Part shown: one piece after another, positions 1 through 64,000 of the stretch | Layout: each line of letters opens with the position of its first letter | Numbering within the stretch: position 1 is the stretch's first letter | Source of the DNA: Thysanoteuthis rhombus | Taxonomy: Eukaryota > Mollusca > Cephalopoda > Oegopsida > Thysanoteuthidae | Reading direction: 5' to 3' | Assembly (NCBI GenBank): GCA_963457665.1 | Contig: OY735211.1 | Span: 42,097,044 to 42,161,043, forward strand | DNA length: 64,000 bases | Made by a program: the position numbers and the translations under genes | Notes under the pieces: model-generated | Databases searched by the model: none | What the model was told of the DNA's origin: nothing | What the model saw: the letters and a program-made list of their open reading frames with translations, nothing else

Positions 1-375
1 TCGAAAACATATCGTTTTAAGACACCATCATGGTGATTTTTGACTGAAATGTTAGACTTTATAGGACGACATATATTCAGCCATTTTTTCTATAACTTGA
101 TGAATGAATGAACATTAAAATTTCAACAAAGTTCATTTCTTTGTGGAGATTTGGAAAAAATCATATCTACAATACATCAAATTGAATATGTTTTAACTAA
201 CCATGATGGATCTTGTAATTATTTCGTTAATATATGTAAAATAACATTATAATGATCAACTGTCAATAATTTTTGCCGCATGTCTTACATCTTAATTAAT
301 TACCATCAGACCGGAGACGATATTGTAGTCAGGTTTAGGGTATTGTTATATTCACTAGACAATATGTATCAACCC

Positions 376-932
376 TTGGCACAGACCACACCGTTCATTG
401 CAGACACTTGAAAATGTGTACATATACTCCTCTTGGTGACGAGAGAAAATGCTTCTTGTTTTTTTAGACCGTCTCCGATTAGGTTTTAAAGGGGTTCAAT
501 CTGCAATGTAATTTTATCCTAAATTGATCCCTTAGATTGTGTATACTAGAATTCACACGTGAGTTTTGAAAAATCGAAATTTTTTTTAGTGATTATTACC
601 CGATAATCTTCCGGACTTGGTACGGGGCAGTACTATCTATCTATCTCTCAATCTATCTATCTATCTATCTATCTATTGGCTCGACACGGAACACATCGTC
701 CATTGTAGAAATTTGACATTTCGCACACATACTCCTCTCTGGGACTAGGTAAAATGTTCGTTTGTTTTTTCTTTTTTTTTTTAGTTTTCCACTCTGTATT
801 GGTTATTAGAGGGGGGTTCAATCTGCGATGTAAGTTTTCCCTTAATTGATCCCTTATTTTGTGTCCACTAGAATTCAGGCTTGTTTATCTATCTTCTATC
901 TTCTTCGTGTCTGGACTTGGCATGGGGGTCGC
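376..932. repeat. 300-bp tandem duplication
   Basis: Two related units begin exactly 300 bp apart with TTGGC (376 and 676). Shared landmarks follow in the same order: CATACTCCTCT, the stretch GGGGTTCAATCTGC (GGGTTCAATCTGC in copy 2), ATTGATCCCTTA, CTAGAATTCA, and a terminal block CTTGGTACGGGG / CTTGGCATGGGG. Copy 1 runs about 376-632 and copy 2 about 676-932. A (CTAT)n run at 633-676 sits at the junction, so the duplication may have arisen by slippage or unequal exchange at that microsatellite. No coding capacity is preserved. Confidence 0.75.
633..677. repeat. (CTAT)n microsatellite
   Basis: About ten CTAT units interrupted once by CTCTCA. It lies between the two copies of the 300-bp duplication. 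Confidence 0.9.
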
Positions 933-1043
933 TAGGATTGCCAAATCCAAACGACAAAAAAAGAGGACACTCTATTCCAGCGTTCCCAACCTGCGGTCAG
1001 CGCACCCCTGGGGAGGTTGTCCATTTCTGAATTTCCCTGAAAA

Positions 1044-1071
1044 GTGTGTGTGTGTGTGTGGGGGGGGGGGG
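1044..1071. repeat. (TG)n followed by an 11-12 base G run
   Basis: A short alternating TG run passes directly into a pure G tract. The G tract lies just before an unclassified interspersed repeat (family F). Confidence 0.85.
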
Positions 1072-1075
1072 ATTA

Positions 1076-1165
1076 CCAGTGTTGCCAATTTAGCGTTCTT
1101 CGAGTTAAATTCGGTGCGTTTCTTGTCTTGGCTGCAAAAAAAAAGTATCATTTTTAATGGCAGTA
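1076..1165 (+). repeat. Interspersed repeat family F, copy 1
   Basis: Begins GTGTTGCCAATTTAGCG and continues with GAGTTAAATT, then a TTTCTTG..CTTGGC segment. The same order of blocks occurs at 15,345-15,545 (GTTGCCAATTTAGTGC, GCGTTAAATT, TTTCTTGGTCTTGGC). No protein or terminal repeats are recognisable, so its class is unknown. Confidence 0.5.
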
Positions 1166-1789
1166 TTGTCCTGCGTTGCTATTGTACAAATGGTTCTTAG
1201 AGCGGTATGTATTATTTTTTTGCCAAAGACATAATTTTCCCTGCTAGACATAGGATGGTGGTGATTCATAGATTCCCTCTGGGCTCTTGTTTTAGATGCT
1301 CTTCGCCACCCAGACTGTTATTAAACTCTATAGGGTCGCTAATAAAGGATACGTTCTCGGTGAGACGCGAACTTACATCCATTTTGCCTCAATAAACCTG
1401 GTTTCCCAAGCCAACTGTTCTGCTCATTGAGTTACAAAAGCGTTCAAGATGACAGGATCAAGTCTAACCTTATAGACTTTACCCACCATCTTTCTCAATC
1501 TCTTAGTGCCGTATTTGTTATTTTTATATACACCACTGGTATTAGTAATTTTAATATCATCTTGATTTCAAGTTTTCTTTAGATAAAGCATTGCCAACCA
1601 TTACTAATTTTTGACTAGTATCTTATCCGACTTAATTTTAGTTGCATTTCATCGCAACTACTCAGACCGCTATTTTTGTTGTTCACTTACGGCTATAGAC
1701 TAACAGTCTGGGTTGTCGCGATGAGAAGAAACTAAAATTAAGATGAAAGAATATTAGTATAAAGACTATAATTGTACACGATGTTTCGT

Positions 1790-2076
<287 letters not shown>

Positions 2077-2673
2077 TCAAGACGATATAGTAACATTCTA
2101 ATGACATAATACATTAACATTCACTCTGCGCCCCCTCCTGGGAACACTTATTGTGAGTGATAATGCAAATGAAAAAGAAAGGCGTAAACTCTCTAGACAA
2201 TAATTGATCATTCTACTTGACTTTTCTGTGCCGTTTTAGTAATTAAAATATAATACATATCAATTTACATAAGTTGAAAGAGACAATACGTTAAGTATTG
2301 AAAAAAAAAAGATCGAAATATTTTGTACAATCAAGGGAATTCACAAACGTTTATTTCACTCGGTTATTTTCATCTCTACTAACAAAGTTAGAGATACGTC
2401 TATATTTGGTTGCATCTTTCCGTCTATCTATTTGTCTCCAGCTCTGTCCACACGATATCTCCCAGAGTTCTCAATTGATTTCAACGAAATTTTGCTGGAA
2501 GATAAACAATAGGCCGCAGAAGAAGTAATTGTGAATCTCGTTTACGTTTTCCCCTTCCACCATATAACTAGCTTTCATTACCTAAATTCTGTCTTCAAGT
2601 TTTTGCTCTGTTTTTACGCCGGTTTGATTTTACACTTACTGATAATCATGGTCCTGTAAGCATCAACACTAGT
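2077..2673. other. Unassigned AT-rich sequence
   Basis: No recognisable gene, transposon end or RNA. The open frame at 2298-2528 has no family resemblance and is taken as chance. Confidence 0.6.
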
Positions 2674-2735
2674 TAATCCAGCAGACCCTTTAATCCAGTA
2701 AACCCTTAAATCCGACAACTCCTTAATCCGAAAGA
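2674..2735. repeat. 17-bp minisatellite, about 3.7 copies
   Basis: Units start with (T/A)AATCC at 2674, 2691, 2708 and 2724, giving periods of 17, 17 and 16. The unit is close to TAATCCAGCAGACCCTT and grows more divergent towards the right. Confidence 0.75.
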
Positions 2736-2934
2736 AAAACAAATGATTTCTAGGGTTACCACGATTCACTATCTAGGCGACAGTCACTGGTTTGATATTG
2801 GGACTGATCCATGTACAATAACTTCCCCTGGCAATGGCGTTGGCGTGCGCTCTCCGAGTTCCTTCTAGTTGTTACATGTTTTTGATAAGAAGCGAATCAG
2901 ATACCTGCAATGTAAGACATAATTGGCACAGGAT

Positions 2935-3440
2935 ATCTAATATTAATAGAGGTTGTTGTGGTCGATAAGGTAGTCGCAAATTTCTCACCTGGGCAAACGG
3001 TTTTTGTTTGAATCCAGGTGAAGTTGATTGATTTTATGCATATATGTATGAATTGGTTTGCGGTTGACGGCGTGAATAATGGAATCGGCGAGCCGAGTTA
3101 AAACTCTGGTCGAGGCTGTTGACGTTCGCACTAATGTCCTTGAGAAAGGCTTGAATCTACCTCCCAGCAATGGGCAAAATAGCAGTGTTGACTGGGCTCT
3201 CTGGACATGTTTGGCGAGTAGTCTAGGAGAAAGACAACTTTGATTTCACCCTAGGGAGTGGTACATTGATCAACTTTGACGTCCTCCCAGCAGCCACCGC
3301 GAAAAAAGCCATGTGCTCCCCCTTTGGTTACATTAATGGGGATTCACAAAACTGGGTATATCAGGGTATCCATTTGCTAAGCCCTGGCTTGCACCCTGAA
3401 GAGTTCACCAGTGCCTTTCCATTGTCTATCGAGATGCAAG
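2935..3440 (+). mobile_element. tRNA-derived SINE-like sequence, family H (divergent)
   Basis: Two tRNA-like stretches lie in series. At 2955-3025 GTCGATAAGGTAGTCG resembles an A box and TTTGAATCC a B box. At 3060-3125 CGAGTTAAAACTC sits where a B box would be, followed by GGCTGTTGACGTTC and GTCCTTGAGAAAGGC. The second part matches 8,755-8,905 (CGAGTTCAAACTCC, GTCCTTGGGAAAGG). The 3' part to 3,440 is included only because no break is visible. The grouping is by eye and the ends are uncertain. Confidence 0.4.
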
Positions 3441-3529
3441 GACCATATTTATATAGATAGATACGTTATCCGACAAAAATATTGAATTATACAATAATTA
3501 TGACACAATTATTAATCATAATTATAATT

Positions 3530-3775
3530 AACGCGCCCTTCTTTAGGGTTGAGTGCTCTTACATGAGGCATTCGTCCATTATAAGCAATTATAGTAATGT
3601 TCGTTCAATTCTGGAATGGAGCATTCTGGTAGATGGAGAATTATGTGTAAGTAAATATATTGCTTGATTTGGTTCTGCAGACCGTCCAGTTCTGCATAGG
3701 GCTGGGGTAGAGCATCCGCCTCTGGTTCTGAAGCGAAGGTTTCGAGCCTATCTAGCGGTATTGTGGAGAAATGAA
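3530..3775 (+). mobile_element. Family A tRNA-derived SINE, truncated (no ribozyme end)
   Basis: Shares with the 46.9-kb copy the order AGGGTTGAGTGCTCTT, ACATGAGG, GAGCATTCTGGTAGATGGAGA, then a tRNA-like segment (GCAGACCGTCCAGTTC, GGGGTAGAGCATCCGCC, B box like GGTTTCGAGCC). Other family A copies continue into a hammerhead motif after the tRNA part. This copy leaves the family just after the B box near 3,775, so the ribozyme is missing. Confidence 0.65.
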
Positions 3776-4104
3776 AAATGGATCCATATACTCGAAAAAT
3801 AAGAGAGTGTATGAAGAAAGACTATAGAGGTTTTTCAGGGTTTTGTTTTTGTGCTATTCAATGATAAATTATTGTGTATGTGTGTGTTTGCGTGTGTGTG
3901 GCTATTTTTGAATGGTGGAATTAAAAGGTGTTTAGCATATTTTAAATTGATTATGATCATGTTTGCTGATTATTATTTGATGTTGTTTCAGTATTAATTT
4001 TGATAGGTGGGGCGGAAATGTTGACAAATCCTGGACTTTGCACCATTGTTTTACATTCTACTACTCATGCAAATTCAATGCATCTTCTTTTGATTCTGTT
4101 CGTT

Positions 4105-4129
4105 TGACCTCTGAGGTCATTAGAGGTCA
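4105..4129. promoter_or_regulatory. Clustered nuclear-receptor half-sites (possible DR4)
   Basis: TGACCT (4105-4110), AGGTCA (4114-4119) and AGGTCA (4124-4129). The last two form a perfect direct repeat with a 4-base spacer, which matches the known DR4 response element class. A weaker echo (TGACCTCTGAGATCA) occurs at 4253-4267. With no gene nearby this may be fortuitous or part of a local duplication. Confidence 0.25.
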
Positions 4130-4559
4130 TGAGGGTTCAATTCTTGTCAGTTCAAAAAAATTTTGGTGGGGGGCACAATTTTGCACCTATGAAATTAAAA
4201 TTAGTCAAAGAGGAAAACCATCTAATGTTGAAGATCATATGCAATACAAAGTTGACCTCTGAGATCATTTGAGGTGAGTCAGTGTATTTTTTTTGTTCTT
4301 GATAGGATAGGTGGTGCTGCCTCTCATGGTTATTGAAGGCCAGCGCAGACCAATTTTGGGTCAGAATAGCCTTTTGAGTTGAACGAAACGACTTTAGAAG
4401 CCAATCAATTGACTGTTTCTCTTATTATTGTAACAAAGCACAAGGGCAATCTCTCAAGATCGCTGGCATTTACCCTACATTCCCGATGGATAGCTCCAGA
4501 TTTGTGGTCCCAGGGTTGGATCCCTAATCAATTTTTTCAAACTTTCACCCACTGAGAGA

Positions 4560-4825
4560 AACACAAAAGCAAAAGCCGGTAATGCAAATGCCCAAATAAC
4601 TGTTTTCACTCCAAATTCTCAATCCGTTTATTCTTCAGTCTGTATCTACTGTATTCGTTTCTTCCAACGCCACCATTATGCTATTAAGAAATGGATCTAT
4701 GACCCGACAGAATGATCATAAATTGCGTTATATCATATTGAAACTCATATTTGAAATGATCTCCCGTTATTACACACGGTTAATGTATCACTTGGCCTAG
4801 ACAATTTCTTAATTACACCACTGTC
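4560..4825 (-). mobile_element. SINE family B, reverse-oriented fragments
   Basis: Read on the minus strand, 4685-4800 holds the family tail (CAATTTATGATC, GAGATCATTTCAAAT, GATACATTAACCGTG, GTCTAGGCCAAGTG). 4560-4670 holds the 5' leader (GAAACGAATACAG, GCAAATGCCCAAATAACTG on plus). The tRNA-like core between them is absent or unrecognisable. It is abutted by a forward copy at 4,828-5,115. Confidence 0.6.
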
Positions 4826-4827
4826 GC

Positions 4828-5115
4828 GTTGAAAGAAACGGATAGAGCAGATATAGACCACAAATAAGTAAAAATGAGAATTTGAAGTTGAGGTCGTTAT
4901 TTAGGTCTTTGCATTACCTCAATGGTAAGAGCAACGCTACGTTGAAGCTGGTTGCCGGTTCGATTCCTGCAGAAGTCCCATTTCCCTTAATTGTTTATTC
5001 AATTTACGTCGACTAGGCCAAATGATACAATAATTGTGTAATGACTGGAGATCATTTCAAACGAGACTTTCAATATGATAAATATAACGCAATTTATAAA
5101 TCATGTATATATGTA
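4828..5115 (+). mobile_element. SINE family B, full-length tRNA-derived copy
   Basis: A pol III-type retroposon of about 290 bp. The leader (GTTGAAAGAAACGGATAGAG) is followed by GGTCTTTGCATTACC. The tRNA-like core has A box CCTCAATGGTAAGAGC near 4916-4931 and B box GGTTCGATTCC near 4959-4969. The tail contains GTCGACTAGGCCAAATGATAC, GAGATCATTTCAAA and AACGCAATTTATAAATCATG. No coding capacity. It lies head-to-head with reverse fragments of the same family at 4,560-4,825. Confidence 0.75.
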
Positions 5116-5324
5116 TGAGGTACTAAAAAGAGTTCGAAGAATTTGACTATAAAAAAATAATTTGCATTAGTACGTAGTTTCCACTGTCCCCTTCGATGCA
5201 ATCCCTTTTGAGCTGTTTGCATAAGCTCACAAATAACACTGCTTGCAAATGCTAGCGGGAGAAGCCCACTCTGTATTCAGTTCGCGCGCGTTATTCAGAA
5301 TCCCTGAACATTTGGGTAATACAT

Positions 5325-5366
5325 CGCATACATACATACATACATATGTATGCATGTATGTATGTG
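5325..5366. repeat. (CATA)n/(TATG)n microsatellite
   Basis: An imperfect palindromic tetranucleotide run around CATACATATGTATG. Confidence 0.85.
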
Positions 5367-6715
5367 CGAGTGTGTGTGCGTGGAGGTCGGGAAATATATG
5401 GACATTGAATTGAAAGAACTGTCATCACCGCTGTGAATATCCTCAAAGTGTGACAAAAAACAAAGATAGAAAAGGAAAAATAAATAAATACGGAACTGGA
5501 TAAAGTAAAAAAAAAAAAAAGAAAAAAAAATAACGCCTGAAAACAGAGTAAAAGTCTATAAAACAAAAACAACGTTGTGAAAAAACAAAAAAACAAAAAA
5601 AACTGCACCAATCTTAATTTCAGATCAAAAAGTGTGAACCAACGTTCTCGGAGTGACTTTCGGAATGTGTGACCTTATTTCTTACGAAAGGCGCTTCACG
5701 ATTTGTATAGGAAACATCAGAAATAACTCTGTCGTTTCCAGGGCAGTGACGAAAGTAGTGAGAACGCCAAGAGGATAGTGGGAAACCCAAGTCTAAAACC
5801 TTCCGTCTGTCGTTTCTTTCCTTCACTGATTTCTCTCTTTTTCACTGATTAAAAGATTTCCTTTGAAACGACCATAAACGTGTCATTCTCGACTTGGCTA
5901 GCATACTCACTCGGCCCAACCCTTTCACAAACATTCATTGTTGTGCCCTTCAACTTTTCTTTTCTTCAGAACGACTTACTGCCTTATCTTCTCCTATCAT
6001 TCTCTACCATCTTATTTTTCCTTAGTTCAACGGAGAGATTTACTGCTATATCCTCTCCGTTCTCCCCAACGGTTTCTTTCCTTGTTTACCACAACGTAGA
6101 CTGTGTGGGACAGTCCAGTGGTGAGATTCTCCTTCATGTTGAACTATCTTCATTCATATTGAAGTCTACGAAACATTTTCAAAATACATGCCATCATTTG
6201 CTCTAAATTATCTACGCACATGGGCAAATTATATTACTTTAAAAAAGTTTTTTTTTTGTATATCTCCGAGTATAGACCTACATTTTGGGAATTTCATTTT
6301 AGCAGTTGAAAAAGTTTGAATTTTTCGCCTATCTTCGCTTAATATCTCATGTCCGTCTCCCAGCAAGAATTTACAACTTGAATGTTCCTGTCTTCAATCT
6401 AATCTAACGATTGTTTTGTTTTGTTTATATAGCCAGTCAAGCCCCGGTCCAGGCAATGGGGGGCTGGGGTGAGGAGTTTGTTTTTTTTTTTTTGTTTTTT
6501 GTTTTTTTTTTCGTTTTCTTTGGTTGAAGGGTTCGATTTAGGGTTCATTAAAATATTATATACGAAATTAGTGCACATTCCGAGATTTTGAAGCTATACT
6601 CTAGTTTATATTTTTGACAGAAGTTTTGAGGCGGGGGATATTACAATCGAGCAATGTAGAGCTGGATGAATGAACAAGGCATTGAAGTACATGATAAACA
6701 AATGAATGAGAAAAT
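5367..6715. other. Unassigned sequence with A- and T-rich tracts
   Basis: Contains poly(A)-rich DNA at 5507-5530 and poly(T)-rich DNA near 6480-6512. The open frames at 5291-5611, 5620-5826 and 5880-6206 show no family features and no splice-site context that I would trust. Confidence 0.55.
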
Positions 6716-6797
6716 AAATAAATAAATAAATGAATGAGATAATAAATAAATAAATAAATAAATAAATGAATACGGAAACCCATGACAGAGAAGAGAC

Positions 6798-6837
<40 letters not shown>

Positions 6838-6838
6838 A
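6716..6838. repeat. (AAAT)n with (GAT)n
   Basis: AAAT/TGAA units at 6716-6766 are followed by about 13 GAT units at 6800-6838. Overlapping open frames here simply translate the repeats. Confidence 0.9.
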
Positions 6839-8740
6839 CACTTACAAATATAGCACAAAAAAGCTTCATGCGTACAGACATTGCCGGATAATTATACAAT
6901 CGTACGAGAAAAAAATGCTTTTCATGTTTTCCGATAGTCTTTTTACCACTCCTGGGAGTTCATTTTGTAATGATTTTATAAGGCATAAAATGGTTAGCGA
7001 TACATTTAAGATATACTAGGTTTCCTCCGTAAGTAATGTTACATTCTGGAGAGGGAATAAAAAAACCTGTTCTAATGTAATAAAAAGTTAGATTTATTTG
7101 TGAAGAACATAGACATTACTATTATCAGTGAAAAATTCATCGTTGAAAGAATCTGGGATCTGGAACGAACAGAATTCTGATAGTACTGAATGTATCTCCT
7201 CCTTACGTTTTGGCATGTTAAAAGTAATACTGTGATCAGATAAATGGAAATTTTGAGATGCTTTGCCGGTTTCGTTATGCGGATAAGGTCAAATATTCCG
7301 ACCTAATGATACGTTTTCCTTGCTTGCATTGTGTTTCTGAATAACGACACTTCCTGTTGACCAAGTCTGAAGATTTGAAGAATGAATTCTTGTAGTCGTT
7401 CAGATGAAAGATTTGCCTGAATTTACTTGTCTTGTTTTAAGAGCTTATGATAGATTAAATTCTCCATATTCGATCGACTGCTTACCAAGACCAAGGTGAA
7501 ACAGTGGTTTTTGTTGATGAAGGTTTTTCTTCCAGAATCAAATATTCTTTTAATTAGGAATGACTTAATCAGTGTCGTAATAGGCTTACGTCATTTTTCA
7601 TAATAATGGTTATGTTCAAATAATCATTTACTGAGTGTGACTTAATTTTAGCATGAGGCCCCCATTGAGGAACGAATACACTTCTCAAGTGTTATGGTCT
7701 GCGGCGCTAGCTTGATAACCATTACACCAAGAGACGGCACTGATGATTAGGTTAAAAAAAAAGTACATCTAATATTTATTACATTTGAATGTTTTCTCAT
7801 TCCTTCTTCAAAAACCAAATACAAATTATTATATCTTTTTAATTTTATTTAGAAACAAATTGCATATTCCAAGAGTCGGGCGGAAGTCCCAAGTTGGATA
7901 AAGATTTTTTTATACGGATGAGAGGCAAACGGCAAACAAGCAAGTCATTGAAACCTCTTCATAATCGCCTGTTCACCCTCCCTTTCGTTTCAAATTAAAA
8001 AAAAATCTCTGGGGAACTTTCACATAATTTCTGACCATAAAACTAGTATAAATCAAGCTGAGACTCTAAATATGAATGGAACAATAAATTAACTTCCAAC
8101 TCTCTTCCCACGGACGAGCAACAACGAACAACGAGGCCACTAGCTCCTCCACCTTCAGCAGTAATAACAATAATATTAGCAGAAGGTGATAACAAGGACT
8201 AGTACAAGTCTAGTCAGCCTAATCCACACTGGAAAGATAGGCGGTAGGAAGACTGAAGGGCAGAGACTCAGCGGTGGATATTGTTTCGTTTTACGACATT
8301 CAATGGCGTCTATCGTTTGCAGTCTTTGGACGTCTTTTACGACGAATACAACGACAAGATGGCCGAGATGATCGCTTGGTACGCCAGCTCCGACTAGCTG
8401 ACGTCAATTCAGACAAGCCATCATTTACTTATCGGGCACGATCAAGAAACTAACAGTAGAGCAGTAAATGAAAGTAACAAAACCCCTAAAAGTAATTCTT
8501 TCTGTCCCGTTGTTATAATTTCGGGTAATTGCTAGCAAAACAAAATGTCAGCCAGACTCAGGGAAACAGAGTGCATATATAAATTGAAGCGAGGAGAAAT
8601 TTGGAGTCCAGCCTTATACAAACCTTCCATTCACTATTGTATTTTTTCCTGTTCTGATCAGAGAAGTTAAGCAATATTTTGCTGATTAAAAAAAACATGG
8701 TGGTGACATTTTGATCTTTTTCTATCCGGGTATTTCAAAA
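6839..8740. other. Unassigned sequence, one weak tRNA-like segment
   Basis: No gene or transposon recognised over most of this stretch. On the minus strand at 7,645-7,735, TTGGTGTAATGGTTATC resembles an A box and GTATTCGTTCCTC a poor B box. That could be a decayed SINE or tRNA pseudogene, but acceptor pairing is not evident. Confidence 0.4.
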
Positions 8741-8754
8741 GGAAAAGGAGGTGC

Positions 8755-8905
8755 AGAATGGCTGAGTAGTCAACGGGATTGAGATTGGGATCTGAAAACC
8801 GAGTTCAAACTCCAGCTAAGACAGTTTGTGTTCATTTTGCTCTGCTGTCCTTGGGAAAGGTACGGGTCCGTTTTCTACCATCCCTCCCTAACACGTCATA
8901 GGCCA
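8755..8905 (+). mobile_element. tRNA-derived SINE, family H
   Basis: ATGGCTGAGTAGTCAACGG resembles a pol III A box and CGAGTTCAAACTCC a B box about 30 bases later. It is followed by a family-specific part with GACAGTTTGTGTTC and GTCCTTGGGAAAGG. A related segment lies at 3,060-3,180 and a weaker one near 23,695-23,765. Confidence 0.5.
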
Positions 8906-9149
8906 GCGTGGCAGGTTGGGTTCCTCCTTGAGAAAGGCCTATGTTCAACAACGGATTTTGGAAGGCTGATTTTCCAAAGAAGGAATAGAGTTGATGCTTA
9001 TGGCAAAAATAGATTCACATTTGTTTTTCATTAGTAACAAGGGATACGGAGAGCTTTTTTTCCTGGAAATGAAAGTCAATAAAGTAATAACTGTCTCTGG
9101 CATGATTTCTTCTTTTTTTTGGCAGGAGGGTCCACAGTTTCGTCCCGGA

Positions 9150-9603
9150 CGGTGGTTCCCAACCTTTTCCAGGGTCATTCCCCACTTTTCTCAATAAGAG
9201 TACTAGTTCCTCCCCAACCATTCAAGTAAGTTGCAACAGAATTAGCGGATCGTGAATGTAAACATGTTTTCAACCACGATTATTTTAGGATCTATATTGT
9301 CTGCAGAAATTTCTGGTTGGGAATTTTCTTGAAACTTTTTCAAATTTCATAAAACCAATTAGACATAACGACAAAAAGCTAACACTATAATTAAATCTAA
9401 AATAAAATTTCCTTGCATGGAAAAATCAGCCCTTTGGTTGCGCGATTATATTCCATTTCCCATTACGCATCCACACTACCCATAAGCCCAGAACATTCAC
9501 TACGATACGATTTTTATCGTTACCTGACAGTCTTACTTATCCTTCGGGATACCTAAATTTTCCCCTTAGGAAGCATCCCTCCCCCTGGTTGGGAACCATT
9601 GGT
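9150..9603. mobile_element. hAT-like nonautonomous transposon, about 450 bp
   Basis: Terminal inverted repeats match: the left end reads GGTGGTTCCCAACC and the right end GGTTGGGAACCATTGG, the reverse complement with little change. CAGTGGTTCCCAACC-type ends are typical of hAT elements. The interior is AT-rich without a transposase frame, and I could not find a convincing 8-bp target duplication. Confidence 0.65.
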
Positions 9604-9609
9604 CTAAAG

Positions 9610-10480
9610 AGACAAAATGATGAATGAATATGCGCAAACGTGAAGTTGATCTGACAAGTGCGTTTTCTTTTACTTTTTTTTTGACAATCTAAAATTTATG
9701 TACACCAAAGTTATGTATTTGAAAAAATATAGTTAATATTATGAATGAGGATGAATATTTAGGGGAAAGAATGGTCTGAAATTGTGATCATAATGAAATA
9801 GAGACCGTACGATAAAAATACATTCATTCGTCGTACAATTGTCAGGAAAATAAGCCATTGTTGCAATCGGAAGTTGTAAAAATTCTTTTGTGAAAATTAC
9901 CTGGTTCAACGCAAGGCAGACGGAGATACGAAAATGTTATCTTATTGTAAAAATCACTTCAACACAGGTTGAGATATTTATGGTTTTATTCAGATATCAG
10001 TAAAGTTTTGGAAAATCATGATACTATATTCTAAGGAAGAATACAGAAATATAACATACGTCTTATCTGGAAGACTGTATAGTATTTTTAGGCAAGAAAT
10101 TTGTACAAAATGTTTGAGCATATCAATCACGAATGATTACAAATGTTATCCAATCTCTGGATAAAAGAGAACAAGGAAACTGTTGAGCAGGAAAATATAA
10201 TGCAAATAAGAAACTGAAGTCGGATGATAAAGAGATTCTACAAATCATAGCCATATTCCATCGGAAACGTTTGTGTCAATTCTTGAAGATTGAAAATAAC
10301 CCTCGCCCCGGTTTTCAAAGCATTTTATACTGATTGAATAACAAACCTTTCTAAACAAATTCTGCATAAAAATTTGGAAAATAATGTAATTGTTAGAAAA
10401 ATTGGATCACCTCATAATTTCGTTCGTTTTTATTTTCAACATTATTTTATAGAACGGCATATATACCTATTCGTTCCACA
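9610..10480. other. Unassigned AT-rich sequence
   Basis: No gene, RNA or transposon ends seen. Confidence 0.6.
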
Positions 10481-10504
10481 ATGCTCGGCTATTTTTCAGA
10501 CAGC

Positions 10505-10610
10505 ATAATGACACACACACGTGTGTGTGTATATATATATATATACACACACACATATATATGTATATATATATATACACACACACACATATATATGTAT
10601 ATATATATAT

Positions 10611-10662
<52 letters not shown>
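10505..10662. repeat. Compound (AC)n/(TA)n array with higher-order units
   Basis: Alternating blocks of (CA)n and (TA)n recur with a period of about 54 bp before a long pure (AT)n run. It encodes spurious Tyr-Ile / Thr-His peptides in both orientations. Confidence 0.9.
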
Positions 10663-10663
<1 letters not shown>

Positions 10664-10811
10664 GCCTTTAAAGTGAAGAGTTCCTGGATACAGACAGAGA
10701 ACCAAAGAAATCACTGTTTATAATCTAATAAGAATTCATTCAAATAGATCTTTTCTTTAGATCTGAATTAAATGCACCAGTTTTCCTAGTTTTTAGTTTA
10801 TGTCATTTTTA

Positions 10812-10814
<3 letters not shown>

Positions 10815-10859
<45 letters not shown>

Positions 10860-11096
10860 GTCATCCACAGACAGCTGTTTCGATGTATTACATCTCTTCA
10901 GTGTGGCTATAGATTTTCCATTATCCCATCCAGGCAGAATTGAAACCTTTACTTCAGACCCGTAGGCCGATATCCTACCTCTGGACTATGGAACTGGACA
11001 GGCAGTAAAGCTGAATTTAAGTCATATATTTTAAATTACACAGAAATCCCTCATCTACCAGAGTACTAAAATTGGAAATGGTATATATATATATAT
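10815..11096 (-). mobile_element. Family A tRNA-derived SINE with 3' hammerhead, best copy
   Basis: Bounded by (TA)n on both sides (10,815-10,856 and 11,082-11,096). On the minus strand the order is: a leader containing GTACTCTGGTAGATGAGGG, a tRNA-like part with A box TAGTCCAGAGGTAGG and B box-like GGTTTCAATTC, and then the hammerhead motif at 10,906-10,865. The element is noncoding. Combining a pol III-type promoter region with a self-cleaving RNA is known in the Schistosoma Smalpha SINE-like family. The assignment of this family to that type is inference. Confidence 0.75.
10865..10906 (-). ncRNA. Hammerhead ribozyme motif (family A, fully consistent)
   Basis: Read on minus: stem I strand CCACA; core CUGAAGA; stem II GAUGU/ACAUC with loop AAU (5 perfect pairs); core GAAA; stem III of two pairs (A-U, C-G) closed by loop AGCU; cleavage triplet GUC; then UGUGG, which pairs perfectly with CCACA. 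All conserved hammerhead positions are present (position 7 is A, a tolerated site). Predicted cleavage lies between plus coordinates 10,870 and 10,869. A two-pair stem III is minimal. Short stem III is known for hammerheads of Penelope-like and SINE-like elements, which often act better as dimers. Confidence 0.8.
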
Positions 11097-11102
11097 GGAA
11101 TG

Positions 11103-11450
11103 TTCGACGAACATGATGTGTTTCCATTCCTTATAATCCACATGTCATAGAAAAGTATTAATATTCCACAATACGTATTCTATGGTACAATGCTGTCAGA
11201 GTATCTACGAATAGCAAAATTTACACAACAGACGAATGATCTAATAGAAAATATCTCATATTTGATACACAGAATTAATAAACGAGAAGGTAATATACGT
11301 ATGATATATAAACAACTATATGAAAACGTCAAAGGACGTCCGGACGTGTTCAAACATCACCAAATCAATACGAAAGAAATAATTACAGTAATTCATGGAT
11401 ACCTAAACGAAAGTGATATGAAATCAGAATCATACACAACAGATAGATGA
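11103..11450 (+). pseudogene. Retroelement ORF C-terminal relic
   Basis: One frame (codons starting at 11,103) reads FDEHDVFPFLI, a stop at 11,148, then KSINIPQYVFYGTMLSEYLR, a helical K/R-rich stretch, and ends at the TGA at 11,448. The FPFLI...NIP..VFYG..LSE.LRIA pattern resembles the segment after the reverse transcriptase domain in some metazoan retroelement proteins. That is recognition from memory and not a search. It has an internal stop, so it is not functional. A host gene cannot be excluded but seems unlikely in this context. Confidence 0.4.
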
Positions 11451-13680
11451 TAACATATAATCATACTGATATAAGTATGTAAATATATATATATATATAT
11501 ATATAGTCAAGTGTGAATATATATGAGAAGTATGTAAACATAGTGAAGTGTTGATATATACGGGAAAATACATCGACAATGTTATAGTTACATTGCATAT
11601 GAAAACTCATACATACTGTGTAAAGAGTAAAGAGAGACACAGATATATATATACATATGTATAAAAGAAAATATTTAGCTATAAAATATAATATGAAAAA
11701 CATTGCAGATAACATCCATTGATTATAGCAACTTGCTTACCGAATTTATTCATAAATCTTATTGATAAATATATCTCCAAATAACATAGGAGAAAAAAGA
11801 GAATGACATATACGAACACATATGAAGGGAATAATAGTTACTTACTAAATCTATTTATGAGCCTTATGAATAAACACATGTACAAATGATATATTTATCA
11901 TTACTATAGGTACAATTTTAAATTTTATTTAAAAAAATGTAAATTTATGTGTAAACCAATAATCAAATTACAATCTTAAAATGTTTTAGATATAAGTAGT
12001 AATTTTATTTTTTTAAACCTGAGTTTTAACTGAAACACATGAAATAAATACATGTGAAATAATCTCACTCAAACCTACATCCACTCTAACAGAATAATAA
12101 CTGAAAAACAAATTAAGATTATGGATTAGTTATATTCGTGGAGATATAGATAGATATGATGGGGTATGCCATAGCAAAAACCTGTCCTATTTTTTGATAC
12201 TCTCGAAACAGGGACATGGTAAAACAACTGACAAACTCCATAATAAAGAATAACATAACGAGAGTAAGATACGGATACAAATATATGACATGTACCAAGA
12301 TCCTGAAATTAAATGATAAAACAATTACGAGCAAACGCGTCGAAATAACACTGATCGGATTTAAGAATAACTTGTATGGCTGATTGATATTTGGAATGAT
12401 ATTTGAATATTGTTTCCGCCCCCGATTTCTTTTTTCGCCTCACAAAATGAAAAGTTTACATAGCTATATTTATACATACATAACATCCTCATGCGATTTT
12501 CCCATCATGAATATTAAAAGAAATTATAGAAGCCATTGACAGACACTTGAATGACATGTACTTTTAAAGCAAGAGAAGGTAGCCAATGAAATGTCGAATT
12601 AAATGATGTGACTGGACGAGGTAAAAGTAACTATTAAAGATTAGTGGAAGCATGAAGGTTAGCGGTTAGGTCTACGTCTAACATTGAATTAAATGAGGCA
12701 AATGTAAAAACGAGACGTCATTTTAGTGGTATTAATTTAGACGCCAGTTTTAAGGCGGATTACATCACCATGACAACTGGTCAAATAAATATTAAAGAAA
12801 AAAAAAACAAACTCTTTACGATGCTTGTGCGATAATGTATGAAATTTGTTATTTAATTAGCCAGTTGCCTCTTTTCTTTCTCTGTGACGAACAGAAGAAG
12901 ATTAAGAAATCCGAACCAAATTGAGAAGAAAAAAATCTCTTTTTCAGGTTTCGGAATTATTCATTTTAATACTATCAGTTAATGCTGTTTTTGTTATGCT
13001 TTTTTCGTATAAATCATTTTCTTATTCGCTTTGGTTGTTAACTCCTTTTATCTGCTGAGGAAATTACCCTTTTCACATTGGTGCTTCATCCATCTTGAAG
13101 CATAATCTAAGTAACGAACGGTGTCATAATTTTACGACGCTTTCCCAAAGTTGAATACATAACTATCAGCTATTCTTTACATCTATAGACTGTTTCTACT
13201 TGACGTTATTCATTTCGCTTATACGTCTGCCTACTTTAGGTAATATCGACTCTGAAGTAAGAGAGACCGAGAGAAGGGATGGATCAATAAATCCGAGTAA
13301 AAACGTCGACCGTCTTTTTTGCTGCATGTCAACGCCTGTCCTCCGGTCACAAATTTGATACATGAAGCTACGATAGCAAGAACTCTCACATGTAGCGAAA
13401 TTCCCCCGACCTGTTGCCTCCAGATTATTACTCATTTTGCTCCATGCAGAATTCCTTATCTGATCAGCAATTCCTACAAACTAAAGATGTGGAAAAATTC
13501 CTCCCAGAATTCAAAACAGGAATCGTTCTTTTATGATGGAATGCATCATTTAGGTAAAAGTCATCGTAAAGTCATGAAAATCCAAGAGAAATACTTTGAT
13601 GATCGAATGATAATGAATTTACTGAATTTACGTGAAAACAAATTCTATCAAAACAGTGCTAAAAATGTTTTTTTTTAATT
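11451..13680. other. AT-rich stretch with a local duplication
   Basis: (TA)n runs lie near 11,480-11,505. Two related segments, TTACCGAATTTATTCATAAA near 11,739 and TTACTAAATCTATTTATGAG near 11,842, suggest a duplication with a period of about 100 bp. No gene is supported. The open frames at 12,119-12,334, 13,196-13,435 and 13,319-13,678 are judged random. Confidence 0.5.
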
Positions 13681-13687
13681 TTTTTAT

Positions 13688-14046
13688 CACTGAGGTTTCG
13701 AAACTGGGTTCCGTGGACCACTTAGGATAGGAAAGGATAATGCTTGGGGCTCTGTATTAATGTTCCCTTTAAACCTGGCATTTGAGAATTTTGTGGCTGA
13801 GAAACAACATTATCCACTGTGCAGCAATCAAAAACTTGATTATTATGCACAGATCAGTGCAATATATTAGAATTCAAATAGATGTAATCTATATAGAATA
13901 AATGTGATTTAAAAAAATCAGAGGTTGTTTATTATTGAAGTCCATTGATTACGAGCGTTAAACTAAATGCTAAAGATAAGGTACCACCAGAATATTTTGT
14001 TTATAGAGGGGCCCTTGAGTTATTAAAGTTTCGAAACCATTGCTGT
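13688..14046 (+). mobile_element. hAT-like MITE, family G copy 1
   Basis: The left end CACTGAGGTTTCGAAACT and right end AGTTTCGAAACCATTGCTG are inverted repeats. Inside the left end is GGGTTCCGTGGACCAC, a pattern typical of hAT-derived MITEs. Internal blocks GTGGCTGAGAAAC and TTATGCACAGATCA recur in the reverse copy at 25,560-25,831. The exact target duplication is not clear. Confidence 0.65.
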
Positions 14047-14430
14047 AATATTTAGACGTGTGTGTGAGTGTGTGTGGATGCTTATTTACATAGTTTTATA
14101 ACCATTGATTTGCCAATTCTGGCACAAGGCCATAATTTTAGAGAACTCAGTGAGGATCAAACCTTTTGTGGACCAGTGTATACACATAAAAAGATATAAT
14201 TTCACTGAAGGCAGTTGAAAATAAATATTGGAATGAGTAATTTTTCCAATTCATCGAAAGTTTGGGCAGCACTTCTTTAATATTGTTCTCTTTTTCAGGA
14301 AAAAACGGCACCAGAAATGGTTATAATCCAACTAAGGATTGACGAAGAGAAATACATCATGAGACAGAAATTGGAAAACTTGTAAACCTTGAGAATTCTA
14401 TTTGTTCACAGACTTAGCGGTAATTATTAA

Positions 14431-14720
14431 TCAAAATATCTGCACATACAAACACTCATACACAGCGTGCGCACATATGTGTGCGTGCGGTCGCGCATGT
14501 GTGTTTTTCTTTAAAAAGTAAACATATTCATCGGATATCAAGGCAGTGATGAAATTAAAAGCCTGTCTTTCGCTTTTTATCAAATATCGTAGCTTGAATT
14601 CGTCAAGGTACGACGAAAAAAAGTGCACACGACGCACCAAGCTGACGTTTTAACAAAGAACAACAGACAGGCTTCATTATTTGATTTATGATGAATGTAT
14701 CGCTCAATTAACTTTTTAGG

Positions 14721-14724
<4 letters not shown>
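14431..14724. other. Unassigned sequence
   Basis: No support for the minus-strand open frames here. Only a short GTGTGCGTGCGG-type purine/pyrimidine alternation is notable. Confidence 0.5.
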
Positions 14725-14784
<60 letters not shown>

Positions 14785-15024
14785 GCTCTTCTATAGGAAT
14801 AGAGCACTCTAGTGGATGGGGAATTTATTCGTAAATAAAGATACCGCTTAAATTCAGCCTTACTGACCGTCCAGTTTCGTAGCTCAGAGGTAGGATATCG
14901 GCTTCCGGATTTGAAACGGAGGTTTCAATCCTGCCTCGTGGTAATGGATGGGATAATGGAAAGTCTACAGCCACACTGAAGAGTTGTAATACAATGAAAC
15001 AGCTGTCTATGGATGACATAATAA
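14725..15024 (+). mobile_element. Family A tRNA-derived SINE with hammerhead, copy at 14.8 kb
   Basis: Starts in (TA)n (14,725-14,782) and then reads TGCTCTTCTATAGGAATAG and GCACTCTAGTGGATGGGGAA. The tRNA-like part has A box TAGCTCAGAGG (14,880-14,890) and B box GGTTTCAATCC (14,921-14,931), 30 bases apart. It ends in a hammerhead at 14,971-15,012 followed by ATGACATAATAATATATA. This is the clearest pol III promoter in the family. Confidence 0.75.
14971..15012 (+). ncRNA. Hammerhead ribozyme motif (family A, one stem I mismatch)
   Basis: CCACA, CUGAAGA, stem II GUUGU/ACAAU with loop AAU, GAAA, two-pair stem III with loop AGCU, and GUC cleavage triplet (15,005-15,007). The downstream strand UAUGG pairs with CCACA except for one A-C mismatch. 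Compared with the 10.9-kb copy, stem II pair 2 changed from A-U to U-A on both strands, a compensated change, and the closing pair is G-U. Confidence 0.7.
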
Positions 15025-15344
15025 TATATATGGAGAGAGTGAGGGTGGCCAAATTGAGAATTGCTTCTTTGATTCATCATTTAGCACTAATATCAGTTGG
15101 AAAGGCATGAAACCACCTTGTCTCTTATTAGTAAATGACTGCATAGTTTTCCACCCGAATGTAGAATCACTTGTTTGCTGTGATGTATATTTTGACATTA
15201 ATGGTTATTTTGTTAAGAGTGGATTTTTTGATAAAAATTCGATATAAATTTATTCGATTCTTTATGTTTCGAATGATGGATTATCTCACACAGTCAAAAT
15301 GATTAACCATGCATACATTTCAGGGTATTTGTATGTATACAGGC

Positions 15345-15545
15345 ACTGTTGCCAATTTAGTGCTTTTTGCGTTAAATTTTGCGTATTTCTTGGTCTTGGC
15401 AGTGCGAAAATTGCTAAATTAGCGCAGGCAGTTGGGCAATCTTTTAAAATCATTTTTAGCATCGTTTCAGTCAGTGTATTTTTAGAAAAAATCTAGCGCT
15501 TTTTGGCTGTCAAACCAGCGCGAAAATATTTCTCGAGTCGGCAAC
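15345..15545 (+). repeat. Interspersed repeat family F, copy 2
   Basis: A longer relative of the 1,076-1,165 segment. It begins GTTGCCAATTTAGTGC and ends near GCGAAAATATTTCTCGAGTC. Unclassified. Confidence 0.5.
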
Positions 15546-15959
15546 AATGTATGTAGGTATCCCCCAGTTGACAACTTACTTGTTCATCTGCAGTTACGAC
15601 CGCACTCGATAGTACCAACAACTTTCGTATATACGACATTTACATATTTTTTGTAAGGATGGGGGGGGGGATAGCGCTTTATGAAACATTGCTTTAAATT
15701 TTGAAAATGATATTGTTTTTACGTTCTAAAAATGAAAAATAAGATATTTCAAAATTTTACGCCCCTGGCAATAAATAAGAAGACTCAATGGGACAAATCG
15801 ATTCAATTCATCAATTGCCAACTTGGGGAGATAACTCATGTTGCAGTAATCTCGTTAAAGCGGACTGTTTGTACTGAAAAAGGTATAAGAACAAACTATT
15901 AGACTTCTAGCAAGTTATTGTCCAAAAGCGTAAAATGAAAAAAAAAAAATGACTCGCCA

Positions 15960-16260
15960 TCGCAATCAATAATTGAACTACCGTAGCTTCGAAATTAGAA
16001 GTCACGTAAAAGAAATTTCATCGAAGAATAAATATGGTCAAAACAAATTCTTTTTATGATTTTAGGAGCGTTTTCCACTGGGAAACATCTAAAATAGGAT
16101 GAAAAAAACATCTAGAAACATCCGAATTCTGGAGAATCTAGATATTATTTCCACTGGAAAGCATCTGAAATAGAGTAAAAATCTTGAACTATCTAGATTA
16201 CGGGAATCAAAATGTTATTAATGAACCCGTCAAAATAAGGCCTCAGGATGTCAGAAGAGC
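15960..16260 (+). repeat. Interspersed repeat family E, copy 1
   Basis: Matches the reverse complement of 34,690-34,895 through ordered blocks: TCAATAATTGAAC, GAAGTCACG, AATATGGTCA, TTTCCACTGG, AACATCT.AAATAG, CATCTAGAAA, and AATGTTATTAATGAACCCGT. No protein frame; the class is unknown. Its AT-rich, noncoding nature suggests a MITE or SINE-like element. Confidence 0.6.
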
Positions 16261-16412
16261 CCCCCTCCTCGCATTTTTTTTAGAATGGGCCCATTAGTGT
16301 ACTGATTACAAAAAGTCAAGGCCAAGAGCCCCGAGACACCCAAACTTACAAACACACGCACATGTATAACCTTTCACCACCTCTGGTGGCTACGGCGGTT
16401 CAATCCATAATG

Positions 16413-16442
<30 letters not shown>
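16413..16442. repeat. Poly(A) tract, 30 bases
   Basis: A pure A run immediately downstream of GGCGGTTCAATCC. It could be the 3' tail of a retroposed sequence, but no parent element is recognised. Confidence 0.85.
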
Positions 16443-16444
<2 letters not shown>

Positions 16445-16859
16445 AAAAATAAGCCTGAAACTGCATTATGGTAAGTTATAAAACAATTTGAATTGAATAA
16501 AATTAAGAAAAACGTGGGTGAAGGTAGGATTTTTCAACCCTGAAACAAGGCTTCCGTTCAACAATCATTTTGTTTGGCGACTTCACCGTCAGAACAGAAC
16601 CCCAAGATCTTTAATCGGGGGGACACCTGTAATTACTTTTGTATGGCTGCAAGTATACACTATTTTGTGTTTGCGTGCCAATATATTGTGACCAGGACTT
16701 CAACTGAACTCCGATTTGATTCAATTCTCATAAAACTGGTGACATTTCAATTTTGCGGAGCTAGATCACATTACAGTGTTAATGTTATTCGTATCAGAAA
16801 ATTAATTTCTGGAAAGTTGGATTCAATTCTTGTGCATTAGGATTACTAATTATTACATT

Positions 16860-17211
16860 ACAAAGAAAGAAAGAAAAAGAATGAATGAAAGAAAGAAGAA
16901 AAGGGGAACAGACAGAGAAAAAGAAAAAAGAAAAAAGAAGAGAAAGAGAAAGAAAGAGAAAAACAAGGGGGTAAAACAGTAGAAAGGAAGGAGTGGGAGA
17001 GAATGGAAGGAAAGAAAGAAAAATAAAAAAAAATGGAGAAAAAGGTTATGAAAAACAGGTGAAAAGAAAGAATGATTGAAAGAAAAAGAATGGACGAGGT
17101 GTGGAAGAGAGAGGGGTAGAGAGTGAGAGAGAAAAATGGCGGAAGAAAAAAAGGAATGAAGTAAAGAGAAAAGACAGGAGAAAGAGAAAAAAGAAAAAAA
17201 GTATAACATGG

Positions 17212-17262
<51 letters not shown>

Positions 17263-17290
17263 GAAAGAGGGAGAGAGAGAGAGAGAGAAA
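16860..17290. repeat. 430-bp polypurine (GA/AAAG-rich) tract
   Basis: The plus strand is almost exclusively A and G from 16,860 to 17,290, moving from GAAA/AAAG-rich units to pure (GA)n at 17,217-17,289. A few T and C interrupt it. Such homopurine tracts can form triplex DNA. The long minus-strand open frames here (Leu/Ser/Phe-rich) are translations of the tract. Confidence 0.9.
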
Positions 17291-17823
17291 ATCTGGATCA
17301 AGGTTCAAAGTGTCAAACCATATATCGTTATAAGAACATGGATACCAGTGTAAATGAAACGCTTTTGTTATCGACATCTTTATATTTCCTGCCGTGACAC
17401 TCAAAACAAATTAATTGTGACCATTCTTCCGAGATTTGGACGCCCTTAAGTTTCGAGAAGTTCAAATTAAAATGTGTTATATTTCCTTATTAAAAAAAAA
17501 ATAAAGGGAAAAAAATCTATAGAATTGTGTAACTCCAAGTTGACGCAATTAATTCTAGTTTTTGGCACTGAAATCATAACCTATTACTATTCTGTCAGGA
17601 ACAACACAATCATGGGTTTTTTTTTGCAACTATTCAACTTCTTATTTTTGAATTTCTTCATTCAATCTGTACAGTTTGAGTTCAAGCATGGTTCAGAATA
17701 TATCTATATTTATAGCGTTGCTATACTTACGAAGGAAGGTTTTTCGATTTATTACACTCTTGTCAACATTAACGATTTGTACGTGTACGGATTAATAATC
17801 AAGATCGTCGAACCACCTGCCAC

Positions 17824-17826
<3 letters not shown>
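17291..17826. other. Unassigned AT-rich sequence
   Basis: The 150-residue open frame from 17,474 runs into the (GA)n repeat and has no family features. Confidence 0.5.

Positions 17827-17902
<76 letters not shown>
17827..17902. repeat. (GA)n microsatellite, about 38 units
   Basis: A pure dinucleotide run, followed by GAGGGTACGGGGGGG. Confidence 0.95.
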
Positions 17903-17904
<2 letters not shown>

Positions 17905-18669
17905 GGTACGGGGGGGGACATACTAGTCTTACAAGTTCGCTGGTTAGTCCGCCGTGCACTAGGTCCCTCATCCATAATCATGGCCTAATTGACTTAGTTG
18001 AACAAACTTCTATTCAGGAACACAATGATGAAATGTGTATATGAGCACCGATATTTGAAGCAAATAAACCGTTACTTGTCTTGAGTAATGAAATCAGAAG
18101 AATCGTGAAGACATCCCTTTGACCATGGTCAAAATGATGACTTCACGATTCTTTCCACAAAAGACGTTGGTCAGTGGAAATGCAGAAGTTATCCCAATTC
18201 CAAAGTAAACATAACAATCAATAAAAGCATTTAGATAGACTGAATATTTACTATTGGCGAAATTCGTTTTGAAGATATGTCTTTGCGACAGACAATTTTT
18301 GTCAAACTAGTTAGAGTTGATTCTATCCCCCCACCTCTTAACAAGATCAATCCTCACCAGATTCAAGGGGGGAAAGTCTTTGCTGTTTGTCTCTCCCGTC
18401 ATGCGAAACCAAACCCATGTATGATATATACAGTGATTTCAAACCACAGCCAAGATTTTTAAGCGATTCATTTACCAACAGAAGCAAACTGACAAACCTT
18501 CCGGAATTTCTTTTAGATGTGACAGTGACACCATGACGTATCATAGATGTAAAATCTTCTGTAAAACGAAATATCTTTTCTCGTCAGGTTAAGTACTGCT
18601 TACACATAGAAAATGACGGATAAAACTTCATTTATATGCACACGTACGGTATATATTTAGAAACATGTA
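17903..18669. other. Unassigned sequence
   Basis: No gene or mobile element recognised. Confidence 0.5.
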
Positions 18670-18707
18670 TGCGTGCGTGCGTGTGTGTGTGTGTGTGTGT
18701 GTGTGTA
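18670..18707. repeat. (GT)n microsatellite
   Basis: GCGT units pass into a pure GT run. Confidence 0.9.
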
Positions 18708-18739
18708 TACATATTATTATTAAGAAACCCGACAGAATA

Positions 18740-19060
18740 TTTGGAATGACCCATTTTTACATGGAGAATATATCACTTGGCCTAGACAGTGTAAATAGAA
18801 TAAACAATCTGAGAAAATGAGGCGGCTGCAGGAATCAAACCATGACCGATAGTTAGCTGCTCTAATGTAGCAAGTATAGACAGTGAATGAAAAAAAATGA
18901 AATTTGGACTGTTATTTGGACTTACCAGACCATTTCTTCAATTGCTTACTCTATTTACGCTGTCTACGCCACGTGATACATTTTCCGTGTGAATTTGAGA
19001 GGTCATTTCGAATAGAGTTTCAAATGATATAATGCATTCATAATTATTCTCAATTTTTTT
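18740..19060. mobile_element. SINE family B, inverted pair (minus half then plus half)
   Basis: 18,740-18,880 reads as a family B tRNA-like/tail segment on the minus strand (plus shows CACTTGGCCTAGACAGTG and GGCTGCAGGAATCAAACC, a B-box complement). 18,885-19,060 reads as the family tail on the plus strand (CTGTCTACGCCACGTGATAC, GAGGTCATTTCGAA, ATGCATTCATAATTATTC). The two halves converge and would pair in a transcript. Confidence 0.6.
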
Positions 19061-19070
19061 AACGGTTTCG

Positions 19071-19073
<3 letters not shown>

Positions 19074-19127
<54 letters not shown>

Positions 19128-19130
19128 ATT
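19074..19130. repeat. (AT)n(GT)n microsatellite
   Basis: A (TA) run passes into a (TG) run, at the boundary of a SINE family B copy. Confidence 0.9.
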
Positions 19131-19139
19131 GAGAAATGG

Positions 19140-19420
19140 ATTATATGTGATCTGATAGAATAATTATAAATTGCGTTATATTGTGTGGAAACTTATTTGA
19201 AACAATCTCCCGTCATTACATGGTCAATGTATCACTCACCAAAGACAACGCTGCCGTTGCTGGAATCGAACCTGCCACCGATAGGGCAGCCGATTCAACG
19301 TAGTGATGCTCTTACCATTGAGCTGAACAACTGCCGGTAATGCAAAGACCCGAATAATTGCTTTCAACCCAAATTCTCACCCTGTTTATTCTCAGTGTAT
19401 TCGTTTCTTTCAACACAATA
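19140..19420 (-). mobile_element. SINE family B, full-length reverse copy
   Basis: On the minus strand: leader GTTGAAAGAAACGAATACAC, then GTCTTTGCATTACC. The tRNA-like core has A box GCTCAATGGTAAGAGC and B box GGTTCGATTCC (complement GGAATCGAACC at 19,262-19,272 on plus), and the tail ends in AACGCAATTTATAATTA. This is the best-preserved core of the family. Confidence 0.75.
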
Positions 19421-19439
19421 GTTATGTATTAGGAAATAA

Positions 19440-19630
19440 ATATATGTGATGCGACTGAATGATTATAAATTGCATTACATTATAGAGAATATTCGTATAA
19501 TCGGCTAACCTATCAGTGGCAGGATTCCTGCAACAGCCCCATTTTCTCTGATTGTTTATTCTCTTCACGTTGTATAGGAATGAGTGATACAATAACCATG
19601 TAATGACGGGAGATCATTCCCAACAATGAT
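19440..19630 (+). mobile_element. SINE family B fragments, mostly plus-strand 3' half
   Basis: A short reverse tail (ATGATTATAAATTGCATTAC, 19,468-19,487) is followed by a plus-strand 3' half with GGTTCGATTCC-like GCAGGATTCCTGC. The tail then runs TGATACAATAACCATG and GGGAGATCATTCCCAA. Together with 19,140-19,420 it forms another opposed pair. Confidence 0.55.
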
Positions 19631-20519
19631 CTGTCTGTCTGTCTCTCTCTACATATATATCAGAAATGTCCACGATATTTACTCTATCCTTTATTGTTTT
19701 TTTTGTATCAGCCAATCAGTCAAATGTGATTTACCGCTCATAAGCCTTAGGAAAATTGTATAAATAGGAAAATGGCTTACCGTAAAAACATAAATCAACG
19801 TTTAAGCATTTTTCTTCCACTCTTTACTCTGCACAAAAAATACACCGTAAGACACATTTCAACCAGTTAGAAATGTACTGGGGGGAAGTTCTTCTCTGTT
19901 TTTCGTGGGATTCAAAAGGGATTCATTACGAGTTGTTGGGGCCAAGACAAACCGTTACTGCGCAACAATACAGTGAGTAATTGGCTCATTTGAACGATGC
20001 ACTGTAAAAGAAAATGTTTTTCTCAGCAGAAAACGTCGACCAGTGATGTTGCTGCAAAACACCGACAATTCTTAGTTTGCAAATGAGAGGTAGCAAACCA
20101 TATTGAAGATGGGAAATTCCTCTTATCTAAATATACTTAAAGATCTTATCCAGTCAGGCTCCTAGAGGATCCCCTCCGCTGGACCCCCAGATTCCAAATT
20201 CCTTATGATGTTTATGACTTCCGGTAGTTATTTTGATTTCCAACTTATAACTGTCAAACAAAATCTCCTGATTCTTCCAAATTTTCTCCAGGCAATTTTA
20301 AAAAATGTGTTTATAGTCTTTGCTGTAACACTATGTATCCACGTGTTTGCTGATCGCACCGAGAAGGCGTTTTGTCTTATTGCAGACCTCACAAGTAATG
20401 GGAAGATTTGCATGTCCTGGAACTTGAGCGGTCTGTTGAGTCCTTCCACATGCGAATGGGGCCCATTGTTCTGTCACGTAGCCCTGATACTATCTAAAAC
20501 ATCTCTATCATGTCATCTC
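19631..20519. other. Unassigned sequence
   Basis: No confident gene. The minus strand below about 20,520 may continue the adjacent LINE fragment but no longer shows recognisable LINE motifs. Confidence 0.4.
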
Positions 20520-20646
20520 TGATTCGACGATAGCTTAGTGTTGATAGCTTCAATGCTCGCAGCTCGTGGTATGTTAAATCCTTCATAATTGCCAAGTTGC
20601 ATAGCAGCCCTCTTTTGAATAGACTCCAGTTGATCTTCATCTTATA
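20520..20646 (-). pseudogene. CR1/Jockey-type LINE ORF2 3' fragment
   Basis: The minus strand encodes QLESIQKRAA in one frame and then, after a frameshift, DLTYHELRALKLSTLSYRR followed by IRDDMIEMF and a stop. This is the known C-terminal pattern of CR1/Jockey LINEs, where 'Q..A..' is followed by 'TY.ERL..L.L..L.YRR.RGDMIE'. Frameshift and stop show it is dead. It is only about 40 codons long, so the clade is uncertain. Confidence 0.6.
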
Positions 20647-21360
20647 AGGAAAATGCACTTAACTTGCGTTCTAACAGGAGACTTGAACAGCGTTAAGAAT
20701 ATACTTGCATTCATATACAGAAATGAAAGTCGTAAAATAGCGAACATGGAATTTCTTTATACGGCATATTCTCCAGACCTGTCAGCTTGACTTTCACTTC
20801 CAGAAAAAAAAAATCCTTGTCTGGTTGGCGGTTCGAACAAGTTGAAGATATCGAGAATAACCTCAAAGAATTAATCTGGTAAAAACCAGAATTTTTTTTC
20901 ATGATGCAATGCATGGTTTATGGTGGTATTCAGACTTCCTTTCAATGATCATATTTGTAAAGAACCCCTTCAAAAAATAACTTTCCTAATAACACACACT
21001 TATGTATTTACATATGTATGTAACTATGGGATTTTGGCCTTGTTTATGGAATCATTCGAATGTGTATAAACCTGAATAGAAAATACACGCTCGAATGGAA
21101 AAGTAATAACGAAGCCTATTGAGGAAACATAAACATTTGAACGATTACTGACTGAACAGCGTACGTGACGTGTAAATAACCAACCTGTTCTTAATTTCAA
21201 CGTAACTGTTGAAAACAAGTATTTTGAATTTAGTTAATAATCATAATGTGTTGATAATATTATGAACAAGTATCACACAAGATACAAAAGCATATGTAAA
21301 AGCTGGGAAGGAATCGTTCCTGTAACGTAAAATCATATAGTATATTGCGAAAATGTCAGT

Positions 21361-21430
21361 TTTGCAGGACCCCTGGAAAGGTTGCACGGAACTCTGGGGT
21401 CTGCAGAACATAGTTTAGATACCGCTGGTC
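21361..21430 (-). mobile_element. hAT-like MITE end, family G solo fragment
   Basis: The minus strand reads CAGCGGTATCTAAACTATG, followed by CAGACCCCAGAGTTCCG and CCAGGGGTCC. This parallels the CAGnGGTTTCGAAACT and GGGTCCGTGGACC end of copies at 13,688 and 25,831. Only one end is visible. Confidence 0.5.
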
Positions 21431-21953
21431 CATCTGTAAGGTGTCGTGTGATTATTGAAAGACAAATTAAGTCAGATATCCGCTCTTGTGGCTTTGCGCC
21501 AGACTGGGTAAAGCTTAGTAAATATCTAGTGTCATCCAAGTGTTTACTACTGATAAAACGGACCACTGCATGTTTCACACAATATAAAACTTCGTTTGAC
21601 ATCCAGATGGAAGAAGAGAGATCCAAGGATTCGAGTTCAAACCTCGTCGGAGGCTACTTCTTTACTTCTGATGTAATCTGTTTACTTAACGCTCGTTGGG
21701 TGTAAAAACTAGCTGAGTGTGTCGATAAAGAAGCAAAAATAATGATTAAAGAAAAACAAACCAGTATCGAGGTGCTCAGTTCGTAATGTATGTAAAAGAT
21801 TAAAAGTTATCCCCCTTGTATAATTGTACTGAAATTAATTATTCAATAACTTTGCATAAAATTGTATAATGATGACAATGCTTCATTTAAGAAATTTGGT
21901 TTATCAAGACTAGAAGGTTGTAGAATGTAACTTTTTAGCGTGTCCACATACAT

Positions 21954-22128
21954 CTGAAAGGAAAACCGCAGATAGGGAGGCAGCTGTAAGGGAAAACATG
22001 ACCGGGAGAGACCACTGGAGGGTAACTGTGGATGAAGAGGGAACTCTGAAAGGTAAAACACGGATAAGAGGACCACTGAAAGGAAAACCGCGGACGAGGG
22101 AGATCTGAAGGGAAACTATAAATTATAT
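21954..22128. repeat. 30-bp minisatellite, about 6 degenerate copies
   Basis: Units start CTG(A/T/G)A.GG at 21,954, 21,984, 22,014, 22,046, 22,076 and 22,105. The consensus begins CTGAAAGGAAAACCGCGGAT, then GAGGGAG. The period is close to a multiple of three, so long minus-strand frames with 10-residue Phe/Ser/Pro-rich repeats result. No further coding evidence. Confidence 0.8.
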
Positions 22129-22149
22129 GAATCATATCTAGAAAAAACC

Positions 22150-22980
22150 CCAACTGAATTTATCATCCCATGCTTATGAACGCTGATGACGTAATTCTCT
22201 ATCAATCACGGGAATCAATTAAAAGAAAGAAAGATGATTGTTCTTCGATGGCCACAGTCAACTGGGGACTGACAAATCTTCTTGAAGAAATCTAAAAACA
22301 GCAATTAGAGAGAAGAGAAAAACTAGTCAAAAATGGCCAATGATCTGATTATTATCATATCTGACAATTTTTATTTCAGATAATTCAATGAATAGTCGAA
22401 ACATAGTTATATCGACTAATCATCCAGCTTTTCATTGAATCTATTAATAAAGTAATAAACTTCATTTTCAATTTCATTTTCGGCACCTAATGATGGACCA
22501 TACATGATTAAATACTATTGATCCTTATCAAGAATTAAAACTGTTCTGATGGAGACAAGAATTCCAAGTTGTGATCATTAACTGAATTACATTAAATATA
22601 CGATCATAAACTGAGCATTTCAATTGTATTGATGTTTCTATCTAATCTGTCATTATATATATATATATACATATATATATACACGCATAAATATATATGT
22701 ATTGTTCATTATATTATATAATATTATGTATTATCCCCAAAAAACAATATATAATCATTTTACCCAATTAAAAAGTACATTTTTGTACGGAACAAATTTT
22801 GTGTGTGAAACATTACATATTATCATTGATCTAATCATTCATATATATTTATCTTCATTTTCCGATCATCGACGTTCTGTCACGCATTACTGTAAACATT
22901 TCGGTTCGAGCAAAATTTAGTTCCTAAAACTGTCTTTCCTCATTCAAATTGTCGATAACTTATATCCATTACTTATCATA
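22150..22980. other. Unassigned AT-rich sequence
   Basis: (TA)n lies near 22,655-22,700. Nothing else recognised. Confidence 0.5.
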
Positions 22981-22982
22981 TT

Positions 22983-23008
22983 GTCGACACACACACACAC
23001 ACACACAT

Positions 23009-23078
<70 letters not shown>
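22983..23078. repeat. (AC)n(AT)n microsatellite
   Basis: A CA run followed by about 30 AT units, directly abutting a family C repeat tail. Confidence 0.95.
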
Positions 23079-23082
<4 letters not shown>

Positions 23083-23159
23083 CAAAGTACAAATTAATTA
23101 TTCAGTATCCGATGCATGGTGGGTTTATTTCATTAAGTACTTTTACATTCAACATTAGG

Positions 23160-23165
<6 letters not shown>
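23079..23165 (-). mobile_element. Family C hammerhead-repeat, 3' part only
   Basis: The minus strand contains TGAATGTAAAAGTACTTAAT, then GAAATAAACCCACC and GGATACTG. It matches the segment downstream of the hammerhead at 59.3 kb (TATCGAGTACTTTATG, AAATAAACCCATC, GGATATTG). The hammerhead itself is absent. Confidence 0.55.

Positions 23166-23228
<63 letters not shown>
23166..23228. repeat. (AT)n(GT)n microsatellite
   Basis: A pure AT run followed by a pure TG run. Confidence 0.95.
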
Positions 23229-23232
<4 letters not shown>

Positions 23233-24020
23233 AGGTTGAGAAAATCGAAGTTTGTATATTAATTAAAATAGAAAAAGAATTATTTGCGACTGCAAACTTT
23301 TTTACTTCCAATCCATATTATCGTATTTACCTCTTGAAAAGTGACCATGTTGAAGAACTGATGCAGGAAAGAATTACTTGATTGTTAACCAAAAAAGGGA
23401 AGTTTACAAACCGCATACTTCAAGGTCTCACTTCTGTAATACGGAAGGAAATTAATGTCCGATTTTAATACAACTCTCGGTGGATCGGGTAGTGAAGAGG
23501 TCACACAACGCCTCATTGCAGAGCCAGATCAGCATTACGAAGGAAAAAAAAGTTCTGAAAATTCCATCGATCGGTCTAAACGTTGTGTCGGGTAATCTGA
23601 TCCAAACAAGTCAATGACTATCATGTATTTGAGCAACAAAGACATGCATTGAGTCGCTGAATAACAGAATTGTCTGACCAAGCACAGAATGCAACTAAGA
23701 CGGTTTATTTTCATTCTGCGCCAACGCCCTTGGAAAAGCATGAATCCATCTCTCCCTGTGCTTGTCTTATTGTCAGCTATCATGAAATAAGTCATCATCG
23801 TGTGTAAAACGAATGGCCTTTTCATCATTAGGCCAAGGACATTGATGTAGCGAGGTATATATATATATATATATATATATATGGTACAAATCAGGTTAGC
23901 AACATAGCATAATATAAAGCAACGTCTGATATGTGATGGATTTATTTCATTGAGTGCTCGATAAAATCAACTTTATTCTTCGAGAGTCAAGTTATTTTAG
24001 TACAATCCAAAAACACAATC

Positions 24021-24076
24021 ATTCGCCTGATGAGGCCCAGAAAGGACAGAAACATGAACTAGTTTGTGTAGCAAAT
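24021..24076 (+). ncRNA. Hammerhead ribozyme motif (family C, copy 1)
   Basis: Stem I AUUCGC (24,021-24,026) pairs with GCAAAU (24,071-24,076) with one mismatch. Core CUGAUGA is 24,027-24,033, stem II 24,034-24,048 (about 3 solid pairs, loop AGAAA), and core GAAA 24,049-24,052. Stem III ACAU pairs with GUGU (24,066-24,069), giving A-U, C-G, A-U and U-G. The cleavage triplet is GUA, with the predicted cut after 24,070. The core is intact; stem II is weakened by a C-A mismatch. Confidence 0.65.
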
Positions 24077-24090
24077 CCACATCTTATCAT

Positions 24091-24146
24091 ATATATATAT
24101 ATATATATATAGATAGATAGATTGATAGATAGATAGATAGATAGAT
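24091..24146. repeat. (TA)n and (GATA)n between tandem hammerheads
   Basis: A TA run at 24,091-24,111 followed by GATA/GATT units to 24,146. It lies inside the 187-nt family C monomer. Confidence 0.9.
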
Positions 24147-24209
24147 GGGAGGTTTTTCTGTCGGTATTCTATGTTTTGATCAAGGAAAAGGATCCGGATA
24201 AATCAAGTC

Positions 24210-24263
24210 ATTCACCTGAAGAAGCCTAAAGGGCAGAAACATTAGTGTGCCTGTGTGGCGAAT
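24210..24263 (+). ncRNA. Hammerhead motif (family C, copy 2; cleavage site mutated)
   Basis: AUUCAC, CUGAAGA, stem II GCCU/GGGC-like, GAAA, stem III ACAU with GUGU (24,253-24,256), then GCGAAU pairing with AUUCAC. The nucleotide at the cleavage position (24,257) is G instead of A/C/U, so self-cleavage is not expected. Stem I here uses a G-C pair (24,260 with 24,213) where copy 1 has a mismatch, which supports the fold. Confidence 0.6.
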
Positions 24264-24374
24264 CTATTATTTCATCACATTTAAAGCTTTTCTCTGACTG
24301 AATGTTTCTGCATCGAGCACTTTTATGAAATAAACCCATCACACATCCCATATTGAATCACAAATGTGTACTTT

Positions 24375-24378
<4 letters not shown>

Positions 24379-24426
<48 letters not shown>
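24379..24426. repeat. (TA)n microsatellite
   Basis: About 24 TA units at the 3' border of the family C element. Confidence 0.95.
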
Positions 24427-24428
<2 letters not shown>

Positions 24429-24450
24429 TGTGATAATGATAATGATTCGA

Positions 24451-24500
24451 GATTATGAGTTACATTAAATTTATACATTATGAGTTACATTAAATTTATC
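24451..24500. repeat. 25-bp tandem duplication
   Basis: ATTATGAGTTACATTAAATT occurs twice in direct succession with TTATAC / TATCC endings. Confidence 0.85.
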
Positions 24501-25072
24501 CAACTAGAAGTCTCTGACAAACGGCTGAAAGCAATTTGCATTCGTGCATTTACACACATGTATTGTATATTTGCGATATAGGTATATATTTGAGCTATTT
24601 TCCTCCCTAGTGCTGGAGCTAAGGACTAAATGCCTTACTGCCAGACAGATTTTTTAATACAGTCGAGCTGGTTACCTCCCTTGCCATATTCGCACATTCA
24701 GATCAACGTTGTACTGCTAAACTGCGCAGACATTTTTCAAAGAATCTTTATTGTTTGCCTAAAAAGAGAGCAGAACTTTTGTCGAATGTTCTCCTGTAAT
24801 GGGGGAGTAAATCCTTCTCTGCCGCTGCCTTCACCACTGTACTTAAAATGGCGACTGTATCAGTGTTTTTTTTTTCTTTTTTCAAACTGTTGTCCTCAAC
24901 GTTCTTTTATTAGTTTCTCACGCAATAAACAAGCAGCGTGTGGTTTGTTGTCAACCACTGAAAGTCATTAACCGGACGGTAAGAACACACATTCTCCTAC
25001 TTAGAGTTCACACCCTTCTTCCTCAACAACTTTGCTTTTCCCATAAAGATAATTCCGACGCTAGCAACTTTA

Positions 25073-25342
25073 TTGGCGTGTTTATTTACAAAATTCTTCG
25101 CCAGCATACGTGCAAATCACAGAAACAATGAAGGCGTAGAGCATACAATTTGTTTAATCTTGCGAATTACAAATAAACGCGATAGGACACCAATGTTTCA
25201 TCCTGGCACAGTAGAAAGTGTTGCTTCTAAACGCGATAGGACACCAATGTTTCATCCTGGCACAGTAAAAAGTATTGCTTCTAAACGCAATAGGACATCA
25301 ATGTTTCATCCTGGCACTGTAAAAAGTGTTGCTTCTTGTTAA
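25073..25342 (+). repeat. 54-bp tandem repeat in an open frame (KR-punctuated peptide)
   Basis: Three units of exactly 54 bp start at 25,175, 25,229 and 25,283 and end at a TAA (25,340-25,342). In the open frame each unit reads KR then (D/N)RT(P/S)MFHPGTV(E/K)S(V/I)AS, so dibasic KR sites separate 16-residue near-copies, as in neuropeptide precursors. Against that, the frame's N-terminus (25,073-25,174) has no clear signal peptide. Of six differences among units only one is silent, which does not suggest purifying selection. It could be a last exon or a chance minisatellite. Confidence 0.7.
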
Positions 25343-25559
25343 TCTAAGTTTTGTTTTTCGTCTACTAGGTAGGTTTGCTTTAAAATCTTTCAGTGGGCAA
25401 TGAACATACATGGACGCATTGAAAGGGTTCTTTCTCCCTTAAAATATTCACTTAAACACTTGTTTTGAAACTTTGAAAATACAATGATCCCTTCTATAAG
25501 AGTAATATTCTTTTAGGCATTCAGATATCAGATTTATTTATGAATAACAATTATTACCA

Positions 25560-25831
25560 ACTTTTGACCTTTAAGAATCATATCCATTCTAAATGGATTA
25601 CGTTCATTCAAATTCTGGTACATAACATATGATCTGTGCACAATAATTATATTTTCTGGTGGCTGTGTGATTGATGATGACGTTTCTCAGCCACATAGAT
25701 TTGCAATGTCAGGTTCAGAGTGACCTCTGTTGGGAACGCCTGAGCATTATTTGTCGGACCTCAGGTGTCCACGGACCCCAGGTGTCCACGGACGCCAGGT
25801 GTTCACGGACCCCAGTTTCGAAACCACTGCG
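25560..25831 (-). mobile_element. hAT-like MITE, family G copy 2
   Basis: The minus strand starts CAGTGGTTTCGAAACTGG and shows GGGTCCGTGAACACCTGG. It then carries three tandem variants of GTCCGTGGACACCTG, followed by GTGGCTGAGAAAC and TTGTGCACAGATCA, shared with the 13.7-kb copy. The internal triplication of the subterminal block is specific to this copy. Confidence 0.65.
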
Positions 25832-26241
25832 CTAAACTGTAAACGTTCTTACAAACAAAAGATCATTTTGAAAACTCGAAATGAGAGCAAAGGCTGAGAT
25901 CCAAGGTAAATGCAGTAACAAAGATTGAATCAAGTCCAAAGAAACTAAATTAGTCGAAAAAATCTACCTAGACTTATATTCTGAAATCCATGGCTATGGG
26001 ACAACATTCACAGACAGCCGGAAAACTAATTTGGTTTCTTGCTTATGAAGCTCATTCGTTCATTTCTTGCAGCGTTACTTAGCACGTAGTTATGGGACAC
26101 ATGCATACAGAAAACAAATGTATGCATGTATCATTGTTCTACGCTGATGCCCCCATCGAAGGTGTTGGAGAGTTAGGAACATACGGGTAATTGTTCGAAA
26201 GAAACACTTCCAGCTGGCTGGGTCTGTCGAAGCATCGTTCT

Positions 26242-26354
26242 ACCTACGACCCTTGGTGTTCCCCAATAGTCTGTCATCTCGGTATTAACCAGGCTCAGCG
26301 TTGCTCAACCTGGATGATCTCACGAAAACTGGTATATCCAACGTGATTTGGCCT
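26242..26354 (-). mobile_element. 5S rRNA-derived sequence
   Basis: The minus strand follows the eukaryotic 5S rRNA layout: CACGTTGGATATACC near the start, then GTGAGATCATCCAGGTTGAG, the box A-like AGGTTGAGCAACG, GAGCCTGGTTAATACC, GAGATGACAGAC, a box C-like TTGGGGAACACCAAGGGT and terminal GTCGTAGGTA. It is about 113 nt against the usual 120 and has many substitutions, so it is a retroposed or SINE-embedded copy and not a working gene. It lies directly 3' of a tRNA-like SINE head on the same strand. Confidence 0.7.
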
Positions 26355-26535
26355 CACTGAGAGGATCCTCAAAATATTCAGCGTCAGAGAGAGGATCCTC
26401 AACCCTATTCCCTGTGTTGATATCTTAGCGGGGTACCATTTTTCAAGTCTTTGGTAAGACTCGGATGGGGATTAGACCCACTGCCTACCGAACGGAAGTT
26501 GAACCACTCAACCACTGGGCCACGGTGATCGGCGA
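26355..26535 (-). mobile_element. tRNA-derived SINE head, family I
   Basis: Minus strand: A box region GTGGCCCAGTGGTTGAGTGG (26,504-26,523 on plus), then B box-like GGGTCTAATCCCC (26,467-26,479). A unique part with GAAAAATGGTACCCCGC follows, and a duplicated GAGGATCCTCTC motif leads into the 5S-like segment. Together, 26,242-26,535 would be a tRNA+5S composite SINE of about 290 bp. Confidence 0.65.
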
Positions 26536-26954
26536 AAGACACATACTCTTGCTGAAAAAAAAATTATGTGGTCTGCGAGTTGAAAAAATGTTTCGAAAAT
26601 ATTTCTTGGTAAGTTTGAAGATAACGACTAAATAACAACCAAAAAAATGCTTCTTGAAACTCCTTAAAAAACTCTCTCCTCCTTCCTCCAGTCTCGCAAG
26701 ACTCGCGGTTGCTGTTGGTAGAGGACACACCTGTCGACACTCGTGCAAATGCCCGGATGCCGTGTACTGGAAAATATAAATGTAATGCATGATAGCCTCG
26801 CGGAATGCCGAGCGTGTGTCTCACTTAAGATACGCTGAAACATGCCACACGGGCTTCTTTCTAATCTTTACTGACTTATCGCGTTGGCTAGTGCTGGTGC
26901 AATTGACTCAACGGTGTAGATGATGACTGTTCCGGTATCCGGAAAGGTGCCAAT

Positions 26955-27118
26955 TAGGAAAACCGTCCGTCAAGAAATCGAGCCCCGGAAAAGTGCCCAT
27001 GAGGAAATCTGCCCATCACGAATTTATCAAGGGAGGAAAAGAGCCCATCACGAACTCACCAAGGGGAGAAAATCTGTCTATCAAAACATAATTTGCCCAT
27101 CTGGGGAAATTTATTAAG
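26955..27118. repeat. Degenerate internal tandem repeat
   Basis: Short blocks such as GGAAAAGTGCCCATGAGGAA, GCCCATCACGAA and TTTGCCCATCTGGGG recur at variable spacing. An open frame at 26,920-27,117 is a consequence. Class unknown. Confidence 0.45.
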
Positions 27119-27129
27119 TTTTATTAAAT

Positions 27130-27808
27130 CCATCTGGCACGGCCCAGTGTTGTTTTTCTTTCATAGATTCTCTTATTTCTTTTCATTTCTAGTTGATAAA
27201 AATCCCATTTTTTTGTCCGCCTACTTTGGAACATCTTAACCACTGTGGTCCCAATTAGAATTCAGAATGTCAAATAAAAAGAAATAAGCCAGGAAAAACG
27301 ATTTGATGAACAATCTATTCAAAGAAATAAAAACCATACAGTGTATCAAACGAATGATTACAAAACACCCACAATAAAGTTTCTTGCTGGAAAATTGAAG
27401 AATGAATCGGTCATCGAGGAATGCAAAAATCAATTTTCATTGACTAACCCTTCCACCTCATCGAATGTCTCACAAGAGACAAATCAGCTTTTGTTTAATA
27501 GACGAGTTTATTTTGTTTCATGAGCTTTTGGGTACCGAATTCTAGCTTATAATTCAAAGTTACCACAGCTACGAAATTCAAAACCCAGCATCGATTGGAA
27601 AAGTTCTTTGTTGTCGACCATTTCCTTCGCAATTAAATTTATAGCCTTTCTACTTTCCCAAATTTAGTTCATAGGCTTTCTCTATGTTGTCCCCGAAATG
27701 AATGCTTACTTTTAATGCGAAAATTTTAGATCATGCTTGTTGCTCATTTAACGCAATGATGATGTTTCAAGACTTTTAGCGCTTGACAAGCTGCAACCCA
27801 TCAATAAA
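27130..27808. other. Unassigned sequence
   Basis: Nothing recognised. The open frames at 27,236-27,433 and 27,341-27,523 lack family features. Confidence 0.5.
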
Positions 27809-27809
27809 C

Positions 27810-27812
27810 ACC

Positions 27813-27852
<40 letters not shown>

Positions 27853-27853
27853 G
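27810..27853. repeat. (CTAT)n microsatellite
   Basis: About 11 uninterrupted units. Confidence 0.95.
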
Positions 27854-28062
27854 CCTACTCAATGGCTAAACCAGTGACCGGTGGTCAAACTGAGGTAAAA
27901 TCTATTATTTCGAATGCTGATTAAGAATGAATACATGCCATCTCTTCTTTGAGCTTTAGCAGAGGACAATAAACTACATCTGATTCACTCTATTTGATAT
28001 TTTAGCCTGGCTAAACTAAGCTCAATCACTATTTCTGCGCTTCCCCATCTCAGTCTGCTTGC

Positions 28063-28079
28063 ATCTCTCTCTCTCTCCC

Positions 28080-28110
<31 letters not shown>

Positions 28111-28117
28111 CACACAT

Positions 28118-28202
<85 letters not shown>
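28063..28202. repeat. (CT)n(AC)n(AT)n compound microsatellite
   Basis: Three dinucleotide runs in series over 140 bp. Long open frames crossing it are artefacts. Confidence 0.95.
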
Positions 28203-28207
<5 letters not shown>

Positions 28208-28368
28208 AAAATCTTTTCTGCCAGGTGAAAAATATAACTGTGAACATGAAACCTTTTTACTAAATATCCAAGTTATTAAATATAAAATAATCTCCAACAA
28301 ATGTGACTTACTTCCTACTTATCTCTTATATTTATTAGACTTTTTGTGGAAAACTAGTCCTTTTCTAT

Positions 28369-28374
<6 letters not shown>

Positions 28375-28451
<77 letters not shown>
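28375..28451. repeat. (CT)n(AT)n microsatellite
   Basis: A CT run followed by an AT run. Confidence 0.95.
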
Positions 28452-28454
<3 letters not shown>

Positions 28455-28482
28455 AGTCACGAAAGCTTCACAATTTTAAACA

Positions 28483-28517
<35 letters not shown>

Positions 28518-28525
28518 GAATGGGG

Positions 28526-28581
28526 ATTCGTTACACAGATACGTTCATGTTTCTGCTCTGGTTGGGCTTCTTCAGTTGAAT
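28526..28581 (-). ncRNA. Hammerhead ribozyme motif (family C, minus copy)
   Basis: On minus: AUUCAA, CUGAAGA (28,575-28,569), stem II GCCC/GAGC-like, GAAA (28,553-28,550), stem III ACAU with GUGU (28,536-28,533), and GUA triplet. Stem I keeps four outer pairs but loses the two adjacent to the core. The core is intact; activity would be weakened. Confidence 0.55.
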
Positions 28582-28589
28582 GATCAATC

Positions 28590-28639
28590 ATTCGCCTGAA
28601 GAAACTCGGACAGGTCAGGAACATAAAGGTGTTTGCGTA
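28590..28639 (+). ncRNA. Hammerhead motif, degenerate (family C, plus copy)
   Basis: AUUCGC and CUGAAGA (28,596-28,602) are intact, but the second core box reads GGAAC instead of GAAAC, and the downstream stem I strand is lost. Stem III (ACAU/GCGU) and the GUA triplet remain traceable. Expected to be inactive. Confidence 0.5.
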
Positions 28640-28794
28640 AAGAGCCCCCATTCTGCAATCTTTCTAGCTGTAATCTAAAACAACTTGATATCCAAAGTCA
28701 AAATTTATCGAGCACTCCACAAAATAAACGCATTATACACTGGATATTGTATTATATCATATCATATCATATGTTATATCGCATCCCTGATATG

Positions 28795-29399
<605 letters not shown>

Positions 29400-29586
29400 T
29401 ACAGAGAAACCTCGGTTATCCGAAATCAGTTATCCGAATATCGGATCATCCGAACAAATATTTCAAGGTCCTGTAATTATATTCAGTATGGCTTCCTTTT
29501 TATGATCAGAGCAGTTATGTGAGCAATCAATTATCCGAACAAAATACTCCCCGCCCGTTTCGTTCGGATAATCGAGATTTCTTTAT
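29400..29586. mobile_element. pogo/Tigger-like MITE, about 186 bp
   Basis: The left end ACAGAGAAACCTCGGTTATC and right end GGATAATCGAGATTTCTTTA are inverted repeats, flanked by TA dinucleotides (29,400-29,401 and about 29,584-29,585). CCTCGGTTATCCGAA-type ends are characteristic of the pogo/Tigger branch of Tc1-mariner elements. The motif TTATCCGAA recurs inside. No transposase frame. Confidence 0.75.
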
Positions 29587-29589
29587 AAA

Positions 29590-30960
29590 TACAAAAACAA
29601 AAAAAAAAAAGAAAAGAATTTTCAACCGGCGCTTGACAATAGTACACCAGACAGCCTTCTGGTCTCCTCTCTATCACTGAGTCACCTCTGCAAATGTGGG
29701 ATGACGCAGTATTAACTGAAAAAAATGTTTTCCTTTCACGGGATGGCATTCGGAAGGAGAGCAGTAATAACTGTTCGCTGAGAAATACTTTCTATTCTAC
29801 AATATGGCGTCTGAAACCCGACACAACGGATTCCACAAAGAAATGCGAAGCACGTCAAACTCCATGCAACAATTTATTAAATATTATACAGCACTGTCGA
29901 AAAGAACAGATTCCTTCTGACTGCCTTCTGTTGAGACCGCTTGAACCTTTATGATGTTCTGAGACAGAATGCTGACGGTGGGTGGCTGGGCAAGATTATT
30001 GGTATGGAATTCGAAACATGATTTAGTAAGAAAAAAAGAATTGTGGTTTGCTTTTATGTGTAAAAGCCCGTGACTTTTACATCTTAATAGCCTTTTGTCA
30101 TTTGCAACTGATATTTATGGGACTTGAACTAGTTGGGCAAAAGGGTGTCATGGAGGATGCAGTAAATAATCTACTGTCTGTTCCTAGGTTGCAGGATCAG
30201 GGAGCTAACCATTGCACAATGGCAACCACTGCTTGTCATTTAAAGCCGTATTTCTTTCAAGCGGGAATATTTTCGGCACTATTCTTACACAGGTCGCATA
30301 ACAGCTACTGGTGGCTATAGAGAACTTGATGGACAAACTAGTCTCGTAGTCATTACAAGTAATTTCAGTCCTCACTAATTGTCCAAGTATTGTGTGCGAT
30401 ATTTGAATCTAAGCTTAGCAGATTTGTACGACTTCACTATAAGAAGAAAAGTGGAAGGTCTAGCTAAATAGTTCTATTGTCCGGTGTCATGTACCTCTGA
30501 TTCTGATTTCGGTTGTTTCACTGAACAATCAGCGTGAAAGGATCTCACCAGACTGCACGACAGAGAAAATACCAATGTCGTCAGTGAATAAGCGTTTATT
30601 AATCATTGCAGACTCTTACAAAAATCTATATTTACGGGAAGAATTAATTTTTACGTAAATGGTTTGGGGATTAGCACGCTAAACAGTTCTATTCGGCAGA
30701 TTATACATCTGAATAAAAGAATTAACTTTGTCCAGTGCAAGTCTTCTTCAATCTGCTGAAAAAATGTCTCTTATGTAAACGTCTTAGCAGTAAGAGTTGT
30801 TGGCACAAATGTCAGTCAGACGTTCTAAGCGTCTCGTTTGTCTTTATTACAAACCATTTTGTATATCGTGATCAATGATTTAGTTCATAAGCGTGTAAAT
30901 GGTTACATGAATTTATTTTCCCGTTTTTCTTTCTATTAAATGAAGTATTATAAATCAAAA
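29590..30960. other. Unassigned sequence
   Basis: No confident gene. Open frames at 29,694-29,954 and 30,048-30,320 show no conserved features. A weak tRNA-like stretch (minus, near 30,205-30,230, GCAATGGTTAGCTCCC) was noted but is not supported. Confidence 0.45.
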
Positions 30961-30964
30961 AGTG

Positions 30965-31400
30965 TGATAAAAAGCAACTAATAGAATTAAGACGAAGGTA
31001 AAAAGTAGCCATAACAATTTAGAAAAATAATGAAAATTTATAAAATTACATTTATTAGAAATGAAAAATGAACGGAAAAATATATTGAATACTGTAACTA
31101 CCAGAATCCAATGAAACGATTGGAAAGGAGGGTTGGCTTAAAGATATTATTCAAAATTCTGCTCCCAGTTGGAATCTTGGTGGCTAAAATGGTATAGCAG
31201 GCGGGGCTAAAGCATGCTTCCGCTTGGATAGGGGTTGGTGGCTCGAAGGCTTATGTATTTTCTGATCGACACTATTCGCTCACTACCGGAGGGTAATCGG
31301 TCTTAGCAAAATGTTGCTATAAAAAGCAACTAATAAATTCATGATGAAGGTAGGAAGTAATCTTAAACATTTAGAAAAATAAATGGAGTCATGAATTATT
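30965..31400. repeat. Local duplication, about 355-bp spacing
   Basis: AAAAAGCAACTAATAGAATT, then GACGAAGGTAAAAAGTAG and CAATTTAGAAAAATAA (30,971-31,030), recur as AAAAAGCAACTAATAAATTC, GATGAAGGTAGGAAGTAA and CATTTAGAAAAATAA (31,320-31,382). A weaker match occurs at 54,055-54,085. Class unknown. Confidence 0.55.
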
Positions 31401-32980
31401 GGAGAGATTTTTTAAACTTGTAGTTTTGAGTTTTCAGCCATTGCATGTAGAGTAACGATGAGTGAACTATATTCACAGACCCTTCTGAGTGTAATGAACA
31501 CGATTCTTCTTGAATTCTACAATGATTGAGATTTGTGTCAAACTTGGCCAGTTTAGTATACATGTGTAGAATATATTTCATGAATGGAATGACGAATTCA
31601 ATAAGACTCAGCCTTCTGGTTTTATGCTGATTTTCTGAGAAACCAATAAAACTATAAATAACTTGTTAGTATTCACTTTGCAGGCTCAATCCCCCAGAGG
31701 ACCAAATGAATGAAAGTAGGGTAGAAAGAGTGTGTTGCACTAATCTTACCTATCTGCTTTGAAAATCAACATTCCAAGTATTGGCTAAAAGATAATAGAT
31801 GGGGTTTGACCTCAATCACTGGCGGCAATAAGAAACATACGACTATCTTAGCCACAAAGCAAGTCTCCATAGCTTTCCAGCATCAGCTTATTTATCCACT
31901 CTGCCACAACGAGTGTCTTCAAAAAGGCGTTGCTAAAGATGTTTAGCTTAGTCAGAAACAAGGCCACAATTATCCTTATGATATCTAATGTTCCCTTGCG
32001 GTCACCCATCGAAGTACCGACCAAGGTCAACACTGCTCAACTACGTTGATCAGGCAAAACTTTATTGTAAGACTTATCAACATATTCTCCGTTTTTTAAA
32101 CCATTTTTTTACATTCATTTTTTTTTTTAGAGCTCTGTCCGGTACAAGGCCATGGACTGTCAACGTAAGTCCTGTCAACATTAGCTCTCTCAACGTACTC
32201 AGCTTTTTTGTTCTATCGTTGACAATGGAATCCATTCACTTTAATGTAGGAAAAAGGGTAAATTGAACTTACTCATATAGATATTTATCGGGCTAAGCTT
32301 ATTCTGACGTGAGGCTACATTTACTTAATGGGAGTTAAGAGAACGTAGATGGCCGACCACTGCTCTACACCACGCTTGAATTAATTCAGATAAAGCCCTA
32401 AGAGAAGTGAACTGATTTACCTCATTGATTTTTAAGGTAACGGAAGTTCAAATTTATTCATTCATTCACGCTGGAAGAAAAGAAGGAATGAATTCCCAAG
32501 AGGAAATCCATTCACACATACCAGTAGGCACACGCCTTAAAAGATGGTTCATGGTTCATCTAATTGAAACATTAGCGTTTTAGATACACGTATCCTTTAC
32601 TTTTCGAAAGTGTCCTTATTGTAACTTTTTCGCCTTTACAAGAAAAGGCAGAAAGCGAAAACATCGTTCAGTGTTTGTTTTCAACAGACCGTTAGATGGG
32701 AAAGTGCATACCCCAGTATCCTGCATCATTGATATGCAACTGTTTCAGCCACTAGGGAAAACCATAAGAAGTTAGAACTCTTTGATGAACAAAACAAAGC
32801 TTAAAGTAAGAGGATGTTTATCCAATTTAATATAATTTTCTGTCAATATCTCACGAGGACAGCATTCATCTACTGCTTCCGAAGTACTGATATCAAAATA
32901 CACTGTGTTGAATGATTTTTAGCTATATTGAAACATATCACCCCTCTGTCATCACAGTCAGTGTATGTGTGTACTCAGGC
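31401..32980. other. Unassigned sequence
   Basis: No gene or element identified before the RTE fragment. Confidence 0.5.
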
Positions 32981-32984
32981 AACA

Positions 32985-33565
32985 TTTCTCATACACGAAT
33001 CAACAAACCTTTCACAAAAATCATCAACAACCGAATCACAAAAACGCTAGATGAAAACCAATCACGGGAGCAAGCTGGCTTTAGAAGAAGCTACTCGACC
33101 ATGGACAATTTCCATTCGATGAATTTCCAAAAGAGAAAACAGCAGAACAGAAAATACCACTCGCTGTAGCATCTATCGACTTTGAGAAAGCCTTCAACTC
33201 GTTAAAAATTCCCCAGGTCGTTGATGCTATCAGTCTACAAGTAGACTCCGTATACGTCATACTGCGACATATATACAGTCATGGCAGCTCCTTTATCAGA
33301 CTGCATGAAGACTCAGAGACCTTTCAGATCCAAAAAGGGGTGCGACAGAGTAATACCAGCTCAGTCCAACTCTTCACAGCCTGCCCCGAGATGATCTTCA
33401 GAAACCTAGACCCGGAAAATAAAGGAATCACAATAAACAGAGAATATCTGGGTAGCCTCAGATTTGCAGACGACATCGTCCTTTTTTTGCAGAGAACCTC
33501 CACCACTTCCAACAAATTCTAGATGAATTAAATGAAAAAAGCAAGACGGTCGGCCAAAAGACAGT
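32985..33565 (+). pseudogene. RTE-type LINE reverse transcriptase fragment
   Basis: Three frame segments cover the RT palm. Segment 1 has FTKIINNRITKTLDENQ and REQAGFRRSYSTMDN (RT motif 'QAGFR'). After a frameshift near 33,130, segment 2 has SIDFEKAFNSLKIP (motif A), GVRQSN (usually GVRQGD) and LRFADDIVLF (FADD catalytic motif C). After another shift at the T run near 33,485, ILDELNEKSKTVG follows. The motifs and their order match the RT domain of RTE-clade non-LTR retrotransposons. Frameshifts and the altered GVRQGD make it non-functional. The endonuclease and C-terminal parts are missing here. Confidence 0.8.
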
Positions 33566-33745
33566 ACATGTAGTAATTGCTGCACGCCTGTTGTTGGCAG
33601 CCCTTAGAGAATAGGTACAATTATATGCGTCAATTAGGATATGCCAAATTCCAAACCACAATAATTGCGATGTGACTATACAGAAAGCAATGAAACATGT
33701 GGATGAATTACGACATTATTCATTTTTAAGTTATGGAGCTAAACA

Positions 33746-34012
33746 GTTATCTTCTCTTGGTCTCTGCATCTGCTCCGACTTTGTTTAACCCCAATAACTC
33801 GGCAGAGGACACTCAGTACACTCTCCTAACTTCAATGAAAGGTGATGAAGGCAATCCGTTATCTCCATTAGATAACTGCACTGAGGTTGTGCACCGGCTG
33901 TTACTTCGGGGACTACGATAGGAAACACCCATGAAATTATTCTAACGTCAACGATAGGTAACGAAAGCAGTTCATTATCTTCAATAGATACATGCACCGA
34001 TTTTGTTGATTA
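33746..34012 (+). repeat. Degenerate 114-bp tandem repeat with Ser/Thr-rich frame
   Basis: TTATCT(T/C)C-centred units recur at 33,747, 33,859 and 33,975. In translation, unit 1 (LLTSMKGDEGNPLSPLDNCT) and unit 2 (ILTSTIGNESSSLSSIDTCT) align with conserved LTS, LS and D-CT positions, but they lie in different frames at the junction. It could be a decayed repeat domain of an extracellular protein or a noncoding minisatellite. The frame then runs into the adjacent MITE. Confidence 0.5.
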
Positions 34013-34033
34013 CGTCTGGGTGCACTCGATAAA

Positions 34034-34377
34034 TACAGTGTCGTTCATAAATGAGTACACATTACCGCTTTTTAATAGAACCTTAATCTTATCCTTAACA
34101 AAACCTAACTCTTTCTTATTATTTCTGGCTGAATATTACACAATCAAAATAGACATTATTGGGTATTATTTATGATCAGGCTGTACAGTATTGAAACTCT
34201 GTTGCTCATATTTCGGCAACAGAATTTCAATGTTAAAGTGTTTGGTCATAAATAATACCGTTTTTGATTTTGTAACGTTCCACTAGAAATAATAAAATCC
34301 TGCTGTGTTTGGATTAGGAGAAAATTAACTTTCTATAAAAAGTGGTTGAGGCGTACTCATTCATGAGTAAAACTATA
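34034..34377. mobile_element. Palindromic (foldback) Tc1/mariner-like MITE
   Basis: About 344 bp that is one long imperfect inverted repeat. Left arm blocks are AATGAGTACACATTACC, CTTTTTAATAGAA, TTATTATTTCT, ACAATCAAAA, GGTATTATTTATGA, GAAACTCTGTTGC. They pair in order with the right arm read in reverse, AATGAGTACGCCTCAACC through GGTATTATTTATGACC to GAAATTCTGTTGCC. The centre is at about 34,208. TA dinucleotides flank both ends (34,034 and about 34,374). No coding capacity. Confidence 0.8.
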
Positions 34378-34689
34378 CAACAGACGTCAACGAGCATTAA
34401 GGATTACATTAGTTCAGTATGTTATCGAGTCTATGGTATGAAAAAAATAAATGTTTTAATTGTGAGATATTTTAACTAAAGATTTATTGAATTGAACAAC
34501 TTTAGACATGGCAATAGATTCTATCTTTTTTTTTTCATCAGAGCATGTGTTTGTTTATATGTTCCAGCGATCCCGGCCATACTGTTTTGTCTACAGACTT
34601 AAAAATTGGCATCAGTACTCCACTAAACCCTTTCCGAAATTTTTGTTTTTTTTATTTTTGGAAAAAAAGCCGTTTTGGCCTTTTGGGGA

Positions 34690-35090
34690 CTAATTTTGAC
34701 GGGTTCATCAATAACATTTAGATTCTTCGGAATCGTGAAATTTCTAGATGCCTTTTAGTCTATTTCAGATGTTTTCCAGTGAAAAACACGAGTGATGTCT
34801 TAAATATAATTTAATCTGACCATATTTTTCTCTGATTGATTTTTTTTTCATGACTTCAAATTTTAGCAGTACGGTTGATCAATTATTGACTCTAATAACA
34901 AGTTTGTTGTAATTTTTTTCGATAGTAAAAGTTCTGTTTTTCGGTTGATTCACTTTTTTTTAGTGATCACTGGCAAACAAAAGACGAGGGAAGTAACTTA
35001 TTCATTTATCACCCTTTTTTCCAATTTTGAACTGATCACTCAAAACACAGCATGCTGTCAAAACATGATGGCCTGGTGACATTTTTCCTT
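34690..35090 (-). repeat. Interspersed repeat family E, copy 2 (longest)
   Basis: Reverse complement shares blocks with 15,960-16,260 (its 34,690-34,895 part) and with 49,430-49,545 (its 34,950-35,090 part: GTTACTTC, TTTTTGTT, AGTGATCACT, GACAGCATG). It therefore links the two other partial copies into one family of at least 400 bp. Confidence 0.6.
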
Positions 35091-35213
35091 GAGTGTCAAA
35101 CCAGACCTGTTTTATAATAAAATTGAAATCAAAATCATGCGGTGTTTCGAAATTGACTCAAATCTGTATCTCTCTCTCTCCCTCTCTCTCTCACTATATA
35201 TATGATGATGAAT

Positions 35214-35530
35214 AGCTTTATATTATATAGAAACATAGTTAGAATGATCTCCCATCATTAAACGGTTAATGTATCTCTCACTCTAGACAACGTAAATAGA
35301 ATGAAAAATTAGAGGGAATGGTGTTACTGCTGGAATCGAACCTGCTACCGATAGGACAGCTGCTTCAACGTTACGATACTCTTACCATGAAGCTAAACAG
35401 CCACCGATAATGCAAAGGTCCAAATAACTGCTTTCAACCCAAATTCAGCCCCATTTTCTTCAATCATTTATTCTATTTTTGTTGTTTAGGGTGAATGATA
35501 CATTAACCGTGTAATAACAGGAATTCATTT
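35214..35530 (-). mobile_element. SINE family B reverse copy plus forward tail
   Basis: 35,214-35,440: a near full-length minus copy with tRNA-like core (plus shows GGAATCGAACC and GATACTCTTACCATGAAGCT). 35,445-35,530: a forward tail (TTGTTTAGGGTGAATGATAC, ATTAACCGTGTAATAAC). The two tails are inverted repeats, the third such arrangement in this window. Confidence 0.7.
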
Positions 35531-35534
35531 CACA

Positions 35535-35538
35535 CACG

Positions 35539-35617
<79 letters not shown>
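35535..35617. repeat. (AC)n(AT)n microsatellite
   Basis: A CA run followed by an AT run. Confidence 0.95.
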
Positions 35618-35619
<2 letters not shown>

Positions 35620-37730
35620 TACTAAACAATCAAACAACATAGAAATATTCCCATTCTCTTCTTTGGCATCAAACATGTAAACAGCAATTTTTTTCAGTGA
35701 ACCACTGGGAAAACATTTTTCTGTCAAAAAAATGGCTGGCCCCCTTTAAAATGCATCAAAATACGCCCACAGAATAATAAAAAAAATGAGATGTAACACC
35801 TATCTCTTGAGTTTTTCTCTTCACCTTCCAATCGTCATTTTCATCTTTATTCCATTGGATCACGTCACACCCACAATGCAAACATATATATACATATATA
35901 CATATATACTTATATATATATTTGAAAAAAAAATGCTACCGTTTACAACTCATCTATTTATAGGTTTCTTCGTTATAACTCGTATTACACGTTCCTTATT
36001 AGCAAATAGAATTCATACATGTACACACCTACGTTAGTATAAGCGTGTACAATCAGGTTGAAATCACTATTCTACTTTGTGATAACAGAGTTTGTCACGT
36101 ACGAACGACCCTCGCAGAACCTGGAGACTTTACACGGTGGTTGACTCCTACAGACACATCAAATTTAAACATATACTGAATATACAGATATTTGGTTGTT
36201 GAGCACCAAATTGGTGTTTTTTTGTAAGCTTGATATCATAACTAATAATTAAAAACGATTACGCCCTAATTAATAATTAAAAACGATTACGCCTCAATCG
36301 ATATCTTACATTTGAATGGACTTGTTGATTAACTTTTTAGATCATGCATAAATATTTGAAATCATTATTCATAAAAAAATCATTTACAAATATTCAGCTA
36401 TTTTGAGTATATTGGCTGTCTCCTGCGTTATATAGCGTTGATCATTCTAGAGTAATTTCTTGATTTGATCGTTACCAACACCAACTGGTGTACTCTAACG
36501 TGAACATCGTTCAGCAAAAAAAAGATTTTACAAACTACTTTTGATACGTTCGATCACTACCGGTAACTTTTCCATAAAACTGCACAAAACTTTTGTTATG
36601 TTTGAATCTTATTCTTACCTTTATTAATTAAAAAAAACCCATAATAATTCCCTTATTTTCTTACATCTTCAATGTTAGAGTCAGTAAATAAAAAATACGA
36701 CCTTTAAGAAATTGTTTTTGACATTTTTAAAAATGGATGCTGATAGCTATCACGGTACAATCTAAAGTGATCATTTTGAATACGGTTAGTTGAAACTAAA
36801 AGCCATCAAATGACAAAAACTGAACGAACCAAGGGTCGACGACGGGGTGGGCTGCGGTTCACAAATTGGCCTTTCAGGTGTACTTAAACACTTTCACATT
36901 TCTGGCCTCGGACACTTTCTAAAAACTTTAAAATTTCATGTATTTGAGGGCCATTGAGCAGCTGTTGGCTTTTAGATCGTCTTCTGTGTCACGATTTGTT
37001 TCAATTCTACTCATATAAGCACTGCATTCAATGATTTGATTACTATAGGCTTGTGAACAGACTTAATACCCATGCTTGTTCTTCTGATAACTAATGATTA
37101 ACTGCTATCAAACTGATTATGTATAAATGAACATATAAATAAATATAAACACTTTATGGAGAATTTTATATCATTTTTTACTTACAAGTAAATATCTCTA
37201 TTTATAATTGGTAGCTTTTTGACTAAATGAAACACAGAAGGAGAGGCAAAAGTGGCAGCTTTTGAAGGGATACTTGTCAAGAATCCAAAACCTGGATTTT
37301 ATCCTAATTTCAAGATCTGCTGTTAACATTAGTGAGTTTGTAATTAATGCTAACAAACCCAATAACTGAATGCAATTTCGTTAGGAAAAAGATTATTCTC
37401 ACGACCTTTTATTGAGAACGACAATTTCTTTTTTCTTCAACCATTTAATAGAGCTAAATCACTGCTCAAGGCATTCGTAAATTGCATTTAAAATACAAAC
37501 ATATCTGCTTTTTTTCTCTACTACGTTAAAAAATTAATGATTCCTGAAATGGTCAGAGACGATCTTTATTTACTAAGCTTACTTCTAACTAACACAGCAG
37601 CCCCAAACCATTAAACGATTCAAAACGCTACTCTAGTGGTAACCATAGACACAAGGGAATGTTTAAACCATTTCCTTTCACTGAAATGGAATAAAATTGT
37701 AATTCCAAAGCTTTTTAGCGATATTTGCTA
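35620..37730. other. Mostly unassigned; one 29-bp tandem duplication
   Basis: TAATAATTAAAAACGATTAC with GCC(C/T) is duplicated at 36,241-36,296. No gene recognised elsewhere in this AT-rich stretch. Confidence 0.55.
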
Positions 37731-37734
37731 TACT

Positions 37735-37862
37735 TTGCTTGGTATGACACGAGGCCACAAATTGAGTGCAATCATTGAAAATCGACCACACTACAGCAGT
37801 AATGACCTGCATTATAAGTTTTCTAACCGTTACGCTACGGCGAGGTCAAACGAAAGGGCAGA
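37735..37862 (-). mobile_element. tRNA-derived SINE, family J copy
   Basis: The minus strand reads CCGTAGCGTAACGGTTAGAA (A box-like), then TTATAATGC, GTAGTGTGG and GTCGATTTTC (B box-like), ending in TGTGGCCTCGTG. The same order occurs at 50,505-50,650 (minus). Confidence 0.55.
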
Positions 37863-37999
37863 CTAATAACCCCTTATTTGCAATCATTGTCTTCAGAAAG
37901 TGTTGTCGCAGAATATTCGTAGGATTGAACAAGAATTGATACAGTCTTGGGAAGATCGAACATGTTATCCCTGACCGAGGATATCATGCCTCTTGACCA

Positions 38000-38690
38000 C
38001 AATACTGCAGTAGGGACATTTTGTGCTTGGTCAATGCTGAAGAAACAGGTGAAGCCCTAGACTGTACACCAATAAAATGAAATTTAATTTTTGTCGTCTG
38101 TTTTAGTGATTTCCTTTCCACAATTCTTTAATCATGTCATCAAATTAGGTCACAAACACGTTTTCATGAATAAATGAAGTGTTCTCCACCGTTTTCGTTC
38201 GATGAGGCTTTTTTTAAGGGAACATTTTTTTCATTTAATAAAATTCAATCGGTTGCAAGAAGGCTATCGCATGCTCATGTACATACATACATGAATTATA
38301 CTTATGCGTTCATACAGAATGACTTTGTCTAGAAATGGTTGCTATATTTCGTATCCTGGTATTCATAGTTAGTCTGCCGGGCAAACGAATATCTTTGTCG
38401 TATTCCAAATATCTATAAGTGTCGAACAGTCATAATTCAAGCTTGAATAATAGCCTCAAATAACGTGTGGAAATGTGCGGGTTTGAATGCAGCCTGGGCC
38501 GAGCAACGAACTGCTGGAATTGTTTACCCTTTGTTCGTATCATGGGAAAAGCACTTAATGTTCTCACCAAGAGAAGAAAAAAAAGTTACTGGACAAGGAA
38601 GCTTGACAATGACAAGTGCTACAATTTAGCTGAGGATAGAGGAGGGAAACACAATCTACCGGAGAGGAAAATAATAACCCAGGGTTAAGC
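38000..38690. other. Unassigned sequence
   Basis: A possible family H remnant near 38,478-38,560 (GGGTTTGAATGCAG, GGGAAAAGCACTTAATG). No gene supported. Confidence 0.4.
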
Positions 38691-38726
38691 ACGGTTCACT
38701 CGCAAGTAAACTGATTAGAACAAATA

Positions 38727-38735
38727 TTGAAGAGA

Positions 38736-38797
<62 letters not shown>

Positions 38798-38808
38798 GAA
38801 CGGATATT

Positions 38809-38880
<72 letters not shown>
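38727..38880. repeat. (GA)n(CA)n compound array with duplicated spacer
   Basis: The GA run is interrupted by TTAGAACGGATATTAA, which repeats the sequence just before the array (TTAGAACAAATATTGA). A GA-flanked unit of about 80 bp is therefore duplicated, followed by (CA)n. Confidence 0.9.
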
Positions 38881-38882
<2 letters not shown>

Positions 38883-38884
38883 CT

Positions 38885-40098
38885 TTGGGAGATCTAATTG
38901 GCGGCCATCTTGGAAAATGGCGTATAAAAAGATTTCCCCAAAAAGGAAAGGAGAAGAACGTTGAAAGAGGGCATTCTTACGCTTACAATGATACCAAAAT
39001 TAGCATGTCAATGTTTATTTCCGGATACACTTTTATTTCGGTCTTTATTGGCTGTAATATCTGTACGCTTGCTCTTTTGAGAATTGTAAGATTTCCTTTT
39101 TCAATGGTTTGCATGGGCATAATGAATCTGCGCACAGATTTTAGGGTGAGGACTTAGCCTCTGATGATTCCCCGTACCAAGCTTTTGAATTTTCACCCTA
39201 CATGAGTTTGAAGTTAAAGATTTGGAATTAGTTGTACTTTTTAATTAAAGTAAAGGAAAACAAGTTGGTATCAGGTATAATGGAAAATAAATAATTTATT
39301 TTTTGGTAGTTGATTCCGAAGCACGCATTGTAGAAATTCAGTTTGAGCAGATAATTGGCATCTTACCAAAGCCCATTCAAAGAGAAGGTATACCCTGAGT
39401 TACAAACCACAATGAGTTCTCTATTGACATAAGAAAATATTATGATCTCATGAGATAAAGATTCAATTCTTTTAATCAAAATGATATTGTAAATTCATTT
39501 CATCTCGTTTACAAGGGAACTGAAAGAGCATTCTAATTTCACTTTTGAATCATTTTTCTTTTCTTAAAATGTTTTTGAGACTGTGTGAATGTTATTTTTT
39601 GTTAAATGTCCAACTTTTATCCGAGAATGTTTGAGAGATTTTTACGATCACTTTTTATAAGTCTACCATTCAACAACGTTTAAAAAATGAGTACTCAGTT
39701 TAATTCTGGGACTTCTTGAATCATCAAATCTTATGTTGATTTACAGTTCACTGGGGATGATTCACTGTGTATTAGGGCCTCGGACACAATGGATTAGAAT
39801 TTTTAAAAAAAGTACCTGCCAGCTACTAACTTTCAGAGGTATGATTTTCTTATCTTCATATAAGCTAATTCATAGCCAGCGTATTAATCCGTCTTTTTTA
39901 CCCGAATATATAGATGAAATTAGCTGAAATGTACAATTATTTTTAATCCAAAGTTTTCCCTACAAATAATGAATTTTAATTTATAAATTTATCTTAATTT
40001 ATAAATTAGGAACAATAAGAGATTAGCAATAATGACAAATTATTGAATAGAACAATTATAACAATGCATAAAAGTTAAGGGACGAATGAAGATAATAG
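38885..40098. other. Unassigned sequence
   Basis: Open frames at 38,885-39,157 and 39,733-39,927 show no recognisable features. Confidence 0.5.
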
Positions 40099-40386
40099 AA
40101 GAATCTCACGGAAGATCTAAGAAAAAGGCTAAAAGAGCTTGATCTGGAGACACCGTCATACAAAAGAACCCGTTCTGATCTACTGGAAATATACAGGATA
40201 ACCCCAGGTCTACGCGCCATTGACCAAGACTGTAAGTGTAGCCTCTGTCCAGATAAGACCATGTTACAGCCTTCCCTAAACATTGGAACCAGAGGTCATA
40301 GCAAGAAGATACAAATCGAAACTGCCACTGGGGATATACAGCACTTGTCAGATATATCCACTCCAAACTGGAATTTGCTATCATAA
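40099..40386 (+). pseudogene. CR1/Jockey-type LINE ORF2 3' fragment
   Basis: An uninterrupted 95-codon frame. It begins KNLTEDLRKRLKELDLETPS, then YKRTRSDLLEIYRI, and later GTRGHSKKIQIETATG, ending NWNLLS and TAA. 'L..RLK.L.L....YRR.R.D..E.Y.I' and 'TRGHSKK' are the usual C-terminal landmarks of CR1/Jockey-like LINE proteins. The remainder of ORF2 is missing upstream, so this is a 5'-truncated copy. The final landmark (F..R.V..WN.LP) is degraded. Confidence 0.65.
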
Positions 40387-40500
40387 GCCAGAGTTTCTTC
40401 TCAAAATATAAACATATTCAAATCAAATCACGGATGTCTAATATTTTGGTATGCCATTTCGAACTAAATAGTAGACTACAGTGAGACTCCATAGGTTGAC

Positions 40501-40850
40501 AATCATCACCATCATTATCATCATCATTAGTCTTCCAACGTCCGTCGTTGGACCTTTCCAAGGATTCGCCAAACTTCTCTATCGTGGGCGTTGCAGAGCC
40601 AGTATTGTCTAAATTTGTCTAGTTCATCTCTCCATCTTGTTTTTTGTCAGCCTCGGTTTCGCCTGTGATGTCTTGGAATCCATGCTGTGAGTCGTGATGT
40701 CCATCGGTTGTCTGTTATTCTTGCAACATGGCCTGTCCATTGCCATTTAAGTTTTCTAATAGATTCTATGATGTCTCTGACTCCCATTTTCTTCCTTATA
40801 TACTGTGCTATCCTGCAATCTCTCCATGTGTCTATCTCTTAGTTTACTAA
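40501..40850 (-). pseudogene. RTE LINE 3' end with trinucleotide tail
   Basis: The minus strand encodes KMGVRDIIESIRKLKWQWAG and HVARITDNRW, then WRDELDKF, ending in HDREVW. The element ends in a (GAT)n-like tail (40,501-40,530). This is the C-terminal region of the RTE clade protein, and short trinucleotide tails are typical of RTE elements. Frames are interrupted. Confidence 0.75.
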
Positions 40851-40859
40851 CACAATATC

Positions 40860-42255
40860 GTCCTGATTGAGATACAAACTAAGATTTTATTTCTTTACAT
40901 TTCTTTTATCTATTTTTCGACCCCACAGTTATCATCAAACCATTTTCATTCAAGTTTTTTTAACAATGATGTCAAATAAACTTTGAAACATTGGCAAAAG
41001 TTATTTCTCAACGTTGAAAACGAATTCCATCCGCTTTTTGTGGTTATGCTTCTGGGTATAACTGGTTTTTAGTTTCCTCGAAGTATATTTTAATTGGGTA
41101 AAATAGTACGGGTCAATTCTTTATTTATTCTAGCAGCAAAAGCAAATGGCCCCAAAATATGTTAAAAATCAAGCAATGATATGTGAAGCTATCCAGAATT
41201 AATAGAACATAAACGAGTTTCAAACAATAGTTGGCGATTTTATTGTGTGAAAATTGCTATTTTAACTTTTTCATTTTTTCCTCTAATCAAAATTACTTTA
41301 CATTTTTTCGTACTGTTCGTCAAACATTAGAAATTTTTACAGTTGAAATGGTTGAGCTGCAATCGAAATCTTCTCATTTCAAATCATGTATACAAACCGG
41401 GGCAATTCTGATATTTCTTTCTGACTTATGCGTCGGATAAATTTCCCAACCCTTCTGTACTTCGGCGTCGAATTAAGAAGCAAATTCCACGACGCTCGAG
41501 TGACCAGCGTCTGGGATCGAATTCGTCAGTCGGAAATCAAAGATGGACGACAAAGATGTAAAGAGAAACTTTTGTCTAATTTTTTCGTGCGAATTTCTTT
41601 CCGTTCAATGACATTTACAATCATAAAACCAATCATTTGTACAAATTTTCCACGAAAAAGTTCAAAGGACTGAAACATCATATTCAACTCAAAACTGGTT
41701 ATACTGGCGTGTCAGTTACCGAATGACTAGACGTTCGTGCTCATATATCTGTCTATCTATCTACCTCGTTTCGTTCATTGCTCTCTCCACACGCATATGC
41801 ACACGCGCGTACATACATGTATACACAAGCACACATATGTATACGCACACAAATACACTCAAATACGAGGTTAAATCACCAAGTCTGTAGTCTGAGACGT
41901 TATTATCTGAATTTGGATCTGAAATTTTCACTTTATAATGTTTGATTTATGTGATTAACGGAAACGCGTTAAACACATTGACAAGGAAAGAAATTATATT
42001 GAAAAATAAATATCTGTTGAGTAAAATAAATGCTTTTTCGTGATTAAGATACGACTTATTGATGTATCTACATACGAGTGGCAATTATAATCCCGAAGTA
42101 CGCTAGCCCGAACACCATTTCACAGAACGTTGATAGGGCGAATTTTCGTTTAGTCGAATGTTAATTTTGCCTAATGTTCATCTACTACCAAAGCAAAGGA
42201 GGGCTGTTCGAATGATTGAACGGGACTTTCTTTGATTCTTTCTCGTCGTCTTCCC
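40860..42255. other. Unassigned sequence
   Basis: AT-rich. A CATA/CACA-rich stretch with short tetranucleotide runs lies at 41,740-41,860. No gene recognised. Confidence 0.5.
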
Positions 42256-42259
42256 CCCC

Positions 42260-42840
42260 CCCCAAACAAGTGCAATGGGGTTGTAGATATAGTACTTACG
42301 ATTAGGTGAAATATATCGTATGTTTTTACGATTTATAAAGAAGCTATTGTAGATTAACTATTTACGATGAAATTAATCATTATTAATTTTATTATTAATA
42401 ATTATTTCAGGTGTTTGGATTAACATAAATATTTTTGAAAAATAGGGTTTCTAATTTACGGGCACAACCTCGTGAAGAACAGAAAAAAAAAATTTTTTTG
42501 CTTTCAATCCATAAGACATTTGTTTCTTCGGGAAATTTGTCTATTTTGATCGTTTTATTTAACTTTTCTTTTTTTTTTGCTGTGAGGTGTCAATTAACAA
42601 TGTAATTTAATACTGAAATGGATCCATACGTTCTGTTTCTCGCACGGAATTAGTGTAATTGAGGCATAGATTTTCTATTTACGATTTGGTATTAAATATC
42701 GTATGTTTACGATTTTTGTCCCAAAGGGATCTATTGCGAGATTTAGCATTTACGATAAAATGAATTTGATTTTCATTGTATTTCAGGTACTTGGATTACC
42801 ATAGATAGATAGTTGTAGGATTTAGCAGCATGAATTCGCA
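42260..42840 (+). repeat. AT-rich tandem duplication, about 390-bp period
   Basis: Two units share ATATCGTATGTTTTTACGAT / AATATCGTATGTTTACGAT, then TATTTACGAT / CATTTACGAT, and end with TATTTCAGGT(G/A)(T/C)TTGGATTA (42,405 and about 42,780). Each unit ends in what looks like a polypyrimidine-AG/GT junction, but no coding exon follows. Confidence 0.6.
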
Positions 42841-44540
42841 ATTTTTCACTAGGTGGCATAAATTATTTTAAACATGTTTTTGCGGAAATCTATGATCTGA
42901 ATCGAAAGTTTATGAAGTGAAACAGTAGCAACATAATTCATGTATTTACTTCTGTTTTTCTTTGATGAACTCTTTTATTTCTTTTTAATTTTTCACCATT
43001 TTAAACTTAGAGCAGCTACAAGTATGAAGAAAGCCTCGATGAAAGCACAAAAAAAACATTAGATTTATCTAAAAATTTATTTTCAAGAATTAGAAAAAAA
43101 ATGATCCATTCAGAAATTTGAAAAAAAAAAAAATCTTTGTGATAATATCCTAATCAAAACACCTTTAATGTCGTTTTTGTATAAAAAAAAATAGTTTTAA
43201 ATAAATTCCGAAATCAAGGAATAAAGAACAACAGTTTTTTTAAATTCTTTAAAATTACCAGAAGTTTTACACATTTGATAAAATATGTTAGGTATGAAAA
43301 TATGGACGCAATTCCTGTGGAAAATTGAGAAAATTTACCGAGAAATTGAGAAATTTAAAAATCTGGCGAAAATCAGCATAATGTTCGATTTAAATGAAAT
43401 TCTCGATACTCATTTACTAAAGGGCGAATTCAAAGAAAAAATTACATTCCAAACATCGGAAAATAATTTCTCTTATGATTCCCACCATTTTGATGATTAT
43501 TGATGCATTGTTATTTTCATTGATGTTTACACGTTTAACAGATAAATCTCCCGCGATGTTAATTATGCTTACTTTTTTTTCCAGAAAAGAGTTCTGGTCT
43601 GCTTGGATTGGGAGTCTCACTTACGGAATAAAAAAACCCAAGAAAATTAAGTAAAATGTTGTTTTTTTCGGCAATTAGGAAAAAATGATTCGATTGATTA
43701 TGATTTAAACTTTTGATCTGGAAAAAAAACTAGCACAATATTTTTTAAAAAATCGTCATTATCAATAACTCCAATTTCGAGAAAAAGTAAACATAATTGA
43801 TATTTCGAGGGATTTATGTGTTGAATCTTTAAAAATCAATGAAATCGATGCATAAATAAGATAAATCATTAAATCAATAAAAGGTAAGGTAGGAATCATG
43901 AGAAAATATCTTCTTTTCTGATATGTGGAATGGAAAATTATTATTTTTTAAAAATTACCCTTTGATAAATAAGTCTCGAAAGTTTTATCAGAATCGAGTC
44001 ATAAATTGATTTTTGCTCAATTTTAAAATTCTCAGGTGTCGAATTTCCGGTGAAAATTGCATCCATATTGTTCATATCTAAGTAAATCACATATTTACAA
44101 TTCATGGCAAATAAAAATTGAATCTATTGTAGATTTAGTATTTTCTATAAAATTAGTTTATAAAACATTGTTCTGTTATAATCTTTTAAAATATTCATGT
44201 GAAAAATATTGTTGTTGTTTTTATATAATAGATTCATTATTGTGAATACTAAATCTTCAATAGATACATTTTTTTGTCATGAATCATGACAATCAAAACC
44301 AAAAAGGTGTTGAATAAAAATTGGATTTATTATACAAAAAAAAAAAGGATTTTAAAAATATTTCCCTTAAATTGATTTAATTCTTTGATAATCTTTAATA
44401 ACATTCATTTGAATTAACCAGAATTTTGTTTGTATATAATAGATTGATTATCATAAATACTAAATCTACAACTCGCATCGGACTGATTCAAGAAAATCAA
44501 CGAAAAACAAGCGAATGGAAGGTATGTTCAGATATTTTTA
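42841..44540. repeat. AT-rich region with further internal duplication
   Basis: TATATAATAGATTCATTATTG with GAATACTAAATCT (44,223-44,254) recurs as TATATAATAGATTGATTATC with AAATACTAAATCT (44,434-44,466). Both follow a TTTTAAAATATTCAT / CTTTAATAACATTCAT segment. It probably extends the same AT-rich repeat complex as 42.3-42.8 kb. The open frame at 43,285-43,503 is not supported. Confidence 0.5.
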
Positions 44541-45540
44541 AAAACGAGTGTTTTAAAAAAAAATTTGATACAGAATGAAAGAAAGTTGCACTTGTTATAA
44601 CAAGTTAACTACCTTCGTTTTGAGGGATATCGATTTCTCAGGATTTGAACTGAGCATTAGGTCTTACGGCATTCGGGCTTGTTAGGTTTTTATCCAGGAT
44701 TATGAACGAACCCCCACCATCTCAACGTATATATTATAAAGCAGGCAACCATTGGAAAACTTAAATGTTAAGAAGTCATCTTGGTGAGAGTCATTGTACA
44801 TCAGGTTCACCGGTAAATAAACAATTGAAACAGGTAAATCTTGCGTATTAAATGAATGTCATGGTAGGTACTTGTCTTTTGTTGAATTCACATTAACCAT
44901 AAATGGTTATTGTCATGGTAACATATTGTATATAATAGATTCCCGTGTCTTCAAGTGCAAAAGAAGTCTAACATTAATTCTAGCCTGGGAGTGGGGATCG
45001 GTCCTCAAGCTGTAGCTTCTCGTCGAAAGGTGGTAAGGTCAGGTAAACACCCTTATGGCGACAGTAAACCCTCTCATGAAAGTTGTGTATGTGAATGTAC
45101 TGTTATCACCCTAGAAGTATGCATCCTCGACAAAAAATGAATTTATTAGTGGATTCAGCACGTCTCAAGTTAACTACAGCTCATTACTATTTTATGGAAT
45201 AGTTAGATTTTCTTTATGTTTTCTGCGTTTTGTTTTCATATGAAATACATCTAGACGACAGCCTGCCAGTATCTAATATGTAGTCAGTCAGAAATAGGTC
45301 ATGTTTTGTCTGCAGGGGTTGGGAGGTGGCCATGTATAAATATTCAGCCACCGGCTGTAGCTAACCCCTTATCCTGGAGGAGGGTTGGGCCTTTTGCTGT
45401 GAGTAGCTGAAAACTGCTCGATAAAGCAGATTTTCAGCTAGAATGTGTGTGTGTGTGTGTGTGCCTGTCTGTCTGTGTTATCGATTTAATGATAATGAGG
45501 GAAAAATTATCATACCTTCTTTCATAATTTATTTCCGGGA
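44541..45540. other. Unassigned; short (GT)n at 45,443-45,463
   Basis: No gene recognised. Confidence 0.5.
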
Positions 45541-45544
45541 CGTG

Positions 45545-46465
45545 GTTTGATGTTTATCATTCCTTCCATACCGATCTTAAATTCTATTATGTTCCTCGTT
45601 GTCATATGGGCCTTGAAGTGTTTCTCTTGCTATCATCTCGTTGCTTGGCGTTGTTGATGTTCTTTGGCCTGTGCTCCCGCTTTCGTTGTTCTTTACTTTT
45701 ATTCCGTTTTCTTTCAATGTAATTTCAGCTAATGGTGTGCAGATCTTATGGTGTCGTGGCTTTATTGTCTTTGATTCTGATATTAGTGTTGATTCTAGTG
45801 ATAGTTTCCTTGCTCTGTTTTGATACTTTCTTCATCATTCTTGTATTTTTAAGATCAGAAATTGATTCGATGGATCACGAGTGCATTTAATAAGTCATTT
45901 ATTCTTAGGGCTCTTTCGTTTTCGTAAATTCTCTTTCTAAAAGTTATTGATATATCTCATATGTATCTCTTATCGCAGTCCTAAAGTATTGCTTCGTATA
46001 CAGCGGTTTCAGATGTTGGCTCATTAATTGTTTTTCTGTTGATCATGTCCTTTATATTTTTAGATACGCTGTTTACAATTTAGATTTCAAGGTTTTTCAT
46101 TATGTTTTCAAGCATTTTTTTCTAAGAATAGATACATTGAATACACTCGTGGTCCAATGAAATAAGGAGGGCCACGATTTCGATTCGAAAATGCAAGAAT
46201 GATAACAAAAGAATCATATAAGAATCATCATTAATATCAGAATCAAACACGATGGAGAAACAACACGGTAAGAGTTACTTATCATTGCTAATAGCTAAGA
46301 TGATATTGATTGGAAACGGAATAAAGGTAAACGACAAAAGCGGGAGAATGGTCTGAAGAATATAAACAACGTCCCGTAACGATTTAATAGCAAGGGAAAC
46401 GTCGTGATATCCATGTGACAACGAAGTATACAATCCAATATAAAATGAGCATATTCCAGAAATGA
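45545..46465. repeat. Long imperfect inverted repeat, arms about 280-310 bp
   Basis: The left arm (45,545-45,855), read in reverse complement, shares ordered blocks with the right arm (46,185-46,465). These include GAAAACGGAATAAAAGTAAA vs GAAACGGAATAAAGGTAAA, GAAAGCGGGAG vs AAAAGCGGGAG, TAATATCAGAATCAAA in both, TAGCAAGAGAAAC vs TAGCAAGGGAAAC, and ATATGACAACGAGG vs ATGTGACAACGAAG. The loop is about 330 bp. It is either two opposed copies of one repeat or a foldback transposon. Weakly similar peptides arise from both arms. Confidence 0.65.
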
Positions 46466-46547
46466 AGTATAAAATGAAATAAATTAATTTTTTCAATGTT
46501 GTCATTAAATCGTACCTTGTCGGAAAATACTCTTTCTCTTATTACAA

Positions 46548-46548
<1 letters not shown>

Positions 46549-46620
<72 letters not shown>
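46549..46620. repeat. (TA)n microsatellite, about 36 units
   Basis: A pure run bordering a family D element. Confidence 0.95.
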
Positions 46621-46622
<2 letters not shown>

Positions 46623-46758
46623 GTGTACTTTAGAGAGTGAGACAGACTCGGGAGTGAAGTTTTTGGTGGTAAGGTTTATTAATCCTTATATGTCAATAGT
46701 CCATACATGTTTCGGGATTTCTCCCATCATCAGTGGTGTGCGTTGTGTGAGTGTGAAT
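46621..46758 (-). mobile_element. Family D repeat with hammerhead-like motif
   Basis: The plus strand starts with AGAGAGTGAGACAGACTCGG, then GAGTGAAGTTTTTGGTGG and TAAGGTTTATTAATC. The same start recurs at 63,925-64,000. On the minus strand CUGAUGA (46,733-46,727), a GGGA/UCCC hairpin with loop GAAA, and GAAAC (46,713-46,709) occur in hammerhead order. The segment then leads to AATAAACC, as in family C. Bounded by (TA)n on both sides. Confidence 0.55.
46686..46740 (-). ncRNA. Possible degenerate hammerhead motif (family D)
   Basis: Both core boxes are present and stem II pairs perfectly over 4 bp. However, an extra U lies between CUGAUGA and stem II. Stem III (ACAUGU with ACAUAU) has one C-A mismatch, and stem I has at most two pairs. 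Treated as a candidate only. Confidence 0.35.
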
Positions 46759-46805
<47 letters not shown>

Positions 46806-46825
46806 GATGGGATAAAAGTCTATAG

Positions 46826-46867
46826 CCACACTGAAGAGATGTAATACATAGAAACAGTTGTCTGTGG
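46826..46867 (+). ncRNA. Hammerhead ribozyme motif (family A, intact core)
   Basis: CCACA, CUGAAGA (46,831-46,837), stem II AUGU/ACAU four pairs with the core-proximal pair G-A, loop AAU, and GAAA (46,851-46,854). Stem III is two pairs with loop AGUU, followed by the GUC triplet (46,860-46,862). UGUGG then pairs perfectly with CCACA. The predicted cut is after 46,862. Confidence 0.7.
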
Positions 46868-47114
46868 ATGACACAATTAATGCTCCTCTATTCAGGGTTA
46901 AGCACTCTTTAAGTGAGGTAACTCATCCGCTGTAAGCTTATGCAATGCTCTTCTGTAAGAATTGAGCACTCTGGTGGATGAAGAGTTTCTGCATAAATGA
47001 ATATATCGCTTAAATTCAGCCTTACTGACCACCCAGTTCCGTAGTCCAAAGGTATGATATTGGCCGGGTTCGATGTGAGGGTTTCACTTCTGCCTCGCGG
47101 ATAAAAGTCTATAG

Positions 47115-47156
47115 CTACACTGAAGAGATGTAATACATCGACACAGCTATCTGTGA
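47115..47156 (+). ncRNA. Hammerhead motif, inactivated (family A)
   Basis: CUGAAGA and stem II GAUGU/ACAUC are perfect. The second core box is GACAC instead of GAAAC, the cleavage triplet is AUC instead of GUC, and stem I is weakened (CUACA/UGUGA). Expected to be dead. It marks the second monomer border. Confidence 0.6.
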
Positions 47157-47164
47157 ATGACACA

Positions 47165-47165
<1 letters not shown>

Positions 47166-47212
<47 letters not shown>
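47166..47212. repeat. (TA)n(TG)n microsatellite
   Basis: Follows the family A dimer-like copy directly. Confidence 0.9.
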
Positions 47213-47214
<2 letters not shown>

Positions 47215-47800
47215 CTATGTATACGTAATATGCTTGTGATATTTATAAATGATAATATTTCTTAGTAAGAATAACAATTCAATATTACATGTATATTAGT
47301 AAGAAAGCAACAAAGGAGAGGGAAAATAAACCTCTTAGGTGTCCACGAAATTTCTTCTTGGATACTAAAATTGAGTCATACACATTCAAATGTATTGAAA
47401 TGAGAAAATTCCAGCGTGAAATCGGTGTAAAGAAGTAAGAAGGTCAAGTATCACCGAAAGCCACTTATCTATTCTGATTTTAGGGTCGATTACTCAAAAG
47501 ATCAGTTGACCAAGAGGTTTATGATAAGAACAAATACAAAAGAATTGAATAAAATTATGAAAATTAGTCAAAATTTGATGACTGGCAAAATTAATATTCA
47601 TAAGCTCCAACCAGACTTACATGACTTTTGTTTGCAAGAGAAATGATATCTTTTCCTAAACCAACAGGAAGTCACAAAACTAGCTTCAGATAAATATTTT
47701 GTCAGGAAAATAATCCAATTTATGTGCAAATAATCAAGCTATAAAGAAACAATGGGACAGTGAAGAATAAGGTGGCCAGACCTTTCAGTCACCGAATAAA

Positions 47801-47801
<1 letters not shown>

Positions 47802-47876
<75 letters not shown>
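47802..47876. repeat. (TA)n microsatellite, about 37 units
   Basis: A pure run, preceded by GAATAAACC. Confidence 0.95.
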
Positions 47877-47878
<2 letters not shown>

Positions 47879-47879
47879 T

Positions 47880-49425
47880 CATTCAGCTGAAGAAAAATGA
47901 ATGGTTGGACCCTATTAAAACTGATCGGTGGGAAAAATATTTCAGTGGCATGAACTACATCTCCATTGTGCGGGTATGCATTTCGTGAACTCACTGAGAA
48001 ATATCATGAATATCTTATTTTTTTTTACAGAGGCTCCCATACATAGCTGTCACAAGTCTGACAAGTTTTGTTATGTCATCAATGCATATTTAGACCAGCT
48101 TCAATGAACAGCAAACGCTTCAAAGTTCAGCGAAGCCATCTTGGGTAATTTTTACGCGTCATCGGCTTTTTCTTTTTTTTTTCGAAGTAGTTGATAGAAA
48201 TATACACCGTTTATAGGGGCTTACGTTGAAAGAAAAGTAAACGCTCCGTCGATTATTCAAGAAAGGAAGAAAGAAGTTAATCTCCAAGCAGCACGAAAAG
48301 CTATACAATGAAGGTCAGCATAACCTCCCATGCAAATAATAAATTTTGAAAAATGATGGAAAAACAAGCCGATATATATATCGACGATTCTTGTAATTCG
48401 GTTGCAGAAAAAAAACAAACTGTTTTTGAATAGAGAAACAGAGAAAGACGTTTAAAGTGATCACATCGGAATAGGGCCTTTCAGATAATTAAAAAAAAAC
48501 TGGCCGATAACATTAAGCGAAGGATATACAGAGGAAACCGCTCATTTTGATCACTTTAAATAAATTGTTTCTGACCGACTGGATTTTGTAGACAATAGCC
48601 GTTTGATAGCATTATCGGGGATTTTAATAAGCGACTTCCTCTTTACCTTGCTCGAGACTGTTCCGTTCTTATCATTAAGAGACAGATGTCTGATCTGTAA
48701 TGGTTCTAAGACGCAATTATTGAACTTACAAAAAAAACTCTCCTTGAAAAACATGGCACTGTTTATGAAGAGATCCGCAAGAGAAGTGACCTCAAGACGC
48801 CAGAAGACTATTTAATGACCAGACTCTGCTCTGGCAAGGCTAAATTAGACTGTAATTGAATTAAGAGGTTCCGTTCAATAAAAGGGAAAAAGGTTTTTTC
48901 CATTTAGTTTCAATTAAAAATTGTTAATTCCATAAATATCTTTATTGTTTTTCTTATTTTGGATGTATATTTGTTTTTTTTAAATATTTTGCTGTCCGAT
49001 GAGACTGCCAAGGTAGCCTAATAAGCTTTTCCTGGCTCAAAAAAAACCAAAAAAACTTTAATGAAGGATCGTATGGTGGATGAATTCGATTCATTAGATA
49101 AACGCACATATGCGCACTTTATACACACACGTACTGTGAGAGAGCAATTGGGAGGAAGTAAGAAAGAGAGTATTCTTTGGTTAGATATATATATATTACT
49201 GATATATGATTCAACTTGTGTCCTTACGCTGGCTACAGCCGTCCATCGGCTGGCTCTTGGAGGTTTTATGATACGTCATTAATACGCCATTTTACCCATA
49301 ACCGGGAAGGAGGAGGGGGTTTATGCTTTTTCCAAAAGCAATAGTATCAGTCTCAGTCAGAATCTCATGACCTAATTGAAGAGAAAAAAAAACCTGGTCT
49401 AGTCAGTCACTTGATAGAAACTGTC
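47880..49425. other. Unassigned sequence with a small inverted repeat
   Basis: TTTAAAGTGATCA (48,452-48,464) and TGATCACTTTAAA (48,547-48,559) are perfect 13-bp inverted repeats. No gene is supported. Open frames at 48,551-48,754 and 48,603-48,815 are opposed shadows. Confidence 0.5.
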
Positions 49426-49429
49426 TCGT

Positions 49430-49545
49430 GACCAACGTCTTTTGGCAGCATGTGTTGGGAGTGATCAATGAAAAAGTTACTTCTTTCACTTTTTGTTGGG
49501 CAGTGATCACTACGGAAATCTGCAAAAAACAAATTGGCATAAACT
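49430..49545 (+). repeat. Interspersed repeat family E, copy 3 (partial)
   Basis: GTGACCAACGTCTTTTGGCA, GCATGTGTTGGGAGTGATCA, AAAGTTACTTC and GGCAGTGATCACTA match the reverse of 34,950-35,090 in order. Confidence 0.6.
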
Positions 49546-49879
49546 GGGGGTCAATTTAGCATGAACCTATACTGCAAATTGAACTCCCCACCAAAATCCT
49601 TTCTAGAGGGGGAATTAAAAAAGAAAAAAAACAACCGTTTTTTATAGACATGATAAATAAATGTTTAAAATTTCACCCTTGTAGCTCCTTTGATACGACG
49701 TGTACGCAGGATAAATACATACTTAGCCAACCAGCCAGACCAACTCGAAAACTGAAGGAATCTACTTTGACAATTTTGGTGACAGTCTTGTTTGACGGTT
49801 TCTAATATACAATCTGGGACTGCACAAAATGTTTACTCACACATTCTCACCCACGTAAACACGTAAATATTTCCACAGG

Positions 49880-50150
49880 GATGGCTGCCTAGAGTAATAA
49901 CTAACAAGCTAGTTTCATCAGATCATGGCTAGTATAGGGAATTCGATTCCACGCAGTGCCCCATTACTGTGGCCCAAAGCTAGACCAAGCTGAGCCTAGT
50001 AAATATTTTGTTCTCATGCTGTGACACAATGTTTATCGAACTACTTTTGCAGGCTGTTTACTAGACTAATAAGTTCGATCTCCACTGAATCCCCCGTCGA
50101 TGCTGCCTTGTGCAAGAAACTAATCTGGGGTTTAGTAAATATTGATAGTC
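49880..50150 (+). mobile_element. tRNA-derived SINE family J, two adjacent copies
   Basis: Copy 1 (49,880-50,015) has AATTCGATTCCACGCAGTGC (B box plus downstream), CCATTACTGTGGCCCAAAG, then GCTGAGCCTAGTAAATATTT. Copy 2 (50,030-50,145) repeats GTTCGATCTCCACTGAATCC and GGGTTTAGTAAATATTG. A further tail (AAGCTGAGTTTAGTAAATAT) lies at 52,762-52,781. Confidence 0.55.
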
Positions 50151-50504
50151 TGCCTGGTTGACGAGATAGTTATGCATTGTTTCCAACATAATTTCCCTAC
50201 CTCAATTTTCCTAACGTTAGTCTTGTATAGTAAATACTCTTACACACACATTCGTGTACATATGCACAAAGTGTGATATACAGGGCGAATATTGGTGCTA
50301 TTACATTCCGTTCCGTGGCTCTGGAAGAAGCTTGGTATCTCCCGGGCAAAACGTAAGCAATTACATTTGATAAAGCATTTGAGATGTTTTAATTAGTCTT
50401 TAGTCTTTTCCTTTCGTCATTGGCAAATATCTCTCAGATCGACATCAATCCCCCCCCCTCTCTCAGTGTGCCACGACTGTGGCATCGTGTCAAAGTAATG
50501 TACA

Positions 50505-50650
50505 CTGTGTATACTGAAGCAGAATATTTACTAAGTTCAGCTTAGTTTGATACTAGGCCACAGTAGTGAGGAAAGATGTGAGGATCGGTCCCATTACAAT
50601 AGTAATGATCAGCATCATAAGCTCGTTAACCAGCACTGTACTGATTGTGA
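50505..50650 (-). mobile_element. tRNA-derived SINE family J, reverse copy
   Basis: Minus strand: GTGCTGGTTAACGAGCTTAT (A box-like), GATCATTACTATTGTAATGG, GACCGATCCTC (B box-like), CACTACTGTGGCCTAGTATC, AAGCTGAACTTAGTAAATAT. It lies opposed to the copies at 49.9-50.15 kb. Confidence 0.6.
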
Positions 50651-50699
50651 AACTAGGGATTACAAGAAATTACTTGAATGTTCAGGTATTTTTTTCAAA

Positions 50700-52339
50700 A
50701 TCTTCTGGGATCTACACAAAATCACAATCATACTGTAACATGTATATCTAATACTGTAAAAACGACAAATGTTTCATTGTTTCTAATCTTGCTTCCAACT
50801 AACACTCTACGAGCTGAACAGTTACGTACGGGGTCAGCGTTCGCAATCACGTGGACCAAAAGCCACTTTCATTCCTTAAAAAACCAATGAAAGTAACAAT
50901 CCACAGGAACGAAGAAGATACAATTGTTGGACCAAATTTGAAACCCGACGGACACAAATCTTATTTCTTTTTCTTTTTGATTTCATGGGCTTTCAATCTA
51001 TTTAAACCTTTAAACCTTACGGAAATTTGTCGGTTCTTAGAAATATTCAAAGGTTTTATCAAACAGGGTTCTATTCACAATGTAGCTATAATGCTAAAAT
51101 GCGCCCTTACTTTCCATTTGTCACTCATACATTAGCATGAATGTGAATTTCTCTTTCTCTCAGTGCTTGTGTTTGATTAGCAGTATTTTTTTAATAAAAG
51201 AAACTAGCCCTAACCTGACAATGAAATATATTTGTTCCAACAGCAAAACTCTAACCCCAACCTCTAACCCTAATTCCAACCCAAACGCCACAAAACATGG
51301 GCACAGTTAAAATCCAATAGTCCACTTTGACGTGCGAATAACCAACACCAGAAGTGGGCAAATGAATTCTAAGTTTTGAGTAGACTTCAATTTTTTTAAT
51401 GTTTTAGGACGGGGATACACAAGCTTGCGCGAGGGTGTGCGCTGGCCTGCACGAGTCTGCCCGGGAGAGTGTGCTAGCCCGATTGGATCCTTTTAAAAAA
51501 ATCAGTCTAATATCTATCAAATATAATTTGAATTCAGTTGGAATATCCACCTAGGTTATTGACTATCTGCAGCAGAAAGTATCCAAATGTCCGTCAACAG
51601 TTCAATATATTTTGTGCCGTTCATAGTCCTGTCAATTTTCATCAGGGGCGCTGGTTCCAATCGCCAAAACTTCCCCCAGTGCACAGAGAAGCCCAGTGTG
51701 GATGATATTTGAAGCCTTTCCTGCATCAAATATAGACATGGCCATTGTTTCTAAACAAGTTAAATTTGATTTTGTATGAAAGTAAGACATTGGACAAAAT
51801 TTCTGGTGTCCGTGTGATGTCGTTTGTCTAACTTAAGGTTACGTTTGCAGTTCTCAGATAAGACTATATTACAGGCCATATCTTTTTGGAGCTCAACAGC
51901 TCGAAATTAATCAGACCGTCTTCACTGATAAGGAAATTCAGTATGGTGCTGGATTGTGCCCCTCTGACGATCAGATCCCAGCGCCTGTGCTATTTGCCGG
52001 TCCTGCCTCGCACCGTTATTTGTGGTCGGTCCGAACTTGACTTTGGGTGATGGGTTCTATGTGACAACAAACGCTTATATGCTTAGTTGCACGAAGCAGA
52101 GTTGCAATCAACTCCAGGTATTATGCTGCACAGCAATTATTTGATTCACAGAAACTAGAATTTTATTTTAGAGAAATAAGATGGATGGACCGACCCATTC
52201 ATTAAAATCATACATCTGGGAAGACACGCAAGAGGATGTGCAGGAACGCCAATTTAAAAGCATATAAGTAAGCTATTCGTATAGAACTATATTGCGAATG
52301 GAATGTAATTCATGCACCAAATCATTATATATACAGCAT

Positions 52340-52340
<1 letters not shown>
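50700..52340. other. Unassigned sequence
   Basis: Contains a short telomere-like degenerate run (CTAACCCCAACCTCTAACCC) at 51,249-51,268. Otherwise nothing recognisable. Open frames at 50,547-51,135 overlap a SINE and lack family features. Confidence 0.45.
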
Positions 52341-52396
<56 letters not shown>

Positions 52397-52469
52397 TAAA
52401 ATGATATGTTATACATAATATTTGTAAATATATATTATATAAAGCATATATACATACATACATAGATAC

Positions 52470-52511
<42 letters not shown>
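52341..52511. repeat. (TA)n and (TA)n(TG)n microsatellites
   Basis: A TA run at 52,341-52,394, CATA units, then TA/TG runs at 52,469-52,511. Confidence 0.95.
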
Positions 52512-53040
52512 ATCGATGTGTATGCTCTTGTGTACGTCTTTGCCTAATGTCGCCAATTCTGTTCCTTACTGCCCATAGAAGTTTATATAGGTGCTATAGT
52601 CGACTAATAATACATTTTCACAGCAGTCTTTCCCATTAATTTAATCCACAGATGACGAAATCGTCATGGTGCTTAGCATCAACCCGCCTCGTCTTTACTT
52701 CTTGCTAATTGCAACAATATCCCTAATCTCTTGTTTTCTCATTTCGGTCTTATACTTGACTAAGCTGAGTTTAGTAAATATCAATAACATCTGTTCTGAA
52801 GATGATTTAAATAAACATTGACACATTAACAAAATAGGCTTCCTTTTTTTACTTCATGAAATATTTTCTAAAGGTATGTTTTTCGAAGTTACATTTATAG
52901 ATACATGAACGAACATGCAGTATCATAGAATATTCTCATTATTACTGGCTAAGCTCGAGCAATCCTACCAACTGGACAATTTTGAAGCAAAAGAATGCAA
53001 TTACCTCAGAGGAATAGATGACAAAATCAGCATTATACGT

Positions 53041-53200
53041 ACACACACACACACATACACACACACATATATATATTGATGTTTAAAAAGCCAGATTTTT
53101 ATTGTAATTTGCTAATATATGTACACACACACACACACACACATAAATATATATATATATATATATGTATGAATATATGTGTGTTTGTGTGTGTGTGTGT
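53041..53200. repeat. Paired (CA)n(TA)n microsatellites
   Basis: ACGTACACACAC..ATATAT (53,038-53,077) is repeated as ATGTACACACAC..ATATAT (53,118-53,166) about 80 bp later and passes into (TG)n. Confidence 0.9.
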
Positions 53201-53204
53201 GCAT

Positions 53205-55140
53205 CTGCTCGTTCTTTGGCCTACTTTTTGACTGAGATACGTGCGTATTTCCCATTGTCTTCATTGGCGCCTGTGGTGGATGTTCAAGCCCAAGTAAATA
53301 GCTTCGAATGCTCATTTTCGAGGCAGACAGGCAGGCCCTGACCGCTTGTCGCAAAATAATCTTTCTAACCTTTATATCTCCCCATTTGATCTTGGATTAG
53401 AGCGCACTAACCTTAGTCTACAACTTTCTCTCCGGCAATGATTTAATTGAGCGACGAAATATTAACAGAAACGTCCTTTTTTAAACGGTTAGTTCACGAA
53501 ATATCTTCAAAGGGTACGTTTTTTGAAAGGTACGTTTATCCTGATCATAGATAGATAAACCAGAAGAGCAACATTGAAATGAACCGGTCATAGAACAATC
53601 ATGCACAAACCTGTAAAAATAGCCACACAAATAAAGGAAAATATAAATAAATACACGAATACATAATCCTACAGACACATCAAACTAAAACTTGCATAAA
53701 CATATGCCCCGATACCAGAAGCGCCACCAACTCCCACCAATCAACGCGCTCTTAATTCCCACACTAATTGTCTGTTCTCCGGCCACGCGACTATTCTGTG
53801 GCTCCAGACGTCGTGCTAACGTGTGTTCCGAGGCCAGCCGACAATTTAAAAAAAAAAAATGTTACGAACAGAGGGCATGCAGTAGCCAGCAACTGACCTT
53901 CAAATCATGTGGAGAGGCTTGATGTTAAACATGTGTAGTATTTGATTCCGTTATCCGTCAATTAGATTAATAGAAAAAAAGCTGTCGTGAGAGCGCATTA
54001 TTCGTTGGCCGTTACATTTGTATAAACCGCCATTAATGTTAAGGAATTGCAATTAAAAGCAACTAAAATTAAGATGAAAGAAAAATAACTTGTCACAAAT
54101 TAATAATGATCTTGTTTGAAGTTATAAATTTTTTTTAAAATTCCATGGAATTAGCACAAAGATTATCGTAAAAAGTCTTATACGGCAAGCTTTATTCTGT
54201 GAATTAGCTTAACTGATCAGTATATTTGCCATTAGTATTTTTTTCGGGACAGGGGTGCTAGCCCAGCTCCTAGGATGGACTGACAAAAGGGTTCAAACTG
54301 CCCTGGGGGTGAATTTGAAAATTACGAAAGAAATAGACTGTGGAGCTTTTGTCTTGCTACCATTTTCTAGTTTGCTCTACCCGAAAAATAAGATATACTC
54401 ATTCTCTTTAGAATTCGGATTGATACGCTTGAAGAAGACAGTAGAATTGATCAACCGGAACGTTATGATAACAACGAAAGCAACAAAATATAAAAAACTT
54501 CAGTATTCTGATCAACTGTTTGGATCGGAAAGGATTGTTGTAAAAATGGAGGTCGCTACGAAAAATTGATGTTATTTCGTGATAGCCAGCTTCTCTCCCT
54601 CAGCTTTTTTTTTTTCACCTCAAGTTGAGAGTGAAAAAGATTGGCATCTCATTTACTGAAATGATTTCGTTCATCGCTCCTAATTTATCAAACCGGCAAC
54701 AGGCGCTAACCAAGCTGTAAAACACGTGACACCTTGACAGCAATTGCGTTCGAAAACATCCGCTTTCAAAATTAGTCCCGGTCTTTATTGATGTCTTGTT
54801 GGGTTATTTAGTTCAAAACGTCAGCATTTTCAACTCAAACTGCAAACGATTGAATATTTCAGGGCCACTAAACAGTAATTGAGGTCCTCAATTTTAACCC
54901 TAATCTTTTGTTTTGTTTTTGTGCCCGTTTGGGACGGGATGGGGTGGGGGGTGTCGGCAATTATAAATGGATCTGCTGTCGAGTGGTGATCGCCGAACTA
55001 TTTGTTTCAGATTTTAGTGTCATCAAACTGATTTTATGGCCTCCATTGGAAACAGCTTCTTGTTTTGATGGCAGATCTTTGCGAGTTCAATTTATGAGGG
55101 TTGGGCTGGAAGAAGGACGTCAGAGTCAGGGGAAACTAAT
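53205..55140. other. Unassigned sequence
   Basis: A less AT-rich patch lies at 53,700-53,900 with an open frame lacking motifs. A tRNA-like stretch near 54,285-54,300 (GGGTTCAAACTGCC) is isolated. The frame at 54,255-54,569 is taken as chance. Confidence 0.4.
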
Positions 55141-55149
55141 TCAAATTTC

Positions 55150-55880
55150 GTTTCCATCCATCATCATCATCAGCCATCATAAGTGCACTGCTGGACAAAG
55201 GCCCCCCCCACTGGTACTTAGAAGCCAATTCTGATTGTGCTATGTTATGTTGTTGGACATATACCTCCCCCAGGAATCGCTACAATTCTCTATCATGGGC
55301 GTTCCAGAGCCAGCATTTTATAAGTTTGTCTTGTTCATCCCTCCACCTTCTATTCTGCCAGCCTCAGTTTCGCATGTGATCTCAGGGGATCCACGTTGTG
55401 AGTCGTGATGTCCATTGGTTGTCTGCCATTCTTGCAACATAGCCTGCCCATTGCCATTTGAGTTTTTCAATAGATTCTATGATGTCTCTGACTCCCGTTT
55501 TCTTCCTGATATACTATGCTTTCTTGTGATCTCTCCATGTGAGGGTGAGCATGATTCTCTCATGCACACGTTGCTTCTCAGTTTGCGAGTCTGTCTCTTG
55601 GTTAGGTTCCATGTTTCAGCTCCTTAAGTAACTATCTGGAGGGTGCATTGGTTGTATACTCTTCTTTTTATGATTATTGGGATCGTCTGGTTTTTGAAGT
55701 TTGAGCTTGCTCTGCTGAAGGCTTGTCATCCTAGGATGATTCTTCGCTGGATCTCTTCCACGTGTGTGGGTTGCATAGTTCTAGGTAGATGTAGTGGTCT
55801 ACTTTCCCCAGTTTTGCATCTTCGATTTTGACAGTTATATCGTTATTCTCAATGTGATCGTTGCACATGATTTTCGTTTT
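55150..55880 (-). pseudogene. RTE LINE C-terminal fragment with 3' tail
   Basis: The minus strand, through several frames, encodes NNDITVKIEDAKLGKVDHYI, then RRVYNQCTLQIVT and GAETWNLTKRQTRKLR. After further frame changes come GVRDIIESIEKLKWQWAG and RWRDEQDKL. The 3' end reads GGCCTTTGTCCAGCAGTGCA, then a (GATGAT)-type tail (to about 55,152). These are standard RTE C-terminal landmarks. Stops and shifts make it a pseudogene. Confidence 0.75.
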
Positions 55881-56175
55881 CCATCCTTTCATCTACCGAT
55901 GTGTCCAGACCATCTCCATTTTTGTCGCCTAAGTACTTCAACTTTCGGGTCAATGTCGATCGTTTCTTGCTCTTATTCTTGCTATTGCCTTTTCAATTGC
56001 TCTTTGTGTTAATCCAAGTTTGCTTTCAATGCCTTATATTAGTTTCCATTTTTCATATCCTTACACCATAGCTTGTATCATACATTCATTGTACACTTGA
56101 CGTTTTAAGAACGGTTTGTCTTTCCGAAAGGTCTCTAAGTTTACTAAATTCTCTCCAAGCGATCTTCATGTGTTG
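55881..56175 (-). pseudogene. Second RTE LINE fragment fused upstream
   Basis: Minus strand: AWREFSKLRDLSERQT, LKRQVYNECMIQAMV, GIESKLGLTQRAIEKA and RRQKWRWSGHIGR. Its order of landmarks (YNEC, LTQRA, KWRWSGH) repeats that of the fragment at 55,150-55,880. The two therefore come from different RTE subfamilies joined near 55,880, not from one continuous element. Confidence 0.65.
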
Positions 56176-56179
56176 TTGT

Positions 56180-57190
56180 TCAAAATAGTCGCGTGCGATA
56201 TTTCTTAGTTGAGTGAAGACAACCCCCCCCCCAAAAAAAAACCAAACAAACAAACAAACAATCATTCCACTTTCTTTTTATTACAAAAATATTTGTGTGA
56301 TTATTTAATCTAGAATAGATATTTCTTAGCCAACACCAGTTTTGGTACCAGGCCATCAATTCATGGGGTACTAAAACGGAAGGACTCAATGTCAGCGGAT
56401 TGTGTGTCCAGCGCTGCATCAAAACGAGTAGAGATATCTACTTAATAAAGTTCGCTTCAAACCACTCTCTCGCTTTTACGAATGATAGCAGAAAGCAAAA
56501 ATAGCATTCAGCGTTTAATTTTGCTGCGAACCGTTATAGAAACACTGCAAACCCATCTTCTTTCTCCTACACTCCAATCTCCCGTACCTCCAGCCACCCA
56601 ACCTCTGACAACTTAGCCTAACATACAATAACCACCATTTTAGGTTTTGGGTTCTGGGAATACAAAATTTCATCTCATATAAATTAATGATAATTGGTTC
56701 TTCATTTTCGTCATTTCAACTTGGGAGATTTTTCATGGGAATGTTCTACTTTCTGTACTTGATATTGACAATGTAGTCAATATATTTAACCAATGAGGAT
56801 TGACCTCACAATGGCTTACCAATCATTCCTCTAGAGCAGGAGCCTAATATAGGACAGTAAGAGTGATGATAATTTCTAAAGTTACTTTGTAAATAAAGAA
56901 TTTTGTTTGAAGAAGTTGCTTGGTTTATCATAATTGTTATAGTTGTATACTTTCCATTGGTAGTCGGTGTTCGAGTCTATGTTAAAAAATCTGGGTTTCG
57001 ATTGCAGATTTCTAAGCTAGCCAATCGGATAATTGGCGCTATGCAATCTTCTTGCGTTTGTTTTTTCCCCTATTTGGTGTCGTACCAGACGAAGTTCAGC
57101 CTATCAAGCTCAGACGGTATATGTTACATTTCAAGTTATAGATTTTTCTTCACAGATTATCAACTTTATTTTTTTTTTTTAATTATTTGA
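56180..57190. other. Unassigned sequence
   Basis: A C8 run with A8 and (AAAC)n lies at 56,222-56,260. Open frames have no recognisable features. Confidence 0.5.
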
Positions 57191-57191
57191 T

Positions 57192-57193
<2 letters not shown>

Positions 57194-57257
<64 letters not shown>
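57194..57257. repeat. (ATC)n, the RTE 3' tail
   Basis: About 21 pure ATC units. They abut the 3' end of the minus-strand RTE fragment, whose transcript end would be (GAT)n. It is therefore best read as an expanded LINE tail. Confidence 0.85.
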
Positions 57258-57258
<1 letters not shown>

Positions 57259-57540
57259 GTCTTTTAGCGTCCGTTGTTGGACATAGAACTTTCCCAGGAT
57301 TTACCACACTTCTCTATCGTGGGCATCGCGGAGCCAGTACTTTCCGAATTTATCTAGCTCATCTCTCCATCTATTACTCTGCCGGCCTCGGTTGCGCATG
57401 TGATCTCTGGGGATCCATGTCGCGAGTAGCGATGTCCATCGGTTGTCTGCTATTCCTGCAACATGGCCAGCCCATTGCCATTTGAGATTTTTAATGGTTT
57501 CTATGATGTCCCTGACTCCTGTCTTCTTAATTGCTATCCA
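57258..57540 (-). pseudogene. RTE LINE C-terminal fragment (longest open copy)
   Basis: One open frame (57,301-57,573, including about 35 bp of upstream non-LINE sequence) encodes KKTGVRDIIETIKNLKWQWA, GHVAGIADNRW, RGRQSNRWRDELDKFGKYW and HDREVW. This is the C-terminus of RTE-clade ORF2 without stops over about 80 codons, so it is younger than the copies at 40.5 and 55.2 kb. 5'-truncated at about 57,540. Confidence 0.8.
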
Positions 57541-57544
57541 AAAC

Positions 57545-59200
57545 CGTGGAGTTGAACATTTACTGCTCAGCATGGAGTCAGCGATGTCATATCATGTCCA
57601 GAAAGCTTCGCTCTGGTTATATCATCGTGAAAAAAAAATGATTAAATTGATGAGCTGTATAAATTTGGAATCGTTTTTCTCCTGCGAAGATGCCAAGGTT
57701 TATCCGAAAGTAATCTTAATTTGTGCAATGAAGTCGACGCGAATATATGTATGTTGAAATGAGAGCTGATCCCGGCACAAATGTTGCTCCAACGTTATTT
57801 CAACAATTTCTGTCTCTCTGCATCACCTTCAAGTATATAAATACATACTTGCTTCGAGTGCTGCCAAAAGTTTATCCTTGCGTATAATGCCGAGGTAATT
57901 TTTAGTTGCTAAATTGGATTAAACACTGCGTGTCAAACAAGCTGGAATACGGTTATTTTCTATCTCTGTGTATCTAAATATATTGCATTTCTCTTCGGAT
58001 ATTTGTACGTTTATAATTATAACCCACACCTACACGCGTATACTTTGCACGTATTGTTAAATAATTCTGCATTTGCAATGAAGCTTTCCACAGATTATTT
58101 ACAAACTATAAAGAAAAACAGAGCATTTTTATTCTGGTCTATTAGAATATAAGAATTGCTGGGACTGAAACTGCAGGGTTTTCCGTTGCTCTAACCCTTG
58201 AGTTGAACCCACAAGTGCACCTGCATAAATAATGTATGATCTGTAGGTGGAAATTCTGAATTGTACAAGCAGCAGACATTCAGTTTGCGTTTGGTCTTCT
58301 TTGATGTGATGAGAGGACGTAGTCGGGCATCTAACAAATCCGTCTATTACAAAAGGTCATTATTATGCTGGACAGGAAGACAGACCTCTGACCCTTCTTT
58401 ACATTGATTAATAACGTCCACTAACAACATGGCCACCTGGTATTTCTTCCTTTTTTCCCCTTCTTTTATTTCGTTTTCTTTTTCTTTCTTTTTTTCTTTC
58501 TTTCTCCTTCTCTTTGACACCAAAGCTCAGTGGCAAAGCACAGTTTTCACATGCTAATTTTCCTGCCAAATTAACATCCTTGAATAGATATATTGATGCT
58601 ATACAATCTTTCCATTCTTTAACACTTCCCACACCTGAATGCTGCATTCAATACCTTAATAGTTGAAATATCTAACAATTTTTCAAACCCAATAGAAACT
58701 TAACAATATCTATATAGAATTAATCGAATGATACCAATATAACGTGAAGAAATCTATGTATGTAATGAATATATACATTGGCAATTGGAGGGTGAAGAGG
58801 AAAACTGGATGAAAAGACGAACACCCTGGTCGAACATAGAAGCACACACAATCACATCTTTAACCAACTTCATCTCATCAAGAATATTCATGACTTTTAA
58901 ATACGCAGATGCATCGAAGCAGCCCTTATATCCCAATAACTCAAAGGTTCGGTCACTTTCAGATTGCGCATCCTCTTAATGTATTTTAAAACAAAATCAC
59001 AATGATACAATACATTACAACCCTGATATACAATGAATGGCTAACAGCCAACAGTCCATTTAAGAAATGGTATACGCTCATATATACCAACACTTTAGGA
59101 AAAGGAAAAGAAGTCTCACCTATCATCAACCAAAAAGATTAAACGAAAATCAAAACCTTACTTACACCCTGCCCAGATATACCAATACCTATCCATTGAA
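57545..59200. other. Unassigned sequence
   Basis: CT-rich stretch at 58,440-58,510; no gene recognised. Confidence 0.5.
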
Positions 59201-59204
59201 TGAT

Positions 59205-59415
59205 AGGCCACCTCTTGCCTGAAGATGCCCAAACAGGGTAGAAACATAAACGTGTTTGTGTAGCAAATCCTTACTTCATCATATACTAAGCTCTACTCTA
59301 ACACATCTTGGTCTTTAATATTGAATGTATCGAGTACTTTATGAAATAAACCCATCACACATAGGATATTGTATTATATCATATTGCATTCTTGATTTGT
59401 ATTATATACACGTAT
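59205..59415 (+). mobile_element. Family C element, hammerhead plus tail
   Basis: The hammerhead at 59,213-59,268 is followed by TTAATATTGAATGTATCGAG, TACTTTATGAAATAAACCC, ATCACACATAGGATATTG and TATTATATCATATTGCATTC. The same tail follows the hammerheads at 24.3 and 28.7 kb and defines the family. No protein frame. Confidence 0.65.
59213..59268 (+). ncRNA. Hammerhead ribozyme motif (family C, intact core)
   Basis: UUGC (59,215-59,218) pairs with GCAA (59,263-59,266). Core CUGAAGA is 59,219-59,225. Stem II is UGCCC/GGGUA, five pairs including one G-U, with loop AAACA. Core GAAA is 59,241-59,244. Stem III is ACAU with GUGU (59,258-59,261), loop 59,248-59,257, and the GUA triplet ends at 59,262. 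The predicted cut is after 59,262. All conserved core positions are present. Confidence 0.7.
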
Positions 59416-59686
59416 ATATTAACCGTTAAATCTGGGAACTACTTCTTTTCATAGGTGAACAGCTGGATAGTATTTTTGTAGTAATAGTTTTTTCCCGAAA
59501 TGATCAGTAAGAGTATCACCACATTGACACAACAACACACAAAAAAAAAAAAAAAGAAAGAAAGAAAGGAAAAGTTATACCGATTCCTTTCCGAAAAAGA
59601 AAACTGTTTTCAATGTACCAGACCCGGAGACAAATCAATCCATTCCCCTAAACAGGCGTGTGAGAAACGTATCGAAATACAGTAAC

Positions 59687-59688
<2 letters not shown>

Positions 59689-59759
<71 letters not shown>

Positions 59760-59970
59760 TGATGTTCTGTTGTATTACGACTCTTCAGTGTGGCTATAGA
59801 CTCGATATCGATTTCAGGCGGGATTGAAACCTTCGCTCCACACCAGGAGTCCGGTATTCTACTCCTCCTCTATGCAGAAATGGACGGATAGTAGGATTGA
59901 ATTCAACGATATGTTTTTTAGACTATAATTCACCATCTACCAGAGTACTCAATTCAAGAGTTAGAAGAGC
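59689..59970 (-). mobile_element. Family A SINE with partial hammerhead
   Basis: Lies between (CT)n(TA)n at 59,689-59,755 and (TA)n at 59,972-60,090. On minus: GCGCTCTTCTAACTCTTG, GAGTACTCTGGTAGATGGTG, a tRNA-like part with GAGGAGTAGAATACCGGAC (A box-like) and GGTTTCAATCCCGCC (B box). The sequence CCACA-CUGAAGA-GUCGUAAUACAAC follows, after which the second core box is damaged (AGAAC) and stem III is lost at the (TA)n border. Confidence 0.65.
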
Positions 59971-59971
59971 G

Positions 59972-60092
<121 letters not shown>

Positions 60093-60099
60093 GAATCCA

Positions 60100-60371
60100 C
60101 TATGAGTGGCTGCAACTGATAAGTGACCGACAGACCATTTTCAAAAAGTTGATATTTTTGTTATGTTTAGAGCTACAATGCTTATTATTTCATTTTGAAG
60201 CATGAACACCGATGATTCATAGAGAAACTTCAAGCTCCAAAATGAGAAAAAAGTAATAACCATTGTATCTCTAAAAAAATATAGAAACTAACAACTTGTA
60301 AAAATGGTTCGTTGGAAACACATCATACGCAGCCACTCTTCTTATCTCTCAATCCGTCTTTTTCTCTCTCA

Positions 60372-60424
<53 letters not shown>

Positions 60425-61390
60425 TGTGTGTGTGTGTTTGCGTGTGTATGATGCCGGGGAATACAGGTGTTACCTTGCAAATGTAAGGGAGATAGATATA
60501 TGTTTGTGCGTGTGGCCACCCATACCGTTGGATAGAATTTTTTTATATGCAGGTTGAATCGCGAGCTTTAGTTTTTGTTCCCACAACTTGATGGCGCCAC
60601 TCACTGTTAGCCCTATTTTGAGCAGAAAAATTTCGGCCAGTTTTCTACCAATTCTGCGTCATATGTATCGCAAGCACCTAACGTTTTTCATGAAAAAACG
60701 TTTTGTTTTTTTTTCTTTACCGTGGTAAGTAACTTTTTCATTATGACGAACAAGTGCCTGGTTCAGGCAGTAATGAGGATTTGATGATAGCACTGTCTAT
60801 GTTTGTGAAAAGTCACTATAAACAGTGTATATGCTACTTTTCAAACATCTTGTCAGAACTTTTCATTAGAATAGAATGTAAAGAAAACATGTGTTTGAGG
60901 CTGTTTGGTACATTGTGTACGGGGCTACTTGGTACGCTGTAATTGTAGGCAATTGAGGCAGAGAAAAAACAACAAGTCAAAGAGTATTCGGAGAAAAAAG
61001 TGGAAACGGGACCTAGATACTAAAGAAGAGGAAAAAGTAATTACACTGATGAATCCATTTTCTATTACTCTTAATACTTGTTGAAATTTTTATATCCCTC
61101 AATTGTAACAATGAATTCATCACATCTGTACCAACTATCCCCACGGTCGAGGTAGGTCGGTACACTTTCACCGAATGTTTGAATGATAATATAATAAACT
61201 TAACATGCCTTATCAGATTGAACCAAATATCCCCCGATCGACGTTGGTTGGTAGACTTTTCTCGAAAATCTAAATGGTAATATGATAAATTTGACTGTTT
61301 TAGGATTAAACGACAACCCAGAAGTTTCTCACAGGAACTTATCATGGGTCATAGCTGCATTTCAATTAATTGATTTCTTGAGCCATCGAG
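60100..61390. other. Mostly unassigned; (AT)n(GT)n at 60,371-60,439
   Basis: The stretch just after the microsatellite (ATAGATATATGTTTGTGCGT, CACCCATACCGTTGGATAG, 60,491-60,535) recurs at 62,758-62,799. That suggests a small shared element. No gene recognised. Confidence 0.5.
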
Positions 61391-61394
61391 GCTG

Positions 61395-61610
61395 ATGATG
61401 TACCAACTAGCCCTGGTCTAAAACAATTGAGGCACGTTGAAGCGGCCATCCTATCGGTGGCAGGTTCGATTCCTGTGGTAGTCCGATTTTTAAAAATTGT
61501 TTATTCTATTCACCTTGCCAATGCCAAGTGATACGTTGACCATGTAATGACGGTAGATCATTCCAAATGGGAATTCAAATATAACATAACGTAATTTATA
61601 ATCATATATG
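61395..61610 (+). mobile_element. SINE family B, plus copy lacking the leader
   Basis: tRNA-like core with AATTGAGGCACGTTGAAGCG, CTATCGGTGGCAGGTTCGA and B box GGTTCGATTCC. The tail has TGCCAAGTGATACGTTGACC, GTAGATCATTCCAAA and ATAACGTAATTTATAATCAT. The A box region is altered. Confidence 0.7.
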
Positions 61611-61849
61611 TACATATGTCTATATAAATGTGTTCATTTGCAGATAATATTCACGTTTCAGTCTCAACTAAGTACATCTCTCTCTCTCTCTCTCTTTATT
61701 TCTATCTATACAGATATATGCTTGTGTATGTATTCTAGTATTTGCGCATATGTGCATTTGCACGTGTTTCTGTGTGCATCTGTGCGTTTTCAACTATACA
61801 TATCAGTTTGGGAGCGTATGCTGACACTTATATATATATAGTATATATA

Positions 61850-62690
61850 GTTCCAGAGATATACATATGGCTGTGAAAACACACACACGCGGACAAACAC
61901 ATAGTTTACCGGTGTGTACGTATCTATATGCATCCATCAATTCTATTAAAATGTGAACACAAACCCTGATATATATTTTTAATACACCCAAACGAGTTCC
62001 ACACACAAACGTAAGCACATTCACATACGTAAATATGTATTGCACATTCAGGTATATGCATACACACACATACACACATTATATATGGCAGCTGGACACC
62101 GGGGCCCTTGTTGAGCATGGGCAAGCAAGAATTGCATATTTATTTGGTGGCTATTAAAGTAGTTCTTTTTTTCTTCTGACAAAGACGATTGACTCTCCAG
62201 TTGACTTGAAAGGCACTTGTTACAAATGTTCTAACAGGCCTATCGTTTTCAGCGGAACAAAATTACAGGCACCACCCAAAAGTCAAGAGTGTTTGATCGA
62301 ACCAACAGTGAACAAAATGTTAGGGTTTTTTTTTTTTTTTGTTTTTTACTTTTGTGTCTGTGTGGTTTTTGTAAGCAATACCGGAAATGTATTGTCCAAA
62401 CAAATTGATTCAGTCGCCTTTTGTATGCCAGTCTGGCGTCCTGAGACATCAAATGCGACGTTCGGTTGACCAACGAGACGCTTTTCCTGTACAAGGCTTC
62501 TCCGCTTCTTTGAAGAATCACGTAAGAACAACTGGGGAAAACGAATATATAATGTAAAATGGAGGTCCGCATTTATTCCTCGTTGAATTTCAGTATCAAT
62601 CTTCTTACGTCTGATTCTATTTGTTTGCTGGAATATGTGATTAATTCAGAGCCTGTGCGATTAGATTTAGTGGAAGTAATTTATTCTAAT
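61850..62690. other. Unassigned sequence
   Basis: A poly(T) run near 62,327-62,340. Opposed open frames at 62,206-62,572 show no recognisable family. Confidence 0.45.
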
Positions 62691-62692
62691 GC

Positions 62693-62708
62693 ACACGCAC
62701 GCACGCAC

Positions 62709-62749
<41 letters not shown>

Positions 62750-62799
62750 TGTATGTATAGATATATGTTTGCGTGAGTGACCACCCATACTGTTGGATA

Positions 62800-62838
<39 letters not shown>
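62693..62838. repeat. (CA)n, shared 45-bp element, (TA)n
   Basis: A CA run (62,693-62,745), the element shared with 60.5 kb (62,755-62,799), then a TA run (62,800-62,838). Confidence 0.85.
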
Positions 62839-62839
<1 letters not shown>

Positions 62840-63856
62840 TAAAGCACAAAAGCACATACATTCAACATCAAGTTAAAGTAGAGCTTTAAATATGGTGAAA
62901 TGAAACAATTTTCTAAACAAAGTAGCATTTCTTATATATCATGTATATGATTAAGTGTGTTTTATATTAATTATATACATGATTAATATAGAAGATACTA
63001 CTTTATTTTCGAATAAATCTAAGGAAGAATTTGATGAAAAAATTGTGCAGTTGAAGTTTTAAAATTCATTTGTTTTTATCAAAATCAAAAGTGCTCAATA
63101 CATTGATGATATAATATAGAGCAATATGTGATTACGATTTCGATGAGAAAACCTTGTAAGTATTTATCAATAGTGAGAGATTATTTTTTAGTTTCCCACC
63201 AAAACTAACTATAATCCACCGCTCTTGATGAAATTGTTGCACCAAGAAACACGTGTCCATTTTTTTCTCGCAAATGTGAACGATTCAGCTGTAAAGTGGT
63301 GTATTATTTTTCGTCTTTTCAAAGAACTGTATTCAGGCATGAATTCAAACAGAATCTGATGTTCATTTTGATGACGTCATGGAGTCAGTGTGATATCTAC
63401 CAGAACCAAAGAATCGTGAAATAGCAAAGAAAAAGAATTCATGTTTGCTTCTAACGCCAAAATTCAAAACTATCACCGTGATCTTCCTGAACCAGAAGTC
63501 TTGTGACGTCAGGCATGACTCAGGCCTTTTCACCAATCAAATATCATTTAGTTTTAACAGTGGGTATGTTTTTTTTCTCGAAATCATATGAATGAAATTA
63601 CAAAGTGCAGTGAAAAAAAATCGAAAAAATGACTCTTCTTTTTACGATTTTACTACTAATAAAACAACATCAAGGACTTGGCAAGAAATTTGACTTCAAT
63701 TTAAGTATGTGTTGATGAGTAAATCCTTACGACGCCTCACAAGCAGATCGTACATTCAAAGTCGAGTACGGTCATGAAAAATGTAAAGAATGTCCATGCT
63801 TCTCTTTCGTTCATGTGTGCACACGAGCACATAAAAAATAGATCCAAATTTACATA
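62840..63856. other. Unassigned AT-rich sequence
   Basis: No genes or transposon ends recognised. Confidence 0.5.
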
Positions 63857-63877
63857 CATACATACATACATACATAC

Positions 63878-63924
<47 letters not shown>
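63857..63924. repeat. (CATA)n(TA)n microsatellite
   Basis: CATA units followed by about 22 TA units, directly before a family D copy. Confidence 0.95.
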
Positions 63925-63927
<3 letters not shown>

Positions 63928-64000
63928 TGAACTATAGAGAGTGAGACAGACTCGGGAGTAAAGTGTATGGAAGTAAGGTTTATTTATCTATAAATATTCT
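63925..64000 (-). mobile_element. Family D repeat, cut by the window end
   Basis: CTATAGAGAGTGAGACAGAC, TCGGGAGTAAAGTG and TAAGGTTTATTTATC match 46,630-46,690. The hammerhead-like part would lie just beyond position 64,000. Confidence 0.65.

Follow-up and report, generated by a model that had tools for sequence, protein, structure and literature searches.

What kind of element carries the small hammerhead motif found on the minus strand of this squid DNA, and how are its copies made? The analysed stretch (the window) comprises 64,000 nucleotides of Thysanoteuthis rhombus, and an earlier note had described in it a perfect hammerhead ribozyme at the 3' end of a tRNA-derived SINE. We examined the motif, the repeat to which it belongs and the ends and junctions of related copies in the source genome.

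The hammerhead motif and its repeat family

Direct reading of minus-strand positions 10906-10865 gives a type I hammerhead (open at stem I) with the letters CCACA CTGAAGA GATGT-AAT-ACATC GAAA C-AGCT-G TC TGTGG, and all elements claimed in the earlier note are indeed present without mismatch. Stems I and II have 5 bp each, stem III has 2 bp with a palindromic loop and the triplet is GUC; the invariant core, the three stems, an NUH site and the open stem I of a type I hammerhead are thus all found. Cleavage would be predicted between 10870 and 10869. Most copies of the repeat possess an additional short outer helix, GUC/GAC, with the internal loop UAUAG/AU; the copy with this motif (C1) has AUC instead, so one pair is lost there. 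A strict descriptor (CUGANGA, stem II of 4-8 bp, GAAA, stem III of at least 2 bp including A15.1-U16.1, UH, and stem I of 5 bp) matched once in the window, at the C1 motif, and once in 200 dinucleotide shuffles taken together, with both strands searched.

Covariance models, which the earlier note had named as a check, gave nothing above threshold for the motif: the whole window gave no Rfam match at gathering thresholds. At a lax threshold there were 10 weak matches, among which the sole hammerhead model, RAGATH-1-hammerhead, fell on the C1 motif with 16.1 bits (threshold 56.3, E = 4.3). The models probably stay below threshold because stem III is very short. At minimum energy, a 55-nt monomer that includes the consensus outer stem folds into a structure other than the hammerhead (-15.8 versus -7.0 kcal/mol for the hammerhead).

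Six stretches of the window match the family, C1 and five related ones. The copies and their features are as follows.

10854..11071, minus strand: copy C1, a 5'-truncated unit ending in the hammerhead (nhmmer against related window copies; model match)
10865..10906, minus strand: type I hammerhead of C1 (direct reading, descriptor, shuffles)
10978..10988, minus strand: A-box-like TAGTCCAGAGG of C1 (pattern search)
10936..10946, minus strand: B-box-like GTTTCAATTCT of C1 (pattern search)
10815..10856, no strand assigned: (AT)21 run at the 3' end of C1 (repeat listing)
14777..15024, plus strand: copy C2 (nhmmer, model match)
46805..46877, plus strand: copy C3, the 5'-truncated first unit of a head-to-tail dimer (nhmmer)
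46874..47167, plus strand: copy C4, the second unit of that dimer (nhmmer, model match)
59762..59974, minus strand: copy C5, old, its hammerhead broken past stem II (nhmmer, model match)
3523..3781, plus strand: copy C6, old (nhmmer, model match)

C2, with its A box at 14880-14890, B box at 14922-14932 and hammerhead at 14971-15012, belongs to an older subfamily in which one A-U pair of stem II is swapped to U-A; its stem I has one mismatch. The hammerhead of C3 (46826-46867) has one mismatch in stem II, that of C4 (47115-47156) is decayed, and no recognisable hammerhead was seen at the 3' end of C6.

The C1 query retrieved 5,670 first-look candidates from the 2.73-Gb source genome, a number that is not a verified copy count, and the 40 of them that were scored, C1 included, all had E ≤ 8.7e-66. 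The hammerhead repeat is an interspersed family, and the placing of the motif at the 3' end of a repeat, now seen to be high-copy, was upheld. A random sample of 20 x 10 kb of the genome (15,464 N) held no copy at E ≤ 1e-3. In viral and genomic contig collections beyond the source genome, long patterns gave no match and a short pattern matched two viral contigs (L001 and L002). For detailed reading we took 40 loci on the strength of their similarity to C1, a choice that favours young copies.

The CUGANGA..GAAA..UH core is kept in 59 of 89 hammerhead matches. We aligned 79 of these (59 distinct), leaving out six with indels, three that start inside the motif (L073, L075 and L080) and the decayed C5; 14 of the 79 are letter-identical to the consensus. 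Paired cells make up 93.1% of the alignment, a value reached by 1 of 500 shuffles. The covariation score lay above all 500 shuffles, an excess that relatedness alone can cause. Both partners have changed in two pairs, but 300 of 500 shuffles do as well. The older subfamily (5 distinct sequences) is marked by its stem II pair that went from A-U to U-A, and L019 has an A-U to G-C change in stem I; an earlier count over 46 copies gave the same picture. Covariation in the stems, whose absence among genomic copies the earlier note had named as a refuting result, is present but weak. The substitution rate is lowest in the hammerhead (2.3%), higher in the tRNA-like part (4.1%) and highest upstream (5.1%). 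We claim no selection on the hammerhead from these copies, as the rates without CpG are nearly equal (2.0% in the hammerhead versus 2.3% in the tRNA-like part) and the copies were picked by likeness to C1.

Other features of the window deserve mention in their own right. Runs of (TA)n, (GA)n and (CA)n are frequent throughout it, and several border copies of the hammerhead repeat family. A reverse transcriptase fragment lies at 33085-33522 on the plus strand; five relatives were found (best identity 66%), which carry PF00078, and from its motif FADDI we presume that it derives from a LINE. A second, unrelated repeat family has a hammerhead-like core, ATTCGC CTGAWGA.GCCC-AAACA-GGGC. GAAA CATAAACGTGTTTGTG TA GCGAAT, in which stem III is longer and stem II has a basal mismatch. 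Its copies in the window, some of which are inverted neighbours (e.g. the third and fourth), are listed here.

24020-24093, plus strand: second-family copy
24209-24360, plus strand: second-family copy
28511-28581, minus strand: second-family copy
28589-28761, plus strand: second-family copy
59215-59383, plus strand: second-family copy

The second family also occurs in L012, L028, L029, L044, L051, L055 and L058, and Rfam HH9 reached only 14.0 bits (E 0.4) on one of its copies. Just upstream of the C3/C4 dimer, on the minus strand at 46706-46733, is the stretch CTGATGATGGGAGAAATCCCGAAACATG, which we take to resemble the minimal hammerheads of Penelope-like elements; a similar stretch is found upstream of the L020 copy.

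Unit anatomy, copy ends and partial dimers

The working consensus unit measures 312 nt from cleavage site to cleavage site (289 bp in the window dimer, 46863-47151) and has a GC content of 43%. About 184 nt (hand count) precede the A box TAGTCCAGAGG, the B-like box lies 31 nt past it, and the hammerhead closes the unit. With one type I hammerhead per unit and head-to-tail units, this lies within the 150-450 bp by which metazoan non-LTR retrozymes are recognised. The B-box consensus is GGTTCRANNCC, from which GTTTCAATTCT departs at two positions. With the second base of the B pattern relaxed from G to G/T after the sequence had been inspected, pairs of A and B boxes at a spacing of 35-75 nt occur twice in the window (C1 and C2) and twice in 100 shuffles taken together. 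Both boxes, B in its relaxed form, are present in 25 of 39 loci; among 24 multi-unit copies, L064 alone has a first unit that retains an exact A box together with a relaxed B box.

The description as a tRNA-derived SINE in the earlier note was borne out for the A and B boxes and failed for an ordinary tRNA-headed SINE. ARAGORN found no tRNA in the window, Rfam gave no tRNA match at E ≤ 10 in C1, C2, C3/C4 or L029, and no recognisable tRNA head was found at the 5' end of the unit, where about 184 nt come before the A box; the term "tRNA-derived" therefore refers to the boxes and their spacing only. The loop-like CTACGG of the unit may resemble that of tRNA-Arg. The unit contains no TTTT, but we rejected this as a proof that pol III is used: the same holds for 15% of base shuffles and 53% of dinucleotide shuffles. 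The circular fold of two units is 66% paired but no more stable than that of shuffled sequences (z of -0.8 and -0.2, 100 shuffles each).

The two ends of the copies behave differently. At the 3' side, 41 of 42 elements (40 loci) end 15 to 23 nt beyond the cleavage site, 22 of them at exactly +18; the exception, L041, has an internal deletion ahead of the same end letters. A (TA)4 or longer run lies within 40 nt on the 3' side of 40 of the 42 elements and on the 5' side of 22. The 5' ends (one per locus, 40 loci) are scattered, and two of them lie beyond the cleavage site, within a second unit. They form clusters at -307..-280 (12 of 40) and -232..-226 (10 of 40), which may reflect joining at AT-rich letters. 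If templates were usually cleaved linear RNA, 5' ends should accumulate at the cleavage site; this 40-locus sample shows no such pile-up, with one 5' end within 8 nt. Judged by eye, L007, C6 (from about 6 nt beyond) and the second element of L004 (directly after the cleavage site) begin within about 6 nt downstream of that site, and a cleaved linear template could also give such starts.

A junction query spanning the hammerhead and the next unit gave 1,233 first-look candidates in the genome. The 40 that were scored had E ≤ 3.2e-33, and all 40, the window copy included, aligned across the cleavage site. We read the 20 that ranked best after the window's own copy. Their first units begin at many different points, and they are uninformative on a 5'-end pile-up because the query itself reached only 23 nt to the 5' side of the cleavage site. 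Together with L010, L024b, L041 and C3/C4 they form a set of 24 multi-unit copies, all of which are partial dimers; three or more contiguous units were not seen among the copies read. Where one unit passes into the next, the hammerhead is continuous and no (TA)n intervenes.

The units of one copy resemble each other. The likeness test used 16 hand-picked copies in which both units cover a tested stretch of about 80 nt; L067, L072, L073, L075, L078 and L080, whose first unit starts inside the stretch, and L076 and L041, whose second unit is rearranged, were dropped. Same-copy units were more alike than chance pairings, with 0 of 20,000 permutations reaching the observed value, 1 of 20,000 without L024b, and 16 of 20,000 without L024b and C3/C4. 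This likeness shows in the mean; taken copy by copy, a unit's own partner scored best in only 4 of the 16. By eye, spacer deletions are shared in L064, L070, L074, L079 and C3/C4, and the spacers of the two units differ in L077 and L081.

How the copies may arise

The DNA itself shows how the copies are built and that the units of one copy are alike. For transcription, cleavage, circle formation and the identity of the enzyme we infer the following. On balance we favour a non-autonomous retroposon of the metazoan retrozyme kind with its own tRNA-like internal promoter. A copy of more than one unit would be transcribed, either from its A and B boxes by pol III or by read-through, and the hammerheads would then excise the ~312-nt unit, probably as paired hammerheads because stem III has 2 bp and ACAGCUGU is self-complementary. 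A host ligase would close the circle. The reverse transcriptase of another element would nick AT-rich DNA, start internally about 18 nt beyond the cleavage site and copy round the circle for anything from part of one lap up to two laps. A fixed internal start on a circular or multimeric template would account for 3' ends at a constant place, 5' ends at many places, and partial dimers whose units are alike. A Penelope-like element would be the best match in print for the enzyme; the copies bear Penelope-like marks (partial tandems, an AT-rich target and an internal start near the hammerhead), which do not prove the enzyme. The fully specified hybrid of SINE and retrozyme, with a pol III tRNA-like promoter, excision by paired hammerheads, a circle, and Penelope-like copying at (TA)n from about 18 nt past the cut, is a tentative proposal. 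If true, it would tie non-autonomous metazoan retrozymes to their mobilising element, and rolling-circle reverse transcription would be evident from genome anatomy alone.

That the family is instead an ordinary tRNA-derived SINE moved by a LINE (e.g. RTE-like) appears rather doubtful. The hammerhead would then be a passenger, and the dimers would stem from transcription of earlier dimers or from adjacent insertions. The A and B boxes, the 5' truncation and the simple-repeat 3' end are all SINE-like, and the window has its reverse transcriptase fragment. However, a type 2 pol III promoter would start transcription near the A box and leave out the ~184 nt upstream of it, and linear transcripts begun there should yield copies with one common 5' start; a unit junction that runs through the hammerhead without (TA)n and the likeness of units within one dimer also speak against it. 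These dimers and the fixed 3' end past the cleavage site form a retrozyme or Penelope-like pattern, at odds with the SINE reading in the earlier note. Partial tandem copies, the AT-rich target and the internal start close to the hammerhead would also fit a Penelope-like enzyme that copied the retrozyme without circles, from linear multimeric or cleaved transcripts, the hammerhead being perhaps dispensable for copying. Hammerhead mutants of the anole element still insert in vitro and no RNA reads start or end at its cleavage site (PMC11167929), and a few squid copies begin just beyond theirs. We nevertheless judge this route unlikely, given the single 5' end in 40 so close to the cleavage site; moreover, as the genomic multimers read are partial dimers, a linear template would shorten in each round with no way to regain length.

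An inactive look-alike, arisen by chance or decay, is very improbable. The missing Rfam match above threshold, the other fold of the monomer and the weak covariation fit such a case, but we rejected a chance hammerhead on the single match per 200 shuffled windows and the family evidence: the consensus core is exact across a large family, and stem II is maintained in the older subfamily through its swapped pair. As a sequence motif, the hammerhead is real.

Comparison with known systems

A literature search mostly confined to sources outside subscription journals found no cephalopod hammerhead SINE or retrozyme, and the main text of PMC7229834 does not contain the words "cephalopod", "octopus" or "squid". 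The octopus tRNA-derived SINEs (Ohshima and Okada 1994, cited in PMC10886601) are likewise cephalopod tRNA-like repeats. The design claimed in the earlier note, a repeat that has pol III-like A and B boxes and closes with a hammerhead, resembles that of Sm-alpha and Sj-alpha of Schistosoma, which are high-copy, tRNA-related SINE-like repeats with a hammerhead (PMC2770079). Sm-alpha is linked there to tRNA-Gln-TTG, whereas the CTACGG of the squid element may be tRNA-Arg-like. The family may, as the earlier note suggested, be a cephalopod case independent of Sm-alpha.

Metazoan retrozymes with hammerheads are known from coral, mussel and axolotl (PMC7229834). As described there, the non-LTR retrozymes share with the squid family a type I hammerhead with a weak stem III, a unit of 150-450 bp, GC below 50% and head-to-tail units. 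Unlike them, the squid family shows partial dimers and no long arrays among the copies seen, and it has a pair of A and B boxes and a unit fold that is not beyond chance. With Penelope-like elements that bear hammerheads it has in common partial tandems, an AT-rich target and a start inside the RNA past the hammerhead. The anole element, partial-tandem and hammerhead-bearing, starts reverse transcription internally and cuts AT-rich DNA (PMC11167929); there copying begins 111-118 nt inside the ORF and the cut is at 26, as compared with a start 15-23 nt past the cleavage site here, and the squid element has no protein gene. According to a 2020 review (PMC7761336), retrozymes seem to lack promoters, Penelope-like elements and Terminons are their likely movers, and the transcription and movement of metazoan retrozymes are described as open. 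To these questions the squid family brings a promoter candidate, a constant copy start by the ribozyme, a target preference and partial dimers.
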